A stretch of DNA of 64,000 nt, from the NCBI RefSeq assembly GCF_000741215.1, contig NZ_JGYX01000007.1:124001-188000 (forward strand). The letters run 5' to 3'. Shown piece by piece: positions 1 to 64,000 of this stretch. Source of the stretch: Bifidobacterium pullorum subsp. gallinarum. GTDB taxonomy: Bacteria; Actinomycetota; Actinomycetes; Actinomycetales; Bifidobacteriaceae. The position numbers and the translations under genes were made by a program. The notes beneath the pieces are model-generated. The model was not told the origin of the DNA. It did no database searches and saw only the letters and a program-made list of their open reading frames with translations. The stretch's first letter is position 1. Each line of letters opens with the position of its first letter.

Positions 1-801
1 GCGTTCCTGATGAGCTTCCAGATGGTGTTCTTCGCCTACGAGATGATCGAGTTCGTGGGAGTGACCGTCTCCGAGACCAAGAACCCGCGTCAGGTGCTGC
101 CCAAGGCCATCAACCAGATCATCGTGCGCATCCTGATCTTCTACGTGGGCGCGCTGGTGGCGATCATGGCCATCGTGCCGTGGCGCAACTTCACCGCCAA
201 CGAGGACGGCTCGTTCGCCTCCCCGTTCATCATGGTGTTCCAGTACGCGGGTCTCAACTGGGCCTCGGCGCTTGTGTTCTTCGTGGTCATCACGGCCGCC
301 AGCTCGGCGTTGAACTCGCTGCTGTATTCCGCCGGCCGCCATCTGTACCAGATCGCCTCGGAGTCGCATTCGCCCACTCTGCAGAAGGTCGGTGTCGTCT
401 CCTCGCACAAGGTGCCGGCACGTGCGATCCTGGTCTCCGCGGCGCTGATCATGCTCTCGCCGGTCATCAACGCGTTCCCGCAGGTCTCCAGCGCGTTCGT
501 GCTGTTCTCGTCCGCGTCCAGCGCCGTGTTCCTGTTCATCTACATCCTGACGATGGTGGCGCACCGCAAGTACCGCCAGTCCCCGGACTTCGCCGCCGAC
601 GGGTTCGTCATGCCCGCATGGCGGGTCACGAACACCATCGCCATCGCGTTCTTCGTGTTCGTGTACGCCACCCTGTTCCTGGCCGACGACACGCGAGGCT
701 CAGGCATAGCGGGCCTGGTCTGGCTCGTGCTGTTCGGCGGCTACTGTCTGCTGCACGAGCACTTCCAGAACCGCGACCTCAAGGGTGCCTTGGGCCGCTG
801 A
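1..801 (+). CDS. Amino-acid permease, APC superfamily (3' part)
   Basis: C-terminal part of an amino-acid/proton symporter; the reading frame is open from base 1, so the gene starts outside the window. About 266 residues with roughly seven hydrophobic segments are visible. The motif VSETKNPRQVLPKAINQI near the left edge and the A-G-R-x-L-Y sequence after a helix are typical of the CycA/AnsP/GabP branch of the family, which imports D-alanine, D-serine, glycine or related amino acids. Substrate cannot be assigned from this fragment. The protein ends in a charged cytoplasmic tail (HFQNRDLKGALGR). The next gene is convergent. Confidence 0.85.
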   Translation, partial: AFLMSFQMVFFAYEMIEFVGVTVSETKNPRQVLPKAINQIIVRILIFYVGALVAIMAIVPWRNFTANEDGSFASPFIMVFQYAGLNWASALVFFVVITAASSALNSLLYSAGRHLYQIASESHSPTLQKVGVVSSHKVPARAILVSAALIMLSPVINAFPQVSSAFVLFSSASSAVFLFIYILTMVAHRKYRQSPDFAADGFVMPAWRVTNTIAIAFFVFVYATLFLADDTRGSGIAGLVWLVLFGGYCLLHEHFQNRDLKGALGR

Positions 802-874
802 CGACCCGGATGATGCGGGAATGCATCTTACGCCTGGCCTATGCGCGACGTCGCAGCCGGTGCACCTGCGGGGG

Positions 875-1363
875 CTACTCGCCTTGGGCCGATGCCCCGA
901 AGGCCTCGTCGATCTGCTCCTGGGTGGGGCGGGCACCGTCCGGGCCGCATAGCGATAGGTAGGTGGCGAATTCGTTCATCCGGTCCACGAGTTGACGGGT
1001 GTGCTCCTCGCCCATCTGGGAGAACACCCAGCAGACGGTGGAGCAGAGCACCTCGAAGTTGCGTTGGTCCGCGGCCCGACCCGCCTCGGTCATGTTGACC
1101 AGCGTGACGCGGCGATCGTTCGGATCGGTGGTGCGGGTGATGAACCCCTTCTTCTCCAGGGACGCGAGCACCGCGGAGATGCGGCCTGATGTGGTGTCGG
1201 CGGCGGCGGCCAACTGTGAGGGCGTGCGTGTGCCGTGCACGGCCAATTCGTGGAGGACCAGCGGCTCGCCCTTGGTGCTGTGCGTGAGCCGTTCCTGCAT
1301 GGCGGCTCCACGGCCGCGCATGTGCTCGATCAGCTCGTCGAGCGCTTCCTGTTCGAATCCCAT
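875..1363 (-). CDS. MarR-family transcriptional regulator
   Basis: A 162-residue winged-helix repressor. Residues about 36-95 form the MarR core: an HTH (RTPSQLAAAADTTSGRISAVLASLEKKGFI) followed by the wing (TRTTDPNDRRVTLVNMTEAG), where the D-x-R-D/R-R pattern is diagnostic. The C-terminal helix is long enough for dimerisation. The ATG at 1363 follows a GGGAGG ribosome site. It lies between apbE, on the same strand about 130 nt upstream, and the permease gene it converges on. Target genes and ligand are unknown. Confidence 0.9.
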   Translation of the reverse strand: MGFEQEALDELIEHMRGRGAAMQERLTHSTKGEPLVLHELAVHGTRTPSQLAAAADTTSGRISAVLASLEKKGFITRTTDPNDRRVTLVNMTEAGRAADQRNFEVLCSTVCWVFSQMGEEHTRQLVDRMNEFATYLSLCGPDGARPTQEQIDEAFGASAQGE

Positions 1364-1493
1364 GATGTGACGCCTCCCTGCCGGATATCTACCCATGGTA
1401 CCGTGTCTTGCGGCACCGCTCCGGGCGTTTATGCGCGTTTGCGCAGGCGATGGGCCTGCTTGGGCTGAGGGCAGGTTGGGGTGTGTTGGGGCG

Positions 1494-2474
1494 TCATCCG
1501 GTGAACAGCGTGCCGGGGAAATGCCGGCTGCGGGTGGCGACGCGATCGGTGCGGATCGTGACGCAAGCGAAATCGAAGTGTTGGGCGAGCCGTTCCGGGT
1601 CGGTGAGGAACAACGCCGTGGCCAAGCCGTCCGCCAATGCCGTGGGGAAGTATCCGCCGGCGGGACGGTTTGCGCTGCGGGCTGTTCCGCCGGGGCGCAT
1701 GTCCACGACCGCCCAGGTGGCGGCCATATCCGTGACCGGCAGGCCATCCACCGCGTTGAGCAGGTGATGCACCTGTTCGTCGCCTGCCGTCCGCCAATGG
1801 CGACGGCTCGGCGCCGAAGCGGCGATGGCGGCGTGATCGATATGCGCGATACCGACGGCCCGGCTGGTATCGTGCGGGTCCTCCAGCGCCACGGTGATCG
1901 GGGGCGATGTATGCGCCAGGATGTCGCCGCCGGCATCGATGACGAAATCCGGTGCGTATCCCGGTCGTACGGTCGTCTGCTGTGTCAGCATGGCTGCGAT
2001 GAGGTCGACGAGATACCCCTTGCCGCAGGCGCCGAAATCAAGATGGACGGGTCTTGCGGTGACCAGTGTGGTGCCGTGGCGTTCGACGTCATGGCGCCAG
2101 GTCGGATGGGCGACCCAAATCCGTTGGGAATCCGACGTTCCGGTTTCGAAGGCGAGATCGGGGCCGTACCCCAAGCGTGCCAAGGCGGCGCCCACGCAGG
2201 GGTCGATCGCGTCATCCGTCGCCTCGCACAGCCGTTCGTAGAGGTCGAACAGCGGTTCGCACCAGTCCGGAAAATCGAAACTGCCGCCATGCGCGGCGCC
2301 GGCCATCGCGGCGAGTATCGAGTCGGATCGGAACCGTGACAGCGTGCGTTCGTACTCGTCGACGAACGCACGTATCGACGTGTCGTCCATGGGAGCCGTC
2401 GATTGGACGACAAGACCGGTGCCCAGCGTGTCGGGCAGAATCAACGAGTGGGGAAACGCCATGCCGGCCATCAT
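1494..2474 (-). CDS. apbE: FAD:protein FMN transferase (ApbE)
   Basis: Attaches FMN from FAD to a threonine in target flavoproteins through a phosphodiester bond. Family signs are the N-terminal G-T-G-L, the D-F-G-A-C-G-K-G-Y-L-V-D segment, the I-D-A-G-G-D metal/FAD region, and H-H-L-L-N-A-V-D-G-L-P in place of the usual H-I-I-D-P-x-T-G. No signal peptide is visible: the domain starts within about 15 residues, although many ApbE proteins are exported. Tandem ATGs lie at 2474 and 2471; an in-frame TTG at 2519 and ATG at 2462 are alternatives, none with a strong ribosome site. It is divergent from the iron cluster, whose last gene encodes an FMN_bind lipoprotein, its likely substrate. Confidence 0.87.
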   Translation of the reverse strand: MMAGMAFPHSLILPDTLGTGLVVQSTAPMDDTSIRAFVDEYERTLSRFRSDSILAAMAGAAHGGSFDFPDWCEPLFDLYERLCEATDDAIDPCVGAALARLGYGPDLAFETGTSDSQRIWVAHPTWRHDVERHGTTLVTARPVHLDFGACGKGYLVDLIAAMLTQQTTVRPGYAPDFVIDAGGDILAHTSPPITVALEDPHDTSRAVGIAHIDHAAIAASAPSRRHWRTAGDEQVHHLLNAVDGLPVTDMAATWAVVDMRPGGTARSANRPAGGYFPTALADGLATALFLTDPERLAQHFDFACVTIRTDRVATRSRHFPGTLFTG

Positions 2475-2641
2475 AGAATCGCCCGGACGGACGCGCCAGA
2501 TGTCCGCAATATGAGACAAATAACAGCGTATTGTAGGCTCGCATTACCTCGCAGCGAACCAAAAGTCAAGTCTTTTCATTTCGGATAACACCCCATAGGT
2601 TGAGAAGCACATCGATCCGCAACAACCTGAAGGGGCCCGAC

Positions 2642-4363
2642 ATGACCAGAACCATGACCCGAATCGGTGCCGCACTGCTCGGCCTGATACTGACGGCCGC
2701 CGCCGCGCTGTCGCTCATGATTCCCGCAGTCGCGGACGAGCCGGCCGACCCCGAATCATGGATGCAGATCGCCCAGACAATCGTCGCGGACCTCGACGCA
2801 GGCGTCGCCGAATACGTTGACGGCGACCACGCGGGTGCGGCCTCCGCGTTCAACGTCGCATACAACACCGACTACGTGGCCTCCAACTTCGCCAAGGTCG
2901 TCAACGACACCATCGGCGCGGACCGATACCAGAACCAGCGCCGGCAATTCCAGGATCTGCAGCGCCTCGTCTACCAGCAGAATCGCCGGATCGACATCGA
3001 GACCCTGCGCGACGCGCTCGCTGACGATGTCAGGGAATGCGGCGCCACGTTGGATGGGAACAGTGAACTGAGCGATCCGCGCGACTACGCGCGGATGCGC
3101 GAGGAACAGACCGCCAAGGAACGCGAGGCGTTGGATGCCGCCAAGGTGCACAAGAACGAGGGCATCGGCACCCGCTCCTGGTCGGATGTTGCCGCGGAAA
3201 TGGTGGCCGTGCTCGACGATTCGCTGGCCGCCGGCGAATCCGGAGACGGGGAGCGAGGCGCGGAACTCGTCAATGAGGCCTACTACCAGTACTACGAAAA
3301 GCTGGGGTTCGAGAAGAACGTGATGAACGCCATCGGCGGCAGCCGCGTCTCCAAGGTGGAAAGCACGTTCAAGGAAAGCCGTAAGGCCATGGTCGCCGGA
3401 GACACCGCGGATGCGAAAGCTCATGTCGACGAGTTGAAGACGATGCTCGTCGAGGACGCCGCAGCGCTGGACGGCGGTGCCGGCAGCGAGGTCGGCGGGT
3501 TCACACGCCTGATCACCAGCTCGTTCGGTCAGGCGTTCCTGATCCTGATCCGCGAGGGACTGGAGGCCCTGCTCGTCGTCGCGGCGATCATCGCTTATCT
3601 GGTCAAATCCGGCAACCGCCGTCTGGTGCGGTGGATCTACCTGGGCGTCGTGGCCGGCCTGGCCGCATCGGGGGTCATCGCCGCGGTGTTCATGGCGTTG
3701 TTCGGTGGCAGCGGACCGCAGCAGGAGATCATGGAAGGCGTGTGCGCGCTCGTGGCGATGGGCATGCTGCTGTACACCAGCAACTGGATGCTCAACAAAT
3801 CCAGCGTCGACGCGTGGAACCGGTACATCCGGGCCAAAACCGAAGCCGCCGTCGCACGCATCGGCGGCACGGCGGGCACCGACCCCACACCGGAACGTCT
3901 GGGAGCGGCCGGCATCGTCTCGCTCGCCCTGCTGAGCTTCCTGGCGGTCTTCCGCGAAGGTGCCGAAACGGTGATCTTCTACCAGTCGATCTACTCGATG
4001 ACACAGGACGCCAGCGGCATGTGGATCGGCGGCATCACCGCGGCGGTTGTGCTGATCGGCGTCTTCCTGCTCATCCGGTTCACATCGGTGCGCATCCCGA
4101 TCAGACCGTTCTTCATCGTCACTTCGGTGCTGCTGGCCGTGCTTGTCGTGATCTTCGCGGGCGGCGGCGTGCACTCGCTGATCGAAGGTGATGCGCTGGG
4201 CGGCATCTACCTGGAAGGCTTCCCGACGAACGACTGGCTCGGCCTGTACCCCTATGTCGAAACGCTGGCCGCGCAAGGCATTGCGTTGGCTGCCGTGCTC
4301 GCGCTGTTCGCCATCGGTGCGGCCAGGCAGGCGAAGACCCGCCGCGCCGAACGGATGGCGTAG
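2642..4363 (+). CDS. bfeU: FTR1-family iron permease
   Basis: A 573-residue high-affinity iron permease. It has a signal peptide (residues 1-30), a long extracytoplasmic helical domain (30-285) and then seven membrane segments. Both REGxE motifs that carry iron in FTR1/EfeU proteins are present: R-E-G-L-E-A from residue 304 and R-E-G-A-E-T from residue 438. The ATG at 2642 has GAAGGGG seven bases upstream; upstream in-frame codons lack this. It is the first gene of a seven-gene same-strand run, and order and content match the bfeUO-sif iron-uptake loci of bifidobacteria and the Campylobacter p19 locus. It probably imports iron delivered by the next gene product. Confidence 0.9.
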   Translation: MTRTMTRIGAALLGLILTAAAALSLMIPAVADEPADPESWMQIAQTIVADLDAGVAEYVDGDHAGAASAFNVAYNTDYVASNFAKVVNDTIGADRYQNQRRQFQDLQRLVYQQNRRIDIETLRDALADDVRECGATLDGNSELSDPRDYARMREEQTAKEREALDAAKVHKNEGIGTRSWSDVAAEMVAVLDDSLAAGESGDGERGAELVNEAYYQYYEKLGFEKNVMNAIGGSRVSKVESTFKESRKAMVAGDTADAKAHVDELKTMLVEDAAALDGGAGSEVGGFTRLITSSFGQAFLILIREGLEALLVVAAIIAYLVKSGNRRLVRWIYLGVVAGLAASGVIAAVFMALFGGSGPQQEIMEGVCALVAMGMLLYTSNWMLNKSSVDAWNRYIRAKTEAAVARIGGTAGTDPTPERLGAAGIVSLALLSFLAVFREGAETVIFYQSIYSMTQDASGMWIGGITAAVVLIGVFLLIRFTSVRIPIRPFFIVTSVLLAVLVVIFAGGGVHSLIEGDALGGIYLEGFPTNDWLGLYPYVETLAAQGIALAAVLALFAIGAARQAKTRRAERMA

Positions 4364-4408
4364 GCAACCATACCCCTATCCAACAACCAACCAGAAAGAG
4401 AGAACACC

Positions 4409-5047
4409 ATGACCACCAAGAAAACGCTGGCAACCCTGCTGGGCCTGTTGCTCGCCGGATCGCTGAGCATGGCGACCGCGGCGTGCGGCGATACCGGTGA
4501 CGCAAACACCGACTCGGGTGTCGACGCCGCGTCGCAGACCGAGGGTGCCGCCGACCCCGCGGATACCGGTGCCGGCTTCGAGGAGATTCCGATCGGCACC
4601 GATGTGGAGCTGGAGGGCGAGATCAACGCCGCCGCGGTCTATTTCCAGCCGATTGATATGGAACCCGCCGGCATGGGCTTGAGCGCCGCGGAGTCGAACC
4701 TGCATCTGGAAGCCGACATCACCGCGTTGGAAGGCAACGATCTGGGATATGGGGCCGGCGATTTCGTGCCCGGCCTGACCGTGGACTACGTCATCACCGA
4801 CAAGAACGATCCGTCCAATACGCAGGAGGGCACGTTCATGGAGATGGTCGCCTCCGACGGTCCGCATTACGGCGGCAACATCGCCTTGGACAAGGACGGC
4901 GAATACACGCTGACGTTCAAGATCCACTCCCCGGCCGAGAACGGCTGGATGCTGCACACCGATCCGGAGACCGGCGTGACCGGCCGCTGGTGGAACGAGC
5001 CGCTGGAAGCCACCTTCGACTGGGACTACACCGTCCACCAGTGGTGA
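4409..5047 (+). CDS. bfeO: P19/Tp34-family iron-binding lipoprotein
   Basis: A 212-residue exported metal-binding protein. The signal peptide ends in a lipobox (A-T-A-A-C, Cys26), predicting a lipoprotein on the outer face of the membrane. An acidic Ser/Thr/Asp linker (27-60) is followed by the Tp34/P19 immunoglobulin-like fold, with Met/His/Glu residues (PIDMEPAGMG, NLHLEADI, DGPHYGGNI, GWMLHTDPETGVTGRWW) of the kind that coordinate copper and iron in this family. It probably captures ferrous iron for the FTR1 permease 45 nt upstream. A GAAAGAGAG site precedes the ATG. Confidence 0.9.
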   Translation: MTTKKTLATLLGLLLAGSLSMATAACGDTGDANTDSGVDAASQTEGAADPADTGAGFEEIPIGTDVELEGEINAAAVYFQPIDMEPAGMGLSAAESNLHLEADITALEGNDLGYGAGDFVPGLTVDYVITDKNDPSNTQEGTFMEMVASDGPHYGGNIALDKDGEYTLTFKIHSPAENGWMLHTDPETGVTGRWWNEPLEATFDWDYTVHQW

Positions 5048-5117
5048 CCGCTCGCCCGCTGAGGGCGGGATTGCGGCCATTGGCCGCACTTGAGAGAAGA
5101 CGAACGAAAGGATGATC

Positions 5118-6476
5118 ATGCTCGGGCAATTCAACCAGGCGCTTTCCGGCACCATCGGCCCATGCCTGCTGGTGATGAGCCTGAGCGTGCTGCTCACCGT
5201 AGGGGAAGGCCGTAACCGGCCGGCCAGTCGCCGGTGGCGCGCGATCGGCGTCGCCATCGGCCTGGCCGCAGCCGTGGTCTTCGCCATACTGCGCGGCACC
5301 GCCATCCTCAATCGGCGGTCCACCGTGAACCTGCCGACGCTGATCCTCGGCGTGATCCTCGACGTCGCGCTGATTGCGGTAATCGTTCGCTCCCGGAGCA
5401 TCGTCGGACGGTGGCGACGGACATCCGCAAGCCGCGTTTCCGTAGACGAGATGGGCGATGCGTCGGTTCGTCGCGCCCGTCTATGGATGAACGTGGCAAA
5501 TGGCGTCGCCGCGGCGGATATCGCGGTCACGATATTCTTCGCGATGCCGGACGTGATCCTGCAGCTGACGAATTTCGTCGACACCGGCGACTCACCGTTC
5601 ACCTCCGATATGCTGCTGCGCGCGTTGGGCTTCCTGCTGGGCATCGGCATGACATTGATCGTGGCGGTGGTGTTCCACACCCTGCGCACCCCCGACATCC
5701 GCCGCGCCTTCACCGCCGCCGCGCTGATCGTCGCCATCCTGCAGTTGGTCATGCACGCCACGGAACTGTTCTCGCTGCTGATGAACATGATGATCCTGGT
5801 GTTGCACGGGCCGGCCTTCCGTGTGCTCATCCTGCTGCACAACCACGAACTGTGGATGACCTATGCACAGGCGCTGGCCTTCCTCATCCCCGCCGTCGCC
5901 TCAATCATCATCGGCCTGCGCACCACGCCGAACGGATGCCGCCTGCCGGGAGACGCCGCAATCCCGCCGTTGAACGAGGCGGGGGTTCGCGCACGCATCG
6001 CCTTCCGCCGTCGAGCCGTGGCCGCCGGCGCGTGGAGCATGGCGGCCGCCATCGCGCTGACAGCGCTGCTCGCATGGGGAACCTACGAACTGAACAAACA
6101 GCCGGTCATCTCCGAACCGGAGGAATACTCGCTTGTGGACGGCGTGGCCACCATCCCCTTCTCCCAAGTGGAGGACGGGCATCTGCATCGTTTCGCATAC
6201 ACGGCGGCCGACGGCACCGAGATGCGGTTCATCATCATCCTCAAGAACGGCGGCGCGTACGGCGTCGGCCTGGACGCCTGCGAAACCTGCGGCGACGCCG
6301 GCTACTACGAGCAGGACGGCAAAATCATCTGCAAACGCTGCGACGTGGCGATCAACCTGGCCACCATCGGGTTCAAAGGCGGCTGCAACCCCATACCGTT
6401 CCCCTACCAGGTCGACGACGGTGCCATCATCATCCACGCCGCCGACCTTGATGCGCTGTCCGCGCACTTCCAATAA
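5118..6476 (+). CDS. DUF2318 membrane redox protein
   Basis: A 452-residue membrane protein with about eight hydrophobic segments in its first 320 residues, then an extracytoplasmic domain. That domain has the DUF2318 signature: C388-x-x-C391-G-D-A-G-Y-Y, I-C-K-R-C-D, N-L-A-T-I-G and G-G-C-N-P-I-P, a cysteine set expected to bind a metal or Fe-S centre. The family travels with P19 and FTR1 (Cj1660 in Campylobacter), so it probably passes electrons to or from iron on the outer face. Of two ATGs at 5112 and 5118, the second is correctly spaced from AAAGG. It corresponds in position to sifA of Bifidobacterium breve. Confidence 0.85.
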   Translation: MLGQFNQALSGTIGPCLLVMSLSVLLTVGEGRNRPASRRWRAIGVAIGLAAAVVFAILRGTAILNRRSTVNLPTLILGVILDVALIAVIVRSRSIVGRWRRTSASRVSVDEMGDASVRRARLWMNVANGVAAADIAVTIFFAMPDVILQLTNFVDTGDSPFTSDMLLRALGFLLGIGMTLIVAVVFHTLRTPDIRRAFTAAALIVAILQLVMHATELFSLLMNMMILVLHGPAFRVLILLHNHELWMTYAQALAFLIPAVASIIIGLRTTPNGCRLPGDAAIPPLNEAGVRARIAFRRRAVAAGAWSMAAAIALTALLAWGTYELNKQPVISEPEEYSLVDGVATIPFSQVEDGHLHRFAYTAADGTEMRFIIILKNGGAYGVGLDACETCGDAGYYEQDGKIICKRCDVAINLATIGFKGGCNPIPFPYQVDDGAIIIHAADLDALSAHFQ

Positions 6477-6491
6477 CGAAAGGAGGTTCCG

Positions 6492-7793
6492 GTGTTCATC
6501 CTGCGCATGATCTTCCGCTCATTCAGCCGGCAGTTCCGGCGACGGCTGCTCGTCGCCATCACCATCTGCCTATCCTCGGCGGTGGCGACGGCCATGCTCG
6601 GCGTCGTCTTCGACGTAGGGGACAAACTCAACGAAGAACTCTCGGCCTACGGCTCCAACATCGTCATCGAACCCAAATCGGACGCGGTGGTCGCCGACCT
6701 GTACGAGACGGTGGACGGCAGCGACACCGAACCGACCTCCTTCCTCAAGGAAAGCGATATCCAGAAGATCAAAACGATCTTCTGGGCATACAACATCACC
6801 AACTTCGCGCCGAAACTCAATCTGCACGCGGACATCACCGCCGGCACCGGCGGCGATGCCGCAACCGTGCCCGTCGTCGGCACCTGGTTCAACACCACAC
6901 TGCATCTGGCCACCGGGGAAACCTCGGTCGTCGGCGTACAAGGTATGCGCTCGTGGTGGACCATCAACGGACGCTGGGCGCGGGACGACGCCGACGAGGC
7001 GATGATTGGCGCGGATCTCGCCGACCAACTGCACATCGACGCCCCGGGTATGACCATCACCCTATCCCGAGGGAATACGGCGGCCACCGTCACCGTCGTC
7101 GGCATCTACGATTCGGGCGACGAGGAAAACGGCGCCGTCTATGTTCCCTCGGCGACGTTGCAGGAACTGAGCGGCCTGACCGACAGTGTCGACGAGGTGG
7201 AGGTCAAAGCACTGACCACACCGGAAAACGACCTGGCACGCAAAGTGTCCCGCAACCCCGCGGCCGTCACCCAGGAGGAATGGGAAACCTGGTATTGCAC
7301 CGCCTACGCCTCGTCGATCGCCTACCAGATCGAGGAGGTGCTCCCCGACGCCGTGGCCAAACAGATTCGCCAGATCTCCGAACTGCAAGGCGATGTACTC
7401 AACAAGACTCGCGCGGTCATGATCGTCATGACCGGCCTGAGCCTGCTCGCCGCAGCCATCGCCGTGGCGAACCTGATGGCCGCCTCGATCACGGAACGGT
7501 CCTCCGAACTCGCGCTGCTCAAGGCGATCGGAGCGACCGACGGCGCGGTGTCGCGGCTCATGCTGTTGGAAACCGCGGTGATCGCACTGATCGGCGCGCT
7601 CGCGGGTGCCGGATTGGGTGTCGGCGCGGCGCAGCTGATCGGACAGGTCGTGTTCGCCTCGTCGATCACGCTACGGCCGATGGTGTTCATCCTGGTGGCC
7701 GTGCTGATCGCCGCGACCGTGCTGGCCGCCTCCTGCTCATCCATCCGTTCGATCCTGGGAGTACGTCCCGCGGAGGTGCTTCATGGCCGCTGA
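6492..7793 (+). CDS. ABC transporter permease, FtsX/MacB type
   Basis: A 433-residue permease with one N-terminal membrane helix, a large extracytoplasmic MacB-PCD-like domain (about 40-290), then three C-terminal helices of the FtsX domain (T-E-R-S-S-E-L-A-L-L-K-A-I-G-A, the coupling loop that contacts the ATPase). The GTG start at 6492 follows a perfect AAAGGAGG. It overlaps the next permease gene by 11 nt, so the two are translationally coupled and presumably form a heterodimer. Equivalent to Cj1661 and a sif permease by position. Confidence 0.9.
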   Translation: MFILRMIFRSFSRQFRRRLLVAITICLSSAVATAMLGVVFDVGDKLNEELSAYGSNIVIEPKSDAVVADLYETVDGSDTEPTSFLKESDIQKIKTIFWAYNITNFAPKLNLHADITAGTGGDAATVPVVGTWFNTTLHLATGETSVVGVQGMRSWWTINGRWARDDADEAMIGADLADQLHIDAPGMTITLSRGNTAATVTVVGIYDSGDEENGAVYVPSATLQELSGLTDSVDEVEVKALTTPENDLARKVSRNPAAVTQEEWETWYCTAYASSIAYQIEEVLPDAVAKQIRQISELQGDVLNKTRAVMIVMTGLSLLAAAIAVANLMAASITERSSELALLKAIGATDGAVSRLMLLETAVIALIGALAGAGLGVGAAQLIGQVVFASSITLRPMVFILVAVLIAATVLAASCSSIRSILGVRPAEVLHGR

Positions 7794-9036
7794 CCGCAAT
7801 GCCGGGCGTCGTATGACGAACCGGCGCATGTTCCTCACCATGGTGTTCGGGGCGGTATTCCGCCGCCGTTCGCGTGCCATCATGGCCGTGGTCGCCTCGA
7901 TGGTCGGCACCGTCACACTGTTCGGGCTGGCCGCGATCTGCCTGACCGTGCCGCAGCAGATGGGCGACGAGATGCGGGCGTACGGCGCGAATCTCATCGT
8001 CACCGGTCCGCAAGGAGGCATGGACGACGACGTCGTCCGTACTGTCGAAACGCAGGTGCGGGCCGCGGCGGAGGCGGACGCGGCGACCTACCGGTATGAA
8101 ACCGTACGCGTCAACGCGGCATCGTATGTGTTGGCCGGCATCGACGTCGACGCGACGCGCGCGCTCAACCGGCATTGGGTCGTCGACGGCGACTGGCCAA
8201 GCGATGGGCAGGTATTGGTCGGTTCGGATGCGGCCGAAGCGATGAGCCTGCAGATCGGCGACACCGTGACCATCGGATACCGCGCGGACAATGCGGGCGC
8301 TCCCGGCGACGCCGGCGGCGGAACCTCGTCGGAGGATTCCTCGGGCAGCGTCGCGGGGCAGATGAGGGACGGCCGTGTGTCCACCGACATCCTGGAAACC
8401 GGCGGCGTCGGGTATCGCGTGGCCGGAATCCTGGAAACCGGCGGCAACGAGGACGGCATCATCTACGCGACCGTGGACGACATCGTCGCGTTGGCGGGCG
8501 ACCGTGGACCGGACGTCATCGAATTCGCCTCACAGGCCGATGACGGGCATCTCGAAGCCCTCGCCGATGCGATCAACGACGGCGAACTGGGCGTGAGCGC
8601 ACAGCGCGTATCCCGGATGACCTCGTCGAACCGCCGCATCATCGCCATGCTGCAGACGCTGTTCTGGTTCGTTTCGGCGGTGGTGCTCGCGCTGACGCTC
8701 GTGGGCGTATCGACCACCATGTCGTCGATCGTCTCCCAGAGGCGCAATGAGATCGGCCTGCGCAGGGCGCTCGGAGCCACAACGCGTTCCGTGGTGGCCG
8801 AGTTTGCCGCCGAATCGGCGTTGTATGGCATGGCCGGCGGCCTGTGTGGTGTCGGTTTGGGGTATGCGCTGGCGCGTGCACTGTGCCGGATGGTGTTCGA
8901 CCGAACATTGGATTTCAGCGTGGCGTTGGGTTCCGCATCGGTGGCGCTGAGCGTGGCGGTGGCGGTGGCGGCGTCGACTCCGCCGATTCGGAACGCCACG
9001 CGCATTGACCCGGCCGTGGTGCTGCGGGAGGAATGA
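7783..9036 (+). CDS. ABC transporter permease, FtsX/MacB type (second subunit)
   Basis: A 417-residue FtsX-type permease with an N-terminal helix, an extracytoplasmic domain (about 45-290) containing a low-complexity Gly/Ser/Asp insert, and three C-terminal helices with the coupling sequence R-R-N-E-I-G-L-R-R-A-L-G-A. The start at 7783 has GGAGGTG at the right distance inside the end of the previous gene. Partner of the upstream permease and of the ATPase downstream. MacB/LolCDE-like permeases work mechanically on extracytoplasmic proteins rather than moving small solutes, so this unit may act on the lipoproteins of the cluster; that is inference. Confidence 0.9.
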   Translation: MAADRNAGRRMTNRRMFLTMVFGAVFRRRSRAIMAVVASMVGTVTLFGLAAICLTVPQQMGDEMRAYGANLIVTGPQGGMDDDVVRTVETQVRAAAEADAATYRYETVRVNAASYVLAGIDVDATRALNRHWVVDGDWPSDGQVLVGSDAAEAMSLQIGDTVTIGYRADNAGAPGDAGGGTSSEDSSGSVAGQMRDGRVSTDILETGGVGYRVAGILETGGNEDGIIYATVDDIVALAGDRGPDVIEFASQADDGHLEALADAINDGELGVSAQRVSRMTSSNRRIIAMLQTLFWFVSAVVLALTLVGVSTTMSSIVSQRRNEIGLRRALGATTRSVVAEFAAESALYGMAGGLCGVGLGYALARALCRMVFDRTLDFSVALGSASVALSVAVAVAASTPPIRNATRIDPAVVLREE

Positions 9037-9134
9037 CGGTCCATGACAGGTTTTCCGGCCGGACCGCAGGGCGACGAGTCGTTCGATCGGATTGCGATTT
9101 CGTTCATCCATTCACGACAGGGAAAGGACAAGGC

Positions 9135-9926
9135 ATGTTACTGGAACTCGACCATATCTCCAAGATCTACGGCGAACTCAACGCTGTCGACGATCTGAAC
9201 CTGACCGTGCCGGAAGGACAGTGGCTGGCGATCGTCGGCTCGTCCGGTTCCGGCAAAACCACGCTGATGAACATCATCGGGTGTCTGGATTCGCCCAGCC
9301 GCGGTTCGGTGACGTTGGAAGGGCGGCGACTGGAGGACTTGAACGCCGCGCAGCTGGCCGACGTGCGCAAGAACGTGATCGGTCTGGTGTTCCAGAAGTT
9401 CCATCTGGTGCCGCATCTGACGGCGGTGGAGAACGTGATGGTCGCTCAGTATTATCATTCGGTGGTTGATGAGGCGCAGGCCATGGCGGCGCTTGAACGG
9501 GTGGGACTGAAGGAGCGTGCCCACCATCTGCCCGCCCAGCTGTCCGGTGGCGAGCAGCAGCGTGTGTGCATCGCGCGGGCGTTGATCAACTGCCCGAAAC
9601 TGGTGCTGGCCGACGAACCGACCGGCAATCTCGACGAACGCAACGAGCGCATTGTACTCGACCTGTTCCGGCAGCTGCATGAGCAGGGCACCACCATCAT
9701 CGTGGTGACGCATGACGCGCTGGTCGCCTCCTGCGCGCAACGAGAGATCATGCTCAACCACGGCGTGCTGGTGGGGGAGCGGTGGAACGACGAAACGGCC
9801 CGGCTCGCGTATGAGGCGGCGGGCGGGCGACCGGCATCCACCGGGGCGCAGGTGGAGGGCGCGCAGACCGGGGAGGCGGCAATGGCGTTCGCCGACCCGA
9901 CCAAGGCCGCGAAAACCGGGGCGTGA
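9135..9926 (+). CDS. ABC transporter ATP-binding protein (LolD/MacB type)
   Basis: A 263-residue ATPase powering the two preceding permeases. Walker A is G-S-S-G-S-G-K-T (35-42), followed by a Q-loop (VFQKFHLVPHLTAVENV), signature L-S-G-G-E-Q-Q-R, Walker B L-V-L-A-D-E-P-T-G-N-L-D and H-loop V-T-H-D. The LDxPTxGNLD type and short length fit the MacB/LolD family. A 35-residue Ala/Gly/Thr-rich tail extends beyond the domain. The ATG at 9135 has AAAGGACAAGG upstream; the open frame begins about 100 nt earlier but without family similarity. Confidence 0.93.
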   Translation: MLLELDHISKIYGELNAVDDLNLTVPEGQWLAIVGSSGSGKTTLMNIIGCLDSPSRGSVTLEGRRLEDLNAAQLADVRKNVIGLVFQKFHLVPHLTAVENVMVAQYYHSVVDEAQAMAALERVGLKERAHHLPAQLSGGEQQRVCIARALINCPKLVLADEPTGNLDERNERIVLDLFRQLHEQGTTIIVVTHDALVASCAQREIMLNHGVLVGERWNDETARLAYEAAGGRPASTGAQVEGAQTGEAAMAFADPTKAAKTGA

Positions 9927-10043
9927 GTACAGGCGGAATAGGTGCGGCAGCCGGGGACGGAGAGACTGAACCACGCCGGAGGGCCGCGTCGGTTTGTCGG
10001 TTCGACAGTAACGGTGCGACTGCGAACGGAAAGGATATGCGAT

Positions 10044-10595
10044 ATGGAACGGAACGCAGTGGCGTTCAGCGGCCGTGCAATCGGCATGACGGTGGCCGGT
10101 CTGGCGGTGACCGCCGCCCTGCTGGGTGGGTGCGGCGAACCCAAAGCCGTGCCGATGGACGACGAGTTCGCCGGGAATTCCGGGCAGTCGGCGGATTCGG
10201 GGACGACGGGAACGGGCACCGCCGAGGATGCGGGCAATGGTGAGGCGCCGGACGGTTCTGATGGCGGGAATGGCGGAGCCCGGCGGGATACCGGCGTCTA
10301 CGCCGACGGCACCTATGCGATTAAAGGCCAGTATGGGCCGGTCGGCGAGGACACCATCGACGTGTATCTGACCATTGCGGACGGTGCCGTCACCGATGTT
10401 GATGTCGTCGGACACCCGTTCACCACCATCTCCAGGCACCATCAGGAGGCGTTCGCCGAAGCCGTGCCCGGCGTGGTGGTGGGCAAGCCGCTCGAAGGGT
10501 TGAAGGTGGACAAGGTGGCCGGTGCCAGCTGGACGTCGGACGCGTTCAACGCCGCCCTTGACGTGGCGAGGCAGGAAGCCTCCGTCGTCCAGTAG
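10044..10595 (+). CDS. FMN-binding lipoprotein, probable ApbE substrate
   Basis: A 183-residue exported protein with signal peptide and lipobox (L-L-G-G-C, Cys30), a Ser/Gly/Asp-rich linker (31-82) and one FMN_bind domain (about 83-178). The flavinylation motif D146-K-V-A-G-A-S-W-T154 matches the D-x-x-x-(S/A)-G-A-x-x-T pattern recognised by ApbE, giving T154 as the expected FMN attachment site. Last gene of the iron run, so it is likely an extracytosolic electron carrier working with the DUF2318 protein and P19. The ATG at 10044 follows GGAAAGGA. Position corresponds to the end of the sif cluster. Confidence 0.87.
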   Translation: MERNAVAFSGRAIGMTVAGLAVTAALLGGCGEPKAVPMDDEFAGNSGQSADSGTTGTGTAEDAGNGEAPDGSDGGNGGARRDTGVYADGTYAIKGQYGPVGEDTIDVYLTIADGAVTDVDVVGHPFTTISRHHQEAFAEAVPGVVVGKPLEGLKVDKVAGASWTSDAFNAALDVARQEASVVQ

Positions 10596-10614
10596 CGCGC
10601 GGGTCGGTCGCAGC

Positions 10615-12792
10615 TCATCCGATGAGCTTGGTACGCTCCAATTGTTCCCCGAACCGGCGGTTCAGCCCGACCAACGGCTTGCGCAGCAACAAGCCGAGCA
10701 ACAGCAGCGGCGGCACGAACAGCAGCAGCTTGCCCAGCTCCATCCAGTAGTCGTTCTGGTAGATGCCGGCGATCGCGGCGCGCATCGCGTTGATCGCATG
10801 CGTGATCGGCAGGAACGGGCTCAGCCGTTGCATGAACCCCGGCAGCACCTGCAGCGGGTACGAGCCGGCCGACCCGGACACCTGGAACACCAGCATCAGC
10901 ATGCCGATCGCCTTGCCGATGTTGCCGAAACTGACCACCATCGTGTAGATGAAGAACGCGAACACCAGTCCGCCCACCCAGCCCGAGAGCATGAACAGCA
11001 GCGGGTGCACGGCCTGCACGCGCAGGAACAGCAGGCTGCCCGCGCAGCTGACCGTGCTCTGCAGCAGCGAAATCAGCGCGAACACGCCGAAGCGTCCCAG
11101 GAACACCTGATGCGGCCGCAGCCGGCGGAACCGCCGCCGCTGCTCGTCCGCCAGCGAGGTCCTGACCGCCAGGGCGATGAGGATCGACGCGGTCCACAAC
11201 GGGATGAACGTGTAATACGGCGCCATGCCCGAACCGAAATTCGCCACCGGGAACACGGCCTTGCGATCCAGTTCGACCGGTGCGGCCAATGCGGAGGCCA
11301 GCGAGGACGCGTCCCCGGCGAGCAGCGAACGGACGGCGTCGGCGTCGCCGCTCGTCAATGCGTCGGCCAGATCGTCATGGAAGGTGGTCAGCCCGGCGCC
11401 GGCCTCGCGCAGGTGCGCGGCGGTGTCGTCCAGCATCGTGCGGATGTCCGCCACCGTGGCGCCGGCGTCCGCCGCGGCGCCGTCCAGTGTGGAGACCGTG
11501 GAATCCAACCGTTGCGTGTCCTGATCCAGCACGGAGGAGGCGTCCCGCACGGCGGCGGTGAGTTGGTCGACCTGCGGGGCGATGTCGGCCGCGAACCCGT
11601 CCGAGACGTCGGTGACGGATGCGACGGCCTGGTCGATGAGCGTGCGGATCTGCTCCCGCTGTCCGAGCGCGGCGTCGGCGTCCCGCGTCACCGTGTCGGC
11701 GGCCGTGGTCAACGCCGTGGCCAGCGTGTCCAGCTGGTCGGCGGTGCGCTGCAGCGCGTCCGCCGCGGCCGTCAGGTCGGGGTTGTCGGCCGCGCCCGGC
11801 AGTCCCAGCAGCGTATCGTGCAGCTGCCGGTAGAGCGCCGCCTGGTCGCTCACCGCGGAGGACTGCTGACGCAGCGCGTCGGCGGTGGCCGTGGCATTGC
11901 CCTGCGCGTCGTCGAACACCGTGTCGAGGTCGTCGCGCACGCCGGTGAACCCGTCGGCGCTGGCGGACAGCGCGTCCGTCACCGTGCCCGCGGCCGCCGA
12001 GAGCGCGTCGGCCGTGTCGCGGACCGCCTGACGGGCGTCGCCCAACGGTTCGGCGTCGTCGTCGATGGCCGTGGCGGTCTGCCCGACCAGCGCCGACGAG
12101 CTCTCCAGCAGCGACTGGGCCGTGTCGGTCAGCGCGCGGTAGGTGGCGAGGGAGTCGGCGGTGTCGTTCAACTGGGCGGCGAAGTCGGCGATGTTGGCCT
12201 GGAAATCGTCCATCGCGTTCCGGGCCTCGGGGCGGTCGAGCTGCCGGACCAGCGCCGCGGCGATGTCCAACGCGGTGCCCGTCAGCGTTTCGGCGAACAT
12301 CTCGTTGACCTGCGCGGCCACCTCATCGGCGCCCGCACCCGTCAGGTTCGGGGCGACCGCGTTCTTCTTCTCGTTGCTGTAATACTCGATGACGGCGTGG
12401 TGCGCGTCCTCGGTGAAGAACGTCATCATCGTGGCGCTGAAATCCTTCGGGATCACCAGCGCGGCATAGTATTCCCCGGACTTCGTGCCCTCGATCGCGT
12501 CCTGCCGCGTGGTGAACGTCCAATCCAGCTGCGAGTCGGCGCGCAGCTGGTCCACCACCTCGGCGCCGATCGACACACGGACCGGGATCAGGTCGGACTG
12601 GTAGCCCTCATCGTCGTTCGCCACCGCGAACCGCATCGCACCCATGTTGCCGAACGGATCCCAACTGGCGGCGATGTTGAACCAGGCGAACAGGCTGGGG
12701 ATCGCCACCAGGCCGATCACGATGATCACGGAGACCACGTTGCCGGTGAGCCGGCGCACATCGTCCACGAACAGATGCCAGATATCCCTCAT
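10615..12792 (-). CDS. YhgE/Pip-domain membrane protein
   Basis: A 725-residue ABC-2-like membrane protein of the YhgE/Pip family. It has an N-terminal helix (about 18-38) followed by the W-F-N-I-x-x-x-W-D-P-F-G-N motif, a long extracytoplasmic Ala/Asp/Thr-rich coiled-coil region (about 200-500) and five or six C-terminal helices, including the family's P-G-F-M-Q-R-L-S-P-F-L-P-I-T-H-A sequence. Members include the lactococcal phage receptor Pip and exporters related to type VII secretion; the function here is unknown. The start codon overlaps the stop of the upstream paralogue by 4 nt (ATGA), so the two are co-translated. Confidence 0.9.
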   Translation of the reverse strand: MRDIWHLFVDDVRRLTGNVVSVIIVIGLVAIPSLFAWFNIAASWDPFGNMGAMRFAVANDDEGYQSDLIPVRVSIGAEVVDQLRADSQLDWTFTTRQDAIEGTKSGEYYAALVIPKDFSATMMTFFTEDAHHAVIEYYSNEKKNAVAPNLTGAGADEVAAQVNEMFAETLTGTALDIAAALVRQLDRPEARNAMDDFQANIADFAAQLNDTADSLATYRALTDTAQSLLESSSALVGQTATAIDDDAEPLGDARQAVRDTADALSAAAGTVTDALSASADGFTGVRDDLDTVFDDAQGNATATADALRQQSSAVSDQAALYRQLHDTLLGLPGAADNPDLTAAADALQRTADQLDTLATALTTAADTVTRDADAALGQREQIRTLIDQAVASVTDVSDGFAADIAPQVDQLTAAVRDASSVLDQDTQRLDSTVSTLDGAAADAGATVADIRTMLDDTAAHLREAGAGLTTFHDDLADALTSGDADAVRSLLAGDASSLASALAAPVELDRKAVFPVANFGSGMAPYYTFIPLWTASILIALAVRTSLADEQRRRFRRLRPHQVFLGRFGVFALISLLQSTVSCAGSLLFLRVQAVHPLLFMLSGWVGGLVFAFFIYTMVVSFGNIGKAIGMLMLVFQVSGSAGSYPLQVLPGFMQRLSPFLPITHAINAMRAAIAGIYQNDYWMELGKLLLFVPPLLLLGLLLRKPLVGLNRRFGEQLERTKLIG

Positions 12793-15449
12793 GCCCGGTG
12801 CCTCCCCTTGGAATCATGCAACCCGATCAGATCGGTTTCGACGATTCGGCGCGCGGCCTCCCGCGTGCGGTCCGCACGGCGTGCGCGCCTGCGCCGCCGC
12901 GCTCGGCGGGCGCGCATGCGGTCCAGATCGCGCAACGCCAGCTGCACGCGGATCTCCTCGTCGTCCAGATTGCCGAGCTCGACCTGCCGGCGCAGATGGT
13001 CGCGCATCAGCTCGATGCCCATCAGGAACGCGATGATCAGCAACACCCACACGGTCCACGCGCCCAGCATCGCCAGCTTGGCGTCCGTGGTCAGCGAGAA
13101 CGTGACCGCCAGCACGACCGGCACCACGAACCCGGCGATCGTCGCGCCGCGCCGCAGCCGCGGATACAGCTCCTCGAACGCGGCCGCCCGCTGCACGATC
13201 GCCTCCCGATACTCCGCACGGTCGCCCAGCACGCGCAGGATCTGGCCGATCGGATACTCGTGGCCGCGCAGCGTCACCGGCTCGCCGTTGAGGATCCCGG
13301 CCTGGGCGATCTGCCGGGCGAACAGCCGGTTCACGTTCGTCAGCCGCGGCCGGACGCCGATGCCGACGGCGAACGCGACGGCGGCGAACACCAGCAGATG
13401 CGCCATGCTGGTCCACCAGACGTCGCCGTAGAACCCGCCGATCGTCTCGCGCAGGGCGTCGATCGCGTAGGTGAACGGGAAGAACGGGTGCAGGGCGCGG
13501 AAGAACCCGGGCATCATCTCGATCGGATACATGCCGCCTGCCCCCGGAATCTGCACGATGATCATCACCATGATCAGGGCCTTGCCCACATGCAGCAGCG
13601 TGGTGGCCAGCATGTACGCGACCGCGCTGTACGTCACCGAGGCGATCACCCCCGTGGCCACGAACGCGACCGGGCTGACCGTCTGCACGCCGATCACCAG
13701 ATCGCCGACGGTCACGATCAGCCCCTGGGCGGCGGCCATGACGGCCAACAGCAGCCAACGGCCCAGATACGCCTGGGTGGCGGTCAGGTCCTCGACGCCC
13801 TCGTCGTCGGCCTCCAGCTTCATCAGCGCCACCAGCATGAACACGCCCGCCCACATCGCCAGATTCGTGAACAGCGGGGCCATGCCGGAACCGTACGAGT
13901 TGACCGGATACACGACATGCTCGTCCAGCACGGTGGGGGAGAGCATGAAATCCGCGATCTTGCGCTCGTCGAGCGTGCCGTCCCCGCCGAACAGGGCGTC
14001 CAGCGTGCCGGCGGAGGACAACGCGTTCAAATCCGTGCGCAGCGTGCCCAGCCGGGTCTGCACGCGCGCCAGGGCGGCGTCGGTGTCGGACAGGGCGGTT
14101 GTCGCCTGCAGGAGCGCCTGGTCGAGCTGATCCACGATCAGTGACGCCTGGTCGATCAGCGTGCCCTGCGCTGACAGCTGGCCGCCGAGCGTGCCGCTCG
14201 CCGTGGATAGCGCACCCAGCCCGTTGCCGAGCGCGGGCCAAGCGTCGGCGTTCAGGGTGGACCGGGCCTGCGCGGAGGCGTCCAACGCCTGTTGCATGGC
14301 CGTGCCCAGATCGTCCGCCAGCGCGCCGGTGTCCGTGGCGGTGGCGCCGATGGTACCGTTCAGCGCCGTCAGGCTTTCGATGGTGCCGTCCAGCGTCGTG
14401 TTCGCCTGTTGCAGCTGGTCGATGGCCTGCATGATGGTGCCTGACGAATCCGGCAGGGCTTCGGACAGGGCCTTCAGATTGTTCAGAAGCGTGGCGTTGC
14501 GGTCGGTGATGTCCTGCAGCGTGGCCAGGCTGCCGGCGACCTGGCCGTTGGCCGCGGTGATCGCTCCCGCCGCCGAGGCCAGAGCGCCCGTGGCCTTGGC
14601 ATTGGCTTGGGAGAGCAGGGCGTTGCCGGTGTCGAACGCCGTGGAGGCGGTGCCGACGGTCTGCCCGAGCGCGGTCCGCGTGGTGTCAAGCAGGCCGGAG
14701 AGGCCGTCCAGCCCGCTGGCGGCGTCGGCGCCGAGCCGGCGGACATCGTCGAGCGTGGCGCGCACACCCGTCAGATCCATCGGGTCGTCGGCATCGGTGA
14801 CGTCGGCGATGGCGGAGCGGATCGAGGCGACGGCATTCTGCGCGTCCGCCAGCGCCCGGTCGGCCTTGGCGCGGGCGGCGTCCGCGGAATCCGACGCCTG
14901 GGCCTCGGCCTGGTTGACGGCCTGTGCCACCACCTCGCTGACGGTGGCGACGAATGTGGCGTTGACCTGACGATCGACCGCATTCGCGGCGGTGTCCGTG
15001 ACCTTCGGCGCGATCGGACTGACCTTCTCGTTGACGAAATACTCCAAGGCCGGCCGCTGCGCGCCTCCGTCGGCGATCAGCTCCGCCAGCCGGTCGCTGA
15101 AATCCGCGGGGATGACGATCGCCGCGTAGGAACGACCGGACCTCACATCCTTCATGGCCGAGTCCTCGTCGGCGAACACCCAGCCGAGTTCATGGTTCCC
15201 CTGCAGCGAGGCGACGATCTGGTCGCCCAGATTCGTGCCGGCGATCGGCTCCTTGTCGGTCCCGGCATCCAGATTGGCCACCGACACCTGCACATTGGCG
15301 GTGTTCCCGTACGGATCCCAGAACCCGATGATGTTCACCCATGCGTAGAACGCGGGCAGCACGGCCAGACCGAACACAATCACCCACGCCGCCGGCACAC
15401 GCAGCAGCCGTCGGACATCACGCGCGACGATCGACCACACATTGCGCAC
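12789..15449 (-). CDS. YhgE/Pip-domain membrane protein (larger paralogue)
   Basis: An 886-residue paralogue of the adjacent gene. It shares the N-terminal helix and the W-V-N-I-I-G-F-W-D-P-Y-G-N motif, a long Ala/Thr/Asp coiled-coil region (about 190-560), and a C-terminal ABC-2-like bundle with P-G-F-F-R-A-L-H-P-F-F-P-F-T-Y-A. Unlike its partner it has an extra C-terminal domain with two more helices and a basic tail ending in a run of Arg/Ala. The GTG start at 15449 is chosen because GGGAGGG lies 6-7 nt upstream; upstream ATGs at 15467 and 15464 lack that spacing. The pair probably forms one heteromeric complex. Confidence 0.88.
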   Translation of the reverse strand: MRNVWSIVARDVRRLLRVPAAWVIVFGLAVLPAFYAWVNIIGFWDPYGNTANVQVSVANLDAGTDKEPIAGTNLGDQIVASLQGNHELGWVFADEDSAMKDVRSGRSYAAIVIPADFSDRLAELIADGGAQRPALEYFVNEKVSPIAPKVTDTAANAVDRQVNATFVATVSEVVAQAVNQAEAQASDSADAARAKADRALADAQNAVASIRSAIADVTDADDPMDLTGVRATLDDVRRLGADAASGLDGLSGLLDTTRTALGQTVGTASTAFDTGNALLSQANAKATGALASAAGAITAANGQVAGSLATLQDITDRNATLLNNLKALSEALPDSSGTIMQAIDQLQQANTTLDGTIESLTALNGTIGATATDTGALADDLGTAMQQALDASAQARSTLNADAWPALGNGLGALSTASGTLGGQLSAQGTLIDQASLIVDQLDQALLQATTALSDTDAALARVQTRLGTLRTDLNALSSAGTLDALFGGDGTLDERKIADFMLSPTVLDEHVVYPVNSYGSGMAPLFTNLAMWAGVFMLVALMKLEADDEGVEDLTATQAYLGRWLLLAVMAAAQGLIVTVGDLVIGVQTVSPVAFVATGVIASVTYSAVAYMLATTLLHVGKALIMVMIIVQIPGAGGMYPIEMMPGFFRALHPFFPFTYAIDALRETIGGFYGDVWWTSMAHLLVFAAVAFAVGIGVRPRLTNVNRLFARQIAQAGILNGEPVTLRGHEYPIGQILRVLGDRAEYREAIVQRAAAFEELYPRLRRGATIAGFVVPVVLAVTFSLTTDAKLAMLGAWTVWVLLIIAFLMGIELMRDHLRRQVELGNLDDEEIRVQLALRDLDRMRARRARRRRRARRADRTREAARRIVETDLIGLHDSKGRHRA

Positions 15450-15542
15450 AGGACACCCTCCCATCATCGGCCGCAACGGGAACGCGGCATCTCCGGTAGC
15501 ATAGGCTTCCGGCGCATCACGCCGCACCGTGATTCACCCCAA

Positions 15543-15650
15543 GAGGGGGTGGCTTGGGCATGTCCATGGCTGCTGTCCGATTTTGGCGGCGAACTCCATC
15601 GTGAACGAGGGGGTGGCTTGGGCATGTCCGTGGCTGCTGTTCGATATCAG
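15543..15650. repeat. Imperfect direct repeat, 64-bp offset
   Basis: A segment beginning GAGGGGGTGGCTTGGGCATG occurs at 15543 and again at 15607, followed in both cases by TCC-A/G-TGGCTGCTGT-C/T-CGAT. The two copies are about 37 bp with two mismatches. They sit between two divergently transcribed genes, so they may serve either promoter. No coding function is supported. Confidence 0.7.
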
Positions 15651-15698
15651 CCGCGGGAACGAGCGCCGCCGTGCCGCGCATCTGCTAGCGTGGGGGCA

Positions 15699-16958
15699 AT
15701 GGAACCTGCAACGCACGATGAGACACCGGCCACCGCAGCCCTTGGGACCCCATCCCGCCGCCTGCCCGGCGACGTCAACGGCGATGGCCGCGTCGACATC
15801 GACGACCGCCGGTTGCCGCTCATCGCCCGCATCTACGGCGTCCTCGTCCTGCTGAGCGGCATCGTCACCGTCCCCGCACTCGTCTTCATCGCGGTTCGCG
15901 GCATCGTGGGCGTCCTGAGCGGACACTCCGTCATCGACGTGCTGGACCTGACCTTCATCCTGACCTGCGTCCAGGTCGGCGTCATGCTCGTCTCCTCGTC
16001 CTGCATGGTCGTCTTCGGCGTCTTCCTGCTGTGCAACCGCCGCAAGAACGCGGCGCGATGGGCGTACGCCATCATCCCCCTGACCATCGCCGACGGCATG
16101 CTCTCCCTGGCGCTCGTCGGCGTCGACTGGAACCTGATCCCGCCGATCGCGCAGCTGGCCATCCTCACCACCCTGTCCATCGTGCTCGACCCCGCCCTGC
16201 TGGAGGAACGCCGACTGCAGCGCACCCTCAAACGCATGGACGAACGCAGCGACTACGAGGAGGCGCTCGCCAAAGGCATGCTCGGCCGCGATCCCAGCGG
16301 CAAGGGATACATCGAACTCGAATTCTTCAACATCTTCTGGCTGTTCATGATCGGCTGCGTGTTCGGCCTGGTGGTCGAAACCCTCTACCACCGTGTGGTA
16401 TGGGGCGAATGGCAGGACCGCGCCGGACTGCTGTGGGGACCGTTCTCGCCGATTTACGGCTGCGGCGCGGTGGTCCTGACCGCATGTCTGAACCGGCTGT
16501 GGCGCTCGCATCCGCTGCTGATCTTCTGCGCCAGCGCGGTGATCGGCGGCGCGTTCGAGTATTTCGTCAGCTGGTTCATGGAGGTGGCGTTCGGCATCAC
16601 CGCCTGGGACTACACCGGCCAATGGCTCTCGATCGACGGGCGCACCTCCGGCAAGTACATGGTGTTCTGGGGGTTCCTCGGGGTGGTGTGGATCAAGCTG
16701 CTGCTGCCGCGGATCCTGTGGCTGATCAACCGGATCCCGTGGAAGGTCCGGTATTCGCTGACCGCCGTGGCATTCGTGTTCATGCTCGTCAACGCCGCGA
16801 TGACGCTGATGGCATTCGACTGCTGGTACGGCCGGGTGTCCGGCAACGAGCCGGACTCCCCGGTGACGTGGTTCTTCGCCGAGCATTACGACAACGCCTA
16901 CATGGAACACCGGTTCCAGACCATGTCGATCGACCCCTCGCGTTCGGGGCGTCTGTAG
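15699..16958 (+). CDS. Putative ABC-transporter-permease-like membrane protein (CmpB family)
   Basis: A 419-residue membrane protein. The C-terminal half has the CmpB/DUF1113-type core: a first helix followed by V-E-T-L-Y-H-R, then L-L-W-G-P-F-S-P-I-Y-G-C-G and F-E-Y-F-V-S-W-F-M-E, and Y-T-G-Q-W with I-D-G-R-T-S. The N-terminal half carries three further helices. Residues 25-36 (D-V-N-G-D-G-R-V-D-I-D-D) match a dockerin-type calcium-binding loop, unusual on a membrane protein. No family member has a firm function. The ATG at 15699 lies seven bases after a TAGCGT hexamer, so the mRNA is probably leaderless. Confidence 0.85.
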   Translation: MEPATHDETPATAALGTPSRRLPGDVNGDGRVDIDDRRLPLIARIYGVLVLLSGIVTVPALVFIAVRGIVGVLSGHSVIDVLDLTFILTCVQVGVMLVSSSCMVVFGVFLLCNRRKNAARWAYAIIPLTIADGMLSLALVGVDWNLIPPIAQLAILTTLSIVLDPALLEERRLQRTLKRMDERSDYEEALAKGMLGRDPSGKGYIELEFFNIFWLFMIGCVFGLVVETLYHRVVWGEWQDRAGLLWGPFSPIYGCGAVVLTACLNRLWRSHPLLIFCASAVIGGAFEYFVSWFMEVAFGITAWDYTGQWLSIDGRTSGKYMVFWGFLGVVWIKLLLPRILWLINRIPWKVRYSLTAVAFVFMLVNAAMTLMAFDCWYGRVSGNEPDSPVTWFFAEHYDNAYMEHRFQTMSIDPSRSGRL

Positions 16959-17138
16959 CGGGCGGGTTCCGGTCGTTGTGTGAGACCGGGCGCGGCGGGT
17001 GATGCCGGGCCTGCCGATGAATCCGATATATTTGCGGCCCGGAGGATTAGGCGCCTGGTCATGTTGGCGATGCCGCGACGGTCGAACGTCGATGTCCGCA
17101 CAGCGTACATGTCGGACTGCGGCCGGAGGACGATTGCT

Positions 17139-17144
17139 TATAAT
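17139..17144 (+). promoter_or_regulatory. -10 hexamer TATAAT
   Basis: A consensus TATAAT lies 66 nt before the ATG of the Lrp-type gene, giving a short leader with a strong ribosome site. The -35 region is weak. Confidence 0.45.
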
Positions 17145-17210
17145 GAGCGGCAACGGTGCTCCACGGCCGGAACCGCCTGGACGCCCGCCGGACGGATGAA
17201 GGAGGATCCC

Positions 17211-17489
17211 ATGACCAACGCGATTGTGCTCATCGATGCGGAAAGCGGCAAGGCCAACGAGGCCGCCCGGGCCGTGGCGGAGATCCGCGGCGTGCGCGAG
17301 GTGTATTCGGTGGCGGGAGACATCGACCTGGTCGCCGTCATCAACGCGGACGACATCGACCAGCTGACCGAGATCATCCCCGGCGGCATCGCCAAGGTCG
17401 ACGGCGTGACCCGTACCCGCACGCTCATGGCCTTCAAGACCTTCAGCAGCAGGGACGAGGCCGCCGCCTACGACCTCGGCCTCGACTGA
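17211..17489 (+). CDS. Stand-alone Lrp/AsnC ligand-binding (RAM) domain protein
   Basis: A 92-residue protein consisting only of the AsnC_trans_reg_2 (RAM) fold: the first beta strand A-I-V-L-I-D-A, G-V-R-E-V-Y-S-V-A-G-D-I-D-L-V-A-V-I and the closing strand T-R-T-L-M-A-F-K. The DNA-binding half of Lrp proteins is absent and no remnant of it lies upstream, so this is the single-domain class that binds amino acids and oligomerises. A GAAGGAGG site precedes the ATG at 17211. It converges on a dipeptidase gene five nucleotides away, consistent with amino-acid sensing but not proof of it. Confidence 0.88.
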   Translation: MTNAIVLIDAESGKANEAARAVAEIRGVREVYSVAGDIDLVAVINADDIDQLTEIIPGGIAKVDGVTRTRTLMAFKTFSSRDEAAAYDLGLD

Positions 17490-17494
17490 CGGGA

Positions 17495-19018
17495 CTACAC
17501 CCAGCGGTCGGACATGGCGAAGGAGTTGCGCATCAGGTTGCTGGACGTGTACAGCACATCCGCCAGCAGCCTGGCGGTACGCTCCCGCAGATACGCGGCC
17601 ATGACCTCGTTCGCCTCGGTGAGCTGTGTCGCGGCCGCATCCATCCCATCCGTCGCGCCGGCACCTGCCAGTGCCGCGTCGGTGTCGAACACATGCCGGT
17701 GCCCGAAGCTGCGCACCTGCTCCGCATACTGCTCGATGGCGTTCGAGCATTCGATGTAATGCGGGTCGGCCATCGCGGCGATCATGCGGATCGACCAATA
17801 ATACGAATCGGTGGACGGCTCGGCCGGCGTATCCCGCAGATAGGCGGGCGTATCCAGCACATTCGCATAGAACGGCGCCACCGCGTTGAACGGTCCCGAA
17901 CCGAACGACACCCACATCACCGCGCGGTGCGCGGCCGGCACGTCGCCGCGCAGCTCCATCGCCACCATGTGGCCGGTGCGGTTGATGCCGATCGGACGGT
18001 ACCGGTGGCGTGACTCCGGCGTGCCCAACGTGCCGTACGGGTCATACGGCGTGCCCTCGAAATGCGAGCTCATCAGGAAGTCCACATCCTCGACGCTCAC
18101 CTTGCGCTCCGGTTCGCGGCACCACGGGATGTCGTCCGAGGTCGGCGTGTACCGGGCGTTCGGGGAATCCCAGTCCTCGCCCGGGTTCAGGTACCGCTGC
18201 ATGTACCAGGCACGCGGCGTGTTGTAGATGTGATCCTTGGTGGTGGCGGTGCCGAAGGCCGCACGCGTGTCCAGATGGTGCGGGCCGCGGTTCATGGCCA
18301 TATCAAGGTGATGACGCTCGATGAACTCGATGAGATCCGCGCTGCACATGTGCTCGCGCCGCTGGCCGAACGCGTCGTCCAGATCGAACTCGTCGATGCC
18401 CAACTGGTTGGGGATCGTGGCGTAGCAGTCGTCCGGCACACGGCGGGCGATCCAATGATGGCCGCCGATCGTCTCCACATACCAGATCTCGTCGGCGTCG
18501 CTGATCGCGATGCCGTTCGACTCGTACGTGCCGTACCGTTCCAGCAGACCGCCGAGCCGGATCACGCCCTCGCGCGCAGTCGTCACATACGGCAGCACCA
18601 GCGTGATGATATCCTCCTCGCCGATGCCGCCCGGCCGCTCCGGCACGTAATCGGCATCGCCCGGCTGCCCCTGCGCCGGACGCAGCTCAACCAACGGATC
18701 GGCCGCAAGCACACGCTCGTTGACGGCGATCGTTTCGGTGGCGCTCATCGCCACATTGTGCACGTTGACGCCGGCCTCGGCCAGCACACCGCGGTTCGGC
18801 AGCACATTCGGCGCGATTGTGTACCGGCACGGATCGTCCGGCAGATCGATCTCGACATGGCTGAGCACCGAACGGTAACGACGCGGCTGGTCCTCGGGAC
18901 GGACCACAACGAACCGTTTCGGATCGTAACGGCCCGACCCCGAGTCGTCATCGCGCGCGATAATCGTCGCCCCGTTGTAGCTGGCCGCTTTTCCAATCAA
19001 TATCGTGGTACAAGACAT
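17495..19018 (-). CDS. pepD: C69-family dipeptidase
   Basis: A 507-residue N-terminal-nucleophile dipeptidase of the PepD family. The start M-S-C-T-T-I-L-I-G-K puts the catalytic cysteine at residue 3; in this family it becomes the nucleophile after removal of the leading residues. Further family blocks are I-A-R-N/D-D-D in the first 30 residues, S-N-G-I-A-I-S-D-A-D-E-I-W-Y-V-E-T-I-G-G-H-H-W and W-V-S-F-G-S-G-P-F. It cleaves a broad range of dipeptides in the cytoplasm. A TACAGT hexamer ends eight bases before the ATG, suggesting a leaderless mRNA. Confidence 0.92.
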   Translation of the reverse strand: MSCTTILIGKAASYNGATIIARDDDSGSGRYDPKRFVVVRPEDQPRRYRSVLSHVEIDLPDDPCRYTIAPNVLPNRGVLAEAGVNVHNVAMSATETIAVNERVLAADPLVELRPAQGQPGDADYVPERPGGIGEEDIITLVLPYVTTAREGVIRLGGLLERYGTYESNGIAISDADEIWYVETIGGHHWIARRVPDDCYATIPNQLGIDEFDLDDAFGQRREHMCSADLIEFIERHHLDMAMNRGPHHLDTRAAFGTATTKDHIYNTPRAWYMQRYLNPGEDWDSPNARYTPTSDDIPWCREPERKVSVEDVDFLMSSHFEGTPYDPYGTLGTPESRHRYRPIGINRTGHMVAMELRGDVPAAHRAVMWVSFGSGPFNAVAPFYANVLDTPAYLRDTPAEPSTDSYYWSIRMIAAMADPHYIECSNAIEQYAEQVRSFGHRHVFDTDAALAGAGATDGMDAAATQLTEANEVMAAYLRERTARLLADVLYTSSNLMRNSFAMSDRWV

Positions 19019-19070
19019 AGGATGCCACTGTAGTCCCGGTGGCGCACAGCACGGGGGATTATCGCCCCGA

Positions 19071-19559
19071 CTAGTCGCCCAACTGCCTGAGCAGCGACGC
19101 CACATGCCCCTTGGCCCGCACGTTATACCGCGCCAGCACCACGTGCCCGTCCGGACCCACCACCACGGTCGAACGGATCGTTCCCACATGCACCTTGCCG
19201 TACAACTTGCGCTCGCCATACGCGCCATACGCCCGATGCACCGCGCAATCCGGATCGGACAGCAGCGGGAACGTCAGATGATCGCGCTCACGGAATCGGG
19301 CGAGCGTGGATGGCTCGTCCTTCGAGATGCCGACCACCTCATAGCCGGCGGCGGTCAAACGGTTGAGGTTGTCCCGGAAATCGCAGGCTTCTGCGGTGCA
19401 GCCGGGCGTCATCGCAGCGGGGTAGAAGTAGACGATGACGTTGCGGCCGCGCGCCAGCAGGTCCGTGAGCCGGAGCGTGGAACCGTCGTCGGCGGTGAGG
19501 GAGAAGTCCGGGGCCATCTGGCCGGGTTCGAGGCGGATGAAATCGGTGTGCTCTGTCAT
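19071..19559 (-). CDS. bcp: Thiol peroxidase, Bcp/PrxQ type
   Basis: A 162-residue cytoplasmic peroxiredoxin that reduces hydrogen peroxide and organic hydroperoxides. The peroxidatic cysteine is C54 in Y-F-Y-P-A-A-M-T-P-G-C-T, and C59 five residues on is the resolving cysteine of the PrxQ arrangement (T-P-G-C-T-x-E-A-C-D-F-R-D). The usual lysine in F-Y-P-K is Ala here. The ATG at 19559 follows GGGAG; TACAGT seven bases upstream also fits a leaderless start. It lies upstream of and in line with pepD. Confidence 0.92.
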   Translation of the reverse strand: MTEHTDFIRLEPGQMAPDFSLTADDGSTLRLTDLLARGRNVIVYFYPAAMTPGCTAEACDFRDNLNRLTAAGYEVVGISKDEPSTLARFRERDHLTFPLLSDPDCAVHRAYGAYGERKLYGKVHVGTIRSTVVVGPDGHVVLARYNVRAKGHVASLLRQLGD

Positions 19560-19645
19560 GGCTCCCACTGTATACGGTTCGCCGCGGGTGCGGGGTTTAT
19601 CCCCGAGCGGAACGGTGCAACGATGTATCGGCGAGGCCGGGCGAT

Positions 19646-19674
19646 TTGCTAAAACGTTTAGCACGGCCTAAGAT
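19646..19674 (+). promoter_or_regulatory. Promoter overlapped by a LacI-family operator
   Basis: TTGCTA (19646-19651), a 17-bp spacer and TAAGAT (19669-19674) form a plausible promoter. The near-palindrome TGCTAAAACGTTTAGCA (19647-19663) covers the -35 and spacer and closely resembles the GCTAAACGTTTAGC operators of LacI-family repressors. Transcription would start near 19681, giving a 190-nt leader before the permease gene. The leader can form a GGCACC/GGTGCC stem around 19729-19773. No LacI-type gene lies in the window. Confidence 0.7.
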
Positions 19675-19870
19675 GCATCATGTCCACATGACACAGCGGA
19701 ACGGCGACGACGCCTAGCAACCGCGCACCCGGCACCCTGACCCGAGGATAACGGCATCCCCGTCGGTGCCTGACGCGTAAGCCACCGGCTCGATGACGAG
19801 ACGTCGATAGTGTAATGACGCATCGTCTCCACTGCGCCATCAACCCTACGCATATCAAAGGGGTGAATCA

Positions 19871-21295
19871 ATGTCCGAGACAGACAAGAAGCCGGCCGGG
19901 AACAAGGGTCTGCAACGAAGCCTGAAACTGGTGTTCGTGTATACCGTTGCCACCGGTTCGATCTTCACCTATGTCAGCTATTGGGACTCCGTGTTCTTCG
20001 GGTACTGCGGATCCGGCACGTTCCTGGCATTCGCGCTGATGACCGTGGCGATCCTGCCGACCGCGCTGGTCTACAGCGAGATCTCGTCGATGTTCAAGAC
20101 CGCCGGCGGCGAGCTGATCTACAACACCGTCGGGTTCAACAAACACGTCGGATTCCTGGCCTCGTGGCTGATCATGGCCGCCTGGATCTCCGTGCCGCCC
20201 GCCGTGGTCATGGCTGTGGCCACGTTCATCAGCAAGCTGTTCGGCCTGAACCTGAGCTTCGGCACCACCATGATCATCGCCGTGGTGTTCCTCGTGCTCG
20301 TGTTCATCATGAGCATGCAGGACATCCAGTTCCTCGTCAAGGCGCAGGCCACCTGCCTGTTCGCCAACATCATCACCACGCTCATCACCGCCGTGCTGAT
20401 CCTGACCTGCGGGCATTGGAGCTTCTCGAACATCGTGGAATCGTTCGGATTCACGAACATCGACCCCTCGCTGGGCATCCCCGGCTGGATCATCGGCATG
20501 GCCCTGCTGATCACCCCGTACTTCGGCTTCGAAACCGTGCCCCAGATGGTCGAGGAGGGCGACTTCCCGACCTCGAACGCCAAGAAGGCCATCTGCGGTT
20601 CGGTCATCACCTGCGGCGCGATCTACGCGATCTTCTTCTTCTGCGTGGCCGGTCTGTCCCCCGCCGACGAACTGCTGGCGGGCGACGCGGCCAACGGCTT
20701 CATGACCATCACCGCCATGCAGAATATCCTCGGCTGGCGCTTCTGGCCGGTGGTCTACGGCCTGGTCTCCATCCTGATGGGCATGACCGCCTCCATCCTG
20801 GGCTTCTGGATGTCCACCGTGCGCATGCTGTATTCGATGGGCAAGAAGAACTTCCTGCCGGAGGCCTTCACCAAGGTCAACAAGCATCAGCAGCCGATCC
20901 TGCCGAACATCTTCCTGCTGGTCATCAGCCTGGTGTTCATCCTGCTGCAGAACGCCGGCACGTTCATGAACGACTTCTTCAACCTGATGTCGTTCGGCTG
21001 CGCCTGCGCCTACGCCATCACGATGGTCTCGGCCGTGCGCATGCGCCACAAGCATCCCGAGTGGTACAAGAACAACAAGAACGTGGTCAAGGGCGGCGAT
21101 TTCTTCCGCATCCTGGCCATGGTCATCATGATCGCCATCGCGTTCTTCTGCACGCTCGGCCAGGGCGTCGGCTCGTGGATCTCGTTCGGCGTCTATCTGG
21201 GCGTCGGCGTGCTGATCTGGCTGTGGATGGTCTTCGTCCGCTGGAAGAAGACGTCGGTCGTCATCGAAACGCCGGACGGCGAACAGGAATTCTGA
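19871..21295 (+). CDS. APC-family amino acid permease
   Basis: A 474-residue transporter with 12 predicted membrane segments. The early T-G-S-I-F-T-Y and S-E-I-S-S-M-F-K-T-A-G-G-E sequences are APC-superfamily markers of helices 1 and 2, and Y-F-G-F-E-T-V-P-Q-M-V-E-E is the family helix-6 loop. Substrate is unknown; the branch resembles permeases linked to amine or amino-acid catabolism. AAAGGGGTGAATCA precedes the ATG. It shares the LacI-type promoter with the downstream dehydrogenase, 55 nt away, suggesting that the pair imports and oxidises one substrate. Confidence 0.88.
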   Translation: MSETDKKPAGNKGLQRSLKLVFVYTVATGSIFTYVSYWDSVFFGYCGSGTFLAFALMTVAILPTALVYSEISSMFKTAGGELIYNTVGFNKHVGFLASWLIMAAWISVPPAVVMAVATFISKLFGLNLSFGTTMIIAVVFLVLVFIMSMQDIQFLVKAQATCLFANIITTLITAVLILTCGHWSFSNIVESFGFTNIDPSLGIPGWIIGMALLITPYFGFETVPQMVEEGDFPTSNAKKAICGSVITCGAIYAIFFFCVAGLSPADELLAGDAANGFMTITAMQNILGWRFWPVVYGLVSILMGMTASILGFWMSTVRMLYSMGKKNFLPEAFTKVNKHQQPILPNIFLLVISLVFILLQNAGTFMNDFFNLMSFGCACAYAITMVSAVRMRHKHPEWYKNNKNVVKGGDFFRILAMVIMIAIAFFCTLGQGVGSWISFGVYLGVGVLIWLWMVFVRWKKTSVVIETPDGEQEF

Positions 21296-21350
21296 TCTCA
21301 ACCCAATCCGTAACCGCAAACCAACATCAACATACAAAGGAGTTATCACC

Positions 21351-22157
21351 ATGGTTCAGGGCAAGCTCGAAGGCAAGGTCGCCATCATCACCGGCGCCGC
21401 AGCCGGACTCGGTGAGGGCATTGCGGAGACGTACGTCAAGTACGGCGCGAAGATCTGCATGGTCGACCTCGACCCGAACGTGGACAAGACCGCCGAGCGC
21501 ATCCGCGGCATGTATCCGGACGCCCAGATCATCACCGTGGTGGCCAACGTGGCCGACAAGCAGCAGATGATCGACGCGGCCGCCAAGACCAAGGAGGCCT
21601 TCGGCTCCCTCGACGTGGCCTGCTGCAACGCCGGAGTCTGCCGTCTGGCCCCGTTCGAGGAGATGACCGACGAGACCCGCGACTTCCACATCGACGTCAA
21701 CATCAAGGGCGTGTGGAACACCTGTCAGGCCGCCATCCCGTACATGCTCGAGGAGGGCAAGGGCGCGATCGTCATCGCCTCCTCGGTCACCGGCGACATC
21801 GTGGCCGACGCGGGTGAGGCCGCCTACGCCATGACCAAGGCCGCGCTGGTCGGCTTGACCCGCTGCCTGGCCGTCGAATACGCGGACCGCCACATCCGCG
21901 TCAACTGCTCGCAGCTCGGCTACGCGCGCACCCCGATGGTGGAGAAGATGGCCGTCGAATCCAACCCGGAGGATCCGGAGTCGGCGATCAACGACATCGC
22001 GGTCGGCGTGCCGATGAAGCGTCTGGCCAAGCCCACCGAGGTCGGCGAACTGTTCGCGTTCCTCGGCTCCGACGAGGCCAGCTATCTCACCGGTTCGCAG
22101 GTGGTCATCGACGGCGGCAGCACCCTGCCCGAGACGATGAGCATCGGCACCAACTGA
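21351..22157 (+). CDS. ucpA: Short-chain dehydrogenase, UcpA-like
   Basis: A 268-residue NAD(P)-dependent oxidoreductase. It shows the cofactor motif T-G-A-A-A-G-L-G (residues 15-22), C-N-A-G-V-C-R-L, and the catalytic Tyr159/Lys163 in A-A-Y-A-M-T-K-A. It follows Escherichia coli UcpA over its length, including D-F-H-I-D-V-N-I-K-G-V-W-N, S-V-T-G-D-I-V-A-D-A-G-E, S-N-P-E-D-P-E-S and the C-terminal G-G-S-T-L-P-E-T. UcpA's physiological substrate is unsettled. AAAGGAG lies nine bases before the ATG. Last gene of the LacI-controlled pair, closed by a strong terminator. Confidence 0.88.
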   Translation: MVQGKLEGKVAIITGAAAGLGEGIAETYVKYGAKICMVDLDPNVDKTAERIRGMYPDAQIITVVANVADKQQMIDAAAKTKEAFGSLDVACCNAGVCRLAPFEEMTDETRDFHIDVNIKGVWNTCQAAIPYMLEEGKGAIVIASSVTGDIVADAGEAAYAMTKAALVGLTRCLAVEYADRHIRVNCSQLGYARTPMVEKMAVESNPEDPESAINDIAVGVPMKRLAKPTEVGELFAFLGSDEASYLTGSQVVIDGGSTLPETMSIGTN

Positions 22158-22169
22158 TTAGTCCGCATC

Positions 22170-22218
22170 GGTCCCTTTGACGCATGAGATCCGTTCCCAT
22201 GCGTCAAAGGGACCTTTT
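22170..22218 (+). terminator. Rho-independent terminator after ucpA
   Basis: Perfect 17-bp inverted repeat, GGTCCCTTTGACGCATG at 22170-22186 and its complement at 22198-22214, with an 11-nt loop and a TTTT run immediately after. Confidence 0.9.
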
Positions 22219-22249
22219 GATGCCCGCCCAATGGGCGGATAATGGGTGT

Positions 22250-23449
22250 ATGAACGATCGACCCCGCGCGCTGCACCTCAAGGCCTGCCGCTTCGGCGTG
22301 ACCGTGCTCAAGGTGTTCTGGTGGACCACACTGGTTGCCGTCATCGCCCTCGCCGCCGCGTTGGCCGCCGTTACCGCCGGTCTGTGGCCGATCGGACCCT
22401 GGCTCGGCTGCACGGCCGTTGTCGCCGTGGTCGAGACAATCGTGTTCTGGACGGGCATCGTCACCGTCTATCTCTCATCGGTGCAGCTCGGTCTCAAATG
22501 GCGGGTCATCGGCGTCCTCTGCGGGTGGATACCCGTCGCCAACCTCATCGCGCTCCGGCGGATCATCTGCATCGTCGAGCGTGAAGTCATCTTCGAAACG
22601 GCCAAGGAACAGCTGAACGCCAGCCGCGCGCAACAACGCGTCTGCGCCACCCGATACCCGATCCTGCTGGTGCACGGCGTCTTCTTCCGCGATTCCAACC
22701 TGCTCAACTACTGGGGGCGAGTGCCCGCCGAGCTGGAACGCAACGGTGCCACCGTGCTGTACGGCAACCACCAATCCGCCGCATCGGTACCGGACAGCGC
22801 CCGGGAACTGGCCGAACGCATCCGCGGCATCGTGGCCGAAACAGGGTGCGGCAAAGTCAACGTCATCGCCCACTCCAAGGGCGGGCTGGACCTCCGGTAC
22901 GCGATCGCACGGTACGGCATCGGACCATTGGTCGCCTCGCTGACCACCATCAACACCCCGCATCGCGGCTGCGGGTTCGCCGACTATCTGTTGGGGCACA
23001 TCCCCGCGGCCGCCCAGCAGCGGGTCGCCTCGGCCTATAACGCCGCGGCGCGGCGGCTGGGCGACCGTGCCCCGGATTTCATGGCCGCGGTGCATGATCT
23101 GACCCAGGCGGGCTGCATGCGGCTCAACGCTGCGATGGGCGATCTGGACGAGCCGCCGGCGGGCATCGTATGCCGCAGCGTCGGCTCGCGGCTGGTCAAG
23201 GCGACGCACGGCAAGTTCCCGCTGAATTTCACCTATCCGCTGGTCGCCTGGTTCGACGGGCCGAACGACGGGCTGGTGGCGCGTGACTCGTTCCCGTGGG
23301 GAGAACGGTTCATCTGGTTGGAGCCGGCCGGACGGCGCGGTATCTCGCATGCCGATATGATCGATCTGAACCGTGAGAACATCGAAGGATTCGACGTGCG
23401 CGAGTTCTACGTGCAACTGGTGGCCGAGCTCAAGACACACGGATTGTGA
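22250..23449 (+). CDS. Triacylglycerol lipase-like alpha/beta hydrolase, membrane-anchored
   Basis: A 399-residue protein with two or three N-terminal hydrophobic segments (about 15-85) and a C-terminal alpha/beta hydrolase domain. Lipase landmarks are P-I-L-L-V-H-G-V-F-F-R-D (oxyanion region), V-I-A-H-S-K-G-G-L-D with the nucleophile Ser in an A-H-S-K-G-G elbow, T-P-H-R-G, and a C-terminal G-I-S-H-A-D with the likely catalytic His. The Asp is probably in D-G-P-N-D-G-L-V. It would act on lipids at the membrane. GATAAT six bases before the ATG suggests a leaderless mRNA. Confidence 0.82.
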   Translation: MNDRPRALHLKACRFGVTVLKVFWWTTLVAVIALAAALAAVTAGLWPIGPWLGCTAVVAVVETIVFWTGIVTVYLSSVQLGLKWRVIGVLCGWIPVANLIALRRIICIVEREVIFETAKEQLNASRAQQRVCATRYPILLVHGVFFRDSNLLNYWGRVPAELERNGATVLYGNHQSAASVPDSARELAERIRGIVAETGCGKVNVIAHSKGGLDLRYAIARYGIGPLVASLTTINTPHRGCGFADYLLGHIPAAAQQRVASAYNAAARRLGDRAPDFMAAVHDLTQAGCMRLNAAMGDLDEPPAGIVCRSVGSRLVKATHGKFPLNFTYPLVAWFDGPNDGLVARDSFPWGERFIWLEPAGRRGISHADMIDLNRENIEGFDVREFYVQLVAELKTHGL

Positions 23450-23603
23450 GCGTCCCGCGGTTACGCCGGCCATGTGGCCGCACGGCCGCGGGGTGACGGT
23501 GTAGGGTGTGCATATGCGACATACGGAGGAGGTATGTCGGCGTATGGCAAGGTTGGGTGGGACGTCGCATGCGGTGCCCCTGCGGAAGAAGGGGGAGCAG
23601 GAC

Positions 23604-24743
23604 ATGGGCGATGAGGGTTGGCTGGCTCGTCACGGCCTGTACTTCTGGTTTCTCGTCATAAGCGGCGTATGCCTGGTGGTGAATCTGGTCGATGGCATGG
23701 TGCTGATGAGCCACGGGCCGTCGGTCGGCATCGGCGTCCTGCTGGTGGCGTGCGTTGTGGCGGATCTGTGGATGGCGGTGCGGCCCCGCATCGGCTGCTG
23801 GACCGTGTTCCTGGTGCTGCTGGCGGGAACGCTTTCCCCGGTGCCATTCCCCGCGTCGTATCTGTTGTCCTGCCTGGCGGCGGCGGGATTCCTCGGCTAT
23901 CTGGGTATCAAGCTGGGTGTGGCTGCCTGTGTTCCGGGAGTGTTGTACGCCGTGCTGCTTGCCGTGCTGCACCATCAGGAATACCGGCCGGGGCAGGGGA
24001 CCCCATTGTCGTTCGCATTGCTCTGCGTCATAGCCGCGTTGGCCGGCATCTCGCTCCGACTCACACGGCAGAGGGATACGGAGCGCATCCGTCGTGCGGC
24101 GGCAGGCAGAAACGCGCAAACCGCGCGCCGACTGCACGATTACACCACCAATGACCTGTGTTCCATCATCATGATGACCGACAGACTCGAACACGGGGAA
24201 GTGGGCGTTGGCCAGGCCGGCGGGCAAATCCGTGATCTGGCCACGTCAGCATTGGAACACACCCGTACGGTCATCCGAACGCTGGAATCATCGCTTCCCG
24301 ACGACGGGGAGCCCAGTGAACCGCAGGATTTCACCCGTCAGCTCGGCGGCATCGCCTCGGAACAGCAACGAAGCCTGAGCCTTATGGGGTTTCAGGGGAG
24401 CATATTAGTGCCGACCCATCTGGCGTGGGAGCCGGATCCGGAACGCGGTGATATGATCTGCGGGCTGTTACGGGAACTGGCCGGCAACATCGTCAAGTAT
24501 GCCTCGCCGTCTGGCGGCTACACCATTTCGGTGATGCAGACGGGCGAGGCGATTATCGTGTCCGCGCTCAACGCGCACTCGCAGAGCGGAGCGGTGGGGT
24601 TGTCAAGCGGTTTGCGGCGGTACCGGGAACTCGTGGATCGTAACGGCGGCACATGGAGCCAGTCGGATGACGGGATCACGTGGAGTCTGCACGTCGAACT
24701 CCCGAGAGGCGCGATGGCGTCACAGGCCGAAGATATCGCATAG
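23604..24743 (+). CDS. Orphan sensor histidine kinase
   Basis: A 379-residue kinase with five or six membrane segments (about 10-150) as the sensing part. It has a HisKA_3-like dimerisation helix with phosphoacceptor His178 (A-R-R-L-H-D-Y-T-T-N-D-L) and a C-terminal ATPase fold with N-box L-R-E-L-A-G-N-I-V-K-Y-A and a weak G-box (V-G-L-S-S-G-L-R-R-Y). No response regulator is adjacent. The ATG at 23604 has GGGGGAG upstream; an ATG at 23514 follows a TAGGGT hexamer by six bases and could be a leaderless start, adding 30 residues. Its 3' end overlaps the small secreted peptide gene tail to tail. Confidence 0.78.
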   Translation: MGDEGWLARHGLYFWFLVISGVCLVVNLVDGMVLMSHGPSVGIGVLLVACVVADLWMAVRPRIGCWTVFLVLLAGTLSPVPFPASYLLSCLAAAGFLGYLGIKLGVAACVPGVLYAVLLAVLHHQEYRPGQGTPLSFALLCVIAALAGISLRLTRQRDTERIRRAAAGRNAQTARRLHDYTTNDLCSIIMMTDRLEHGEVGVGQAGGQIRDLATSALEHTRTVIRTLESSLPDDGEPSEPQDFTRQLGGIASEQQRSLSLMGFQGSILVPTHLAWEPDPERGDMICGLLRELAGNIVKYASPSGGYTISVMQTGEAIIVSALNAHSQSGAVGLSSGLRRYRELVDRNGGTWSQSDDGITWSLHVELPRGAMASQAEDIA

Positions 24744-24908
24744 CCACTGGAACGCCGGCGAGCATTCCAGATACATCGGGGCCGCCGAATGTCCGTCGGC
24801 TCCCGGGGCGTCGGTTTCCGCGCAATAGGCCGACGGTGCGGAAACCAATGCGAACAGCACCGCCGTGGCGGCCGCGCAGAGAGCCTTCGTCTTCATGGGC
24901 TTCTCCAT
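24720..24908 (-). CDS. Small secreted peptide precursor
   Basis: A 62-residue protein: basic N-terminus, hydrophobic core, probable Sec cleavage after A-P-S-A-Y-C-A, and a mature peptide of about 33 residues with two cysteines seven residues apart (E-C-S-P-A-F-Q-W-L-C-D-I-F-G-L at the C-terminus). AAGGGAG lies six bases before the ATG at 24908, which supports translation; a second ATG (M5) is possible. It is not a recognised family. It converges on and overlaps the last 24 nt of a sensor kinase gene, so a signalling peptide is possible; a bacteriocin or cell-wall peptide is the alternative. Confidence 0.6.
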   Translation of the reverse strand: MEKPMKTKALCAAATAVLFALVSAPSAYCAETDAPGADGHSAAPMYLECSPAFQWLCDIFGL

Positions 24909-25080
24909 GACTTCTCCCTTCTTGGGATTGTGTGGTGTGGGGCGGTACTGCAAGCGCGTCCGCGGGAACCGGCGGTGGGTCGCAGGCTGCTGGGATACCG
25001 TCGTCTGCGAGTATATCCACCGCGCACGCCGCCAGCCCCCTACGTGCGGCACCTGATATCCAGTTCACCATGTGTAGAAG

Positions 25081-25236
25081 GCGTGTTGTCGCATAGTTGC
25101 GACGAAACGCCCTCTAAGCGGTGGACTGTAGTGCGTGTCGTCGTAACCGTATGACGACGCGGTATCTAAGCGGGTGATGCGGGCGCGTGTTTATCATCCG
25201 GTGACGACGAAAAGTCCTTTAAGAGTCCGCCGATGA
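25081..25236. repeat. Three tandem 52-bp imperfect repeats with hairpins
   Basis: Units begin GCGTGT at 25081, 25133 and 25185, exactly 52 bp apart. Units 1 and 2 carry a central hairpin (GTCGCA..TGCGAC; CGTCGT..ACGACG) and TCTAAGCGG at 25113 and 25165; unit 3 has diverged (CTTTAAGAG at 25217). Hairpin sequences differ while flanks are kept, which suggests structural or protein-binding constraint. The array lies upstream of the small secreted peptide gene. The rest of 24909-25351 shows no gene. Confidence 0.65.
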
Positions 25237-25351
25237 ACAGCGGTTTCACGCTTACTTAATTTCCGACAAGCCTCGCCGGAACGGAACGTGACATGTCTGT
25301 CCGGGTAGAAGCGATGAAGTAACGTAAGGTTAATGACCCCCGGAAGTGAAA

Positions 25352-25378
25352 GCCCGTCCGGGCTCGCGCCCGGGCGGG
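25352..25378 (-). terminator. Hairpin terminator of small membrane gene
   Basis: GC-rich 11-bp stem (CCCGTCCGGGC / GCCCGGGCGGG, one G-U) 11 nt beyond the stop codon on the minus strand, followed by TTTC. A related hairpin lies at 27110-27135 after the decayed paralogue. Confidence 0.6.
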
Positions 25379-25389
25379 TCGGGGTGCCG

Positions 25390-25623
25390 CTACTGGCGGC
25401 TATGGGTGGTCATCGCGTATGCCGTGATCGACAGCACCGCGATGTCAGCCGCGATGGGATGCATCGCGGGTGCCAGGCAGGTGACGATGACCGCCATCAG
25501 CCAGATCACGAGGCCGCCGCGCGGCCCCTCATTCGGGTTGAGCATGACTGCTCTCCTTATTGGATCGAGCCCGGACTTGCGTCTGATTCGGCCGCGGTGC
25601 GTGGAGGAATCATCAACACTCAT
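25390..25623 (-). CDS. Small single-pass membrane protein, possible dual start
   Basis: A 77-residue protein of unknown function. A polar basic N-terminus (1-26) is followed by one or two hydrophobic stretches (G-L-V-I-W-L-M-A-V-I-V-T-C-L-A-P-A-M-H-P-I-A-A-D-I-A-V-L). The ATG at 25623 has AAGGAG nine bases upstream; an internal in-frame ATG at 25545 also has AAGGAG, six bases upstream, giving a 51-residue form that is almost only membrane segment. A decayed paralogue lies at 27143-27283. The two flank the coiled-coil membrane protein gene. Confidence 0.55.
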   Translation of the reverse strand: MSVDDSSTHRGRIRRKSGLDPIRRAVMLNPNEGPRGGLVIWLMAVIVTCLAPAMHPIAADIAVLSITAYAMTTHSRQ

Positions 25624-25859
25624 GTGATCTTCTCCTTATAATTCTTGCCTTGACCCCATCCCCGATTCATGTAGGCGCCGGGACCCCGGAGGGCCCCGGC
25701 TTGACTCGGAGAAGAGATCAATCGTCCGGCTGGCCCGGACGACGACACCCATTACAAAACGCGACACGCCGTGTCCTGGCCGGACAGGATGCCGCTTTCC
25801 AAACCGCAAAACCGACAAACCGGAATACCGAAAGAACGAGATACCGAACACCACGAAAA

Positions 25860-25886
25860 TGCCCGCCGGCTTCCCTCCGGCGGGCA
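25860..25886 (-). terminator. Rho-independent terminator
   Basis: Perfect 10-bp stem TGCCCGCCGG / CCGGCGGGCA with a 7-nt loop, followed on the minus strand by TTTTC. It lies 24 nt past the TAG (25910-25912) that ends the extension of the coiled-coil gene, which supports that extension having been part of the gene. Confidence 0.8.
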
Positions 25887-25909
25887 AATCGACCGAGCGT
25901 TAGATGCAA

Positions 25910-26086
25910 CTAGCCAATAGGACAATATCCATCAGAAGTGCAAGCACTTCCACCATCATTGATGTGATTTAGCCAATCAAGATTTCCGCCATTGGATGAT
26001 GCCCCGCCTCCAGAAGAAGACGAGCCGCCACCCGTGTAAGAAGGAGCCGACCCGCCTGTATAAGCGGGCGCGTATCCGCCATTGGA
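25910..26086 (-). other. In-frame C-terminal extension beyond a TAA stop
   Basis: Immediately after the TAA of the upstream gene the same frame stays open for 58 codons to a TAG at 25910-25912. It begins S-N-G-G-Y-A-P-A-Y-T-G-G-S-A-P-S-Y-T, continuing the Tyr/Thr repeat that precedes the stop (S-Y-T-P-T-Y-T-P-S-Y), passes a Gly/Ser linker and ends in a compact module D-W-L-N-H-I-N-D-G-G-S-A-C-T-S-D-G-Y-C-P-I-G with two cysteines. The terminator lies just beyond. A premature stop or readthrough fits better than chance. Confidence 0.7.
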
Positions 26087-27010
26087 TTATCTGCCGTCCG
26101 AATATGACGGCGTGTAGGTAGGTGTGTATGACTGTTGGGCCTGTTGCGCGGCCTGTGCCGCGGCGGCTTCGGCGGCGGCCTTCATGTCCGCGTCGCTCTT
26201 GGCCTTCACCGAGTCGTTGACCGCGGCCGTCGCCTGGTCCAGCGCGGCTGAGGCGTCGTTCATGGCCTTCGCGTCGTCGCCAGCATCCAGCAGCTTCCTC
26301 GCCTCGTCGATCGCCTTGCCCAACGCGTCGCGCGTGGCGTTGTCCTGGACCTTGCCATCCGAATCCTTCAGCAAGGTAGAGGCCTGGTCCGTCTTCGCCT
26401 TCAACGCCGATGTGGCGTCCGCCAGGGTCTTCGCATCACGCGATGCCACGACCGCGTCCACCGCCTTCGCCACCGCCTCGCGCTTCGACTCGAACCGCTC
26501 CTTGGTGTGTGCGGGGAGCTCAATGATTCGGTCGGGATGCAGAGCATACCATTCGACCGTGCACGCGTCGATCCGCTCGGTCCCGTCCGCGTCCTGCAGC
26601 GCGTCCTTGAGCGCGGTCACGGTGTCGGGATCCTCGACCTGATCCGCCGTGACGGCCTCCGCGTCCTTCATCTCGTCGGATTGGACCAGTTTCGTGAGCT
26701 TGGTGCCGGCGGCCGTGGCCTGCGACGTCATGGACTCGCAGGACGCCACCGCGCCCCGCACGCGCAACGCCTGCCAGACACCCAAGCCCGCCAGCACGAT
26801 CGCGACCACGGCGATCACGGACGCGACCACCATCCACGCGCGCACGCGCCGCGGCCTCCGCGGCCCGGACCCCTCCGGATCAGGGGACGCCCAGCCCGGC
26901 CCGCGGTTCTCGGCCCACTCCGGCGTCGCGTTCGGCCTGCCACGCAGGCCGAACGCCTCATGGTCCGTGTTGTTCGCCGGATCGAACACCCAAATCCTCG
27001 TAACGCTCAT
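26087..27010 (-). CDS. Membrane-anchored coiled-coil protein, probably truncated
   Basis: A 307-residue protein with a cytoplasmic N-terminus rich in Pro/Gly/Asp (1-55), one membrane helix (about 58-80), then an extracytoplasmic domain with two cysteines (C90, C149) and long Ala/Lys/Asp coiled coil (about 180-290) of FIVAR-like composition, ending in an Ala/Gln stretch and Tyr/Thr repeat. The start at 27010 has GGGAG upstream. No enzymatic motif is visible; a surface or sensor role is possible. The TAA at 26087-26089 interrupts what looks like a longer protein of 365 residues (see the extension entry). Confidence 0.75.
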   Translation of the reverse strand: MSVTRIWVFDPANNTDHEAFGLRGRPNATPEWAENRGPGWASPDPEGSGPRRPRRVRAWMVVASVIAVVAIVLAGLGVWQALRVRGAVASCESMTSQATAAGTKLTKLVQSDEMKDAEAVTADQVEDPDTVTALKDALQDADGTERIDACTVEWYALHPDRIIELPAHTKERFESKREAVAKAVDAVVASRDAKTLADATSALKAKTDQASTLLKDSDGKVQDNATRDALGKAIDEARKLLDAGDDAKAMNDASAALDQATAAVNDSVKAKSDADMKAAAEAAAAQAAQQAQQSYTPTYTPSYSDGR

Positions 27011-27029
27011 CGCAATACTCCCATACCGA

Positions 27030-27077
27030 AATACCTAAAAACCGGAATAGCTAAAAACCGGAATAGCTAAAAACCGA
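27030..27077. repeat. Three tandem 16-bp repeats
   Basis: AATACCTAAAAACCGG, AATAGCTAAAAACCGG and AATAGCTAAAAACCGA in direct succession, directly upstream of the coiled-coil protein gene. They may be an operator array or a slippage-prone promoter spacer. Confidence 0.75.
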
Positions 27078-27142
27078 AGGGGGCATCATCCGTCACGAAA
27101 AAGAGAAGTCCGTCCGGGCTTGCGTCCGGACGAGCCGGGACG

Positions 27143-27283
27143 TTACCTGCGGCTATGGGCCGTCGCCGCGTATACCGTGATCGGTAATACGGTAATACTG
27201 CAATGTCGCCTGCGATGGGATGTATCGCGGGCGCGAGACAGATAACGATGGTCGCGTGGTCTGCCGGGCCACAAGATGAGCAT
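27143..27283 (-). pseudogene. Decayed paralogue of the small membrane protein
   Basis: The minus strand encodes a sequence similar to the 25390-25623 gene (T-I-V-I-C-L-A-P-A-I-H-P-I-A-G-D-I-A-V-L), but an 8-bp tandem duplication (GGTAATAC at 27183 and 27191 on the plus strand) shifts the frame; removing one copy restores P-I-T-V-Y-A-A-T-A-H-S-R-R and a TAA at 27143-27145. The N-terminal part after ATGCTC has also lost bases. Confidence 0.65.
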
Positions 27284-27439
27284 TCGCGTTTGCCCGTACG
27301 GGTATCGCGTGGAGGTGCGGATCTTCTTCGCTGCGGGAAGGATTCATAGGAAACGTTCAGCGCAGTAGCCGAGACCAATGAGGCTGGTCAAGATGAGAGT
27401 CGGATTTCGCTAAGGTCTACGGGCCTGAAGCTGTACTCG

Positions 27440-27532
27440 ATAAAAGCAAAAGAACCCCGGCCGACGTGCGGCCGAGGTTCCTTGTTGCTCCGGTACCCCC
27501 GTGGGATTCGAACCCACAACCCACGACTTAAA
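27440..27532 (-). repeat. Left attachment repeat (displaced tRNA-Lys 3' half)
   Basis: 93 bp nearly identical to 30714-30807 (two substitutions and one base fewer in a C run). It contains the 3' half of tRNA-Lys from the anticodon loop onward plus the tRNA terminator hairpin. No 5' half is present, so it is the displaced end left by integration of an element into the tRNA gene. Confidence 0.9.
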
Positions 27533-27764
27533 CGTATCATCCCCCTTATGGGGCAACGGGAATTGATTGGAACGCAGTGCGCTGAACCGTCTTCCGGGCC
27601 GGTCGGCGAGTGTGGAGAAGCCGTGGAGAAGAAACGCGAATGCCCCTGTGTCGCCCCCGATTACGCCAGTCGTATCGTATCTTTCCTTGTAATGCGTTAC
27701 CTCGTGACGAAGGCAGTGGAAGCCGCGGCGAGGAAGCGCTAAAGACAATCCACTGGACATATGC

Positions 27765-27790
27765 GCCGGCCAATCATTGGCCGGCTTTTT
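27765..27790 (+). terminator. Rho-independent terminator inside the island
   Basis: Perfect 9-bp stem GCCGGCCAA / TTGGCCGGC with a 3-nt loop followed by TTTTT, 20 nt before the integrase start. The upstream segment 27533-27764 holds only a short basic open frame ending at 27742 (about 40 residues after the last plausible GTG) that I cannot name. Confidence 0.8.
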
Positions 27791-27809
27791 GTTTACAAGG
27801 GGAGCAACG

Positions 27810-28738
27810 ATGGAATTCTCCGACCGCAGACAACCACCCCGTGAATGGACGCCATGGCTCGACGACTGGGTGGGCGCGATGCGCGCGCAGGGCAACTCAG
27901 CTGCGACCATCGAGAATTGGTGATACATCGTAGGGCATCTTGCGCTCAGGGCGAGGAAAAGTCCTGCGGACATCACGGGCGATGACATCATCTCTTGGCT
28001 GAACCGGGGTGTGACCGCCAACTCCAGACGTTCCGACGTGAACGCGTGCACCGCGTTCTTCGGATGGGTGTGCAAGGCGGGACGGAGAACCGACAATCCC
28101 ATGGATCTCGTGCCGACCGTCCGCCGCGACAAGCAAAGCAGCCACCCGCCCCGGCCGAGGCCGTCGAGAAGGCCAAGCATTGCACGGACAAAAGGGTTCC
28201 GCTGATCATCATGCTCATGGACGAGGCTGGGCTGCGCCGGACGGAGCTTGCGCGGGCGCACACCCGCGACGTCATCGACGACCTGACCGGCAAGAGCATC
28301 GTCGTCCACGGAAAAGGCGGCAAAGACCGCGTCATCCCATTGAGCGACCAGCTCGGATGGATCGTGTCCTCGCTGCCGGAGGGTTACTTCTTCCCAAGCG
28401 GGCATGAGGGACACGTGCACCCCGACACCATCTACCGAATCGTGAAGAACGCGACTGGCTGGCCGCCGCATGCGTTCCGCCGCAAGTTCGCCACCGACCT
28501 GTGGCGGGCGACCGGGGACACCATGAAGGTCAAGGAGATGCCCGGGCATGAATCGTTGCAGACCACGCAGAACTACATCTTCACCACCATGGACGACCTG
28601 CGCGACGCGGTCGATGAGCTGCGCGCATACCGAAGGACAAACACGCAGGGATTCCGCCCCGAGAAGATACTCGAGGCGTACAACGTCCCTCCCGCCATCG
28701 CGAAGCTCCTGCTCGACGGCCTCCGCAACCAGGAATGA
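27810..28738 (+). pseudogene. Tyrosine recombinase/integrase, twice broken
   Basis: From ATG 27810 the frame reads a SAM-like N-terminal domain (M-E-F-S-D-R-R-Q-P-P-R-E-W-T-P-W-L) until TGA at 27921-27923, continues in the same frame to about 28135, and resumes in another frame to 28738. The catalytic domain is whole: R in G-L-R-R-T-E-L-A, K in H-G-K-G-G-K-D-R, H-x-x-R in H-A-F-R-R-K-F, G-H in M-P-G-H-E-S, and Y in T-Q-N-Y-I. GGGGAGC precedes the ATG. It is the integrase of the tRNA-Lys island, now inactive unless the stop is read through and the frameshift corrected. Confidence 0.85.
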
Positions 28739-28746
28739 TCCACGGC

Positions 28747-28802
28747 GCTCTTCTGGTCCACCGGACCAGAAGAGCGAGGTCTCGCGGTCTCCCCGCGAGA
28801 CC
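28747..28802. other. Two adjacent perfect hairpins
   Basis: GCTCTTCTGGTCC / GGACCAGAAGAGC (13-bp arms, 28747-28759 and 28763-28775) is followed two bases later by GGTCTCGCGG / CCGCGAGACC (10-bp arms, 28778-28787 and 28793-28802). They start eight bases after the integrase stop; no T run follows, so they are not standard terminators. From 28803 to 29078 I see no gene, and the DNA becomes markedly AT-rich toward the next promoter. Confidence 0.75.
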
Positions 28803-29078
28803 CGTTCGACCGACTCGCCGTCACGGTTCCGGAGTGCGTCCCCATATGAAACACGGTGGCGTCGTCAGTGCGGCGGGATTGTGCGCCACCCGGTACGGGT
28901 GAAATGCTTCGGACTTTTTGTGAGAACGGCATTCGCTGGCTTTCGGCGCGGGGGCCGTCCAACGCCGCATGGTTCGGCGGCTATATGGACTGACAGGCTC
29001 TTGCATGACCTTACAGCGCGATATTGCATAGTTATATCAATTACCCGCTACACCATATTAGGTTTTGTTTGGCTTTGG

Positions 29079-29107
29079 TTGTATGGCATTGGACATGTGG
29101 CTATCAT
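29079..29107 (+). promoter_or_regulatory. Predicted promoter of the island cargo genes
   Basis: TTGTAT (29079-29084), 17-bp spacer and TATCAT (29102-29107) in an AT-rich stretch, 40 nt before the start of the winged-helix gene. Confidence 0.5.
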
Positions 29108-29147
29108 TGGGAACAATGAAACGTTGTCGGCGAAAGTGAGGTTCCGG

Positions 29148-29921
29148 ATGCCGGAGGAGCAAATCGACTGGAGGGAGACAATTGATTGTCTGCTCGATCG
29201 TTCGAAAAGGCCGTTCGTTCCGATCGATAAGACGTTCGTCCAGATGCCTAGGGGGAGTGCGAATCGTGAGGGGCCTCTGGCGACTTTCGTGAGAAACAGG
29301 GACCTTCGAGGGTTGAAAGCCTACCTGCTGATCGTCGCGTCCGCCAGCAGTGCGGACGAGAACGGCGAGTGGCACACGACACTCCCTCTGCAGGCCTGGG
29401 CCAGGGCGTTCGGATGCTTCAAGTACACGAGCGGACAGTTGTCGGCGAAGGCCGCCGCAGGGAAAATATTCGCCAGGCTCGAGAAGCGTGGACTGATCAA
29501 GAGAACGCACGATGGCGGGAAGCGCGACGTCAGGGTGCAGCTGCTCGCGCAAGACGGGTCGGGCGGGGACTACCAGCGTCCGAAGACGGGATTCCTCCGC
29601 CTGTCCCACGAGTTCTGGAAATCGAAGCTCGACGAACAGATCAGCCTGCCTGCGCTGGCGATGCTTCTCGTCATCCTTGGCGAGCGGCAGCCCTGCGAAC
29701 TGCCCTCCGAACGAATGCCCGAATGGTACGGCTGGTCCGCGGATACCGCGGAACGAGGGTTCCGCGAACTGGCGGCCTTGGGAATCATCGATAAGCAATC
29801 CCGCCCCAAGAAGACGCCCCTCAGCCCGACCGGGTTCACCACGGTGAACGAGTATTCCGTTCTTCCTCCGTATGACAGAAGCTCGCTGGAACGGGCCCTT
29901 CGCAAGCGGAAAAGGGGATAA
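29148..29921 (+). CDS. Two-domain winged-helix protein, island cargo
   Basis: A 257-residue protein not assigned to a named family. Residues about 45-140 look like one winged helix (L-K-A-Y-L-L-I-V-A-S-A..G-Q-L-S-A-K-A-A-A-G-K-I-F-A-R-L-E-K-R-G-L-I-K-R) and 150-235 like a second (Y-G-W-S-A-D-T-A-E-R-G-F-R-E-L-A-A-L-G-I-I-D-K), followed by a basic tail. The ATG at 29148 has GAGG six bases upstream; a GTG at 29136 would add four residues. It ends two bases before the DUF3800-like gene, so the two form an operon. It could be a regulator of the element, a replication initiator, or the DNA-binding half of a two-gene system. Confidence 0.65.
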   Translation: MPEEQIDWRETIDCLLDRSKRPFVPIDKTFVQMPRGSANREGPLATFVRNRDLRGLKAYLLIVASASSADENGEWHTTLPLQAWARAFGCFKYTSGQLSAKAAAGKIFARLEKRGLIKRTHDGGKRDVRVQLLAQDGSGGDYQRPKTGFLRLSHEFWKSKLDEQISLPALAMLLVILGERQPCELPSERMPEWYGWSADTAERGFRELAALGIIDKQSRPKKTPLSPTGFTTVNEYSVLPPYDRSSLERALRKRKRG

Positions 29922-29923
29922 GC

Positions 29924-30499
29924 ATGAGTGAGTTAATCGCCTGGGGCGATGAAAGCGTGCAACGGCAGGGCGGCATCGCCCCCACGTACTATGTGGGGGT
30001 CTGCATCTGCGGACTTGAGGAGGACGAGGTACGCCGAAGGCTCCTCGCCCCGATCCGGAAGAAGATCCCGAAGCTGCACTGGCGAGACATGACGCGCACC
30101 GAGAAGCGATGCTCCATACCGACGATCGAGAGCCTGTCGTTGCCCCATATCGTGGCAGCGGCCGCACCCCTGGACAACATCAAGCTCGACAGGGCCCGCC
30201 ACAAATGCTTGGAACGACTGCTTCCCGAACTGGAACAGCAATACGGCGTGACGCGTCTCGTACTGGAGTCACGGGAAGCGAGCCAGGACGAACGGGACCT
30301 TGCCTGTGTTCGCGGACTGAGAAGCAGGGGTTTCATCCGCCGACTGCGTGTGGATTTCATGCCCGGCGAATCAGATGCTCGGCTGTGGATTCCCGATCAG
30401 GTGCTTGGAGCCATCGGAGACGCCAAACGCGGCGGCGAAGGCTATTCAGGATTGATCGCGTCAGTGCATATGCTCGATGTAGATCTCAGCGATCAATGA
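29924..30499 (+). CDS. DUF3800-like protein, island cargo
   Basis: A 191-residue protein beginning S-E-L-I-A-W-G-D-E-S, matching the Y-x-D-E-S/T opening of DUF3800 proteins, which have an RNase H-like fold. Also consistent are K-L-H-W-R-D after about 45 residues and the late D-A-R-L-W-I-P-D-Q-V-L-G-A-I-G-D-A segment, equivalent to the family's conserved Asp helix. D8/E9 and the late Asp would be the metal-binding acids of a nuclease; activity is inferred, not shown. AAAAGGGG precedes the ATG and the gene is coupled to the winged-helix gene. It is absent from the core pathways around it. Confidence 0.6.
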   Translation: MSELIAWGDESVQRQGGIAPTYYVGVCICGLEEDEVRRRLLAPIRKKIPKLHWRDMTRTEKRCSIPTIESLSLPHIVAAAAPLDNIKLDRARHKCLERLLPELEQQYGVTRLVLESREASQDERDLACVRGLRSRGFIRRLRVDFMPGESDARLWIPDQVLGAIGDAKRGGEGYSGLIASVHMLDVDLSDQ

Positions 30500-30713
30500 G
30501 CCGGACAAGGCTCTGCCTTGATACGCATGAGGGCAACGTGACAAAACGCGAGTCAACGTAAAGGATTGCAGCATTACGCAAGATGACCTATCATGGTGAT
30601 AAGCCATCCTCCGAGGAGGAAACGGAAGCGGGAGCCGGACACCCTGTGTATCATGGGGGCCGGCTCCTGCGTTTGTGGCGGGCGGGACATATCCGGTCTT
30701 GGGGTTATAGGCC

Positions 30714-30807
30714 ATAAAAGCAAGAGAACCCCGGCCGACGTGCGGCCGAGGTTCCTCGTTGCTCCGGTACCCCCCGTGGGATTCGAACCCACAACCCACG
30801 ACTTAAA
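30714..30807 (-). repeat. Right attachment repeat (within the intact tRNA-Lys locus)
   Basis: 94-bp partner of the repeat at 27440-27532, overlapping the 3' half of the functional tRNA-Lys gene and its terminator. The island is the DNA between the two copies, about 3.2 kb. The tRNA remains whole because the element supplies an identical 3' half. Confidence 0.9.
30726..30754 (-). terminator. tRNA-Lys terminator
   Basis: AACCCCGGCCG / CGGCCGAGGTT stem with a 5-nt loop on the minus strand, followed by CTCTTGCTTTT, 14 nt past the tRNA 3' end. Confidence 0.75.
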
Positions 30808-30840
30808 AGGACGCTGCTCTAACCGTTGAGCTAGAGGGGC
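30768..30840 (-). tRNA. tRNA-Lys (UUU)
   Basis: A 73-nt cloverleaf. The acceptor pairs GCCCCTC with GGGGGGT (G-U closing), the D arm is GCTC..GAGC, the anticodon loop is CTTTTAA (anticodon TTT), and the T arm is GTGGG-TTCGAAT-CCCAC. CCA is not encoded. The anticodon stem has one U-U mismatch. It is the integration target of the adjacent island. Confidence 0.93.
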
Positions 30841-31038
30841 AACAAACTCACATTATACAACGCGACGCGCCGAAGAGGCAAACGCGTTGCATATCGTCGT
30901 CACACCGCACCGTACTGCGACCGTCAAGCCGGCGAATCCATTCGCGGCAAGCAAGTGGCAAGCAGTACGGGACCGCCACAGGTAATGGACTCCGCGGATT
31001 CAAGGGCTGCGGCACCCTCGGCGCGCAATCCTCTGCGC

Positions 31039-32076
31039 TTAGTTGAATCCGACCACCAGATTCGCCACGCGGTAGCCCACGCGGATCATCCACCGTCCGA
31101 CCGGGCCGCGCAGGTTGAGTGCGCGGGAGATCAGCTTGCGCCGCACATCGTGGTAGATGCCGGGCGAGGTCCGGCGGATATTCTCCCACAGCTCATCCTT
31201 GACCTTGTAGTTCTCCGGCTTGCGCGAAAGGATGAGGAACACGCTGGTCACCGAGCTCTCGATGGCCAGGAAGTGAATCATGTACCGGTACAGTCCGTCC
31301 GGCACGGTGCCGCGTTCCGGCGTGGCCGCCAGCATGCAGCGGTTGACCAGCTGCAGCTGGTTGACGCGGCGGATCATCACGTCGGTCTGCACGCTCTGCC
31401 CCTCGCGGCCGATGAAATAGTGGTAGAACGGCACGTCGAGGTACATCAGCGTCTTGACCCACGGGAACGGGTGGTACGAGTAGATGAAGTCCACGTAGAA
31501 CGTGTGTTCCGGCAGCTGCATGCCGGAGGCGCGCACGACCTCGGTGCGGAAGGTCAGCGTGTGCATGATCATGTACTGCGCCACGCTGAACCGGCCGAGA
31601 TCGTCCCAGGTGAGTACACGGTTCGGCTTCATCACGTGCTTGAAATCGACCACGTGCTTGACGCGCTTGCCGACCTTGTCGTACACGTAGTCGGTGACGA
31701 GCAGATCGATCGGCGCGCCGCTGGCCGCCTGCGTGCGCAGCGTCTCCATCACCCGTTCGAGCGCCTCCGCGCCGATCCAATCGTCGGAATCCACCACCTT
31801 GACGTACACGCCGCTCGCCTCGGCCACACCGGTGTTCACCGCGCCGCCGTGCCCCTTGTTCTCCTGGTGGATGGCGCGTACGATGCCGGGGTATCGCCGT
31901 TCGTATGCGTCGGCGATCTGCGGGGTGTTGTCATGGGAGCCGTCGTCCACGATCAACACTTCGATGTCGTCGTTGCGCTGCGCTGCGACCAACGATTCGA
32001 TGCACCGGCTGAGGTAGGTCTCCATATTGTATGCAGGCACCACGAAGGTGATGGTTTTGGGAGTGTTCTGCTCCAT
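31039..32076 (-). CDS. Family 2 glycosyltransferase
   Basis: A 345-residue GT-A fold transferase. The N-terminal domain has F-V-V-P-A-Y-N, L-I-V-D-D-G-S-H-D-N-T, the N-K-G-H-G-G-A-V-N-T-G acceptor region and the metal/nucleotide site D-S-D-D-W. It probably adds a sugar to a cell-envelope polysaccharide or teichoic-type polymer. The C-terminal part (200-345) has family-typical aromatic helices but no membrane segment. The ATG at 32076 is chosen because GT2 homology begins right after it; the ribosome site is weak. No other envelope-sugar gene is adjacent. Confidence 0.88.
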   Translation of the reverse strand: MEQNTPKTITFVVPAYNMETYLSRCIESLVAAQRNDDIEVLIVDDGSHDNTPQIADAYERRYPGIVRAIHQENKGHGGAVNTGVAEASGVYVKVVDSDDWIGAEALERVMETLRTQAASGAPIDLLVTDYVYDKVGKRVKHVVDFKHVMKPNRVLTWDDLGRFSVAQYMIMHTLTFRTEVVRASGMQLPEHTFYVDFIYSYHPFPWVKTLMYLDVPFYHYFIGREGQSVQTDVMIRRVNQLQLVNRCMLAATPERGTVPDGLYRYMIHFLAIESSVTSVFLILSRKPENYKVKDELWENIRRTSPGIYHDVRRKLISRALNLRGPVGRWMIRVGYRVANLVVGFN

Positions 32077-32239
32077 AATGCTAGGTGTTCCTCGGTTGTT
32101 GGCCGTAAGGGGCCGGTCGGTTTGCTCTATCTGGTTCCAACGTAGCACTTCGCGCATCGACATGCGCGGCGGCTGCGGTGAATCATCCCCTGAAATTATG
32201 CAGGGGAGACCCGGAATGCACCCCCGACGTCGTCCGGGG

Positions 32240-33001
32240 TCAGTTCCGGGTCGGTTCCGGATCGGGTGCGTCGTCCTCGTCGTGCAGATCCGGCGCGGCA
32301 TCCGTGTCCGTCACCGGTTCGACGGTGATGATGGCGGACGACGGCAACGCGGCGGTCTGCGCGGCGTTGCGCTTGGCCTTGGCCCCCTCGAACCGCAGCG
32401 TGGGCTTGGCCTCCAGTCGTGACAGGCCATGCCACGCCAGATTGACGATATGCGCGGCCAGCTGCTCCTTGCTGATCTTGCGCTGGTCCGCCCAGTACTG
32501 TCCGGTGAACACGGTCATGCCGACGAGCATCTGCGCATAGTACGGCACACCCTTGGTCGGCAGTTTGCGCTGCTTGAACGAGACGACCAGCAGCTCCTCG
32601 ACCTTCATGCTGACCTCGCCCAGCAGCGAGCTGAACGAGCCGGCCGGGTCGGTGGACGGCGAATCGCGCACGAGCACCTGGAAGCCCTCGGCATTCTCCT
32701 CGATATAGGTGAGCAGCGCCAGCGCCGTGCGTTCCACGATCTGCCGCGGATGGTCGGAGGGGGTGGCCAGCGCGGACGACAGTGCCTCGGTCAGCGCCCG
32801 CATCTCGCGATCGACCACCACGGCGTACAGCCCCTCCTTGCCGCCGAAGTGCTCGTAGACAATCGGTTTGGACACCTTGGCGCTCGCCGCGATCTCCTCC
32901 ACGCTGACCGCCTCGAACCCCTTGGACGCAAAGAGCGAACGTCCGATGCGGATAAGCTGTTCGCGCCGCTGCAGCGACGTCATACGAGAGGAATTGGCCA
33001 T
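32240..33001 (-). CDS. TetR-family transcriptional regulator
   Basis: A 253-residue repressor. The N-terminal HTH is clear: R-R-E-Q-L-I-R-I-G-R-S-L-F-A-S-K-G-F-E-A-V-S-V-E-E-I-A-A-S-A-K-V-S-K-x-x-V-Y-E-H-F-G-G-K-E, with the family's Y-x-H-F motif. The ligand-binding domain is mostly helical, and a 55-residue Ala/Pro/Asp-rich acidic tail (about 200-253) is unusual for the family. A TACACT hexamer seven bases before the ATG suggests a leaderless mRNA sharing a 63-bp divergent promoter region with ftsY. Target unknown. Confidence 0.9.
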   Translation of the reverse strand: MANSSRMTSLQRREQLIRIGRSLFASKGFEAVSVEEIAASAKVSKPIVYEHFGGKEGLYAVVVDREMRALTEALSSALATPSDHPRQIVERTALALLTYIEENAEGFQVLVRDSPSTDPAGSFSSLLGEVSMKVEELLVVSFKQRKLPTKGVPYYAQMLVGMTVFTGQYWADQRKISKEQLAAHIVNLAWHGLSRLEAKPTLRFEGAKAKRNAAQTAALPSSAIITVEPVTDTDAAPDLHDEDDAPDPEPTRN

Positions 33002-33064
33002 GTGCACCAGTGTAGGCGGATGCGTGCCTAGCCCCTGTCCGTTGCGGTTTTTAGGCTTGGTGTC

Positions 33065-34309
33065 ATGGAACCGAATGTGATCATCGGCATTGTAGCCGCC
33101 ATTGTTGTTATCGCCGTCATCGCGATTGTCTGGTATCTGCACTCCCGCCGTTCCGCGGATCGCAAGGCGCAGCAGGAACAGTCGCCGACCGCCGCCGTCG
33201 GCGACCAGCGGGCTTCCGATCGGGAACCGGGCCGGCCCGAGTCGGCGGAACCTGAGGCCCCCGGGCAGTCCGCAACGTCGGCCTCCGCCGGCAACGCGCC
33301 GGAGTCGAGCGCCGTGACGGAACCGGCCGCAGCGTCTGCCGTTGCGACGCAAACCCCCGTCCAACCCGCGTTGGACAAGCCGGAGGGCGCGCGCTCCCGC
33401 ATCGAACGGCTGCGCGCCAAGCTTGCCAGGTCGTCGAATCCCTTCGGCAAGGCGCTGTTCAACATCCTGGCCAAGGACAACCTCTCCGAAGCCGATTGGG
33501 AGGACGTGGAGGATACGTTGCTGCTCGCCGACGTCGGCGCCGAAGCCTCCGCGCAGCTGGTCGACGAACTGCGCACCGATTCGCGCATCACCGGCACCGC
33601 CGACCCCGCGCAGGTGCGTGAGGCGTTGCGTTCCAAACTGCTCGACCTGGTCGGTCCGGATATGGACCGTCGACTCAATGCGAGCAAGGAGGGTGCGAAC
33701 ACGCCGTCCGTCATCATCATGGTCGGCGTGAACGGCACCGGCAAGACCACGACCGCGGGCAAGCTGGCCCGGCTGTTCGTGGCCGACGGCAAGCGGGTGA
33801 TGATGGGCGCGGCCGACACGTTCCGCGCCGCGGCCGCCGACCAGTTGGAGACGTGGGGCGCCAAGGTCGGGGTGCCGGTGGTCCGTTCCGACAAGGACGG
33901 CGCCGACCCCGCGTCGGTGGCGTTCGAGGCCGCCGCGCGCGCGAAGGACGAGCACGCCGACGTGCTCATCATCGACACCGCTGGTCGTTTGCAGAACAAG
34001 GCGAACCTGATGGACGAGCTGGGCAAGATCCGCCGCGTGACCGAGAAGAACCTGCCGGTTGACGAGGTGCTGCTCGTGCTCGACGCCACCACCGGGCAGA
34101 ACGGCATGGCCCAGGCCAAGGTGTTCGCCGAGGCGATCGGCATCACCGGCGTGGTGCTCTCCAAGCTGGACGGCTCCGCCAAGGGCGGCATTGTGATCTC
34201 CGTGCAGAAGGAGCTGGGCGTGCCGGTCAAACTGGTCGGCCTGGGCGAGGGCCCCGACGATCTGGCCCCGTTCGATCCGGAGGGATTCGTGGACGGCATC
34301 CTGGCCTGA
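33065..34309 (+). CDS. ftsY: Signal recognition particle receptor FtsY
   Basis: A 414-residue SRP receptor GTPase guiding co-translational membrane insertion. An N-terminal membrane helix (3-24), typical of actinobacterial FtsY, is followed by an Ala/Pro/Glu-rich linker (30-105), an N domain (105-210) and a G domain with G1 G-V-N-G-T-G-K-T-T-T (about 220-229), D-T-F-R-A-A-A, D-T-A-G-R and T-K/S-L-D-G-S-A-K-G-G. The TAGGCT hexamer seven bases upstream indicates a leaderless start. Divergent from the TetR gene. Confidence 0.95.
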   Translation: MEPNVIIGIVAAIVVIAVIAIVWYLHSRRSADRKAQQEQSPTAAVGDQRASDREPGRPESAEPEAPGQSATSASAGNAPESSAVTEPAAASAVATQTPVQPALDKPEGARSRIERLRAKLARSSNPFGKALFNILAKDNLSEADWEDVEDTLLLADVGAEASAQLVDELRTDSRITGTADPAQVREALRSKLLDLVGPDMDRRLNASKEGANTPSVIIMVGVNGTGKTTTAGKLARLFVADGKRVMMGAADTFRAAAADQLETWGAKVGVPVVRSDKDGADPASVAFEAAARAKDEHADVLIIDTAGRLQNKANLMDELGKIRRVTEKNLPVDEVLLVLDATTGQNGMAQAKVFAEAIGITGVVLSKLDGSAKGGIVISVQKELGVPVKLVGLGEGPDDLAPFDPEGFVDGILA

Positions 34310-34726
34310 GCGGCGCCGGACGCCGTCGTCCCCCCATCGACGGGTGTCGGACGACATCGGTTCCCCCGCCGCCGGCCCGGTGGTTGTCGCCGGGTCGGGC
34401 GGTTGCCGGGCCTGACGGTCGCCCGCGCCTCCGTCGGGAGTCCGCATCGCGGACGGTGCTCGAACGGGGGTCTCCGACGTCGTCACATACACGCAACAAT
34501 CGCCTCCAAACGGCGGCAACTGGCGAAAAACTCCGGCGCGCTGCCCCCTTCGGGTGCCGTCCGTGGTCCCTGGAACGTAATCATCCAGAAACACAACGTA
34601 ACGTGTTGAACATCGGACGGACGTTTGATACCGAACGTCGGTGTTCCGACGGACGGCCGATGCGGTCGGCCCGTCCGTTCGGGCGACGAACTGATATGAC
34701 ATTGCAATAAGAGAGGGAGGTAGAAC
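34310..34726. other. Intergenic region before amtB
   Basis: 417 bp without a credible gene. The left part is GC-rich with short self-complementary stretches after ftsY. At 34577-34592 GTAAT-N6-GAAAC resembles one a-b half of an actinobacterial GlnR site (GTnAC-N6-GAAAC), followed by GTAAC at 34598; spacing to that third box is one base short. This is suggestive for a nitrogen-regulated amtB promoter, not firm. Confidence 0.35.
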
Positions 34727-36350
<1,624 letters not shown>

Positions 36351-36380
36351 CGGCCGGCTTCGTCCGGATGATTATGGTGG

Positions 36381-36418
36381 ATCCCCGCACGCCGATGGTG
36401 TGCGGGGATTCCTTGTTG
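36381..36418 (+). terminator. Hairpin after glnB
   Basis: Perfect ATCCCCGCAC / GTGCGGGGAT stem with a 9-nt loop, followed by TCCTTGTT. It may reduce transcription into glnD. Confidence 0.7.
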
Positions 36419-36523
36419 ATGCGGCGCGGTTCGGGGGAGCCGCTGTGGTTGTTGCTGATATGGTGCGGGCGGTCGGGGCGTGGTTCGGCGTCGGTGTTGC
36501 GCCCGCAAGGTGAGGAGTCCGAT

Positions 36524-38446
36524 ATGAGTGCCGTGGATGGGCTGAAGGCGCGGTTCCTGGAGCTGAGCGCCCCGGATGCGGACGGCGTATACCGTGATGG
36601 CGCGGGCAAGCGTCGTGCACGCACCGCGCTGGCGATGGACCGGTTGCGAGCGTTGTGGGACGAGGCAAGCGCGGCGACATCGTTCGTGGTGCCGGACCGC
36701 GGCGTGGGATTGGCCGCCACCGGTTCCCTGTCCCGTGGACAGATCGGTCCGTGTTCGGACCTGGACCTGGTGCTCATCCACGACGGGCATGTGCTGGACG
36801 AGCATCAGATCACCGAGCTGGCGAATCTGCTGTGGTATCCGCTGTGGGACAGTGGTCTGGATCTCGACCATGCCGTGCGTTCGCGCGCGCAGTGCGAGGC
36901 GGTGACGGACCATGATCTGCCGGCGGCCACCGGATGGCTGGAGGTGCGGCCGGTCGCGGGTGATGCGGAACTGATCGAGGACACGGCGTCGTCGATTCTC
37001 GAACGATGGCGCCGTGCCGCGCGCCGTCGTCTGCCCGAACTGCTGGACTCGGCGCAGGCGCGTCTGTTGGAATCCGGAAGACTGCCGTATCTCAACCAGC
37101 CGAACGTCAAGGAGGCGCACGGCGGTCTGCGCGACACGGTGCTCGTGTCCGCGCTGGCGGCCTCGTGGCTGGCCGATCGCCCCCATGGCGGGTACGACGA
37201 CGCCGTCGAACGGCTGCTGGACGTCCGCGACTGCATCCACCTGGCGGCGGGACGCGATACGAACCTGCTGCTGACCGCATACCAGCCCGCGGTCGCCGCG
37301 ATGCTGGGCCTGGCGGACCCCACGCTGCCGGAGGGGGAGCGCGCCGCCGCCTCCATCGACGACCTGATGACGATGATCGCCCGACTGGGGCGCACGGTGT
37401 CGTTCGCCTATCTGGACACCGCCTCGCGCGCCCGGCGCTCGCTGGTGCACGACCGGCCGCGATTCGCGTTCTTCCAGATCTTCCAGCCGCGTGCGGCGGG
37501 GCGGCGTGAGGCGCCGACGTTCGACGTCATCGCCCCCGGGGTGGCGCGGCATGAGGGGGAGATCGTGCTCGCGCCCGGTGCCGATCCGTCGTCCGATCCG
37601 GCGCTGCCGTTGCGCGTGGCGGTGGCCTCGGGCGAATCCGGGTTGCCGATCAATCCGGTGACGTTGTCCAATCTCACACGCTGCCCGATGCGCGACCATG
37701 ACTGGAACGCCGAGGAGCGTGCGTTGCTGATCCGATTGCTGTCCTGCGGGGCGCACCTGCCGGAGGTGTGGGAGCGTTTGGATTACGTCGGCGTCCCCGG
37801 GCGGTGGATGCCCGAATGGTTGGGCATCCGCAACCGTCCGAGCGTCTCGGCCGCGCATCGGTACACCATCGACCAGCATATGATCCAGGTCGTTTCGCGA
37901 TTGGGTCGCGGCGATGGGCGGTCCGACGGCCATGGCGGTTCCCGCGGCGTTGACGCGAGTGTCAGGGGCGCGGCCCCGATCGGTGCGGTCCCGTCGGATG
38001 CATCGATGCCGGGACTGTCGGAGCATTACGATGGCGAGCGGTATGCTGCGCTGCTGCTGGCGGGACTGCTGCATGACATCGGCAAACGCCCCGGCGTGCG
38101 CGACCATGCGGCCGAAGGCGCACGCCACGCGCCGGTGATCCTGCGCCGCATGGGGTTCGGCGAACACGTGGTCGGGATGGCCACACTGCTGGTGCGCGAG
38201 CACCTGACCCTATCCGAATTCGCCACCGGGCGTGACCCCCATGACCCGGCCGTCGGCGCCGAACTGGCGGAACGGGTGGGGCGTGACCCGGTGATGCTGG
38301 ACATGCTGTTCGACCTGACCCGCGCCGACGGATCGTCATTGGGCGCCACATCCGACGAGCAGATCACCAAACGGTACGGGTGGTCGTCGTGGCGGGAATC
38401 CACCGCGCGCATGATGTTCGCCGCCGCCCGCCGTTCTCTGGCGTGA
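36524..38446 (+). CDS. glnD: P-II nucleotidyltransferase GlnD without ACT domains
   Basis: A 640-residue protein-P-II nucleotidyltransferase/hydrolase. The transferase motif G-S-L-S-R-G-Q-I-G-P-C-S-D79-L-D81-L is followed by a central helical domain and the HD domain G-L-L-H-D-I-G-K (about 515-519). The protein ends about 120 residues after the HD motif, so the two C-terminal ACT domains that bind glutamine in enterobacterial GlnD (near 890 residues) are missing; the open frame ends cleanly, with no sign of a frameshift. AGGTGAGGAG precedes the ATG at 36524. Confidence 0.9.
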   Translation: MSAVDGLKARFLELSAPDADGVYRDGAGKRRARTALAMDRLRALWDEASAATSFVVPDRGVGLAATGSLSRGQIGPCSDLDLVLIHDGHVLDEHQITELANLLWYPLWDSGLDLDHAVRSRAQCEAVTDHDLPAATGWLEVRPVAGDAELIEDTASSILERWRRAARRRLPELLDSAQARLLESGRLPYLNQPNVKEAHGGLRDTVLVSALAASWLADRPHGGYDDAVERLLDVRDCIHLAAGRDTNLLLTAYQPAVAAMLGLADPTLPEGERAAASIDDLMTMIARLGRTVSFAYLDTASRARRSLVHDRPRFAFFQIFQPRAAGRREAPTFDVIAPGVARHEGEIVLAPGADPSSDPALPLRVAVASGESGLPINPVTLSNLTRCPMRDHDWNAEERALLIRLLSCGAHLPEVWERLDYVGVPGRWMPEWLGIRNRPSVSAAHRYTIDQHMIQVVSRLGRGDGRSDGHGGSRGVDASVRGAAPIGAVPSDASMPGLSEHYDGERYAALLLAGLLHDIGKRPGVRDHAAEGARHAPVILRRMGFGEHVVGMATLLVREHLTLSEFATGRDPHDPAVGAELAERVGRDPVMLDMLFDLTRADGSSLGATSDEQITKRYGWSSWRESTARMMFAAARRSLA

Positions 38447-38451
38447 CCGGG

Positions 38452-39792
38452 TCAGCGCATCCAGCGGTCGGTGCGGATGCGTAGGCCGTTGAAGATGGCG
38501 CGTGCGCCGATGAACAGCAGGTTGATCACCGTCCAGAGCGCGGCCATTCGGACCGCATCATTGGTGAGGATCACGCCGTCGGCCAGATGGAGTCCCCACA
38601 ACGCCGGCAGGTAGACCACCGCCGTGGCCGCGCAACCGGCCGCCAGATAGCGGTAGTCGCCCGCGCCGATCAGGATGCCGTCCACGGCCCACATCCATCC
38701 GCCCAACGGCAGGAATATTCCCAATACCATCATGCCGACTGTGATGAGTCGTTGCACGTCGGGTGTCGGGGAGAACAGCGGCGCGGCAACGAATCCGACC
38801 GCGATCAGGGCCACGCCGATCGCCACGCCGCCGATCAGCCCGGAGCGGCCCGCCGCACGCGTCATCAGGCGCGCACGGTCACGGTGCCCGGCACCCAGTT
38901 CGGCGGCCACCAACGCCTGCCCCGCAATGCCGATCGCATCCAATATGTTGATGACGAAGTTCCAGCATGAGTTCACCGATTGATAGGCCGCCAGCACCTG
39001 CGTGCCCATCGACGTGGCCGCCATGACGGTGGCCACCATGCAGGCGCGCAGCGCCAGCGAGCGGATGAACAGCACGGAGCCGTCGCTGGCGCTGCCGAGG
39101 ATGCCGCGCAGCCGTGGCCGCCAGTCCGCGCCGTCCGCCCGCGCCCACAGCAGCGCCGGCACGACCAGGAACAGTCCCATGAACCACTGGGCGATGAGCG
39201 TGGCCACGCCGGAGCCCGTGACGCCCCAGTCGAATCCGAACACGAACAGCACGTCGAGCACGGTGTTGACCACCGCGCCGCACACCGCCGCAGCCAGGGT
39301 GATGCGCACCTTCTGCAATCCTCGGAAGATGCCGTTCGCCGCATACACCAGCATCATGCCGGGCATTCCGAACACCACGGCCTGCAGATAGGCCGTGGCG
39401 TTGTCGAGCACGTCGCCGCGCGCGCCCATGGCCCAGCACAGCGGTTCGGCGGCCAGGAAGATGACCAATGACGCCATGGAGCCGATGATGAGGGCCAGCC
39501 ACAGCCCGTCGATCCCGGCTTCGAGCCCTTCGCGGCGGCGCCCGGCGCCGATGAGGTGGCCGACCTGGCTGGTGGTGCTGTAGGCCAGGAACACGCATAA
39601 TCCCACCACGGTGAGCAGGATGGTGGAGCCGATCGAGAGTCCTGCCAGCGCCGTGTCCCCGATGTGGCCGACGATGGCCGTGTCGATGAGCACGAACGCG
39701 GGTTCGGCGATGAGCTGTCCGAAGGTGGGGACGGCGAGGGCGAGGATCTGGCGGTTGATGGCGCGGGTGTCGGTGGGGTTCGTTTGTGGCAT
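38452..39792 (-). CDS. MATE-family efflux transporter (DinF-like)
   Basis: A 446-residue transporter with 12 predicted helices in two MATE repeats. Typical sequences are P-T-F-G-Q-L-I-A-E-P-A-F-V-L-I-D-T-A-I-V-G-H-I in helix 1, and A-A-N-G-I-F-R-G-L-Q-K mid-protein. It would export cationic compounds using a sodium or proton gradient; the substrate is unknown. TACAAT six bases before the ATG at 39792 indicates a leaderless mRNA. It converges on glnD and is divergent from the DnaA-box region. Confidence 0.9.
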   Translation of the reverse strand: MPQTNPTDTRAINRQILALAVPTFGQLIAEPAFVLIDTAIVGHIGDTALAGLSIGSTILLTVVGLCVFLAYSTTSQVGHLIGAGRRREGLEAGIDGLWLALIIGSMASLVIFLAAEPLCWAMGARGDVLDNATAYLQAVVFGMPGMMLVYAANGIFRGLQKVRITLAAAVCGAVVNTVLDVLFVFGFDWGVTGSGVATLIAQWFMGLFLVVPALLWARADGADWRPRLRGILGSASDGSVLFIRSLALRACMVATVMAATSMGTQVLAAYQSVNSCWNFVINILDAIGIAGQALVAAELGAGHRDRARLMTRAAGRSGLIGGVAIGVALIAVGFVAAPLFSPTPDVQRLITVGMMVLGIFLPLGGWMWAVDGILIGAGDYRYLAAGCAATAVVYLPALWGLHLADGVILTNDAVRMAALWTVINLLFIGARAIFNGLRIRTDRWMR

Positions 39793-39986
39793 GGGGCGAT
39801 TGTACAGGAATGGGAATGCTGGGGATAGAGGAGGGGGCGTTCGGTTGCATGTGCTGGATATCCCCGCGAAACGCACACGGAACGGTGTGCGAATACGGAG
39901 GCGGATGTGGGTGCTGCGGATGGGATTCCGTCTGTCCTTACCACGATTGGTTCGGATATGCAAATCTCAGTCTCACATCCATTCGG

Positions 39987-40092
39987 TTATCCCCATGTTA
40001 TGCACATGGTTATCCCCATATTGTGGATAACCCACCCTGCTATCCACAGAGTTATCCCCAAAATGTGGATAACTCACGTTTTTCTATCCACA
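39987..40092. promoter_or_regulatory. Cluster of seven DnaA-box-like sites
   Basis: Within 106 bp: TTATCCCCA at 39987, 40010 and 40052; TGTGGATAA (perfect TTATCCACA on the minus strand) at 40022 and 40064; CTATCCACA at 40040 and 40084. Two are perfect and five differ by one base, in mixed orientations. The cluster sits in the 680-bp gap between the MATE gene and the DUF4190 gene, which holds no credible gene. dnaA and dnaN are not in the window, so this is more likely a DnaA titration or regulatory site than the origin. Confidence 0.8.
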
Positions 40093-40473
40093 TTGCAGAG
40101 TCCGAGCGTGTCGCCCGGTTGGACTGCGGGTGAACACATGGTGGCGACCATGTGCGGAGTGCGCGGGGATATTGTATCCGGGCGGGAGCTGGCTGGGTAT
40201 CGCTGGTCGGGCATCGGACGCCGGATGTGATATGGCCGATGCCATCGAATGGCTGGTGCGGCCCTGTTCGTATCGGGCATCGGGATGTGGGGACGGTCCG
40301 AATGGTGGAATTGTCGGTGCGATTATGACGAATAGCAGTGCGATTGTGACGGTTGGGTGGTGGTATCGGGAACGCGTGCCCTAAAACGGAAATGGTTTGG
40401 GCGTGAGTTGTCTCGAATGCGGGAACGGCGTTCGAATCGTAGAGAATACATGAGTTCAGAGAAAGGTTCTGCC

Positions 40474-40782
40474 ATGACCGTTCCTCAGCAACAGTTGCCG
40501 CAGGGGTCGCAGCCCGGTAAGAGTGCGGCCACAGCCAGTCTGGTCTGTGGCATCATCGGCGTGGTACTGTGGTTCTTCGGCTGGTCCGCCATCGTTTCCG
40601 TCATCCTGGGCATCGTCGGTCTGGTGTTGGCCAGCAACGCGAAGAAGGCGGGATTCAATGACGGTTTGCGTACCGCGGGTTTCGTTCTGTCGCTGCTGTC
40701 GTTGATCTTCGGCGGCATCATCTTTGTGGCGTGCGTCGCCTGCGTAGGCACGTTGGGGACGGCGGGTCTGCTGTCCTCATGA
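40474..40782 (+). CDS. Small DUF4190-type membrane protein
   Basis: A 102-residue protein with a polar N-terminus (M-T-V-P-Q-Q-Q-L-P-Q-G-S-Q-P-G-K-S) and two hairpin-forming hydrophobic regions (22-52 and 65-100) separated by N-A-K-K-A-G-F-N-D-G-L-R-T-A-G, the DUF4190 layout. Function unknown. GAAAGG lies eight bases before the ATG at 40474. It probably leads the short run with the Lgt-like gene downstream. Confidence 0.8.
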   Translation: MTVPQQQLPQGSQPGKSAATASLVCGIIGVVLWFFGWSAIVSVILGIVGLVLASNAKKAGFNDGLRTAGFVLSLLSLIFGGIIFVACVACVGTLGTAGLLSS

Positions 40783-40891
40783 TGTCGGTCTGACATCGGC
40801 GTTCGGATGGAAACCGTGTCGACGGCCGATGCCGTGGATGCGGTTTCTCATGTATGGATGGATTGTCTCCGAACCGGACGGAAGTGACGAC

Positions 40892-41692
40892 ATGTTGCCG
40901 TACATCGATGTGCTGGACAGGGCCATACCCATGTATGGCCTATTGGGCGTCATCGGTTTTTTCGCAGCGCTGGGGTTGATTCTGGCGATGAGCCGGCCTC
41001 TGGGCATTGATCGTGAGAATGCGGTGTACCTGTTCGTATTCACGGTCATCGGGTGCATGGTAGGTGCGAAGCTGCTGTATCTGCTGACGGTGTTGCCGGA
41101 TTTGCTGGCGGATTTGCCGGACATGGTCAATGATTTCGGCCTGCTGGTGCGCAAGTATTTGTCGGGCGGGTTCGTGTTCTATGGCGGGTTGATCGGCGGA
41201 GTGAGCGTCGCGTTCTGGTATTGCAGGTTTTTCCACTGGCGATTGTCCGATTACCTGCCCGTATTGATGCCGGCGGTTCCCCTGATACATGCGTTCGGAC
41301 GTCTGGGATGTTTTTGCGCCGGTTGCTGTTATGGCGTTGAGGTTCCTTGGGGGGTGACGTTCGCCGATGCCGTTGCCGGGCCGAATGGGGTGCCGTTGTT
41401 CCCTGTCCAGCTTGTTGAGGCCGTCTGCGAATTCGCAATCTGCGCGATTCTGGTTCGGATGTCGGTATCAGGCGCGTCGCGCCGTGAGCCGTGGATGCTG
41501 GTTGTCGCCTATATTCTGATGTATGCGCCAGTTCGGTTCGTACTTGAGTTCTTTCGTGGGGATGCCGTACGAGGCGTGTGGTTCGGTCTGTCCACGTCAC
41601 AGTGGCTGAGTCTGGCGGCCTGTGTCGCGGTGGGGGTCTGCTGCTGCGGATGCGCCGTCGCGAGGCTTAGAATCTACGGTAGTTGGTGGTAA
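40892..41692 (+). CDS. Prolipoprotein diacylglyceryl transferase-like protein
   Basis: A 266-residue membrane protein of the Lgt family with about seven helices. It has the family Y-G-L-L near the start, G-G-F-V-F-Y-G-G-L-I-G-G in helix 3 and H-A-F-G-R-L-G-C-F-C-A-G-C-C-Y-G, where canonical Lgt has H-x-x-G-R-x-G-N-F-x-N. Replacement of both Asn by Cys places it in a divergent branch whose acyl-transfer activity is uncertain. The start at 40892 has GGAAG seven bases upstream; ATGs at 40829, 40838 and 40850 are alternatives. Confidence 0.75.
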   Translation: MLPYIDVLDRAIPMYGLLGVIGFFAALGLILAMSRPLGIDRENAVYLFVFTVIGCMVGAKLLYLLTVLPDLLADLPDMVNDFGLLVRKYLSGGFVFYGGLIGGVSVAFWYCRFFHWRLSDYLPVLMPAVPLIHAFGRLGCFCAGCCYGVEVPWGVTFADAVAGPNGVPLFPVQLVEAVCEFAICAILVRMSVSGASRREPWMLVVAYILMYAPVRFVLEFFRGDAVRGVWFGLSTSQWLSLAACVAVGVCCCGCAVARLRIYGSWW

Positions 41693-41773
41693 GCCACGGC
41701 ATGGGGTCGAGTTGTGTGTCCGAAGTCGAGCGTCGTCGCGACGTGTGGTGCGGATGCCGGGGAGGAGGAAGAT

Positions 41774-42524
41774 ATGCTGGTGGCGGTTGTGGATGACGAT
41801 CGGGCTCGGGCGGATATGCTCATGCGAATGGTCCGTGACTCGCCGGTTTGGGCGGAATATCACGGGGGGAGGGGTATGTGCTGCGGGGGAATGCGACGTC
41901 CGATGCTTTGGATCCGTTGGGGAATTCGAGCGGTTCAGTCATGTGGAAGCGTGTTCGTTCGATGTCGTGATCGTAGATGGCCGTGTGATCGGCGATGCCG
42001 GCGCAGCCGACGACGCCGCTGCGAGGCGACTGTTTTCTCGGGACGGGGTGACGCAGGTCATCTGCATCACCGAAGACGCGGATGGTCGCTCCATCGGGTC
42101 CGTGACGCAACCTGTTGGTTTTCTGATGAAACCGGTCACTCGGGAGGCGATGGATGGGATGCTGTCCAAGGCGTTGCGTCGCCGTGCCGAGCGTGCGGAG
42201 CGCCCGGTGATTATCGTCTCCGAGGGCCATACGCGCGTTGTGCAACCGCGCGATGTGATGTGGGTCGAAAGCCATCGTCAATTGTTGTGCATACACACCT
42301 GTTATGGGGATATGACGACCTACCTCAAGCTGGCTCAGGCGGCTATGATGTTCCCTGATCGCTTTGTTCGCTGTCACCAGAGTTTCCTGGTGAATCTCGA
42401 CTACGTGACGACATGGAGCAGCGACCGGTTCGTGCTGACCGACGGCAGGGTGATTCCGATCAGTCAGCGCCGTCGCGCTGAGACGAGGGCGGCGGTATTG
42501 GCATACGCCCGTACGATGAGATGA
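41774..42524 (+). pseudogene. LytTR response regulator with a frameshift in a G6 tract
   Basis: ATG 41774 follows GGAGGAGGAAG and opens a receiver domain (M-L-V-A-V-V-D-D-D-R-A-R-A-D). At the GGGGGG run 41864-41869 the frame is wrong by one; with five G the protein continues through F-D-V-V-I-V-D-G, a receiver lysine in F-L-M-K-P-V, and a full LytTR DNA-binding domain (V-M-W-V-E-S-H..F-V-R-C-H-Q-S-F-L-V-N-L) to 42524, 249 residues. As written the product ends at 42358 after 194 residues without LytTR. Sequencing error, decay or phase variation are all possible. Confidence 0.78.
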
Positions 42525-42582
42525 TTCCGCAGAGCGGGTCGGTTCCCGCTTGCCTACGAGGCTGACCATACGGATTTATGTC

Positions 42583-42638
42583 TTGATAAATATTAGATAT
42601 ATCTTACATTTTATTTTCTATGTCAAATAATGTAAAAT
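42583..42638 (+). promoter_or_regulatory. AT-rich promoter of the DUF4143 ATPase gene
   Basis: Strongly AT-rich DNA between GC-rich genes. TAAAAT (42633-42638) lies seven bases before the ATG, fitting a leaderless transcript. An inverted repeat TTACATT..AATGTAA (about 42604-42636) overlaps it and could be an operator. Confidence 0.5.
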
Positions 42639-42645
42639 ATATTGT

Positions 42646-43908
42646 ATGTTTGAAAGCATGCTGACGTATCCCCGGCCCCGACTGCTGGAATCGTTGATCG
42701 CCCACATGGGCACCGACGAGGTCAAGGTGCTGACGGGTGTCCGCCGGTGCGGCAAGTCGACGTTGCTGCGTATGTTCGCCGACCGTCTGAGGGCAAACGG
42801 CATCGCCGAATCCAATCTGTTCTTCAAACAGCTCGATGCCGCGGGGCTGCCCTTCGACTACGCTGCGCGTAACCTGTACGAGGAACTGTCTGCGGCGTAT
42901 CGTGCGGCAGACAAGAACGGTACGTTCGTCATCCTGCTGGACGAGGTGCAGGAGGTGGCGGGATGGGAGAAGGTCGTCCGTCGTTTCCAGACGCAGCCGG
43001 ATACCGACATCTATCTGACCGGATCGAACGCGATGCTGCTGTCCGGCGAACTGGCCACCTACATCGCCGGCCGGTATGTGGAGATACCGGTCTACCCGTT
43101 CTCATTCGAGGAATACGTATCATGCCGTGCCTTGCAGGACGAATCGTCGGATTCGCCCGACGTGCTGCTGGCCGACTACATGCGGTACGGCGGCATGCCG
43201 GCGCTGCTTGCCATGGGGCCGGCAGACGAATCGCGCGCCGCGGAGGTTCTGGACGCCATATTCAATACCATCGTCGTCAAGGACGTGGCGAGCAGGTATG
43301 GTATCCGTGATCTCGCGACGTTCGACAAAATCGCGCGGTATCTGTTCGCGACATCCGGGAACCTGTTCTCGGTGCGCAGAATCGTCAACACGTTGAAATC
43401 ATCCGGCGTCGTCATCAGCCCGCAGACGCTGGACGAGCAGATCAGGATGCTGGAGCAGGCGTTCGTGATCTATGCGGCGGAACAATCCGGGCTGAGAGGC
43501 AAACAGATTCTCCGTCCCCAACGCAAGTATTATCCGGTTGACAACGGGTTCAGGAATTATGCCCTGGGCTTCGCGGGCGTCGATGCCGGATTCCAACTGG
43601 AGGGCATCGTATACATGGAACTGCTGCGTCGCGGATGGACGGTTCACGTCGGTGCGCTGCCCACGGGAGAGGTCGATTTCGTCGCGAGACGAGGCTCGGC
43701 GATGCGGTATGTTCAGGTCACCGCGTCGATGGCCGACGAAGCCACACGCGAGCGCGAACTGGCGCCGCTGCGCGCGGTCGGTGACTCTTTCCCGAAGGTC
43801 GTCGTGACGCTCGAACCCTACGGCGTCGGTACCACACAGGACGGCATTACCGTCATCCGGGCCGTCGACTGGTTGCTGGACGTCGATGGGGACATGGGCG
43901 ATCGGTAG
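42646..43908 (+). CDS. AAA_14/DUF4143 family ATPase
   Basis: A 420-residue P-loop ATPase of the ATPase_2/DUF4143 type. Walker A is G-V-R-R-C-G-K-S-T (31-39), Walker B V-I-L-L-D-E-V-Q-E-V, then the family L-T-G-S-N-A-M-L-L-S-G-E, G-R-Y-V-E-I-P-V-Y-P-F-S-F-E-E-Y and G-G-M-P motifs. The C-terminal half is DUF4143, with a degenerate restriction-like core (L-E-G-I-V-Y-M-E-L..G-E-V-D-F-V-A). Role unknown; these genes are frequent in variable regions of gut bacteria. The AT-rich promoter suggests acquisition. Confidence 0.88.
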   Translation: MFESMLTYPRPRLLESLIAHMGTDEVKVLTGVRRCGKSTLLRMFADRLRANGIAESNLFFKQLDAAGLPFDYAARNLYEELSAAYRAADKNGTFVILLDEVQEVAGWEKVVRRFQTQPDTDIYLTGSNAMLLSGELATYIAGRYVEIPVYPFSFEEYVSCRALQDESSDSPDVLLADYMRYGGMPALLAMGPADESRAAEVLDAIFNTIVVKDVASRYGIRDLATFDKIARYLFATSGNLFSVRRIVNTLKSSGVVISPQTLDEQIRMLEQAFVIYAAEQSGLRGKQILRPQRKYYPVDNGFRNYALGFAGVDAGFQLEGIVYMELLRRGWTVHVGALPTGEVDFVARRGSAMRYVQVTASMADEATRERELAPLRAVGDSFPKVVVTLEPYGVGTTQDGITVIRAVDWLLDVDGDMGDR

Positions 43909-43918
43909 ATATCTACCG
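43903..43918. promoter_or_regulatory. 16-bp perfect palindrome before dnaB
   Basis: CGGTAGATATCTACCG spans the stop codon of the ATPase gene and ends 30 bp before the dnaB ATG, upstream of its -10 (TATACT, 43936-43941). A single copy in the right place for an operator. Confidence 0.4.
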
Positions 43919-43948
43919 GCTTTCGAGCCTGCATCTATACTCGAACGT

Positions 43949-45415
43949 ATGGTTGATGGAAACAGTTGGGATGAGTCCCGTTCGGGCGGGAACGGCCGTG
44001 GTTCGCGCGGCGCGGACGGCTACGCCGGTGACGCGTCGTATACGTCCGGCGCCTCCGGTGCGTCGTCGCGTGACGTGATCTTCGACCGTGTGCCCCCGCA
44101 CGATGATGACGCCGAGATGGCCGTGCTGGGCGGCATGCTAATGAGCAAGGACGCCATCGGCGAGGTCTCGCAGATGATCGACGTCACCGATTTCTATCAG
44201 CCGAAGCATCAGACCATCTATGAGGCCATCATCACGTTGTTCTCCGGCTCGCAGCCGGTGGATGTGGTGCTGGTGGCCAACGAGCTGCTCAAAGCCGGCG
44301 ACCTGGAGAAGGTCGGTGGCGCCGACTACCTGCACAGTCTGGTGGCCTCGGTGCCGACCGCCGCGAACGCCACGTTCTACGCGGAGATCGTGCACCAGCG
44401 CGCGATCCTGCGCAACGTGATCGCCACCGGCACCAAGATCGCCCAGCTCGGGTATTCGGCGGAGGGCTCCCAGGCCGAGGACGTGGTGAACCTGGCCCAA
44501 TCCGAGGTCTACGAGATGAGCGTGGGCCGTGTGCGGCAGGATTACGCGCCGCTCGGCGACGCCGTCAAGGACACGTTGGAGATGCTGGACAACCTCCAGC
44601 AGGGCAATGTGGAACGCGGTGTGCCTACGGGCTTCCGCGACATCGACGACGTGACGCAGGGCCTGCAGCCCGGCCAGATGATCGTGGTCGCCGGCCGTCC
44701 GGCCATGGGCAAGTCCACGCTCGGCATCGACTTCGCCCGTGCCGCCTCGCTGCACCACGGCCTGACCTCCATCGTGTTCAGCCTGGAGATGAGCAAGACG
44801 GAACTGGCGCAGCGCATCATCTCCGCCGAAACGGACATCCCGCTAGTCGCGCTGCGTCGTGCCGACGACATCACGCCGGAACGGTGGAACACGTTGAACA
44901 AGTTCTGGAACCGCATGCAGAACGCGCCGCTGTTCATCGACGACAGCCCGAATATGAGCCTGATGGAGATCCGCGCCAAATGCCGACGGCTCAAGCAGAC
45001 CAACGACCTGAAACTCGTGGTCATCGACTACCTGCAGCTGATGACCTCGGGCAAGCGCGTGGAAAGCCGCCAGCAGGAGGTCTCCGAATTCTCCCGTGCG
45101 CTGAAGTTGCTCGCCAAGGAGCTTGAGGTGCCGGTTGTGGCGCTTTCCCAGCTCAACCGCGGCCCCGAGATGCGCAACGACAAGAAACCGCAGCTGTCCG
45201 ACCTGCGCGAATCCGGCTCGATCGAGCAGGACGCCGACGTGGTGTTCCTCGTGCATCGCCCCGACTTCTATGACAAGGAGGATCGCCCGGGCGAGGCCGA
45301 CATCATCATGGCCAAGCACCGTAACGGTCCGACCGATACCTTCCATCTGGCATTCCTCGGCGCGACCTCGAAGTTCAAGGACATGCCACAGGATTACAAC
45401 AACCAGGGGGTGTAA
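43949..45415 (+). CDS. dnaB: Replicative DNA helicase DnaB
   Basis: A 488-residue hexameric 5'-3' helicase of the replication fork. A low-complexity Ser/Gly/Asp N-terminus (1-42) precedes the N-terminal domain (P-P-H-D-D-D-A-E-M-A-V-L-G-G-M-L). The RecA-like domain has Walker A A-G-R-P-A-M-G-K-S-T (about 248-257), F-S-L-E-M-S, D-Y-L-Q-L-M and L-S-Q-L-N-R. No intein. TATACT seven bases before the ATG at 43949 and no ribosome site indicate a leaderless mRNA. murT follows two bases after the stop. Confidence 0.96.
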   Translation: MVDGNSWDESRSGGNGRGSRGADGYAGDASYTSGASGASSRDVIFDRVPPHDDDAEMAVLGGMLMSKDAIGEVSQMIDVTDFYQPKHQTIYEAIITLFSGSQPVDVVLVANELLKAGDLEKVGGADYLHSLVASVPTAANATFYAEIVHQRAILRNVIATGTKIAQLGYSAEGSQAEDVVNLAQSEVYEMSVGRVRQDYAPLGDAVKDTLEMLDNLQQGNVERGVPTGFRDIDDVTQGLQPGQMIVVAGRPAMGKSTLGIDFARAASLHHGLTSIVFSLEMSKTELAQRIISAETDIPLVALRRADDITPERWNTLNKFWNRMQNAPLFIDDSPNMSLMEIRAKCRRLKQTNDLKLVVIDYLQLMTSGKRVESRQQEVSEFSRALKLLAKELEVPVVALSQLNRGPEMRNDKKPQLSDLRESGSIEQDADVVFLVHRPDFYDKEDRPGEADIIMAKHRNGPTDTFHLAFLGATSKFKDMPQDYNNQGV

Positions 45416-45417
45416 CG

Positions 45418-47016
45418 ATGGCATCGCGGAATACAACAGTGCAGCAACCGGTCGCCGAGAACCAGACAACCGTCACACCGTCACCTGTGGACGCGAAGAC
45501 TCGCCGCCCTTGGCACGCCTTCGCCACCCCGCTGATCGGCAAGGCCGTGCGCAAGGCGGCGCGGCTCGCGCACTCCGGTGGCAGCGCGTTCCCCGGCAAG
45601 ATCGCCGAAACCATCGACCCCGGTTTCCTGGCGCGCACGCTCGGCCAACTGCCGCTCGGCGTGGTGCTGGTCTCCGGCACCAACGGCAAAACCACCACCA
45701 CGCGTATGGTGGCCAGCGTGTTGGAGAACCTCGGCCTGAAGGTGTTCACCAATCCGACCGGCTCGAACTTCACCCGCGGCGTGGTCTCGGCATTGCTGGA
45801 TCGGGTCACGCTCGGCGGCCGGCTGGACGCCGACATCGCCGTGCTCGAACTCGACGAGGCCTACGCCGTGCACTTCGTGCGCCAGGTCAAGCCGCGCCAC
45901 TGCCTGTTGCTCAACGTCATGCGCGACCAGCTCGACCGCTTCGGCGAGATCGACAATACCGCCCGTCTGCTCAGCAGCGTGGCCGAAGCCACCACCGGCA
46001 CCGTGGTGCTCAACCGCGAGGACCCGCGCATCGCCGCGCTCGCCGACGTGGCGCCCGCCACGGCCTCGGTCCGCTACTTCGGACTGGATGCCTCGTTGCG
46101 CTCGTTCTTCCCCTCCGACGACGACATGGCCACCACGGTGAGTCTGCCGGGACTCGGAGCCGCCGCCGAGCACATGGAGTCCGGCCAAGCATCCGCTGCC
46201 GCATCCGACGGTTCGGGCGTCGCCGGCAAGGCCGGCCAATCCTGCCCTGACGGGGATTCCGACACCGGTGGACGTACTCCCGAAGCGCTTCCCGCTGATG
46301 TCGCGTTGATGGCTGTCGGCGATCATCAGGCTACGTTCCGCATCGACGGTGCCGACCTGACCACGCCGGTCCGGCTTGAAGGCGTCTACAACCTGTACAA
46401 CGCAGCGGCCGCGCTCGCCGTGGTGCGTGCCGTGCTGGCGGATATCCGCCGCGGCACGATCGGAACGACGAGGGCGGAATCGACGGGCTCACCGGACTCT
46501 GATGCATCCGCCGCACGCATGACATTGGTCGCGCAGTCAGATACCGACGCGCTGATGGCCGCGCTCTCGACGGTCACCCCCGCGTTCGGACGCGGGGAAT
46601 CAATCGATGTGAACGGTTCCACGGTGGAGCTGCTGCTGGTCAAGAACCCGATGGGCTTCCGCCTGTCGCTGGCGTCGTTCCCGCCCGAAGAGCATGACAC
46701 GATGATCTGCATCAACGACGAATACGCCGATGGCCGTGATATGAGTTGGCTGTGGGACGTGGACTTCACCAGCCTGCGCGGCACCGGCGTGGCGATGGTC
46801 TCCGGCGTGCGCGCGTGGGATATGGCGCTGCGCCTCGAATACGACCAGGTGCCGGTCGCCGAGGTCGATACGGAACTGGATAAGGCCGTCGAACGGTTCG
46901 TGACCGCCAATCCGGGCACGCCGAAGCACATCTACTGCACATACACCGCCATGCTCGCCGTACGTGCACGGCTTGGCCGCATGACCGAAGTCGCCGATGC
47001 CGGCGTGGGACGTTAA
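45418..47016 (+). CDS. murT: Lipid II isoglutaminyl synthase subunit MurT
   Basis: A 532-residue Mur-ligase-like subunit that, with GatD, amidates D-glutamate of lipid II. The ATP site is V-S-G-T-N-G-K-T-T-T-T-R-M (about 84-96), followed by V-L-E-L-D-E-A and L-L-L-N-V-M-R-D-Q-L-D-R-F-G-E-I-D, and the C-terminal DUF1727 domain (Y-A-D-G-R-D-M-S-W-L-W-D-V-D-F). The central region where most MurT proteins carry a four-cysteine zinc ribbon is instead a Ser/Ala/Gly/Asp-rich stretch (about 240-290) with one Cys. Operon with gatD, nine bases downstream. Confidence 0.93.
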   Translation: MASRNTTVQQPVAENQTTVTPSPVDAKTRRPWHAFATPLIGKAVRKAARLAHSGGSAFPGKIAETIDPGFLARTLGQLPLGVVLVSGTNGKTTTTRMVASVLENLGLKVFTNPTGSNFTRGVVSALLDRVTLGGRLDADIAVLELDEAYAVHFVRQVKPRHCLLLNVMRDQLDRFGEIDNTARLLSSVAEATTGTVVLNREDPRIAALADVAPATASVRYFGLDASLRSFFPSDDDMATTVSLPGLGAAAEHMESGQASAAASDGSGVAGKAGQSCPDGDSDTGGRTPEALPADVALMAVGDHQATFRIDGADLTTPVRLEGVYNLYNAAAALAVVRAVLADIRRGTIGTTRAESTGSPDSDASAARMTLVAQSDTDALMAALSTVTPAFGRGESIDVNGSTVELLLVKNPMGFRLSLASFPPEEHDTMICINDEYADGRDMSWLWDVDFTSLRGTGVAMVSGVRAWDMALRLEYDQVPVAEVDTELDKAVERFVTANPGTPKHIYCTYTAMLAVRARLGRMTEVADAGVGR

Positions 47017-47025
47017 GGAGCGACG

Positions 47026-47802
47026 ATGAGCGAAACCAACGAGACCAATGGGGTTGCCGGCGTCATCGACGTCGTCTCCCTGTATCCCAAGGATATGAAC
47101 ATCTATGGCGACTCCGGCAACGTACTCACCGTCGCCAGGCGGCTCGCGCTGTACGGGTATGCGCCGCGCATCCACGAGATCAACCAGGGCGACCCGTGGC
47201 CGGAGCGCGTGGACATGATCCTCGGCGGCGGCGGACAGGACACCGGGCAGAAGAAGATCATCGACGACCTGTTCGCCCGCGCCGACGACCTGCGCCGCTT
47301 CGCCGCGGATGGCGTGCCGATGCTGATGATCTGCGGCCTGTACCAGCTGTTCGGCCATTACTTCGAGACAATCGACGGCACTCGGCTCGACGGCATCGGC
47401 ATCATCGGCGCCCACACCATCGGGCGCGACGTGCGCATGATCGGCAACCTCGTCGAACATTCCGCGCACTTCGGCGATATCATCGGCTACGAGAACCATT
47501 CCGGGCAGACCTTCCTCGATCCGGGCGTCGAACCGCTGGGCCGTGTGGACCATGACGGCACCGGCAACAACGGCGAGGACCACACCGAGGGCGCGCGCGT
47601 CAACAACGTCATCGGCACCTACATGCACGGTTCGCTGCTGCCCAAGAACCCGGCCATTGCGGATTTCCTCATCCGCGCGGCCGCGGAACGGCGTTACGGC
47701 GCATTCGAACCGCGCCAGGCCAAGGACCGGGTCGCCGAACTCGCGCGCATCGACGGAATCGCCGCCAAAGCCAGGGCCGTGGCCGCCGGCAGGCCGCGGT
47801 AA
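47026..47802 (+). CDS. gatD: Lipid II isoglutaminyl synthase glutaminase subunit GatD
   Basis: A 258-residue class I glutamine amidotransferase of the CobB/CobQ type. The nucleophile is Cys103 in M-I-C-G-L-Y-Q-L-F-G, with catalytic His201 in Y-M-H-G-S-L-L. The start V-S-L-Y-P-K-D-M-N-I-Y-G-D-S-G-N is diagnostic for GatD. It releases ammonia from glutamine for MurT. An insert after E-P-L-G-R-V (about residues 172-190) adds an acidic loop. AAGGAG precedes the ATG. Confidence 0.95.
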   Translation: MSETNETNGVAGVIDVVSLYPKDMNIYGDSGNVLTVARRLALYGYAPRIHEINQGDPWPERVDMILGGGGQDTGQKKIIDDLFARADDLRRFAADGVPMLMICGLYQLFGHYFETIDGTRLDGIGIIGAHTIGRDVRMIGNLVEHSAHFGDIIGYENHSGQTFLDPGVEPLGRVDHDGTGNNGEDHTEGARVNNVIGTYMHGSLLPKNPAIADFLIRAAAERRYGAFEPRQAKDRVAELARIDGIAAKARAVAAGRPR

Positions 47803-47828
47803 GCGTTCCGTCGGAAAGCGCTGTTTTC

Positions 47829-47889
47829 CCATCCCCTGCACGGGTATGCGGAAAAGTGTTGCATAACACACTTTTCCGATAAGGGATGG
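47829..47889. terminator. Hairpin after gatD
   Basis: Nested inverted repeats: CCATCCC (47829) with GGGATGG (47883) outside, and CGGAAAAGTGT (47849-47859) with ACACTTTTCCG (47868-47878) inside. It lacks a terminal T run, so it may be a weak or bidirectional terminator. Confidence 0.55.
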
Positions 47890-47994
47890 CTTGACGCCAC
47901 TGTGCCGTTTTTCGATATCGTCCCTCGAATGTTGAACCGGCGTGAAGTGCGGGGTGCGGTAGAGTGGAACCACATCCGTTCAAAGGAGGACACG

Positions 47995-48213
47995 ATGGCT
48001 GATTTCGATTTCGGTGAAGGCCTGCGCAAGGTGTTTCTGGCGGGCGTCGGCGCCCTGGCCACCACAGTGGAGAAGGGTCAGGAAATCGTTGACGATCTGG
48101 TCAAGAAGGGCGAGCTGACCGTTGAGCAGGGCAAGGCCCTGAACACCGAGCTCAAGCGCAAGGCCGAAGAGGTTAAGGAAGAGCACGAGGCCAGGGCCGA
48201 TCAGGCCGAGTAA
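47995..48213 (+). CDS. Small phasin-like helical protein
   Basis: A 72-residue protein: a short amphipathic segment (F-D-F-G-E-G-L-R-K-V-F-L-A-G-V-G-A-L-A-T-T-V-E-K-G) followed by a charged helix rich in Lys/Glu, resembling the start of phasin/PhaF-type proteins. AAAGGAGG lies five bases before the ATG. Located 62 nt upstream of the AarF-like kinase gene, a pairing also seen elsewhere in Gram-positive bacteria, so it may be an accessory of that protein. Confidence 0.75.
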   Translation: MADFDFGEGLRKVFLAGVGALATTVEKGQEIVDDLVKKGELTVEQGKALNTELKRKAEEVKEEHEARADQAE

Positions 48214-48275
48214 GGCTCTTCCACCTATAACCGTCCGGTGTCGCGCAAGCGCATCGGACGGTTGCTGATGCCGCA

Positions 48276-50135
48276 ATGAGCAACGTATCCCCATCCCCCA
48301 AGACCAGTCGGCAGCCATCGGGCGCAACAAAGCGGCCCGACGCTTCAGCGTCGAATAAGCCGACATCGAATATCCCCACGTCGGATGCCGCCGCACCGGA
48401 TGTCTCTGCGTCGGGCGCCCCCACATCGGCGCCTCCGTACGCGCGCGCATACGTTCCCGGCACCCCCGACGCGGAAGTCGCCGAACTCATCGGCCTATTC
48501 GGATCCCGCCGCAACGACGCATTCGCCGCGCGGTACCATCTGACACGGCGCAACAAACTCAAACGACTCTGGCAGATCGCCCGCATCGCCAACCAATTCG
48601 ACGTCATCCACGGCCTGACCCCGGTCAAGATGCGGCTCATGCTGGAGGCGCTCGGCCCCACCTTCGTCAAGGTCGGACAGATTCTCTCGATGCGCTCCGA
48701 GATCCTGCCGCAGGCATTCTGCGACGAACTGGCGAAACTACGCGCCGACGCCGACCCGATGCCGTACCAGACAGTCTTGGAGACGCTGTCCTCGGAATAC
48801 GGACGCCCCATCGGCGAGATCTTCGAGCACATCGACCCCACCCCGCTGGGCTCCGCATCGCTGGCCCAGGTGCATCGGGCCACACTGCTCACCGGCGAGG
48901 ACGTGGCCGTCAAGGTGCAACGCCCCGGTGTGCGTGAGACCATGGCCCAGGACGTATCCATCATGCGTTCGATCGCCCGTCTGGCCACCCGGGTCATGCC
49001 CAGTGCGCAGGTGGTGGATCTGGGCGGTGTGGTCGAGGAACTCTGGGACACCTTCGAATCCGAGACGGACTTCCTCGTGGAGGCCCGCAACCTGGCCGAG
49101 TTCAAACGCTTCTGCCAGCCCTACGTCTACATGGACTGCCCGAAACCCTACATGGATCTGTGCACCGAGCATGTGGTGGTGATGGACTATGTGGAGGGCA
49201 TCTCCGTCTCGCACCCCGAACAGCTGATCGCCGCCGGATACGACCTTAAGGAGATCGGCACCAAGCTCGTCGACAACTACGCCACCCAGGTGCTCGACGA
49301 CGGCTTCTTCCACGCCGATCCTCACCCCGGTAACATCATCATCGCCGGCGGACAGATCGTCCTGATCGACCTGGGCATGACCGGCCGGCTCAACGCCAAA
49401 ATCCGTTCGGTGCTCAAGCAGATGATCTTCGCCGTGGCCAAACAGGACTCGCCGGCGCTCGCCGACGGCCTGCTGCGATTCGCCGGCACTGAGTCCGATG
49501 CGTCCGACTATCCGGCGCTGCTGGCCGATCTGGACACCATTGTGGCCGAATACGGCACCGTGGATCTGAAGGACCTGGACCTGGCCTCGTTCGTGACCGC
49601 GCTGACCCAGCTGGCGCAGCGGCACGGCATCGAGGTGCCGAGCACGGTGACCACGGTGGCCCGCGCGCTGGTCACGTTGGAGGGGCTGCTGGACGAGTTC
49701 ATCCCCGACGTGAACATGATCGAGATCATCTCGGAGCACATCGCCACGTCGAAGCCCCTGGACCGCGCCGCCGCGGATGAGGTCAAGTCGTTGGGAGTCG
49801 AGGCGCATGCGGCGCTGCACGGCCTGCTCGGCGCGCTCTGTGAGACCAAGGTGGCGGCGCGCATGCTCACGCGCGGCCAGCTGCGGGTGAACATGGAGCT
49901 GGCCGGCGCCGAGGAGCCGATGCGCATGCTCTCCGAGATGGTCAACCGCCTGACGATGGCGCTGATCGTGGTCGGTCTGTATGTGGGCTCGTCGATCGTG
50001 TATTTCGCCGGTGTGCCGCCGATCGTGTTCGGCATCCCCGTAGTCGGGTTCATGGGCTACGTGGTGGCGTTCGTGCTGTCCGTGTGGATCGTCTTCGACA
50101 TCTACTTCAAGGGCCGCCGTTCCAAGAGGCGCTGA
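48276..50135 (+). CDS. AarF/UbiB (ABC1) family atypical kinase
   Basis: A 619-residue membrane-bound atypical kinase. A disordered Ser/Pro/Ala N-terminus (1-65) precedes the ABC1 domain with K-V-G-Q-I-L-S-M-R (KxGQ motif), A-V-K-V-Q-R-P-G, E-T-D-F-L-V-E-A-R-N, H-A-D-P-H-P-G-N and L-I-D-L-G-M-T-G. Two closing membrane helices (about 565-612) and a basic tail follow. UbiB proteins act in isoprenoid-lipid biology; bifidobacteria lack respiratory quinones, so the role here is open. Confidence 0.92.
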   Translation: MSNVSPSPKTSRQPSGATKRPDASASNKPTSNIPTSDAAAPDVSASGAPTSAPPYARAYVPGTPDAEVAELIGLFGSRRNDAFAARYHLTRRNKLKRLWQIARIANQFDVIHGLTPVKMRLMLEALGPTFVKVGQILSMRSEILPQAFCDELAKLRADADPMPYQTVLETLSSEYGRPIGEIFEHIDPTPLGSASLAQVHRATLLTGEDVAVKVQRPGVRETMAQDVSIMRSIARLATRVMPSAQVVDLGGVVEELWDTFESETDFLVEARNLAEFKRFCQPYVYMDCPKPYMDLCTEHVVVMDYVEGISVSHPEQLIAAGYDLKEIGTKLVDNYATQVLDDGFFHADPHPGNIIIAGGQIVLIDLGMTGRLNAKIRSVLKQMIFAVAKQDSPALADGLLRFAGTESDASDYPALLADLDTIVAEYGTVDLKDLDLASFVTALTQLAQRHGIEVPSTVTTVARALVTLEGLLDEFIPDVNMIEIISEHIATSKPLDRAAADEVKSLGVEAHAALHGLLGALCETKVAARMLTRGQLRVNMELAGAEEPMRMLSEMVNRLTMALIVVGLYVGSSIVYFAGVPPIVFGIPVVGFMGYVVAFVLSVWIVFDIYFKGRRSKRR

Positions 50136-50244
50136 GGCGCGTGCGAGTGGGAGCTACGATTCGGGCTCGTGCGTCAACCGCACCGCTCCGTAAACGTGGT
50201 ACTGCCCACCCGCATTCCCCGATGATCCGCGCTACCATGGCGGC

Positions 50245-50805
50245 ATGAAGCTGATTAAGGCATGGACTGGCGACTTGGATAGGGCATACGAACTGTTCGG
50301 CAAATTCCAAGCGGACGAGCATGGGTTCGTCAACGATGCGTATGGCCTGAGTCGCGACGAATTCGCCCAATACATGCGCAAGGTCGAGGATATGCACGCC
50401 GGCCGCAATCTCCCGGAGGGGTACGTGCCCGCCACCAAGTACATCCTGGTGAACGACAGCGGGGACTATGTGGGCATCTTCAACCTGCGGCACCGTCTCA
50501 ACGATCGTCTGCGCGAAGGCGCGGGGCATATCGGCTACGGCATCGCGCCCGAGTATCGCGGACGCGGCTACGCCACCGCCGGACTGCGCATGATCCTCGT
50601 GACGGCCTTGGCCGAGTACGGCATCAAGGAGGCGTACCTGTCCGTGAACAAGGACAATCCCGCGTCGCTTGCCGTGCAACGGCATCTCGGCGCACGCATC
50701 GACCATGACAACGACACCGAATACTTCACCCGCATCCGGATCACGGAGCCTGGTGCCATGCCGGAACCCTGCCGCGACCCCGGCAAAGACGGGGCGTGCG
50801 GCTAG
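50245..50805 (+). CDS. GNAT-family N-acetyltransferase
   Basis: A 186-residue acetyl-CoA-dependent transferase. The core G-H-I-G-Y-G-I-A-P-E-Y-R-G-R-G-Y-A-T-A-G-L contains the R/Q-x-x-G-x-G/A acetyl-CoA motif, and L-S-V-N-K-D-N-P-A-S is the following strand-helix. A Pro/Asp-rich tail follows the domain. Substrate unknown. TACCAT six bases before the ATG suggests a leaderless mRNA. The end overlaps the upstream region of the GDPD gene. Confidence 0.9.
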   Translation: MKLIKAWTGDLDRAYELFGKFQADEHGFVNDAYGLSRDEFAQYMRKVEDMHAGRNLPEGYVPATKYILVNDSGDYVGIFNLRHRLNDRLREGAGHIGYGIAPEYRGRGYATAGLRMILVTALAEYGIKEAYLSVNKDNPASLAVQRHLGARIDHDNDTEYFTRIRITEPGAMPEPCRDPGKDGACG

Positions 50806-50846
50806 TCTCGGTAGCAGTGGACCATCCGACCCGAGGAAGGAGCATC

Positions 50847-51896
50847 ATGGCGGAACGTGGGATGTTCGGTAAGGTGCTGTTGGCCGGCGCGGCTGCGGCG
50901 GGTGCCGCGGCGTGGGCGATCGCCCCGCGCAGTTTCTCCGACAAGCGCGACAACTACGTGCCGTCGATTCCGGACGTCTGGTACGCGCATCGCGGCCTGC
51001 ACGACGCCGGTTCCGGCCTGACCGCGCAGTATGCGGCTGAAAGCGGGGAGTACGTGGCCTTGGCGCGCCGGATGGCGATGAAGGCCGGCTACGGTACGCC
51101 CGAATGCGTCGGCCCGATCGCCCCGGAGAACTCCCTGGCCGCGTTCGCCGCCGCCTGTGAGGCCGGGTACGGCATCGAGCTCGACATCCAGTTGACGATG
51201 GACGGCCAGGTGGTGGTGGCCCACGATGAGACGCTGATGCGTGTGGCGGGCGATCCGCGCCGCATCTGCGACCTGACCTATGACGAGCTGACCCGGATCC
51301 CGCTGTATCCCACGCCGTCGCGCCCCGGCTGCGAGCTGGCCGAGCCGGTGCCGAACGCGGTGGAGGCCCCCGGCCTGGTGGTGACCCCGGCCAAGCCGCC
51401 GCTGGGGTATTACCAGCATGTGCCGCTGTTCTCGGACGTGCTCAAGGTGGTGGCGGGTCGCGTGCCGCTGATTGTGGAATACAAGATCGATGGCAGTGAT
51501 TGGACGCCGCGTTGCGAGGAGCTGATGGAGAAGGGCGACGCACTGTTGCAGGCGTATGCGGGTCCGTATGTGGTGGAGTCGTTCCATCCGATGGCGATGC
51601 GTTGGTACAGGGAGCATCGTCCGGAGGTGTGCCGCGGCCAGTTGATCGAGCCGCTGCCGTTGGGGCAGACCGACGTGACCTATTGGGCCGCGGGTCGGCT
51701 GCTGTTCAACTGGCTGTCCCGTCCGGATTTCGTGGCGTGCGATTGGCGCAGCGGTGGTTCCCCGCAGGTGCGCCTGAACCGTGCGTTGGGCGCGGTGCCG
51801 GTCTCCTGGACCGTGCGCAGCCGCGACGAGGTGGCCGAATGCGACGCTTGGTTCGATCACCACATCTTCGAGTCGTTCGTCCCCGACGAACACTGA
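50847..51896 (+). CDS. Glycerophosphodiester phosphodiesterase family protein
   Basis: A 349-residue TIM-barrel hydrolase. It has an N-terminal membrane helix (about 7-26), then A-H-R-G-L-H-D, P-E-N-S-L-A-A-F and E-L-D-I-Q-L-T-M-D-G-Q-V-V-V-A-H-D-E-T-L, the metal and phosphate residues of the GDPD family, and W-T-V-R near the end. It hydrolyses glycerophosphodiesters or related polymers on the outer face if exported. GAGGAAGGAG precedes the ATG at 50847. The last 20 codons recur, diverged, after the next gene. Confidence 0.9.
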   Translation: MAERGMFGKVLLAGAAAAGAAAWAIAPRSFSDKRDNYVPSIPDVWYAHRGLHDAGSGLTAQYAAESGEYVALARRMAMKAGYGTPECVGPIAPENSLAAFAAACEAGYGIELDIQLTMDGQVVVAHDETLMRVAGDPRRICDLTYDELTRIPLYPTPSRPGCELAEPVPNAVEAPGLVVTPAKPPLGYYQHVPLFSDVLKVVAGRVPLIVEYKIDGSDWTPRCEELMEKGDALLQAYAGPYVVESFHPMAMRWYREHRPEVCRGQLIEPLPLGQTDVTYWAAGRLLFNWLSRPDFVACDWRSGGSPQVRLNRALGAVPVSWTVRSRDEVAECDAWFDHHIFESFVPDEH

Positions 51897-51926
51897 GACA
51901 CGCCCGGCCTGTGCGGACTCTGACAC
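51833..51926 (+). repeat. Left copy of duplicated GDPD 3' end
   Basis: From GGCCGAATG (51833) through the GDPD stop codon into the hairpin arm; partner of 53562-53639. The coding part (A-E-C-D-A-W-F-D-H-H-I-F) is conserved in the partner copy with silent changes. The two copies bracket the ATPase gene. Confidence 0.75.
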
Positions 51927-52026
51927 TTTTGTGACTCTGACACTTTCAGAGACTGGCGTTATTCCGCCGTTTTCTGGAATGTATCACAGTCACGATGTGT
52001 CAGAGTCCGCGCAGGCCGGGCGTGTC
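51897..52026. terminator. Long hairpin after the GDPD gene
   Basis: 30-bp arms at 51897-51926 and 51997-52026 with one G-U pair, directly after the stop codon. Inside, GTGACT (51931) pairs with AGTCAC (51988-51993), so the structure is longer still. A related hairpin with 16-bp perfect arms lies at 53624-53639 / 53696-53711. Confidence 0.75.
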
Positions 52027-52106
52027 GGGGTGGGGAGTGGGGGCGGGCGGCCTCGTTTGCGGTTGCGTTTGTGGGTTTCCTGGTTACGCGGGGCGCAATT
52101 TTATAA

Positions 52107-52146
52107 AAGTACGGTACTGTAAAGTATAATACTAAGTATTGTACTT
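52107..52146 (+). promoter_or_regulatory. Palindrome-rich AT promoter region
   Basis: AGTAC-G-GTACT (52108-52118) and AGTAT-A-ATACT (52123-52133) are two 11-bp palindromes 15 bp apart, enclosed by AAGTAC (52107) and GTACTT (52141). Likely operators and promoter of the ATPase gene starting at 52163, in a short AT-rich island. Confidence 0.55.
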
Positions 52147-52162
52147 GCAGAAAGGCTGCATC

Positions 52163-53557
52163 ATGGTGGGGTTCATCGGACGCGAGACCGAGTTGCGGAT
52201 GCTGCAGCGCCGTTATGATAGCGGGAAGTCCGAGTGCGTCGTTGTGTACGGGCGTCGCCGGATCGGCAAAACGGCTCTGATCAATCGATTCGTTCAAGAC
52301 AAGCCCGCCATCTTCTATACCGCCACCGAGAACGGCGCTGAACGCAACCTTAAAGGGCTCAGCGCCAGCATCGCGCGGTACCGCAACGGGCTGAACAGCG
52401 TGGGCTCGCCCGTGTATGAGGACTACAGGGATGCGTTCGAGGATGTGTTCCGCATGGCCGAACGCGATCGTCTCATCCTGGTCATTGACGAATACCCGTA
52501 TCTGGCCAAGGCGGAGCCGATGGTGTCCTCACTGCTCCAGCAGTTGATCGACCAACATCATGGAACAGGTAAGCTCATGCTCATCCTCTCCGGGTCGAGT
52601 ATGAGTTTCATGGAGCGCCAGGTGCTGGGGTATCAGAGCCCGTTGTACGGGCGTCGGACCGCGCAGATCAAGGTGATGCCGTTCGACTATCGCGAAAGCC
52701 GTGGTTTCGTGCCCGATATGGGCAAGGAGGACGCCGCCGTGGTGTATGGGATAACGGGCGGCATCCCCCAATATCTCATCCAGTTCGATGACGGCGTGAG
52801 CCTGGAGGAAAACCTGCGTTGGAACGTGTTGGACCCTTCGGCCTACCTCTTTGAAGAGCCCGGCAAGCTGCTGCAGGAGGAGCTGCGGAAGCCGGCTGAG
52901 TACAACAACATCATCCAGACCATCGCGTCAGGGGCGAGCAGCGGCGTCAAGATAGCCAACGGCTCCCATATCGAACAAACCGTGCTCTCCCATTATCTGC
53001 GCAACCTGTCGGATCTGCACATCATCGTCAAGGAGACACCTTATCCCGAGGGGAGCCGTCGCGGCATCTGGCGGATCGAGGACCTGCTCTTTCGTTTCTG
53101 GTATCGGTATATCCCCGACAATATGTCACTGATCGAGTCGGGACATGCCGATATCGCCGTCCAGCTCATCATGAAGGATCTGCCGAACTACATGGGCGGC
53201 GTGTTCGAGGACATATGCCGCCAGTGGCTATGGGCCAATACTGCAACCGACCGGGTGCCGTTCCTGCTCACCCATATGGGCCGATGGTGGGGAGGCGATC
53301 CGCGAACCAAGCGGCAGGAGGAGATCGACATCGTCGCGGACGGCAAGCCGTCCGGCCGCCGTCTGTATTGCGAATGCAAATGGCGCGGCAAATCGACCGA
53401 TATCCCCGAGCTTGAGCAGTTGCGGTACCGCAGTGCGCTGGTGGATATGGAGCGCAAGGACTACATGTTGTTCTCCAAAGCCGGGTTCACCGACCGACTT
53501 CGGGCGCGTGCGGCGGAGGACGGGAACGTGCGATTGGTGTCGTTCGCGGATATGTGA
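52163..53557 (+). CDS. ATPase_2/DUF234 family ATPase
   Basis: A 464-residue protein: P-loop ATPase with Walker A G-R-R-R-I-G-K-T (30-37), Walker B L-I-L-V-I-D-E-Y-P-Y-L, L-I-L-S-G-S-S-M-S-F-M and G-G-I-P-Q-Y; then a winged-helix segment and a C-terminal DUF234 domain with a PD-(D/E)xK-like core (E-E-I-D-I-V-A..L-Y-C-E-C-K-W). The biological role of this family is not settled. GAAAGG lies eight bases before the ATG at 52163. It is flanked by copies of the GDPD 3' end, so it looks inserted. Confidence 0.87.
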   Translation: MVGFIGRETELRMLQRRYDSGKSECVVVYGRRRIGKTALINRFVQDKPAIFYTATENGAERNLKGLSASIARYRNGLNSVGSPVYEDYRDAFEDVFRMAERDRLILVIDEYPYLAKAEPMVSSLLQQLIDQHHGTGKLMLILSGSSMSFMERQVLGYQSPLYGRRTAQIKVMPFDYRESRGFVPDMGKEDAAVVYGITGGIPQYLIQFDDGVSLEENLRWNVLDPSAYLFEEPGKLLQEELRKPAEYNNIIQTIASGASSGVKIANGSHIEQTVLSHYLRNLSDLHIIVKETPYPEGSRRGIWRIEDLLFRFWYRYIPDNMSLIESGHADIAVQLIMKDLPNYMGGVFEDICRQWLWANTATDRVPFLLTHMGRWWGGDPRTKRQEEIDIVADGKPSGRRLYCECKWRGKSTDIPELEQLRYRSALVDMERKDYMLFSKAGFTDRLRARAAEDGNVRLVSFADM

Positions 53558-53561
53558 GCCG

Positions 53562-53711
53562 GGCCGAATGTGATGCCTGGTTCGACCACCATATCTTCGG
53601 GTCCTGTTCCCGGACTCTGATACTTTGTGACTCTGCGATGTCTCGCAAGAATGGCGGAATTTCGCGGCTCTGGGACCATGCATCACAGCCGCGATATCGC
53701 AGAGTCACAAA
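53562..53711 (+). repeat. Right copy of duplicated GDPD 3' end and hairpin
   Basis: Begins GGCCGAATG five bases after the ATPase stop, encodes A-E-C-D-A-W-F-D-H-H-I-F again, lacks about 30 bp relative to the left copy, and continues into a hairpin with perfect 16-bp arms TTTGTGACTCTGCGAT (53624) and its complement (53696). It is a gene fragment, not a functional CDS. Confidence 0.75.
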
Positions 53712-53740
53712 TGGCCCGGGTGCATCGGGCGTGGTGTAGC

Positions 53741-53779
53741 AAAAATCCCGGCCACCAGGTATTCGGTAGCCGGGATTTT
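53741..53779 (-). terminator. Terminator of upp
   Basis: AAAATCCCGGC..ACC paired with GGT..GCCGGGATTTT around a short loop, with T runs on both strands; works for upp and could be bidirectional. Confidence 0.85.
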
Positions 53780-53798
53780 CCGTAACAGGCGGACAGGC

Positions 53799-54443
53799 TC
53801 AGTCGATGACGCCATAAAGGCGGTCGCCGGCATCGCCCAGACCGGGGACGATGTAGGCCTTCTCGTTGAGGGCCTCGTCCACCGCGCACACCACCACCTT
53901 GAAGTCGATGGACGGGTCGATGTTCTTCTCGACGAATTCGATGCCCTCCGGCGCGGCCAGGATGCACACGGCGGTCACATCCTTGGCGCCGCGCTCGGCC
54001 AGGTAGTGCGTGGCGGCGACCAGCGTGCCGCCGGTGGCGAGCATCGGGTCGATCAGGAAGCACTGGCGGCCGGTCAGATCGTCGGGCAGACGGTTCGCGT
54101 AGGTGATCTGCTGCGTGGGATGCTCCTCGTCGCGCTTCATGCCGAGGAACCCGACCTCGGCGGTCGGCAGCATGCGGGTCATGCCGTCGAGCATGCCCAG
54201 GCCGGCACGCAGCACCGGCACGATGATCGGACGCGGATGGTCGGACAGCTTCTTGCCGACCATCGGGCAGATCGGTGTCTCGATCGGGCAATCCACAACA
54301 TCGATGTTGCGGGTGGCCTCGTAGGTCTCGAGCATGACCAGCTCGGAGACGAGTTCGCGGAACGTGGCGGACGAGGTGTTCTTGTCACGCAGGACGGTGA
54401 GCTTGTGTTCCACCAGCGGGTGGTCCAAAACATGAATTTCCAT
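53799..54443 (-). CDS. upp: Uracil phosphoribosyltransferase
   Basis: A 214-residue salvage enzyme converting uracil and PRPP to UMP. Typical blocks: M-E-I-H-V-L-D-H-P-L-V-x-H-K-L, P-V-L-R-A-G-L-G-M-L-D-G-M, the PRPP loop D-P-M-L-A-T-G-G-T and the C-terminal G-L-G-D-A-G-D-R-L-Y-G uracil site. TACCCT seven bases before the ATG at 54443 points to a leaderless transcript, so the open frame further upstream is not used. Confidence 0.96.
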   Translation of the reverse strand: MEIHVLDHPLVEHKLTVLRDKNTSSATFRELVSELVMLETYEATRNIDVVDCPIETPICPMVGKKLSDHPRPIIVPVLRAGLGMLDGMTRMLPTAEVGFLGMKRDEEHPTQQITYANRLPDDLTGRQCFLIDPMLATGGTLVAATHYLAERGAKDVTAVCILAAPEGIEFVEKNIDPSIDFKVVVCAVDEALNEKAYIVPGLGDAGDRLYGVID

Positions 54444-54585
54444 ACTTACTAGGGTAAGCCCTCGCAGCATGTTCGGCCATCCCGTGCGAGCCGCGTGCCG
54501 CCCGCGGCATACCCGCTTGGGATGGATGACGGACCGCCCGGCGCCTGGTCTGCGGAATCCGGAGTTTCGTGCATAGAATGGCGGT

Positions 54586-55374
54586 ATGAGCGGCACCATC
54601 CCCACCATGGAACAGATCGACGAACTCCACCGCAAGATCGCCCCCTCCCAGGCGGCCTACGACCTGATTCACACGCACTGCGTCATCGTCGCCGACATCG
54701 CCCGCCGACTGGCCCGCCGTCGCAACGCCCTGTTCATGCGCCGCTGCACCCTGCCCGCCGATGCGCCGGAACGGACCGGCTGCTACCCGGAGTCACCGGA
54801 CCGCGCTCCGGACGCCCCGCATGTGGTTTTGTCCGAATCCACCGTCACGGCTCCTACGGACGGGGTGAGCGGCGGCACCGTACCGCCGCGCCTCATCGAC
54901 GAGCGCCTGGTGGTGATCGGCGGCCTGCTGCACGACATCGGCACCTACCGCGTATTGAAGAAGAAGCATAACGGCAGCAACGGCGAACCGTTGGAGTTCA
55001 GCAAGAAACGCTACATCCTGCACGGTCTGCTCGGTTACGAGTACCTGCTTGAGGAGGGCGTGGACGAGTCGATCGCGCAATTCGCGCGCAACCATACCGG
55101 CGTGGGACTCACTCGCGAGAGCGTCATCGCCCAGGGCCTGCCGCTGCCGCCCGACGACTATGTGCCGCTCAATCTGGAGCAGGAGGCGGTGATGGTGGCG
55201 GACAAGTACCACAGCAAATCCGTGCCGCCGAAGTTCGTGTCCGCCGACGCCTACACGGCCCGCGCCGCCCGCTTCGGCGAGGACAACAAGCGACGCTGGC
55301 TCGACCTGGTCCGTGAATACGGCATGCCCGACGTGCCGGCGCTCGCCGAGCACTGGCACATGCGCATGATCTGA
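54586..55374 (+). CDS. HD-domain phosphohydrolase
   Basis: A 262-residue HD-superfamily hydrolase. Metal ligands are His in H-T-H-C-V-I-V (about 30-32), H116-D117 in G-G-L-L-H-D-I-G-T, and a later His (N-H-T-G-V-G) plus Asp (V-A-D-K-Y-H-S-K). A 45-residue loop between the first His and the HD pair (about 55-100) is longer than usual and Pro-rich. Substrate unknown; probably a nucleotide phosphohydrolase. TAGAAT six bases before the ATG suggests a leaderless mRNA. Confidence 0.87.
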   Translation: MSGTIPTMEQIDELHRKIAPSQAAYDLIHTHCVIVADIARRLARRRNALFMRRCTLPADAPERTGCYPESPDRAPDAPHVVLSESTVTAPTDGVSGGTVPPRLIDERLVVIGGLLHDIGTYRVLKKKHNGSNGEPLEFSKKRYILHGLLGYEYLLEEGVDESIAQFARNHTGVGLTRESVIAQGLPLPPDDYVPLNLEQEAVMVADKYHSKSVPPKFVSADAYTARAARFGEDNKRRWLDLVREYGMPDVPALAEHWHMRMI

Positions 55375-55403
55375 TTGGCGGCTCCCGACGGCACGGTTTG
55401 CCG

Positions 55404-56459
55404 TCAGAGCGTGACGGTCTGATCCGCCGATTCCGCAACGGCGGCGTCCTGCGTCACGACCACCACGCAACGCTTCGGATCGCCGTGCGCGATGCCGCGC
55501 AGCAGTTCCATGATGGTGTCGCGCTCGCCGTCCTCCAGCCCATCCAACGGTTCGTCAAGTACCATGATCTCCGCTTCGCAGCACACCGCGCGTGCGATGG
55601 CAACACGACGGCGGTCGACCTCGTTCAGGGAATCGACGCGGTTGTCCAACAGCGTTTCGTCCAGTCCGGACGCCAGCAGCAGTTCGCGGGCCAACACGGG
55701 CTTGGGCTTGAGGAAGTTGCGGTTGGAGGCGTCCATGGCGTACACGAGGTTCCGCACCGGCGAGAGGTCGCCGCGCACCGCGAACCGTTGCGGCACCAGG
55801 CCGATGCGGTGTCCGCGCAGTTCGAGCGGTTCGATGCTGAGGTACTCCGCGCTGCGGTTCATCAGGTGGCCGGATTCCGGCATCAGCAATCCCGACAGGA
55901 GGCCGACCATCGCCGTGCGCGCCATGTCGTCGCCGTCGGGCACGAGGATGGCGGAGACCGTGCCCGCCTCGAACGCGCAGGTCAGGTGTTCGACGGGGGT
56001 GCGGCCGGTTTTGCGGTCGCGGTAGGTCACGTCGTGCAGCGACAGCGTGGGGTAGGCGCGCAGCAGGTTGAGATCCTCGTCGCCGACCTTGACCTCACGG
56101 TCGATGTGGGTGGAGACGGCCGTGGCGGACGAGGCGGAACGCGGGGTTTCGATGTAATCGGGGGATGAATCGTCGTCGGTCGATTCCCGCGGTGTGGCCA
56201 GACTGAGCATGGCGTTGACGTGGTCGGCGTTCGCGGCCACGACGTCCGCGCCGCCGTCCGCCGGTGCCGGCGCGGACGCCGTATCGACTTTGGTCGTCTC
56301 GTCGAAATCCACATCGAACGGCAGCTCGTCCGCATCGGACAGCAGTACGTCGTCCACTGCCTCGTTCACATCCACCGTCGTCTCGTCCGTGGTATCCGCC
56401 GCAGCGGTCGTATCCATCGACGTGGTCTCGTCCATATCCTTCAGTTCCTTGTCGGTCAT
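55404..56459 (-). CDS. ABC-type ATPase with degenerate nucleotide motifs
   Basis: A 351-residue ABC ATPase-like protein with a 125-residue acidic Asp/Thr-rich N-terminal extension. Where Walker A should be, residues 174-182 read P-D-G-D-D-M-A-R-T, without the Gly pattern or Lys; the signature is S-L-N-E-V-D-R-R-R instead of L-S-G-G-Q. Walker B (I-M-V-L-D-E-P-L-D-G) and a Q-loop-like L-V-P-Q-R-F are kept. It is therefore unlikely to hydrolyse ATP normally. It overlaps the FtsX-type permease gene by 4 nt, so it is made with it, perhaps as a regulatory or pairing subunit. Confidence 0.8.
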   Translation of the reverse strand: MTDKELKDMDETTSMDTTAAADTTDETTVDVNEAVDDVLLSDADELPFDVDFDETTKVDTASAPAPADGGADVVAANADHVNAMLSLATPRESTDDDSSPDYIETPRSASSATAVSTHIDREVKVGDEDLNLLRAYPTLSLHDVTYRDRKTGRTPVEHLTCAFEAGTVSAILVPDGDDMARTAMVGLLSGLLMPESGHLMNRSAEYLSIEPLELRGHRIGLVPQRFAVRGDLSPVRNLVYAMDASNRNFLKPKPVLARELLLASGLDETLLDNRVDSLNEVDRRRVAIARAVCCEAEIMVLDEPLDGLEDGERDTIMELLRGIAHGDPKRCVVVVTQDAAVAESADQTVTL

Positions 56460-57793
56460 GCCGTCACCTCCGAACGGGAATCAAACAGCGAGATGCGCCT
56501 GAACGCGGCGACGCGCAGCATCGCCACCAACGCCAGCGCCAGGCAGCAGCCGAGCCCCGCGCCGACCACGGTCCAGACCACGTCGGCCGTCATCGAGGTC
56601 GCATGGCCGTCGGCCAACGCGGCGCCCAGCGGTCCGGCGGCGAATCCGCCGGCCAGTGCGCCGATCGCGAACGCCGGCAGTATCACCATCCATACCTCCA
56701 GCATGAACTGCCAGCCGAGACGCGCCTTGGAGACGCCCACGGTCAGCGCGTACCCGATCTCCTCGCGCCGTCGGAGCCCGTCGGAGACCACCAACGCCAC
56801 CAGCAGCAGGCCGCCCGCAACCCACAGCGCGATCATCGTGATCCGCATCGTGTCGTTCAGCGCACCCAGCGGGGCGATCGACTTGCGGTATGCCTCCAAC
56901 GACGGCGACGAGATCTCATACCCGTCCTTGAGTTCGGCGTCGGCCTTCTTGGCGGCCTTGACGAACGACTGGTAGTCGTCGGGGCTGGACAGCATGAACA
57001 TGATGTTGAGATCCGGCTTGGCCCATCCCGTCTCCTCGCCGGAATCGAGGTTGTTGCTGACAATGAACGTGTACGCGCTCACATAGATGGCGTTCTGCCG
57101 GTTGTCCTTGCTCAGCTCGGCGTCATCGCCACGGCCGGAAGGCGCTTCGTCGTCCACGTATTCGTAGATGCCGCGGACCGTCATCTCCAGCGTGGTGCCG
57201 GCATCGGTGGGGTGGCCCACGGTGAACGTGTCGCCGATCTTCAAACCGTTCGCATCGGCCACTTCGCGCGAAATCAGCGCACCCTTCGGCGCCCGGCCGG
57301 CATAGCTCAGATGCTTGCCCTCCACCACGCGGTAGCGGCCCAGATCATTGGCGCGCGCCGCATCCAGCGTGTAGAAGCCGCGCAGCGTGAGCTCGCCGCC
57401 GGTGTCGTCGGCGCTTGCCTCATCCGCCGTGCCGACCGGCTTGATCGACTCGCTCTGCCGGACCGGCACCGACTCGGTGACCGTATAGCTGAACTGCAGG
57501 CCGGCGGACTGCGCCGCAGTGGCGAACGCGGTGTAATCGTCCCAGGACATCAGATGATCGTCGGGCCAGGACGGATCCGCGCCGTCTCGTTCCGCGAACC
57601 CCTTGTCGGACAGGGTGATGGTGGCGTTCGCCTGCTGGGCGTCATAGGTGGCGCCGTTCGCGGTCTCGTTCTCCGCGGTCACCGCCAAGCCGAACATCGA
57701 ACCGAACGTAACGAGCAGGGCGATCAGCAGGGTCAGCAGCGAGCGCCATTTCCGGCGCATCACGGCGGCCCACGCGTTCTTGAGAACGAACAT
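56456..57793 (-). CDS. FtsX-type ABC permease
   Basis: A 445-residue membrane protein: N-terminal helix (M-F-V-L-K-N-A-W-A-A-V-M-R-R-K-W-R-S-L-L-T-L-L), large extracytoplasmic MacB-like domain (about 45-300), and three C-terminal helices with R-R-E-E-I-G-Y-A-L-T-V-G-V-S as coupling helix. The ATG at 57793 follows CTGGAG. Partner of the degenerate ATPase downstream. FtsX-type permeases often handle cell-wall hydrolases, lipoproteins or antimicrobial peptides; the substrate is unknown. Confidence 0.85.
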   Translation of the reverse strand: MFVLKNAWAAVMRRKWRSLLTLLIALLVTFGSMFGLAVTAENETANGATYDAQQANATITLSDKGFAERDGADPSWPDDHLMSWDDYTAFATAAQSAGLQFSYTVTESVPVRQSESIKPVGTADEASADDTGGELTLRGFYTLDAARANDLGRYRVVEGKHLSYAGRAPKGALISREVADANGLKIGDTFTVGHPTDAGTTLEMTVRGIYEYVDDEAPSGRGDDAELSKDNRQNAIYVSAYTFIVSNNLDSGEETGWAKPDLNIMFMLSSPDDYQSFVKAAKKADAELKDGYEISSPSLEAYRKSIAPLGALNDTMRITMIALWVAGGLLLVALVVSDGLRRREEIGYALTVGVSKARLGWQFMLEVWMVILPAFAIGALAGGFAAGPLGAALADGHATSMTADVVWTVVGAGLGCCLALALVAMLRVAAFRRISLFDSRSEVTA

Positions 57794-58011
57794 GCGGCAT
57801 TTCTCCAGTTCTCTCACGGTGCGGCGAAGGCGATGGCCGTCGCCGCGGGTCAACAGTGGCCGGGCGACCGGCCGCGGCGAGGTGTGCGCGGCGGGTCGCC
57901 CGTAGCCACCACTATGGTCAGGCTACGTGTATGTTATCTTGTGCATTTCTGTTATACCGCTTGGGGAAGTCTGAGAGCGCGCTGGAAGCCGCGGCGGAGA
58001 GAGGCATCGGA

Positions 58012-60291
58012 ATGGTGCCGATTGGGCGGGCCGAGTTCCGTGTGCGGCGATACGATGGCTGGGTGCATGAAGAACGACGGATGACGGGAGTCGAAGCCGT
58101 GGCGGATGTGTCGGCGAATAAGGCGGAGAACGGCAGTGGCGAGGCGTGCAGCGGCGAAGCATCGGCAGGCATCATGCGAACCGTTGTACGGTCGGTTGCC
58201 GCGCAAACAGCCGCGGTGCCGGCGATTACGATGCGGACTGTGGCGAAACGGATGATGCCCGGTCGATTGCTGCTGCCGATCTGCTCCGTGCTGGGCGTGC
58301 TGGCCGCGTTCGCGGTGGTGCTGTTGTGGTTCCCGCGCGGGGAGGCGGTGTGGGACTATCCGCTGCATCAGATCGATGCCCCGGCGCATTACTATTTCAT
58401 CCGCAAGATCCTGGACGAAGGGGTCGGGGCGGCCACCCACCTCTGGCCGAATGACGCGTATTACCCGCCCCTGTTCCACCTGCTGGCGGCGGGTCTGGTG
58501 AAGGCCGGCGAGCTGCTGGGGCTGAACGTGAGCGTCTATGCGGCGTTCAACGTGGTGTGGCTGGTGGGTGCCGGTCTGATCTGGCCGGCGGGCATGCAGA
58601 TGTTCATCGGATATTGGACGCGGCGGGTGGACGGCCGTACGCCGTGGCGTCCGTTCTCCAGTGCGATGGCGGTGCTGGTGCCGCTGCTGGCGGTGGTCTC
58701 TCCCTGCCATCCGTATCAGATGCTGCAATCCGGGCCGTTGCTCGCCTACGGGCTGGCGACCTCGCTACTGCCGTTCTGGATGGTCGCAACGCTGCGGCTG
58801 TTCGATGCGATTGCCGCGCGGCAGGGTATCGCGCGATGGATGGCCGTCACGGTGCTGACCGGCGGGTTGTGCCTGTTCGCGCATCCGCGCATCGCGTTCA
58901 CCTGGCTGCTGTTCATGGGGCCGTTCGTGCTGCTGCGTCTGCCGTGGAAGCTGATCCTGGCCATGGTCGGCGCCGTGGCGGTGTGCGCGGTGGCGTTCCT
59001 GCTGTACATGATGTCCTCGTACCAGTCCGACCGGTATTTCGACCCGTCAAGCTGGTTCCACACCTTCGTGCCGAACCGCACTGTGCCGGAGGCGCTGCGC
59101 GTGTATGTGACCGAGAACCTGACGGGCGTTGCCGGGGCGGTGATGGCCGTGGGCGTGCTGATGGCCGTTCTGGTGGCCGTGGTGGTGATGGTGCGACCGC
59201 GATGGTTTGCGGCCGCAGCGGCGTCGACGGTGTCCGGTGGTTCCGATGGTGGTCTCGGCGACGGTCGCGATGGTGGAACCGGCGACGGCGTGGGTACCGC
59301 ATCATCCGGTTGCCGGTCTGCCGTGCGCTTCTCGGAACGGCCGTTCACCGCTCGCGAGGTGCGCAAGGACGCGATATCACTGCTGCTGGCGTTCCTGCTG
59401 AACGGATTGGTCTACGTGTGCTCGACCGCGTTGACCGGATGGTTCCCGAACATCGTGGCCGCCGCCTGGTACCGGGCGGAGACGCGGCCGTTGACGATGA
59501 TCCCGCTCGGCGTGGTGCCGCTGATCTGTTTCGCCGTGTGCATGCTGGCGTGCGTTCGGGGCGGCGCCGGCGGACGCGGTAACGCTGGTGCCGGTATTGG
59601 GGCCGGCATGTCTGCGGGAGCGGAGGACGTGCTCGCAATCGCCGACGAGCGGACGGGACACAACCACCCGAGATCCGGTCGGACGTATTCGACGCTACCT
59701 ACGGTCATCGCTGTGGCGCTGGTGACGGCGTTGACGACGACCTGCCTGTTCACGGACACCACGCGTGCGACGATGAGCGATTCGATCCGAGCCAATTACG
59801 AGTTGAGCGACGACCAACCCACCGAACAACTCACCAGCACGAAATACGAGATCCTGAAGGACGTGGCGGAAACCGTGGGGGACGAGGCCACCGTGATCTC
59901 CGACCCGTTGAACGGTTCGATGTACGGCATGGCCGCGTTCGGCACGCAGATGCTGTTCCCAATCTACAATCCGATGGCCGAAAAGAACGGGGCCATCTTC
60001 GGACAGGTGGAGCGCACCTTCGACTCCGGTGACGGCGACGTCCTGCTGGACACGGTCTGCCCGATCAATCCGGAGGAACCCGAGTATTTCCTGACGATGG
60101 GGCCGCAGGCGGAGAGTCTGCAGATGTTCACCTTCAAGGAGCAATACGATCCGTTCCATCGCCAGGATCTGATCGACCGGTATGTGGCGGACGGCACGCT
60201 CGTCAAGGTGCGCGACTATTCCGATGCCGGCGACTATGCCGACGGGTGGGCGCTGTACCGCTTCGGATGCGGGGCTGCGGGCGGCCGGTAA
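58012..60291 (+). CDS. Large polytopic membrane protein of unknown function
   Basis: About 759 residues with 11 to 12 membrane segments between residues 85 and 590 and a C-terminal extracytoplasmic domain (about 610-755). The D-Y-P-L-H-Q-I-D-A-P-A-H-Y-Y-F-I sequence after the first helix is at the position of the acidic active-site loop of GT-C glycosyltransferases and DUF6541 proteins, so a sugar transferase is possible. Two Gly/Ser/Asp-rich cytoplasmic loops (about 405-430, 520-550) vary in composition. The start is uncertain: 58012 has GAGAGAGG; ATGs at 58081 and 58171 are alternatives. Confidence 0.65.
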   Translation: MVPIGRAEFRVRRYDGWVHEERRMTGVEAVADVSANKAENGSGEACSGEASAGIMRTVVRSVAAQTAAVPAITMRTVAKRMMPGRLLLPICSVLGVLAAFAVVLLWFPRGEAVWDYPLHQIDAPAHYYFIRKILDEGVGAATHLWPNDAYYPPLFHLLAAGLVKAGELLGLNVSVYAAFNVVWLVGAGLIWPAGMQMFIGYWTRRVDGRTPWRPFSSAMAVLVPLLAVVSPCHPYQMLQSGPLLAYGLATSLLPFWMVATLRLFDAIAARQGIARWMAVTVLTGGLCLFAHPRIAFTWLLFMGPFVLLRLPWKLILAMVGAVAVCAVAFLLYMMSSYQSDRYFDPSSWFHTFVPNRTVPEALRVYVTENLTGVAGAVMAVGVLMAVLVAVVVMVRPRWFAAAAASTVSGGSDGGLGDGRDGGTGDGVGTASSGCRSAVRFSERPFTAREVRKDAISLLLAFLLNGLVYVCSTALTGWFPNIVAAAWYRAETRPLTMIPLGVVPLICFAVCMLACVRGGAGGRGNAGAGIGAGMSAGAEDVLAIADERTGHNHPRSGRTYSTLPTVIAVALVTALTTTCLFTDTTRATMSDSIRANYELSDDQPTEQLTSTKYEILKDVAETVGDEATVISDPLNGSMYGMAAFGTQMLFPIYNPMAEKNGAIFGQVERTFDSGDGDVLLDTVCPINPEEPEYFLTMGPQAESLQMFTFKEQYDPFHRQDLIDRYVADGTLVKVRDYSDAGDYADGWALYRFGCGAAGGR

Positions 60292-60466
60292 TCGGCCGGC
60301 AGTCCCTGACACCTCCTGCGCATGGTGGATAAGTATAACTTCATCCACATATCCACAGATTTCCGAAGGCCTGTGGCAACGCGGATCGCGGTGTGCCAGA
60401 GTGTCCTGTACGCGCCGATCGGCCGGACCGTCCGGCAGTCGCATATGGCGCGGCAAAGGGGACATC

Positions 60467-62008
60467 ATGGCTATCTTGGCAATGGACACCGTTGGATTCC
60501 TGCAGTCGGTCAACCGTTTGGAACGGCGTTTCGGGGAGCTGACCTCGCCCGAGGCCATGCGTGAGGCCTGCGCCCATCCCGAACGGCGGGATCCGTTGGA
60601 CCACCGGTTGTTTGTCCTGGCTGATGACGTATACGGTTGCGGCGGCTGGACCACCACCATCTGCGCGGCCGCATCGTCTCTGATGGGCGATTTAATCACG
60701 GAATGCCGGCGGTTCATGAAGGGAACGGCATCTGTGGTGCGCAAATACGGCATGACGGTATGGTTGTACGACTTGGTCAACGACGCTTCCAAGGCGTTGT
60801 TTGTGGGGGAGCCCTCGGACCGCACGCCGTTGCTCATCCACCCGGTGCCCGCGCGGGAATTGGCGAAACGCTGCGCGCGGAACGGCAGACGACGGTACGG
60901 CAACAAGCGTGAACAGAAGTGGGCCATGCATGACCATTGCGCGCAGATGTACCGGCTCGCCGCATACAGCATGCTGCGATGGGGCGGACGAGAGCCGCGC
61001 AGCCTGGATATCGCCGGCATGATGATTACGCAGCCGTGGCTGGGCATGTGCATGCTGCGTGAGGACGACAAGGTACTCGGCATGGGTGCGTTGCCCGATA
61101 TGCGCTACCGGCGCGTGGTGGATTACATCAAGGAGCTGCGCGCGGCGGCGGATCTGGACTATGCGCGTGCGCTCGCCGCCGGAGAGGTGACGGTGTTGGA
61201 CGGGGAACGCGCTCCCGGGTTCGCGGAGGTCGATACGCGTTATGTGTATGACGCCGAACGGCTGATCGAGGCCCTTGAATCGCTGTGGAATGAACGGAGT
61301 GACTGCGCGGCGCATGAGATCCTCATGGACGTTGAGCGGACCGGAGACAAGCCGGATCTGCCGTTGTGGCGTAATCCCGCGTATCTGCAGGACGTGGCGA
61401 ATTCGCTGATGGGTCCCTCGTATGCCGGCATGCTGTGGCTGGGACTTGAGGACCGTGATCGGGAGTTGTTCGATAGAGGTGTGGAACAGCTGCGTGAATT
61501 CGTGGGGTTCGTCAAGGACATCGGGTTCCTGGTGCTGCCGGTATACGTGCTCAACACCTGTGCGGATGATCAGGTGCGGCGCGCGATGGAGGCTGCGGTC
61601 GCTTCGGGCAAGGTGAAAGCCTCCGACCTGCCGAAATGCACGGGACTCAGCAAGGCGGAGTGTGATGCGATGTTGGATGCGGAGCGACGTGACGCCGATT
61701 GTGCCGATGAATCCTGTCTCGATGGGGTGTGCGATGGGTCGTGCGGCGTCACGCCGTGCTGTGATGCACCCGGCGACGAAGAGGGTTCGATGATGAGCGT
61801 GGGTGCCGGTATGGCTGTCGTGGCGATGGCGCGCATGCCCAACGAGGACTTGGCGCGCAAGGCCGCGCTCGCACTGATCCTCTGCGAGCCGAAGCAGTAC
61901 GGCGACACCGTGCTGGCGCTGCTGGAGGATGAGAAGCCGGGTGAGTCCGACGATGACAGCGAGGTCGGCAAGCGTGCTGAGGTCAAGACCGATACGCTCG
62001 TGGCGTGA
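60467..62008 (+). CDS. Unrecognised 513-residue soluble protein
   Basis: I recognise no family. It is mostly helical and predicted cytoplasmic, with Y-G-C-G-G-W near residue 56, W-A-M-H-D-H-C-A-Q-M-Y-R-L-A-A-Y near 153, repeated helix-rich blocks to about 400, and a cysteine cluster (about 405-430: D-C-A-D-E-S-C-L-D-G-V-C-D-G-S-C-G-V-T-P-C-C-D) that could bind a metal. The C-terminus is acidic and disordered. CAAAGGGG lies seven bases before the ATG at 60467. The 175 bp upstream include GTGGATAAG and ATATCCACAG, near-matches to DnaA boxes. Confidence 0.7.
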   Translation: MAILAMDTVGFLQSVNRLERRFGELTSPEAMREACAHPERRDPLDHRLFVLADDVYGCGGWTTTICAAASSLMGDLITECRRFMKGTASVVRKYGMTVWLYDLVNDASKALFVGEPSDRTPLLIHPVPARELAKRCARNGRRRYGNKREQKWAMHDHCAQMYRLAAYSMLRWGGREPRSLDIAGMMITQPWLGMCMLREDDKVLGMGALPDMRYRRVVDYIKELRAAADLDYARALAAGEVTVLDGERAPGFAEVDTRYVYDAERLIEALESLWNERSDCAAHEILMDVERTGDKPDLPLWRNPAYLQDVANSLMGPSYAGMLWLGLEDRDRELFDRGVEQLREFVGFVKDIGFLVLPVYVLNTCADDQVRRAMEAAVASGKVKASDLPKCTGLSKAECDAMLDAERRDADCADESCLDGVCDGSCGVTPCCDAPGDEEGSMMSVGAGMAVVAMARMPNEDLARKAALALILCEPKQYGDTVLALLEDEKPGESDDDSEVGKRAEVKTDTLVA

Positions 62009-62088
62009 CCGAACGTGGTTGTATTCCCGTGTGCGATGCGTGCGTTTTGTGACTGAGCAGGACACGCGCCAGACGCATCTGTCGCACA

Positions 62089-62126
62089 CTCTGTGATGTG
62101 TTGCGGATCCGCAACACATCACAGAG
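62089..62126. other. 38-bp perfect palindrome
   Basis: CTCTGTGATGTGTTGCG, a central GATC, then the exact complement of the first arm (17-bp arms). It follows the 60467-62008 gene by 80 nt and lacks a T run. A further imperfect inverted repeat (GTGCGAtGCGT.. / ACGCAT..TCGCAC) lies just upstream at about 62032-62087. From 62127 to about 62600 I see no gene; the DNA is less GC-rich than the core. Confidence 0.8.
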
Positions 62127-62605
62127 CGCACTGCAATGATTACGTATGATCGTTAATATAGTTCGGACGACAAGTCGGAAACAGCTTGAAGTTATGCCCC
62201 TGTACGTCATCGGTCGGATGAATACGCATCAAGTTGTGGTTGAATCAAGGTGGGATGTACGGGGTGTACGGTGGTCGGCGTTTGGGGTGCGGGCCGAGCT
62301 CTTGTGCTCCGTGGGGATACATCGGCATGTGGTATCGCTGCCAGCCAATTAAGAACGCCTCGGGGCATTGCGATGCTGTGCGTCCGCCGCTCGACGCATG
62401 ATGCTGACCCAGATATCTCAATCTTGGAAAATCCAATCCTGGCGGCACGGTTCATCGAGTTTGTCAAATTCGTGTACAGGTTGTTGGCCTTTCGGTCGCC
62501 TTTATCATAACAATCAGGTTCTGTGCTCTCCTTACCCCCCTAATCAGATGCCGAGACCGGAAAGCCTCTTGTCTTTCCGCCGCTTGATCGTCTTGAGGAT
62601 ATTTT

Positions 62606-62689
62606 CTCTGAGTTTGGTAGTTCTCTCTGAATTTGGTAATTTTCTCTGAATTCAGAGAAAGAATGTATAATTCAGAGAATAATTCAGAG
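62606..62689 (+). promoter_or_regulatory. Operator array and promoter of the AlbA_2 gene
   Basis: CTCTGA half-sites at 62606, 62625 and 62644 (19 bp apart), inverted TCAGAG half-sites at 62652, 62672 and 62684. The middle pair forms the perfect 20-bp palindrome TTTCTCTGAATTCAGAGAAA (62641-62660). A consensus TATAAT (62666-62671) sits between inverted sites, so a bound protein would block transcription of the gene starting at 62711. Confidence 0.75.
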
Positions 62690-62710
62690 ATTCAAAGTGG
62701 GTGATGGCGA

Positions 62711-64000
62711 ATGGCTCATGAATACGGCAAAGAGACCTTAACTAAAGAGTTTAAAAGTGATGTCAAGGAGGCCCAGGGTCTACCTGATTCGGATCTGGTG
62801 GAAGCCGTTGTTGCCCTAGCCAATACTGACGGTGGGTGCGTGTATCTGGGCGTCGAGGATGATGGCACGCCGACTGGTGTGCGGCGGAAGCACCAGGATC
62901 CTATTGGGATGTCCGCGATGATAGCCAATAAGACCGTTCCTCCGATATCGGTTCGTGCGCAGTTGATTGGCGAGGATATACCCGTGATTCAAGTTGATGT
63001 GCCTAAATCGCAGAGCGTTGTGGCGACGAAGTCCGGGAAGATCCTTCGTCGCATGATGAAAGTGGACGGTACTCCTGAAAGTGTGCCCATGTATCCATAT
63101 GAGATCGCTACGCGTCTGTCGGATTTGGGCAAACTTGATTATTCTGCGCAACCGGTGCCGGGTTCCAGCCGAGAGGACTTTGATCCATTGGAGCGCGATC
63201 GCCTGCGTAGGATTATCGCGTCATACCAGTCCAGCGATCGTAATCTTCTGGAACTTGAGGATGAGGATCTAGAGAAGTCCTTGCGGCTTACCGTATCTGT
63301 GAATGGTGGTATGACGCCGACTTTGACCGGTTTGCTGCTTATCGGCAGCGAGGAGTCGCTGCGGCGCCTTGTCCCAACGAATGAAGCAGTTTTCCAAGTG
63401 CTTGTAGGCACCGATATCCGGGTGAACCAGACATATCGTGGACCGCTGCTCAAAACCATAGAACAAATAGCGGAAGCGTTTAAACCATGGAATCCGGGGA
63501 CGGAACTGAATGTAGGACTGTTTTCTTCGATGGTGCCTGAATTCGATGAGAGGGCGTTCAGGGAAGCCTTGGTCAATGCGTTTGGACACAGGGACTACTC
63601 CGTTCTTGGCCGCGTGCGTGTGCTGATGGATGACGCCGGGCTGACCATCGCTAATCCAGGTGGGTTCGTGGAAGGCATCAGCATTCATAATCTGCTTACT
63701 GCCGAGCCTCATGGGCGGAATCCATGTCTCATGGACGCGCTGAAAAGGACCGGGCTTGCTGAGCGGGCCGGCCGTGGCATCGATCGTATTTTCGAGGGTG
63801 CTCTGAACTATGGGCGCCCCTTGCCTGATTATTCGAGATCGAACGAGCGCGGGGTGTCCGTGCTTTTGCCGAGGAGCGCGCCTGATACAGCATTCGTGGA
63901 GCTCTTGGCTGAGGAGCGTGAGCGTAGCGGCAGATCCTTGCCGCTCGACGGGCTGCTCATCTTGGACAAGCTTAAGGGGGAAAGGCGTTGCAGCTTTGAA
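62711..64000 (+). CDS. AlbA_2 (Schlafen-type)/HATPase_c_4 protein (5' part)
   Basis: 430 codons are visible before the window ends. Residues about 10-125 are an AlbA_2 domain (T-L-T-K-E-F-K-S-D, E-A-V-V-A-L-A-N-T-D-G-G-C-V-Y-L-G-V-E-D-D-G, R-R-M-M-K-V-D-G). Residues 285-400 are the HATPase_c_4 region (F-R-E-A-L-V-N-A-F-G-H-R-D-Y, N-P-G-G-F, G-R-N-P-C-L-M-D-A-L, G-R-G-I-D-R-I). Such proteins are annotated as putative regulators, and some act in phage defence. A TGA directly upstream in frame fixes ATG 62711 as the first start. Codon use is less GC-biased than core genes, suggesting transfer. Confidence 0.85.
   Translation, partial: MAHEYGKETLTKEFKSDVKEAQGLPDSDLVEAVVALANTDGGCVYLGVEDDGTPTGVRRKHQDPIGMSAMIANKTVPPISVRAQLIGEDIPVIQVDVPKSQSVVATKSGKILRRMMKVDGTPESVPMYPYEIATRLSDLGKLDYSAQPVPGSSREDFDPLERDRLRRIIASYQSSDRNLLELEDEDLEKSLRLTVSVNGGMTPTLTGLLLIGSEESLRRLVPTNEAVFQVLVGTDIRVNQTYRGPLLKTIEQIAEAFKPWNPGTELNVGLFSSMVPEFDERAFREALVNAFGHRDYSVLGRVRVLMDDAGLTIANPGGFVEGISIHNLLTAEPHGRNPCLMDALKRTGLAERAGRGIDRIFEGALNYGRPLPDYSRSNERGVSVLLPRSAPDTAFVELLAEERERSGRSLPLDGLLILDKLKGERRCSFE

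What the first reader, a model, noticed from the sequence alone, without database searches (positions are those of the whole stretch)
29079..30499. Winged-helix plus DUF3800-like pair: candidate undescribed two-gene system
These are the only intact genes of the island, tightly coupled (two-base gap), with their own promoter in AT-rich DNA. One looks like a DNA-binding protein, the other like a small RNase H-fold metal enzyme with D-E near the start. Position and pairing fit a defence, toxin-antitoxin or element-maintenance module.
Basis: inference. Interest (0 to 1): 0.7.

Follow-up and report, generated by a model that had tools for sequence, protein, structure and literature searches.

The report
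RNase-H-fold protein with partner RNA
The second gene of the pair encodes an RNase H-like enzyme that, across many actinobacteria and their plasmids, nearly always sits beside a small folded RNA gene not found in the RNA library searched; the first gene looks like an old plasmid replication gene.

Summary
The two ORFs are real and coupled, but the constant pair is a different one. P2 (29924-30499) has a confidently predicted RNase H2-like fold of the DUF3800 superfamily, too divergent for the Pfam model. It lies directly 3' of nearly every P2 relative tested: 30 of 31 genus loci, 31 of 32 further genome loci, 8 of 8 plasmid loci opened, and 27 of 29 loci held back from model building. Eighteen of 23 base pairs covary; no Rfam family matches. 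DUF3800 proteins with partner RNAs are a known kind (Rfam DUF3800-I, -IX); this is a new variant. In the genus only a 73-aa P2 fragment lacks the RNA, while the RNA often persists, folded, where P2 is gone. I favour a nuclease restrained by its RNA (toxin-antitoxin-like); other RNA-protein mechanisms remain open and nothing was tested at the bench.

The parts
27496..27532 (.). left end repeat of the island (37 bp, copy of the tRNA-Lys 3' part)
   Evidence: exact direct repeat with 30771-30807
27810..28738 (+). broken tyrosine integrase (relic)
   Evidence: PF00589 E 4.2e-18 on ORF 27995-28738, PHROGs integrase E 1e-27; stop at 27921 and frame change near 28140 read
29148..29921 (+). P1, double winged-helix protein, probably a plasmid-type replication initiator
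   Evidence: start from homology; RepE54 Z 9.4, rmsd 4.7, 184 aligned on a model of pLDDT 65.2; 49 plasmid records
29924..30499 (+). P2, DUF3800-like protein with RNase H2-like fold; D9, E10, E115, D158 invariant in 27 of 27
30566..30594 (+). probable promoter of the RNA, TTGCAG-17-TATCAT
   Evidence: read; a TANNNT box at this distance in 54 of 60 relatives; not reported by the stricter promoter scan
30598..30675 (+). 77-nt two-hairpin RNA gene, partner of P2
   Evidence: R1 85.5 bits; covariation in relatives; fold -43.7 kcal/mol, z -4.75
30771..30807 (.). right end repeat of the island, inside tRNA-Lys 30766-30840 (-)

Best explanation
Shown by comparison: P2 and the 77-nt RNA form one compact protein-plus-RNA module of the DUF3800 kind, carried here by the relic of an element that entered tRNA-Lys and also brought a plasmid-type initiator-like protein (P1). 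Inferred: the RNA is made from its own promoter, folds into two hairpins and binds P2, a metal-dependent nuclease (D9, E10, E115, D158), keeping it inactive. When the RNA is lost or diluted, as after loss of the carrier, free P2 would cut cellular nucleic acid, so the module would stabilise its carrier or act as abortive defence, like a toxin with an RNA antitoxin.
For: RNA 3' of P2 in 30 of 31 genus loci, 68 of 70 sources counting weak in-place hits and 27 of 29 held-back loci. Pair covariation in 18 of 23 pairs, 0 of 500 shuffles. Own -10 box in 54 of 60. In the genus the only P2 locus without RNA is a 73-aa fragment, whereas 33 of 59 RNA places of 60 bits or more have no P2 within 800 bp; those examined keep 95.8% of pairs and 20 of 27 a -10 box. 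RNase H2-like fold with invariant acidic residues. Module found on 43 plasmid records by P2.
Against: No toxicity, binding or expression data. A DUF3800 gene, of another branch, is listed among essential genes in Legionella (PMC7811196), which would rather fit a protective protein. RNA-only loci are partly orthologous, so events are fewer than the counts; P2 is about seven times longer than the RNA and so the larger target for loss; 7 of 27 RNA-only copies lack a -10 box. L215 has an intact-length P2 and no RNA found. The RNA is single, not the repeat array of type III antitoxins.
Confidence: 0.42

Rival explanations
1. Active ribonucleoprotein: P2 needs the RNA as scaffold, or as guide, and the complex cuts foreign nucleic acid.
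For: Constant pairing in either orientation; RNase H fold; DUF3800 nucleases occur in some CRISPR loci (PMC12669027; PMC10910872).
Against: No guide-like variable stretch seen in the RNA; in 42 of 44 convergent loci its 3' boundary lies within -4 to +25 bp of the P2 stop. RNA kept without P2.
Confidence: 0.25
2. P2 processes or destroys the RNA, and the RNA is the active partner (regulatory or harmful).
For: RNA persists more widely than P2: 46 against 23 of 112 genus genomes. Essential DUF3800 gene in Legionella (PMC7811196).
Against: A harmful RNA should not persist, folded and mostly with a -10 box, in genomes without P2.
Confidence: 0.13
3. P1 and P2 act together as a two-gene replication or maintenance module and the RNA is incidental.
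For: 2-nt gap here, 4-nt overlap in L173 and L175; recurrence in distant taxa.
Against: 27 of 31 genus P2 loci lack P1; 4 of 5 opened P1 plasmid loci lack a P2 relative.
Confidence: 0.08
4. The conserved element is only a two-way transcription terminator of P2.
For: Strong hairpin just after the P2 stop.
Against: Second covarying hairpin, -10 box, persistence without P2, and the scan finds no terminator at this place.
Confidence: 0.04

Closest known systems
DUF3800 (PF12686) proteins with Rfam DUF3800-I (RF02969) and DUF3800-IX (RF02968) RNAs
   Same: RNase H-like fold with DE[ST] near the start and [AP]D near the end; profile match 94.1%, E 1.3e-7; structured RNA gene next to the protein gene, as in 3 of 20 canonical loci of the genus that gave Rfam hits
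   Different: P2 gives no PF12686 match at E up to 1; 9 of 27 relatives match weakly, best 0.0045; the RNA matches no Rfam family and differs in architecture from the two printed
RNase HII/HIII
   Same: fold: Z 11.6, rmsd 2.8, 153 residues aligned
   Different: 11% identity in that alignment; neighbouring RNA; activity untested
Type III toxin-antitoxin (ToxIN)
   Same: in the favoured reading, a nuclease held by a folded RNA
   Different: RNase H2-like fold; single RNA with its own promoter, 3' of the protein gene and on either strand
RepE54 / pi plasmid initiators (for P1)
   Same: two winged-helix domains: Z 9.4 to RepE54, 7.9 to pi; found on plasmids
   Different: no curated family match, no iterons in 28730-29160, RepE54 not in the 50 Foldseek rows shown

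Membership tests
DUF3800 (PF12686) | match above the Pfam gathering score | tested here: not met
   no match of P2 at E up to 1; 9 of 27 relatives weak, best 0.0045
DUF3800 (PF12686) | relationship by profile and fold to DUF3800 proteins | tested here: met
   hhalign 94.1%, E 1.3e-7, 164 columns against 13 canonical proteins; best viral model is a DUF3800 protein, E 9.4e-8
DUF3800 (PF12686) | RNase H-like fold with conserved acidic residues | tested here: met
   the assignment of E115 and D158 to the metal site is my reading of the secondary structure, no distances were measured
Rfam DUF3800 RNA families | covariance model match | tested here: not met
   window at E up to 5 and 10, 20 loci at gathering score, 9 loci at E up to 0.5
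Type III toxin-antitoxin | antitoxin RNA made of tandem repeats | tested here: not met
   no tandem repeat in 29900-30770
Type III toxin-antitoxin | toxicity of the protein and rescue by the RNA | not testable with these tools
   needs expression tests
RNA-guided nuclease (TnpB/omega-RNA-like) | variable guide segment in the RNA | tested here: inconclusive
   none seen by eye; RNA end abuts the P2 stop in 42 of 44 convergent loci
RepE54/Rep_3-like initiator (P1) | two winged-helix domains in the initiator arrangement | tested here: inconclusive
   Z 9.4 to RepE54 but model pLDDT 65.2, and Foldseek's top row is an RNA polymerase III subunit, E 6.5e-4
RepE54/Rep_3-like initiator (P1) | curated family match and iterons beside the gene | tested here: not met
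   no Pfam match above cut-off for window P1; PHROGs initiation families weak, best 8.5e-5 (DnaD-like) and 1.3e-4 among 4 members; no direct repeats in 28730-29160

The most novel reading that the evidence does not exclude
A new class of RNA-antitoxin module: an RNase H2-fold nuclease restrained by a single 77-nt two-hairpin RNA encoded directly 3' of it on either strand, spread over actinobacterial chromosomes and plasmids, with solitary RNAs serving as anti-addiction antidotes. It would supply a mechanism for the DUF3800 protein-RNA pairs at large.
Probability: 0.35. Interest if true: 0.82.

Novelty: new variant of a known kind. Interest (0 to 1): 0.6.

Why it matters
DUF3800 proteins with neighbouring structured RNAs are on record (Rfam; cited as a prior finding in PMC10910872), and the passages I read give no tested function. 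This locus is a small, sharply bounded example: one 190-aa protein, one 77-nt RNA, fixed geometry, strong covariation, plasmid carriage and many natural RNA-only loci. The asymmetry between RNA-only and P2-only loci makes the toxin-antitoxin idea directly testable in a harmless genus.

Tried and rejected
P1+P2 as the general functional pair: rejected (4 of 31 genus P2 loci have P1).

The RNA as partner of canonical DUF3800 proteins: L092, L101, L102 and L107 have the RNA beside a canonical DUF3800 gene (in L102 the gene is in two frames), but none of the 30 loci L118-L147 has it at E up to 0.1; L135 has a partial hit at E 0.11 and L143 one at 0.88. L022, a P2 fragment plus RNA, shares a neighbouring TetR-like gene with L102 and L107 (my reading), so I read these RNAs as leftovers of lost P2 copies; not proven.

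Phage link: no P2 relative in phage records or among viral-contig candidates, no P1 in phage records. PDB by sequence: three matches at E 0.32-0.7, not useful. PADLOC: one hit, homing endonuclease, E 0.032. Terminator-only reading: see rivals. L079 and L197 first seemed to lack the RNA; unfiltered scans gave 15.4 bits (about 200 bp downstream of the P2 match end) and 16.7 bits (in place); L215 gave only 8.0 bits inside the P2 match.

Limits: the PF12686 genome search (28 of 112) missed members found with a protein query (36 of 112). The genus RNA scan used stricter filters, and P2 copies too divergent for may make some RNA places look orphaned. Of 33 RNA places without P2 (60 bits or more), 30 were opened; G060:C1:218981, G005:C52:9823 and G084:C1:2278219 were not. 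Of 43 plasmid records I opened 8. The GGAAG joint is invariant in the 25 sequences typed, but L036, L064 (second copy), L065 and L069 have AGAAG.

Full report
What is there. The finding sits in a 3.3-kb island at tRNA-Lys, bounded by an exact 37-bp repeat. Between the repeats are a broken tyrosine integrase, P1, P2 and an RNA gene. P1 and P2 are intact and two bases apart. The better P1 start is ATG 29148.

P2. No Pfam, NCBIfam or PHROGs family matches P2 convincingly, and PADLOC gives one weak hit. Relatives occur in 23 of 112 genus genomes, 43 plasmid records, 45 loci of the genome collection and 57 of 394 genomes drawn across the class. The AF2 model is confident (pLDDT 94.1, pTM 0.90). Foldseek and VIA-align place it with RNase HII/HIII (E 2.6e-5; Z 11.6, rmsd 2.8, 153 aligned); the best viral model is a DUF3800 protein (E 9.4e-8). 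Profile comparison with 13 canonical DUF3800 proteins of the genus gives 94.1%, E 1.3e-7, 164 columns; the P1 profile as a control gives 0.1%. D9, E10, E115 and D158 are invariant in 27 of 27 sequences; their place in an RNase H metal site is my reading.

The RNA. A conserved stretch follows the P2 stop codon. Covariance model R1 (12 sequences) found it beside P2 in nearly all of 70 sources. Counting weak in-place hits, 68 of 70 carry it; L029 (a P2 fragment) and L079 do not. It is always on the 3' side of P2. In 23 loci plus the window it is on the same strand: 25-92 bp after the stop in 21 of 23 (L022 and L023, with broken P2, differ) and 98 bp in the window. In 44 it is convergent, within -4 to +25 bp of the stop in 42 (L036 and L073 differ). 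On 60 aligned copies 94.8% of cells form standard pairs (84.3% in shuffles, at most 50% when slid), and 18 of 23 pairs change on both sides; 0 of 500 shuffles reach any of the five measures. The alignment was fitted to this structure, which favours it. A TANNNT box lies 4-14 nt upstream of the conserved GCC in 54 of 60 (shuffled mean 11.9, maximum 19). The window copy folds at -43.7 kcal/mol, z -4.75. Rfam gives no match: window at E up to 5 and 10 (one chance-level microRNA match of 15 bits overlaps it), 20 loci at gathering score, 9 loci at E up to 0.5.

Held-back test. Model R2 was applied to the 29 loci returned for other genomes of the class, none used for building. It finds the RNA in 27 of 29, always convergent, 0-26 bp from the stop in 24 of 27 (L209, L211 and L219 differ). 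L197 gives a weak in-place hit without filters, L215 none. One genome holds three tandem P2 genes with four RNAs (L221).

RNA without P2. In the genus 46 of 112 genomes have the RNA (84 places) against 23 with P2. Of 31 P2 loci 30 have the RNA within 800 bp; the exception is a fragment with a 73-aa open frame. Of 59 RNA places of at least 60 bits, 33 have no P2 within 800 bp; they lie in 25 genomes, 17 of which have no P2 hit. Thirty of the 33 were opened, in 29 fetched regions of which two repeat others. Searched with 27 P2 proteins and one canonical DUF3800 protein, four regions hold a canonical DUF3800 gene, one a 30-residue piece of one, one a P2 gene elsewhere in it, and 23 nothing. RNAs of 25 of these regions form 95.8% of pairs (28 distinct rows, one of them P2-adjacent), and 20 of 27 rows keep a -10 box. 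Some places are orthologous, so events are fewer than counts. The asymmetry is expected if P2 without RNA is harmful, or if P2 is useless without it; it fits a harmful RNA poorly.

P1. It occurs in 4 of 112 genus genomes, each time beside P2, in L073 and L074 and on the Curtobacterium plasmid locus L172, where R2 finds a 21.1-bit RNA in place. It overlaps P2 by 4 nt in L173 and L175. It is on 49 plasmid records at E up to 0.1. Its model (pLDDT 65.2) matches RepE54 with Z 9.4, although Foldseek's own best row is an RNA polymerase III subunit. I read it as the initiator of the integrated element, so its operon with P2 is probably a matter of carriage.

Known context. Rfam 15 lists DUF3800-I and -IX (PMC11701678, passage seen); 3 of 20 canonical DUF3800 loci of the genus carry one of them. 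PMC10910872 (passages seen) reports an RNase H fold with a catalytic rearrangement and a prior ncRNA association. PMC12669027 (passage seen) places DUF3800 nucleases in some VI-F and V-A2 CRISPR loci. PMC7811196 (passage seen) names a DUF3800 gene among essential accessory genes of Legionella. The paper that, as I recall, first described a series of DUF3800 RNA motifs (Weinberg et al. 2017) is not held (by DOI). Listings for DUF3800, DUF3800 motif, DUF3800 with toxin-antitoxin and related terms and Bifidobacterium structured RNAs show no description of this RNA in the titles and abstract starts listed; apart from the four papers named, none was opened.

Verdict. The pair is real but misread. 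The constant module is P2 plus an overlooked RNA, a new variant of the DUF3800 protein-RNA kind. That P2 is a nuclease held by this RNA is inference, put at 0.42.

Noticed in passing
window 28746-28806: Two adjacent perfect hairpins after the integrase relic, with a sub-threshold match to the 6C RNA family (27.6 bits, cut-off 47, E 1.1).
   Followed up: no
L127 1360-1480, L131 1361-1480, L122 2202-2275: Rfam DUF3800-I and DUF3800-IX RNAs beside canonical DUF3800 genes of the genus.
   Followed up: partly
L221 1548-3789: Three tandem P2 genes with four RNAs in one genome of the class.
   Followed up: partly
L092, L101, L102, L107: The RNA lies downstream of a canonical DUF3800 gene in four related loci, perhaps a leftover of a lost P2.
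   Followed up: partly
G000:C2 159536-160213 and 433018-433683: The window's own genome holds two canonical DUF3800 genes elsewhere.
   Followed up: no
L073 and L074: P1-P2-RNA near tRNA-Ala and tRNA-Ile genes in a Phycicoccus MAG and in a short contig labelled Acidobacteria, possibly mis-binned.
   Followed up: no
L187, L188, L190: Pairs of RNA copies about 0.7-1 kb apart in one locus, at most one of them beside P2.
   Followed up: no
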